Assembly: GCA_025774615.1 (NCBI GenBank)
Contig: JALGVQ010000123.1
Location: 1 to 8,688, forward strand
From: a bacterium
Lineage (GTDB): Bacteria; Blakebacterota; Blakebacteria; Blakebacterales; Blakebacteraceae
Direction of reading: 5' to 3'
Length of the DNA: 8,688 nt
The notes under the pieces were generated by a model that was not told the origin of the DNA, made no database searches, and was given only the letters and a program-made list of their open reading frames with translations. The first letter of the stretch is position 1; each line of letters starts with the position of its first letter. The position numbers were made by a program, and so were the translations under genes. Positions 1 through 8,688 of this stretch are shown here, in pieces.

Positions 1-278
1 TCGATTCTCCATATTGTTCCGGATCGATTAGGTGTGCCCACCCAGTATTGATAAATAGGTTCCTGAGGCGAATTTTAGTAGGAAGTTGGAGCTCAATATC
101 AATATCATTTCGTCGATACGATGATACCTCTGCGCAAAGTGCAAGCATCGGACCAGTGAATGCAGCTTCACACTCTGAGAAATTTAATACAATATCCAGA
201 AATCCTCTGACCTTTACGGCCTGGTGAATTGCTGAGAGTAGACGGCGATAATCACCAACTCCTAATTGCCCTTTTATA
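1..278 (-). pseudogene. STAS-like N-terminal domain of a probable ATP-binding regulator, 5' end cut off by an IS (partial)
   Basis: On the minus strand an open frame runs from the IS boundary to the window edge and reads IKGQLGVGDYRRLLSAIHQA, then continues through FLDIVLNFSECEAAFTGPML and LRNLFINTGWAHLIDPEQYG. From memory of the family, this pattern (GDYxxLLxAI, DIVLxFSEC, GPMLALCA, LFxNTxWAHLIDP) is the STAS-like front domain that often precedes a HATPase_c histidine-kinase-type ATPase in bacterial signalling proteins; the ATPase part would lie outside the window. The start codon and first codons are missing here and are found beyond the IS at 1864-1887. Upstream the frame stays open into the IS to a stop near 354, so a weak TTG at 326-328 could give a rewired start, but it has no convincing ribosome binding site. 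Confidence is good for the domain and fair for inactivation. Confidence 0.72.
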
Positions 279-299
279 GAGCCTGTCCAGCAAACCTCC
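279..299. repeat. Left terminal inverted repeat of the IS
   Basis: GAGCCTGTCC, two mismatches, CAAACC, one mismatch, then CC. It matches the complement of the right end at about 18 of 21 positions. The first base marks the outer boundary of the element. Confidence 0.8.
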
Positions 300-345
300 C
301 AGCTGCAAGGTGAGCTGAGGCTCCTCAACCTAATTACTGAATCTC

Positions 346-376
346 CAGCCGATTATAGCCAAGATTCGGGCTTTTT
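346..376 (+). terminator. Weak terminator-like hairpin inside the IS left end
   Basis: On the plus strand AGCCGATT (348-355) can pair imperfectly, with a bulge and one mismatch, with ATTCGGGCT (364-372), and T5 follows at 372-376. It faces transcription entering the IS from the left, antisense to the transposase. Such insulation is known at some IS ends. The stem is short and the call is tentative. Confidence 0.22.
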
Positions 377-417
377 AACTCAAAAAAATGCTGACAGACC
401 GATCCTGAGTACCTTTT

Positions 418-1788
418 CTACCATCCGGCGGTCACCGGCGCATAGCCGGACCGCCACAGCTTGAGGATATTGTGGGTCGTAGACCACAGTGACCACTCCA
501 TCCCCACCTTTTCCCGTCCACGCATCACAAACCGGTTCAATCCTCGATTACTCATCTGTCCGAACACCGGCTCCACGGTCGAGCCACGTTGTCGATAAAC
601 ATCCCGTCCCTGTTTTGTCAGCAGCTTGCGTTCCATCTTGTCCCGGGCAGTTGCATTCCGGGGGATGCGCCCCCGGGGCGGTCCCTGTTCGGCCAGCGCC
701 TTGCGTTGTTTCCAATCCTTCTTTGTCGCGATGAACAGCTCGGTCCGGTTGTCTTCCAATCTGGCGTTCTCTTCACTCCAGTATCCGGCGTCTGCTGACA
801 GCTTCTCGGGACGCTCTCCGGCTTGCTCTTCACACTCATCCAGCATTGGTTCCAGCTGTTTGCAGTCATTCTCATCCTGGGTCACGGCCTGGGCCACGAT
901 CACCTGACTCTGACAGTCCACCACCGCCTGACAGTTGTATCCCTGGACGTAACCCATACGGGTCTTCATGATCCGACTGTCTGGATCGGTGGTGTTGGCC
1001 CTGGCTTCCGGGTTGACCATTTCTTCGGGCGCCCGGGGTTTGCGACCCCGTTTCTTTTTCCCCGTGCGGGCCTCTTCCTTCTCCCGCTCCGCAATCTTCT
1101 GTTCCTGTGCCTGCTGGGCCTCGTCCTCGGTCTCCTCCAGGCGTTGCATGGCCTGTTGCAGCCGCTGCAGGCGTCCCTGGCTGCTCCGCAGTTCCTCGGG
1201 TAGTTCATCCCCCCGGTTCTCTTCTCCGTACAGGGCGTCTTCCTCGGCGTCCACCCGCTCGGCTTCGGCCAGGATCTTCTCCACTTCCGCTTCGAGCGCT
1301 TCCCGGGTCCGGTTCCTGGCCAGGGCCGCGTTGCCGGCCACCTTGCGCCCATCCAGAGCCACACGCCCCATCTTCATCAGTCCCGCTTCCCGGCACAACT
1401 CCAGCACTTCGATGTGCAATCCCTGAATCGCATCCAGGTTGTCTTTGCGAAAATCCGCGATCGTCCGGAAGTCCGGCTGCTGGTTGGCAGAGAGATAGCG
1501 CAGCCCTACGTCGTTCTCCAGTCCCCGCGCGATACGCCGTGAACTCGTAATCCCGTGGCAGTAGGCAAAGATGAGCACCTTGACCATCATCTTCGGATGA
1601 TAAGCTGCCCGTCCCCAGCCATCGGCGCGGTATCGCTCGTAGAAATCCTGCAGACGACCGTTCATGTCCAGCGTTTCCACCACTTCGTCGACGAACCGGG
1701 GCAAACTCTCCTCCGGCACCCATTCGTTGATCGACGGCGGGAGCAGATACAGCTGATCCTGGTCGTAGGGGAGAAAGTTGTATCCCAT
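418..1788 (-). CDS. IS1182-family transposase (DDE)
   Basis: A 456-aa cut-and-paste type transposase that would bind the IS ends and move the element. The N-terminal part (about residues 15-125, with YHPKMMVKVLIFAY and FRTIADFR) matches the DUF772 front domain of IS1182/IS5-like transposases. The catalytic triad is read as D146 in VALDGRKV, D333 in SADAGYW and E406 in STVEPVFGQMSNRG, the last being the usual IS4-like C-terminal signature with RGxxKVxxEWxLxxxxHNxxKL after it. Between the first and second Asp, residues about 160-255 form a very charged, Glu/Gln/Arg-rich probable coiled coil ending in the basic patch KKKRGRK. The ATG at 1788 is preceded by AAAGGAGG with four bases between, a strong ribosome site. 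Length is within the family range and no frameshift is seen. Confidence 0.93.
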   Translation of the reverse strand: MGYNFLPYDQDQLYLLPPSINEWVPEESLPRFVDEVVETLDMNGRLQDFYERYRADGWGRAAYHPKMMVKVLIFAYCHGITSSRRIARGLENDVGLRYLSANQQPDFRTIADFRKDNLDAIQGLHIEVLELCREAGLMKMGRVALDGRKVAGNAALARNRTREALEAEVEKILAEAERVDAEEDALYGEENRGDELPEELRSSQGRLQRLQQAMQRLEETEDEAQQAQEQKIAEREKEEARTGKKKRGRKPRAPEEMVNPEARANTTDPDSRIMKTRMGYVQGYNCQAVVDCQSQVIVAQAVTQDENDCKQLEPMLDECEEQAGERPEKLSADAGYWSEENARLEDNRTELFIATKKDWKQRKALAEQGPPRGRIPRNATARDKMERKLLTKQGRDVYRQRGSTVEPVFGQMSNRGLNRFVMRGREKVGMEWSLWSTTHNILKLWRSGYAPVTAGW

Positions 1789-1842
1789 GGAGCCTCCTTT
1801 TGGTACTACTCCATGGTACGAATAGACTATGTCATCTCAGGA

Positions 1843-1863
1843 GGGGGTTTGTCGGACAGGCTC
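1843..1863. repeat. Right terminal inverted repeat of the IS
   Basis: Read on the minus strand from 1863 it begins GAGCCTGTCC GA CAAACC, matching the left end at about 18 of 21 positions. The transposase ribosome binding site and start lie just inside this end. Confidence 0.8.
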
Positions 1864-1887
1864 AAAAGGTAGTTTATTCATATTCAT
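1864..1887 (-). pseudogene. Severed 5' end of the STAS-like gene
   Basis: On the minus strand this reads ATG AAT ATG AAT AAA CTA CCT TTT and then meets the IS. Joined to the other side of the element (ATA AAA GGG CAA from 277 downward) it gives MNMNKLPF-IKGQLGVGDYRR, a natural N-terminus for the STAS-like domain. GAGG lies seven bases before the ATG at 1887 (minus strand), a plausible ribosome binding site; the ATG at 1881 is an alternative six bases further in. Only eight codons remain on this side. Confidence 0.68.
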
Positions 1888-1935
1888 TATCGGGCCTCAA
1901 TACATCCAATGAAGACATCGTTTATCATAAATTAC

Positions 1936-1970
1936 TGGCGGAGCCTCTGGGGATCTAATCTGTGATCCTC
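1936..1970 (-). pseudogene. Decayed tRNA-like 3' end (tRNA-Ala remnant)
   Basis: On the minus strand the segment ends GATCCCCAGAGGCTCCGCCA. Aligned from the CCA end with the intact tRNA-Ala gene 200 bp away, about 23 of the last 30 bases agree, including a T-arm-like stretch, GGCTCC and the CCA. The T-loop has lost its conserved C (TTAGATC instead of TTCGATC), and the arms no longer pair like a working tRNA. The part upstream (GTCTGAGATACCGGAGG) also faintly resembles the anticodon-arm region with a short deletion. It may be a dead tandem tRNA copy or the scar of an element that integrated at the tRNA 3' end. Confidence 0.4.
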
Positions 1971-2015
1971 CGGTATCTCAGACTTTAATTCTATTGTTAT
2001 TAGCTTGCACTGGTC

Positions 2016-2034
2016 AACAGACCTTCTGTCTGTT
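2016..2034. repeat. Perfect 7-bp hairpin with short T run
   Basis: AACAGAC, loop CTTCT, GTCTGTT, followed by two more T on the plus strand. The stem has only three G-C pairs. It could be a weak plus-strand terminator, but there is no plus-strand gene before it, so its role is unknown. Confidence 0.35.
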
Positions 2035-2163
2035 TTACCTCACTGAGGATCAACAGAAATGGATTGGATCGCGACAACATGCAATTATTGCAGACTGTGT
2101 ATTGACTCGTGAAAAATATATCCTGGCTGTTATTGATATACGTCGCGGATAGTCGAATATATT

Positions 2164-2239
2164 TGGTGGAGCCTAGGGGGATCGAACCCCTGACCTCCTG
2201 ACTGCCAGTCAGGCGCTCTCCCATCTGAGCTAAGGCCCC
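2164..2239 (-). tRNA. tRNA-Ala (anticodon GGC), CCA encoded
   Basis: The 76-nt minus-strand sequence begins GGGGCCTTAGCTCAG and folds as a full cloverleaf. The acceptor stem is GGGGCCT with AGGCTCC, including the G3:U70 wobble pair that is the known identity mark for alanyl-tRNA synthetase. The D arm has GCTC/GAGC, the anticodon stem is CCTGA/TCAGG with loop CTGGCAG (anticodon GGC, reading GCC and GCU), and the T arm is GGGG-TTCGATC-CCCC-like. The discriminator is A and the terminal CCA is encoded. The gene stands alone; the only other tRNA-like sequence nearby is the decayed copy at 1936-1970. Confidence 0.96.
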
Positions 2240-2509
2240 ACGATGTTCCTGCAGATACGATAAGATCGTTGAATGCCTGTTCCGGTCAAGGCGAATGTCC
2301 GCTGCTGCCGCGCACAGTAAGAAAATCCCCTTAAATGTCTCACCTGTGCCCATGTGAACAGGTACCATCAGCGAACGTACTACTTATGCGTACTGAAGAG
2401 GTTATCGCTCTGTACTCGATTCAGGCGGGAAAACGACGTACCATATCATGGTGCCGAACGTGATGTGAAACGTGGGATCGTGGATGCTCAGTCAGTGGAC
2501 GGAGGTCGT
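2240..2509. other. Intergenic region between the tRNA-Ala and the GH99-like lipoprotein gene
   Basis: The frame of the downstream gene is open back to an ATG at 2354, but that extension reads as random, Arg-rich sequence and would bury the lipoprotein signal peptide. The region is therefore treated as non-coding. It should carry divergent promoters for the tRNA (minus) and the lipoprotein (plus). An inverted repeat ACCTGT-N10-ACAGGT (2342-2363) is present and could be an operator or chance. A ribosome binding site GGAGG lies at 2501-2505. Confidence 0.5.
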
Positions 2510-2518
2510 GTGAGCGGA

Positions 2519-3712
2519 ATGAATGGTGGTCGGATAACCCGGATATCTCTCGGGATACTGCTGCTGGTGCTGCTGACGACTTGTGACGGCACCATCACCA
2601 ATGGCGGCGGATTCGGGAACAACAGGAACTGGTCGGGTAATTACCTCAGGATCAAACTGGTTCCCGAACAGCACCCGTTGCTGGGAGAGTATTCCAGCCG
2701 GAACACAGGCATCATCCAGACGCATGTCTCCTGGGCACAGCAGGCAGAGATCGACTTCTTCGCCATCGCCTGGCGTGGATTGGGGAGCTGGGGACATGAA
2801 ACACTGGTGGATTATGTCCTTGAGGAACCGAAGTTCGACGAGATCGAATGGTGCATACTCTATGAGACCCCGACGATTCTGGGGGGAGCTCCAGACGTCT
2901 CTTCCTTCAGCTTCACGCTCGCCGCGCGTGATACGTTCCTGAATCATCTGCTCACCTTCCACGATGAGTTCTTCTCACGCACCAATTACCTCCATATCGA
3001 CGGGAAGCCCGTGGTTATCCTGCGCCAGAGCCGCAAGATCACCGGGGATGCGAGACTGGCCCTGAACGCGATGCGTATCGCTTATTCAGATTCCACGGGA
3101 GGGGAGAGTGTCTATCTCGTGGGAGATGAGGTGATATGGGGAGCTGTAGCGCCTCCCGACAGGAGCAGGATCAGTGCGATGGATGCCATCACCGGCATCG
3201 ATCTGTCCGTGCTGGGAGCCCATGACGGATATCCTGCAGGCACCGGCTTCCTGGAAGATGTCTCATTGCTCTGGCAGGAGTATGCGACCGTCATCAGTGA
3301 ACTGCCCGAAGCGATACCTCTCATCCCGACGGTGTGGCCGGGTTTCAACGACCGGGCCTGGGCAGGTATCACTCATCCGATAATCTCTCGCGAAGTCACG
3401 GGCGGCATCGAGTCCACAGGAGCGACGTACGATCAGATGTGGCTCGTTGCCGGTGCCCAGGCCAGCGATCCGGCAGTGATCCTGCTGAACTCATTCAACG
3501 ACTGGCAGAGGGACACACAGATAGAGGTTCTGGCCGACAACGGAGATGTGAACGGCACAACTTCGCCCACCACCGTGACGAGTGGGATCCGGTACTTCCC
3601 ATACGCCAACCAGTACATAGAAAAAACGGCCCTTAACAAGGGAGAGCTGCTTCTGGGCGCGATTTATGAGATCTGGTACGACAATCAACCGCCTGATGAT
3701 CTGGATTACTGA
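2519..3712 (+). CDS. GH99/GH71-like (endo-mannosidase-type) lipoprotein
   Basis: A 397-aa predicted lipoprotein. After MNGGRITR comes a hydrophobic stretch ending LLTTC, so Cys22 would be lipidated (Thr at -1 is unusual). The body follows the layout I recall for GH99 and related GH71/WbsX proteins: PLLGEYSSRNTGIIQTHVSW and AEIDFFAIAWRG near the front, YLHIDGKPVVIL in the middle, PTVWPGFNDRAW, then SFNDWQRDTQIEV (325-337) where family members have SFNEWHEGTQIE. Family members cut or rearrange alpha-mannose-type linkages with the two glutamates of EWHE; here these are D328 and R331, so ordinary activity is doubtful. The ribosome binding site GGAGG (2501-2505) is 13 bases before this ATG and four before an in-frame GTG at 2510, which may be the true start. 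The gene converges on a small lipoprotein gene with 16 bp between stops. The fold is fairly sure; the substrate is unknown. Confidence 0.78.
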   Translation: MNGGRITRISLGILLLVLLTTCDGTITNGGGFGNNRNWSGNYLRIKLVPEQHPLLGEYSSRNTGIIQTHVSWAQQAEIDFFAIAWRGLGSWGHETLVDYVLEEPKFDEIEWCILYETPTILGGAPDVSSFSFTLAARDTFLNHLLTFHDEFFSRTNYLHIDGKPVVILRQSRKITGDARLALNAMRIAYSDSTGGESVYLVGDEVIWGAVAPPDRSRISAMDAITGIDLSVLGAHDGYPAGTGFLEDVSLLWQEYATVISELPEAIPLIPTVWPGFNDRAWAGITHPIISREVTGGIESTGATYDQMWLVAGAQASDPAVILLNSFNDWQRDTQIEVLADNGDVNGTTSPTTVTSGIRYFPYANQYIEKTALNKGELLLGAIYEIWYDNQPPDDLDY

Positions 3713-3728
3713 GGAAGGCTCGGGGATT

Positions 3729-4046
3729 CTACCTTGATGACGGTTCGGGCCGCACTCCTGTACGACTTTCGATGGTGTCGGAAACAGCCTGGAAGAAGAG
3801 TATCCAGGCGCGGGGATCATCGTGGTACGGCTGAAGCGCCTGTTCATATGAATCCTGTGTATACCCGTACTGCTCGAACACTGAGGTCCGCAGAGAGTCA
3901 GTGGCTGCTTCGCCTTCATCACCCGCCAGGAGCGCCAGGTCGCAGTATATCTGAACCAGCACCTGATCAGATTCTGAAAGCTCAGGAGGACCACTGCAGG
4001 CAGCCAGAAGAGAGAGTAGTGACAGGCAGGCAACCATCTGACGCAT
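3729..4046 (-). CDS. Small lipoprotein, possibly DUF4296-like
   Basis: A 105-aa product. MRQMVACLSLLSLLAACSG is a clear lipoprotein signal with lipobox LAAC and lipidated Cys17; Ser at +2 would allow outer-membrane sorting in the classical rule. The mature part, about 88 residues, looks helical and acidic (ESDQVLVQIYCDLALL, then VFEQYGYTQDSYEQALQPYH and a last helix around WILFFQAVSDTIES). This pattern (a helix with D-L, a YGYT-like turn, a Y-x-x-D-P-like step, a final helix) resembles DUF4296 lipoproteins of Bacteroidota, recalled only loosely. GAAAGG lies about ten bases before the ATG at 4046. The gene is convergent with the glycosidase-like gene and divergent from the peptidase-barrel gene, with about 44 bp to its likely start. 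The opposite strand also stays open across this gene, but the lipobox favours this strand. Function unknown. Confidence 0.7.
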   Translation of the reverse strand: MRQMVACLSLLSLLAACSGPPELSESDQVLVQIYCDLALLAGDEGEAATDSLRTSVFEQYGYTQDSYEQALQPYHDDPRAWILFFQAVSDTIESRTGVRPEPSSR

Positions 4047-4090
4047 CGGTCTATGACCTTTCGTTATACCCGGGCACATATTTCAGTGCA

Positions 4091-7000
4091 GTGTCGGCCG
4101 TTAAAAGCGCCTTTGTCAATGCGTACAGGTCGGTCCAATATCGTTCGGTTCCAGCGCTCTGTGCCATTCTTCTCGCAGTTCTGATGTCAGCAGTGCCAGC
4201 GAAGGGTCAGGACACCTGGTTCGGACAGAACAAGGTTCAGTACAGGAACTTTGTATGGTCGGTGTTCCAGACAGAGCATTTTGATTTCTATTACCATCAG
4301 GGTGGCAAAGAGATCGCTGAATTCGCGGCCGTATCGGCCGAACACGCATATGAGGAACTCAGGTATGAGTTCCACTTCGATCTGAGCCATCGGGTTCCGG
4401 TGATCCTCTACAACTCGCACAACGACTTCCAGCAGACGAATGTAATTCCGAACATTCTCCAGGAGGGTATCGGAGGATTCACCGAGTACCTGAAGCATCG
4501 GGTGGTTGTGCCGTTCCAGGGTTCGTATGAGGATTTCCGGCACGTTCTTCATCACGAGCTCGTGCACGCTGTTTCGATGGCGATGCTCTACGGTACCGGG
4601 ATCGCAGCTCTGATCAACCAGGCACAATCGGGAAGCCTTCCTCTCTGGTTCTCCGAGGGACTGGCTGAATACGGGTCGATGGGGTGGGACATGGAGGCTG
4701 AGACCTTCATGCGGGACGCAGTGATCAGCGAGTATCTGCCTCCGCTCGAGGAGATCTATGGAGGTCTCCTCGCCTATAAGGGTGGACAGGCCTTCTTTCA
4801 TTATCTCGCCGAGACATACGGCCGCAGGCGAATCGGAGAACTTCTGACCAGTCTCCGTCTCCTCGGAAACCTGGACCAGGCGTTCATCATCACCCTTGGC
4901 AGACCGATCGAGGATATTTCGCAAGAGTGGCATCGATACATGAAACGAACCTACTGGCCGCAGATCGAGAACCGTTCACTACCCGATGATTTCGCGGACC
5001 AGCTCACCGATCACCGTGATGATGGCTCTACCTATAACGTTTTTCCCGCTCTGAGCCCGGACGGAGATCGTGTCGCGTTCATTTCGAATCGTCGGCAGTA
5101 CATGGATCTCTACATCCTCTCCACACTGGATGGATCAGTGCTGGCCAGACTGGGCAAGGGAGAGCAGGTAAGCCAGTTCGAGGAGATGCACATCCTTCGA
5201 GGCGGTGTGGCCTGGAGTCCTGATGGCAGCCGGCTGGCAATAGCGGCAAAGGGGGGGATTCGTGACCGGATATACATCATTGATTCCGAGACAGGCAGGA
5301 TAACCCGTGAGATCGATCCCCGAATGGATGGTGTCTTCTCACCAGCCTGGAACAGCGATGGGAGGCGAATCGTTTTTGCCGGGATCACAGAAGGATATTC
5401 AGACCTCTATCTGTACGATCTTGATGATTCCTCTCTCACCCGTCTGACGCATTCCAGAGCCTATGAGAGCTCACCATCCTGGTCATCGGATGGGTCTAAA
5501 CTCGCATTCGTTTCAGATGCTCTCCTGCCGGGTCAGCCGGCTTCTGTGAACGACCTGCCGGTGGCATACGGACCGGAGAACATCTGGGTCCTCGATATCG
5601 ACGCTGAGGTCCGTGAACCGTGGCCGGTAGTGACCGGTCCCTATGCCGACACCTCACCGAACTGGGGCCCGGATGATACCTCGCTCATATTCCTCTCTTA
5701 CCGGTCGGGTATCCGGAACCTCTATGAGAAGAACCTTCAGGATGGTGAGATCAGGCCGCTTACAAATGTGCTGAACAGCATCGAATCGGCCCACTTCTCC
5801 ATTTCCGGTAATCAGCTTGTCTTCAGCGCTCTCAACGGGGCGGGGTATGACATCTTCCTGATGCGGGATCCACGCCACAGTGGCGCGGAAACAGTACCGG
5901 TGCCGACCGGGATGGCTCTCTCCATGGAGCGTGAACGACTCGAGTCTGAGGCTCGAACCGCCTCTCGATCAGAGCAAGTATTGAGCTACACTGCGGCAGA
6001 TTACTCACGTCTCAGGTTCCGGCCGATCGATGCCGGATATGGTCGCAGGAGAACCAGGGCAGGAACAGGAAAGGATGACTTCGAACCGGAACGGGACCTC
6101 GGTTTCGGAGTCGTGGCGAGCAGGGACCGTCCCTATCGTCTGAAGCTGACACCCGATCTCGTTATGGCCAATGCCGGGTATTCCAGCTTCTGGGGAATGG
6201 CCGGGTCATCATACCTCGAGATGAGTGATATCCTCGGAAATCATCAGCTCTCGATGATGGTCAGTCTCTGGTCCACACTCGACAACTCCAATTACCAGTT
6301 CACCTACCGCAATCTCGGGCGGCGCTGGAACTTCGGAATATCATTCTTCTGGTACAATTATTTCTATCTGCCCGATCGGGACACCCGGGCGATCTATGGT
6401 GATCGCACCGCCGGGGCGATGGCGCTCATGTCATATCCCTTCAGCCGGTTCCTGCGGCTTGATCTTGAAGTATCCTATATCGGGATTTTCAGGAAGATAT
6501 ATCTGACCGGCCCGGCAGAACGGTCACGCCGTCAGGTGTTCCTGCCGAAAGCCAGCTTAGTCGGTGACAATACCATTCCGGGGTATACGGGATATATCAA
6601 TGGCAGAAGGTACAAGATAAGCCTCTCGCACAGTCCACCCGGGCTAGATCATTCACTGAGGTTCACTACGCTCGAGGCGGATCACCGCACATACCTCAGG
6701 GTGGGGCGTGAAGAGAACATAGTGCTTCGATTTGCAGGTGGAGCGAGTTTCGGCCGACATCCTCAGCAGTTCTTCCTCGGCGGCAATGGATTCTGGTGGG
6801 GGCCCCGGTATACTTCCGGCGATCTGTACGAGATCGACAACATGTATTTTTCTACCTTCCAGGCACCTTTGCGCGGTTTCGATTTCTATGAATTCTCCGG
6901 GGATCGTTTTCTCCTTTCCAACATCGAGTTCCGCTTTCCCATGGTGAAAGTCCTCTCCCTGGGATGGCCTCTTCAGGTGATGATCAGGAACATCCAGGGA

Positions 7001-7225
7001 GCACTCTTCTGGGATATGGGCATGGCGTGGGACGGTGCTGATTTTAAGCCGTTCGATATGAGCGGAAAGGGTGTGGCTTTCGGAGGCATTAAAAGTGGTG
7101 TCGGGATAGGAGCACGCGTGAATCTCGGCATGTTTATTCTGAGGATGGACGTAGCCTGGAAGAATACCTTACGTACAATCGGGGGTACCCCCCGCTGGCA
7201 CATTGCACTTGGCCCGGAGTTCTAA
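4091..7225 (+). CDS. Secreted fusion: peptidase-MA-like domain, TolB-like propeller, Omp85-like barrel
   Basis: A 1044-aa envelope protein in three parts. A Sec signal peptide (hydrophobic VPALCAILLAVLMSAV, likely cut after AKG) is followed by a gluzincin-type domain of about residues 45-285: zinc motif HELVH at 155-159 and, 30 residues on, WFSEGLAEY with E189 as likely third ligand, the usual layout of the peptidase MA family. Residues about 315-595 hold six WD40/TolB-like blades (SPDGDRVAF, WSPDGSRLAI, WNSDGRRIVF, WSSDGSKLAF, WGPDDTSLIF, FSISGNQLVF). Residues about 670-1044 alternate like an outer-membrane barrel, with LRGF (927-930) as in Omp85 loop 6, then FSGDRFLLSNIEFRFP, and a terminal Phe. 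The barrel should anchor it in the outer membrane with peptidase and propeller in the periplasm or displayed; the orientation is inferred. The start is unsure: no in-frame ATG precedes the signal peptide, and GTG 4091 has no clear ribosome site. The open frame back to 3734 is antisense to the lipoprotein gene and is not used. Confidence 0.83.
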   Translation: MSAVKSAFVNAYRSVQYRSVPALCAILLAVLMSAVPAKGQDTWFGQNKVQYRNFVWSVFQTEHFDFYYHQGGKEIAEFAAVSAEHAYEELRYEFHFDLSHRVPVILYNSHNDFQQTNVIPNILQEGIGGFTEYLKHRVVVPFQGSYEDFRHVLHHELVHAVSMAMLYGTGIAALINQAQSGSLPLWFSEGLAEYGSMGWDMEAETFMRDAVISEYLPPLEEIYGGLLAYKGGQAFFHYLAETYGRRRIGELLTSLRLLGNLDQAFIITLGRPIEDISQEWHRYMKRTYWPQIENRSLPDDFADQLTDHRDDGSTYNVFPALSPDGDRVAFISNRRQYMDLYILSTLDGSVLARLGKGEQVSQFEEMHILRGGVAWSPDGSRLAIAAKGGIRDRIYIIDSETGRITREIDPRMDGVFSPAWNSDGRRIVFAGITEGYSDLYLYDLDDSSLTRLTHSRAYESSPSWSSDGSKLAFVSDALLPGQPASVNDLPVAYGPENIWVLDIDAEVREPWPVVTGPYADTSPNWGPDDTSLIFLSYRSGIRNLYEKNLQDGEIRPLTNVLNSIESAHFSISGNQLVFSALNGAGYDIFLMRDPRHSGAETVPVPTGMALSMERERLESEARTASRSEQVLSYTAADYSRLRFRPIDAGYGRRRTRAGTGKDDFEPERDLGFGVVASRDRPYRLKLTPDLVMANAGYSSFWGMAGSSYLEMSDILGNHQLSMMVSLWSTLDNSNYQFTYRNLGRRWNFGISFFWYNYFYLPDRDTRAIYGDRTAGAMALMSYPFSRFLRLDLEVSYIGIFRKIYLTGPAERSRRQVFLPKASLVGDNTIPGYTGYINGRRYKISLSHSPPGLDHSLRFTTLEADHRTYLRVGREENIVLRFAGGASFGRHPQQFFLGGNGFWWGPRYTSGDLYEIDNMYFSTFQAPLRGFDFYEFSGDRFLLSNIEFRFPMVKVLSLGWPLQVMIRNIQGALFWDMGMAWDGADFKPFDMSGKGVAFGGIKSGVGIGARVNLGMFILRMDVAWKNTLRTIGGTPRWHIALGPEF
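7216..7219 (+). promoter_or_regulatory. Ribosome binding site inside the end of the upstream gene
   Basis: GGAG in the last codons of the fusion gene is six bases before the GTG at 7226, which directly follows the TAA at 7223-7225. This supports the GTG start and suggests translational coupling of the two genes. Confidence 0.6.
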
Positions 7226-8688
7226 GTGAGATCACTACATTGCAGGAACATAGCGAGCGCTATCCTTGTTGCCGCGCTCATCCCGCTCTCTCTGACAGGG
7301 CGGACCGAGGCTCAGGAAACCGTGATCAGGCCCGGGGAAGGTCTGGCCCGGATCGGGGAACAGGGAAGAACGATTCCCGTGATCCCCACATTCACCTCGG
7401 CTACTCCCTTGCTCGATGAAGGACAGCGGCGTCTCGCCCGACTCGCAGAGTCCCGCGGGATCGCGGCCGGAGAGCAGATCTCCGGTGCCACTGCCGTCTA
7501 TGAAGTAGGGGATGTTAAAAAATTCTGGGCGGTCGATTTCTCCAAGAGCCTGAGTTTCCCTTACCAGCAGTATCAGGTCGAGGCCGAATGCCGGGCGGTT
7601 GGGGACTATGCCTACTACTTCATAGAGTCAGATGAGCTTCTGGTCGTTGGAGCGGAGGCGCTGAGCGAGTTCATTACCGCTTTTGAAATTGCCGTACCGT
7701 CCAGTCCCCGCGACCCGGATCTGGGTATCTACGATCATGTGACAGAAGTGTTCGGGGATGTGCCTGACGTGGACAATGATGAGAAGATCATCATACTCCT
7801 TACGAATATACCGGAAGAGGCAACGACAGCGGCGGGAAGCTCATTCTTCTCTGGATATTTCTACTCGGTGAATCAATTCGCGGATCCGGTCGATTTCGGT
7901 GGAGGGATCAAGCAGAACTCGAACCACACAGAGATGCTCTATGTGAACTCCCAGATGATCGGTTATGAAGATCCGGCTAATGCATTGTATACGGCTTTCA
8001 TCAGGGGGATGGTGAAGGGCACGATTGCGCATGAATTCCAGCATCTCATCCAGTGGGGAAATGATCCCGATGAGATCACCGCAGTCAATGAAGGTCTGGC
8101 GGAATACGCCCATTATATAACCGGGTTCGGCCTGAGGGCTCTCTCTCCCTATGTGACACGACCGAACGTAGACCTCCTTTCCTGGAGAAAATACGGAACG
8201 GTCACTGACGATTATGCCCGCGTTGCCCTCTGGACCTACTACCTGGGAACGAGGTTCGGAGACGACTATATACTTGAGCTCTCAACAGACCCTCTGGGCG
8301 GTGTGGACGGTATAGAATCTTCACTGACTGCTACCAGTGCTCCGGATTTCGGCAGCGTATTCCATGATTTCATCACCGCCCTCTACCTGGAGGGGGGAGA
8401 CCTCGGCTATCAGGCCTACAATCTGGCACCCGTCACTTCGTGGATTGAACCACAGGTCAATGAAAATCTCTTCCCGTCATCCGCGCGCGTTCGACTTGAA
8501 CCCCGGGGTGTGACGGTTCTCCGTTACTGGAATGTAACGGATCTCGCCCTGACGTTCCCCGACGGGCTTCCCGTGGGAGTGACTGCTTCACTCGCAAAGA
8601 TGGATCCCGGTACTACCTGGGATGTCGATCCTCTGACTGCCGCCGGCATTTCGGTCTCAGGCATGGGGATTACATGGCCTGAGGCCGC
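7226..8688 (+). CDS. Secreted zinc metallopeptidase, M30-like (3' end outside the window)
   Basis: The frame is open from GTG 7226 for 487 codons to the window edge with no stop. The start has an N-region with Arg, the hydrophobic run IASAILVAALIPLSLTG and a likely signal-peptidase cut after TEA. Residues about 85-140 (VKKFWAVDF, then YQVEAECRAVGDYAYYFIES) match the front module I recall before M30/immune-inhibitor-like peptidases. The catalytic motif is IAHEFQHLIQW with H269, E270 and H273. NEGLAEY follows at 288-294: E289 is 16 and E293 is 20 residues after H273, and one of them should be the third zinc ligand. After about residue 410 the sequence is beta-rich and is probably an accessory domain. 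It follows the fusion gene with no gap, so both are probably made together at the envelope or secreted. The family call is by motif only; the substrate is unknown. Confidence 0.82.
   Translation, partial: MRSLHCRNIASAILVAALIPLSLTGRTEAQETVIRPGEGLARIGEQGRTIPVIPTFTSATPLLDEGQRRLARLAESRGIAAGEQISGATAVYEVGDVKKFWAVDFSKSLSFPYQQYQVEAECRAVGDYAYYFIESDELLVVGAEALSEFITAFEIAVPSSPRDPDLGIYDHVTEVFGDVPDVDNDEKIIILLTNIPEEATTAAGSSFFSGYFYSVNQFADPVDFGGGIKQNSNHTEMLYVNSQMIGYEDPANALYTAFIRGMVKGTIAHEFQHLIQWGNDPDEITAVNEGLAEYAHYITGFGLRALSPYVTRPNVDLLSWRKYGTVTDDYARVALWTYYLGTRFGDDYILELSTDPLGGVDGIESSLTATSAPDFGSVFHDFITALYLEGGDLGYQAYNLAPVTSWIEPQVNENLFPSSARVRLEPRGVTVLRYWNVTDLALTFPDGLPVGVTASLAKMDPGTTWDVDPLTAAGISVSGMGITWPEA

Follow-up and report, generated by a model that had tools for sequence, protein, structure and literature searches.

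The window, by which we mean the whole 8,688-nucleotide stretch of DNA that was analysed, encodes a single polypeptide made up of a collagenase-like zinc peptidase, a TolB-like propeller of six blades and an Omp85 barrel of 16 strands (Table 1), and the family it represents is widespread, strictly conserved and uncharacterised. We see an even chance that the protein is an outer-membrane-anchored, periplasm-facing zinc endopeptidase for envelope proteins, comparable to BepA.

Table 1. Features of the fusion gene and the gene that follows it, in window positions.
Feature	Position	Strand	Description
Fusion gene	4091..7225	+	1044-aa peptidase-propeller-Omp85 protein (P0001)
Signal-peptide-like N-terminus	4091..4210	+	residues 1-40, hydrophobic stretch 20-34 (sequence)
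Gluzincin peptidase domain	4214..4990	+	residues 42-300; Pfam Peptidase_MA_2, M9 collagenase fold
Family signature FGxNKVQY	4220..4243	+	residues 44-51, mature N-terminus
Conserved segment GGFTE..K.RVVVP (GGFTEYLKHRVVVP)	4475..4513	+	residues 129-141
HELVH zinc-binding motif	4553..4567	+	H155, E156, H159
WFSEGLAEY	4646..4672	+	contains E189, predicted third zinc ligand
Six-bladed TolB-like propeller	4994..5890	+	residues 302-600; PD40, 23 strands
Variable linker	5891..6145	+	residues 601-685; helix 608-630, partly disordered
16-strand Omp85 barrel	6146..7222	+	residues 686-1044; PF01103, BamA-like fold
LRGF motif	6869..6880	+	residues 927-930; loop 6, between strands 11 and 12
DxG of barrel strand 13	7013..7021	+	D975 77/77, G977 76/77
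C-terminal Phe	7220..7222	+	F1044, outer-membrane barrel signature
Downstream gene, 3' open	7226..8688	+	secreted HEFQH protease, abuts fusion gene

Domain make-up and predicted structure

A sequence-only reading of this DNA had placed the gene at 4091-7225, with HELVH and WFSEGLAEY motifs, all of which is correct; the two motifs start at H155 and W186. The reading frame is open from 3713 to 7225, and the GTG at 4091 is plausible and likely as the start codon. The three domains proposed in that reading were borne out in a Pfam search, where each exceeded its curated cut-off: Peptidase_MA_2 (PF13485) on residues 97-285 with 35.9 bits against 32.4, PD40 with five repeats summing to 90.7 bits against 20.9, and Omp85 (PF01103) on residues 838-1043 with 42.6 bits against 24. 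These are not chance matches, because diverse homologues match likewise (20/20, 19/20 and 13/20, respectively). Judged from the alignment, FGxNKVQY at the predicted mature N-terminus marks the family, G45 and N47 being present in 77/77 homologues, F44 in 76/77 and Y51 in 75/77.

An AlphaFold2 model built with the 77-sequence alignment (mean pLDDT 87.5, pTM 0.86) shows the peptidase domain as a gluzincin fold, the propeller with six blades and the barrel with 16 strands and LRGF in loop 6; an N-terminal helix (residues 20-33) precedes them at low confidence. The two features on which the sequence-only reading hung, a barrel with its full set of 16 strands and a metallopeptidase fold around H155-E189, are thus both present in the prediction. 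The high pTM over 1044 residues, the one measure used here, suggests that the modelled peptidase, propeller and barrel are packed together and not loosely strung.

The peptidase is the most conserved domain of the family. It spans residues 56-293 in the full-length model and, modelled alone (residues 42-300), reaches a pLDDT of 89.5. Its nearest solved folds are the M9 collagenases (Z 17.9, rmsd 3.1 over 222 residues), followed by M30 and M1 peptidases, and a profile of the domain also retrieves M9 collagenases by sequence (E 3e-4). H155, E156 and H159 are invariant in 77/77 homologues, as are W186, E189, G190 and E193 of WFSEGLAEY, which aligns with the WWSEG of M9 collagenases; E189, thirty residues past H159, is the predicted third zinc ligand, as expected for a gluzincin. 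The HExxH and WxxEG pair is retained in the divergent paralogues examined, and the HExxH motif, downstream glutamate and clan fold together place the domain among the gluzincins (Peptidase MA clan). Although the arrangement of the two motifs and the closest solved fold are those of the M9 collagenases, the fusion peptidase has no Peptidase_M9 match and is joined to a propeller and a barrel. Membership of M9 itself was rejected because the Pfam cut-off is not reached: PF01752 is not reported for the fusion protein at E<=1, and the paralogue on contig 24 scores 21.7 bits against a cut-off of 26.

Among the family's most conserved stretches is segment 129-141 (GGFTEYLKHRVVVP), in which G129, E132 and R137 are invariant (77/77) and the model has short strands at 130-132 and 137-141. 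Zinc peptidases grip their substrate with an edge strand close to the active site (PMC8423444), and segment 129-141 likely takes the position of this substrate-binding strand.

The propeller has 23 modelled strands between residues 316 and 592, which fits six four-strand blades, and superimposes on solved TolB with Z 28.9, rmsd 2.1 and 22% identity over 245 residues. The earlier count of six SPDG-type blades therefore stands as to the blades, but not as to the motif: literal SPDG occurs in two of them only (322 and 376), and the other four read NSDG, SSDG, GPDD and SISG. In NCBIfam the protein matches TolB at 144 bits, with weak BamA and TamL matches to the barrel. Identity with TolB was rejected, the 144 bits standing against a cut-off of 343.15 for the TIGR02800 equivalog; TolB shares the propeller fold, but is itself soluble. 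The linker that follows has no column at 95% identity within residues 601-680 and a pLDDT <50 at 629-661. Pfam gives no POTRA match in the fusion protein, and modelled residues 593-685 amount to one helix plus disorder.

Exactly 16 barrel strands run from residue 686 to 1041, and the best structural match of the barrel is BamA (Z about 22-24, some match rows also taking in stray residues of the N-terminal half). Loop 6 is 51 residues long and carries LRGF, a hallmark of Omp85 proteins. Both this motif and the terminal Phe had been noted from the sequence and were found where expected, and the last residue is F/Y/W in 76/77 homologues. With 16 strands, PF01103, the loop 6 (V/L)RG(F/Y) motif and a C-terminal aromatic residue, the protein belongs to the Omp85 superfamily. 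Assignment to the BamA/TamA/FhaC type, which requires at least one POTRA domain before the barrel, was rejected.

Distribution and gene neighbourhood

Fusions of this kind had been suspected in uncultured FCB genomes, and they are indeed common there. Public genomes contain at least 494 related loci, mainly in FCB-group phyla. The best 80 of these fall mainly in KSB1, Zixibacteria, Calditrichota, Ignavibacteria/Chlorobi, Neomarinimicrobiota, Latescibacteria, Delongbacteria and Bacteroidota-labelled genomes, and the family also occurs in records named for the cultured Caldithrix abyssi and Melioribacter roseus. In the family tree most sequences cluster with others of their own phylum (Zixibacteria, Neomarinimicrobiota, Ignavibacteria/Chlorobi), suggesting mainly vertical inheritance. 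The source genome of the window has three paralogues (contigs 177, 133 and 24), and they lie far apart in the tree.

The co-occurrence of the domains was followed in 193 genomes, using peptidase and barrel matches above 100 bits. An adjoining family barrel above 100 bits accompanies 81 of the 96 peptidase matches; most of the other fifteen are cut by contig ends or have a lower-scoring barrel, and one (G117, contig 68) was left unplaced. Conversely, 81 of 85 barrel matches come with a peptidase, the rest being three contig-edge pieces and one split in-frame peptidase match, so that every intact family barrel seen in the 193 genomes has a peptidase. Stand-alone Peptidase_MA proteins score clearly lower than the family peptidases. 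The domains do not always occur together, however: the protein encoded on Salinibacter ruber plasmid pSR116 stops after peptidase and propeller (about 635 aa) and lacks the barrel, the next gene being that of an unrelated serine carboxypeptidase, and the peptidase-propeller unit is thus separable and can stand alone. This barrel-less copy is the best match in plasmid records, where no match covers 80% of the fusion protein and the other matches listed cover propeller regions only; the viral contigs searched held no relative.

In the window, the HEFQH protease gene begins at the base after the fusion-gene stop codon and runs off the contig. The order GH99-like gene, fusion gene and abutting protease recurs in a same-genus genome, and its two halves lie on two contigs of a same-family genome. 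The complete same-genus protease has a T9SS type A sorting domain at its C-terminus (24.7 bits, cut-off 23). Elsewhere the neighbours are different ones: in Ignavibacteriota/Chlorobiota a TamB/AsmA-like gene and RNase R stand directly upstream, Zixibacteria have an aroA-type gene, and KSB1/Calditrichota have a GWxTD-domain gene or DsbD, the latter immediately downstream of the fusion gene in some KSB1-type loci. None of the neighbours in the 80 loci compared is kept beyond one clade. As these sets differ between phyla, they imply no single partner; they point to the envelope.

The window also contains an IS1182 element near the fusion gene. A horizontal origin of the gene beside this element is not supported, because the family's phylogeny mostly mirrors the phyla, the orthologues from same-family genomes group in a single well-supported clade, and the GH99-like and protease genes flank the fusion gene in same-family genomes.

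Relation to known systems

The combination of propeller and Omp85 barrel is a class already known. Heinz and Lithgow (2014) distinguished ten Omp85/TpsB subfamilies, including WD40-Omp85 with a TolB-like propeller, which they likened to a BamA-BamB fusion (PMC4104836). The fusion protein likewise has a TolB-like propeller N-terminal to an Omp85 barrel and no POTRA domain, but differs from WD40-Omp85 as described in the main text of that study in that essentially every member carries a gluzincin before the propeller. The word "peptidase" is absent from that main text, and the 'Metallo' class of 2014 rests on PF00149, a calcineurin-like phosphoesterase and not an HExxH enzyme as in the fusion protein (PMC4104836). 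We infer that the fusion protein belongs to WD40-Omp85, and that its conserved peptidase went unreported in the main text of 2014.

Among other relatives, PlpD and its patatin-like kin (type Vd) also join an enzyme to a 16-strand Omp85 barrel, with a patatin lipase and POTRA where the fusion protein has a zinc peptidase and a propeller and no POTRA; the N-terminal enzyme of PlpD, once thought to be secreted, was shown to stay in the periplasm (PMC11116518). The likeness to BepA (M48) lies in the proposed logic, a periplasmic zinc peptidase acting on outer-membrane barrel proteins. At the BAM complex, BepA acts on LptD through its edge strand (PMC8423444), but it belongs to another peptidase family, has a TPR domain and lacks a barrel. 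BamA and the Bacteroidota BAM share the barrel fold and the RGF/Y motif of loop 6 (PMC12611786), although BamA has POTRA domains and the fusion protein has none. The text on the Flavobacterium johnsoniae BAM (the 2025 Flavobacterium structure) mentions no peptidase or propeller subunit, and raises a possible link between BAM and the T9SS (PMC12611786). In the literature searched, with subscription papers outside its scope, neither a paper on the fusion nor a functional study was found, in agreement with the remark that no member is characterised.

Proposed function and competing explanations

In outer-membrane barrels, short turns mark the periplasmic side. In the model, hairpins 1-2, 3-4 and so on have a mean length of 14.1 residues, against 5.0 for those in between. 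The even number of strands and the short hairpins 2-3, 4-5 and so on would put both barrel ends in the periplasm, and hence the propeller and peptidase also in the periplasm, beneath the barrel. We propose that a signal peptide would send the chain through Sec and that BAM would insert the barrel. The propeller may then recognise or gate client polypeptides, and the conserved edge strand would present an extended segment to the zinc site. Probable clients are other envelope proteins, mis-assembled or awaiting trimming, which would make the protein a BepA-like quality-control or maturation protease tethered beside the assembly machinery. The barrel would serve at least as an anchor; export or insertion of the client by the same barrel is an unproven step.

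This endopeptidase reading is the best-supported one, and the near-fixed co-occurrence of peptidase and barrel counts in its favour, together with the catalytic set H155, E156, H159 and E189, invariant in 77/77 homologues and kept in paralogues. The envelope-related neighbours (TamB/AsmA-like, DsbD) point the same way, and by analogy the periplasmic PlpD enzyme and the edge strand of BepA would provide precedents. As the closest solved peptidases, the M9 collagenases, are secreted enzymes, the comparison would also fit a role on outside substrates.

The strongest competitor takes the barrel as more than an anchor. On this account, the idea of the sequence-only reading, the protein is a self-contained assembly or translocation factor: the propeller would bind a client, the peptidase would trim it and the barrel itself would insert or export it, so that a single chain would do the work of BamA, BamB and BepA. 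The Omp85 hallmarks are indeed intact (R928, G929 and D975 invariant in 77/77 homologues, E946 and R948 in 76/77), BamA is the best barrel match and a TamB-like gene lies one gene away in one clade. However, the POTRA domain is missing, the Salinibacter homologue does without a barrel, and the source genome has other Omp85 proteins, two of which score far higher on the family model. We regard this account as possible, but on the unlikely side.

Self-display in the manner of type Vd, with the barrel placing peptidase and propeller on the cell surface, where they would digest external protein, would suit the M9 collagenase-like catalytic fold and, in the family of the window (Blakebacteraceae), the secreted protease encoded by the next gene. 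Yet PlpD, the model of this route, keeps its enzyme periplasmic (PMC11116518), and a 16-strand barrel would have to let through about 550 residues folded into two domains, which leaves this explanation improbable.

A further candidate role is that of a type IX secretion accessory, which would act from the periplasm to process T9SS cargo or parts of the translocon. sprA occurs in 52/63 genomes with the family and in 11/130 without (Fisher p 3e-25, raw), an association that is mostly shared ancestry in one large clade. On a single gene tree (rpoB; 120 partly draft genomes, sprA called by an E-value threshold), a dependent two-trait model was preferred (LR 24.6, p 6e-5), and a TamB control on the same tree was nominally significant too (LR 13.1, p 0.01). 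Independent pairs for the family and sprA gave five for, none against and five ties. The T9SS sorting domain of the adjacent same-genus protease fits this role, but the conserved neighbours examined included no recognisable T9SS core gene. A T9SS component would be present wherever the translocon is and only there, and to this the family shows exceptions both ways: G064 and G105 carry the family but lack sprA, whereas G027 and G071 have sprA but no family member. Since the association shrinks on the rpoB tree and has these exceptions, the T9SS link is kept as a lead only, and the accessory role appears distinctly improbable. A scaffold without catalysis, whose peptidase fold would serve for binding alone, has no positive evidence in its favour and is scarcely credible against a catalytic set invariant in 77/77 homologues and retained in divergent paralogues.

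Returning to the endopeptidase reading, its interest lies in what the family brings together. Omp85 enzyme-barrel fusions are little studied, and the experimental follow-up found concerns the lipase type (PlpD). The present family places a proteolytic active site in one chain with a BamA-type barrel, its catalytic residues kept without exception, and ranges across many FCB phyla, a single genome carrying up to three copies. Its members might form an all-in-one outer-membrane surveillance machine of the FCB group, in which propeller and barrel capture a client at the membrane for the collagenase-like peptidase to cut there and which co-evolved with type IX secretion; we hold this to be rather doubtful. 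If it were true, one chain would join roles that proteobacteria split among BamA, BamB and BepA. Quality control of outer-membrane and surface proteins in the FCB group is poorly known, and the family offers a direct experimental way in.

Genes flanking the family gene

The genes surrounding the peptidase-propeller-barrel gene are listed in the table below. A GH99-like gene likewise lies upstream of the family-gene orthologue in two related genomes, and the open reading frame of the small DUF4296-like lipoprotein is kept in a same-genus genome. The downstream protease is weakly matched by the MXAN_6640 metalloprotease model.

Neighbours of the family gene, in window coordinates
Gene	Position	Strand	Score (cut-off), bits	Relation to family gene
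IS1182-family transposase	418-1788	-	338.7 (270)	upstream
GH99-like protein	2354-3712	+	PF16317, 39.8 (33)	upstream
Small DUF4296-like lipoprotein	3729-4079	-		upstream, divergent
Secreted HEFQH protease	7226-8688	+		downstream, abutting

In Ignavibacteriota/Chlorobiota, the order of a TamB/AsmA-like gene, RNase R and the family gene is conserved (loci L099, L137, L144, L147 and others). At KSB1/Calditrichota loci (L073, L078, L091, L101, L103 and others), a gene encoding a GWxTD-domain protein is located directly 3' of the family gene.

Variants among orthologues and paralogues

The coding sequence of the same-genus orthologue (L039 5889-9337) is spread across two frames, either because the assembly is faulty there or because the gene itself is disrupted. 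The third paralogue of the window's genome (L038 11399-14932) features a peptidase-propeller interval longer by approximately 150 residues and carries HENTH where the window protein has the zinc-binding HELVH. Furthermore, the Salinibacter ruber plasmid pSR116 encodes a peptidase-propeller homologue without a barrel (L281 2905-4818), annotated as a 'basic secretory protein-like protein'.

The published 'Metallo' Omp85 subfamily

Among the Omp85 subfamilies described by Heinz and Lithgow (2014; PMC4104836, section 10), 'Metallo' is termed a metalloprotease, yet it is defined on PF00149, which is the calcineurin-like phosphoesterase family.
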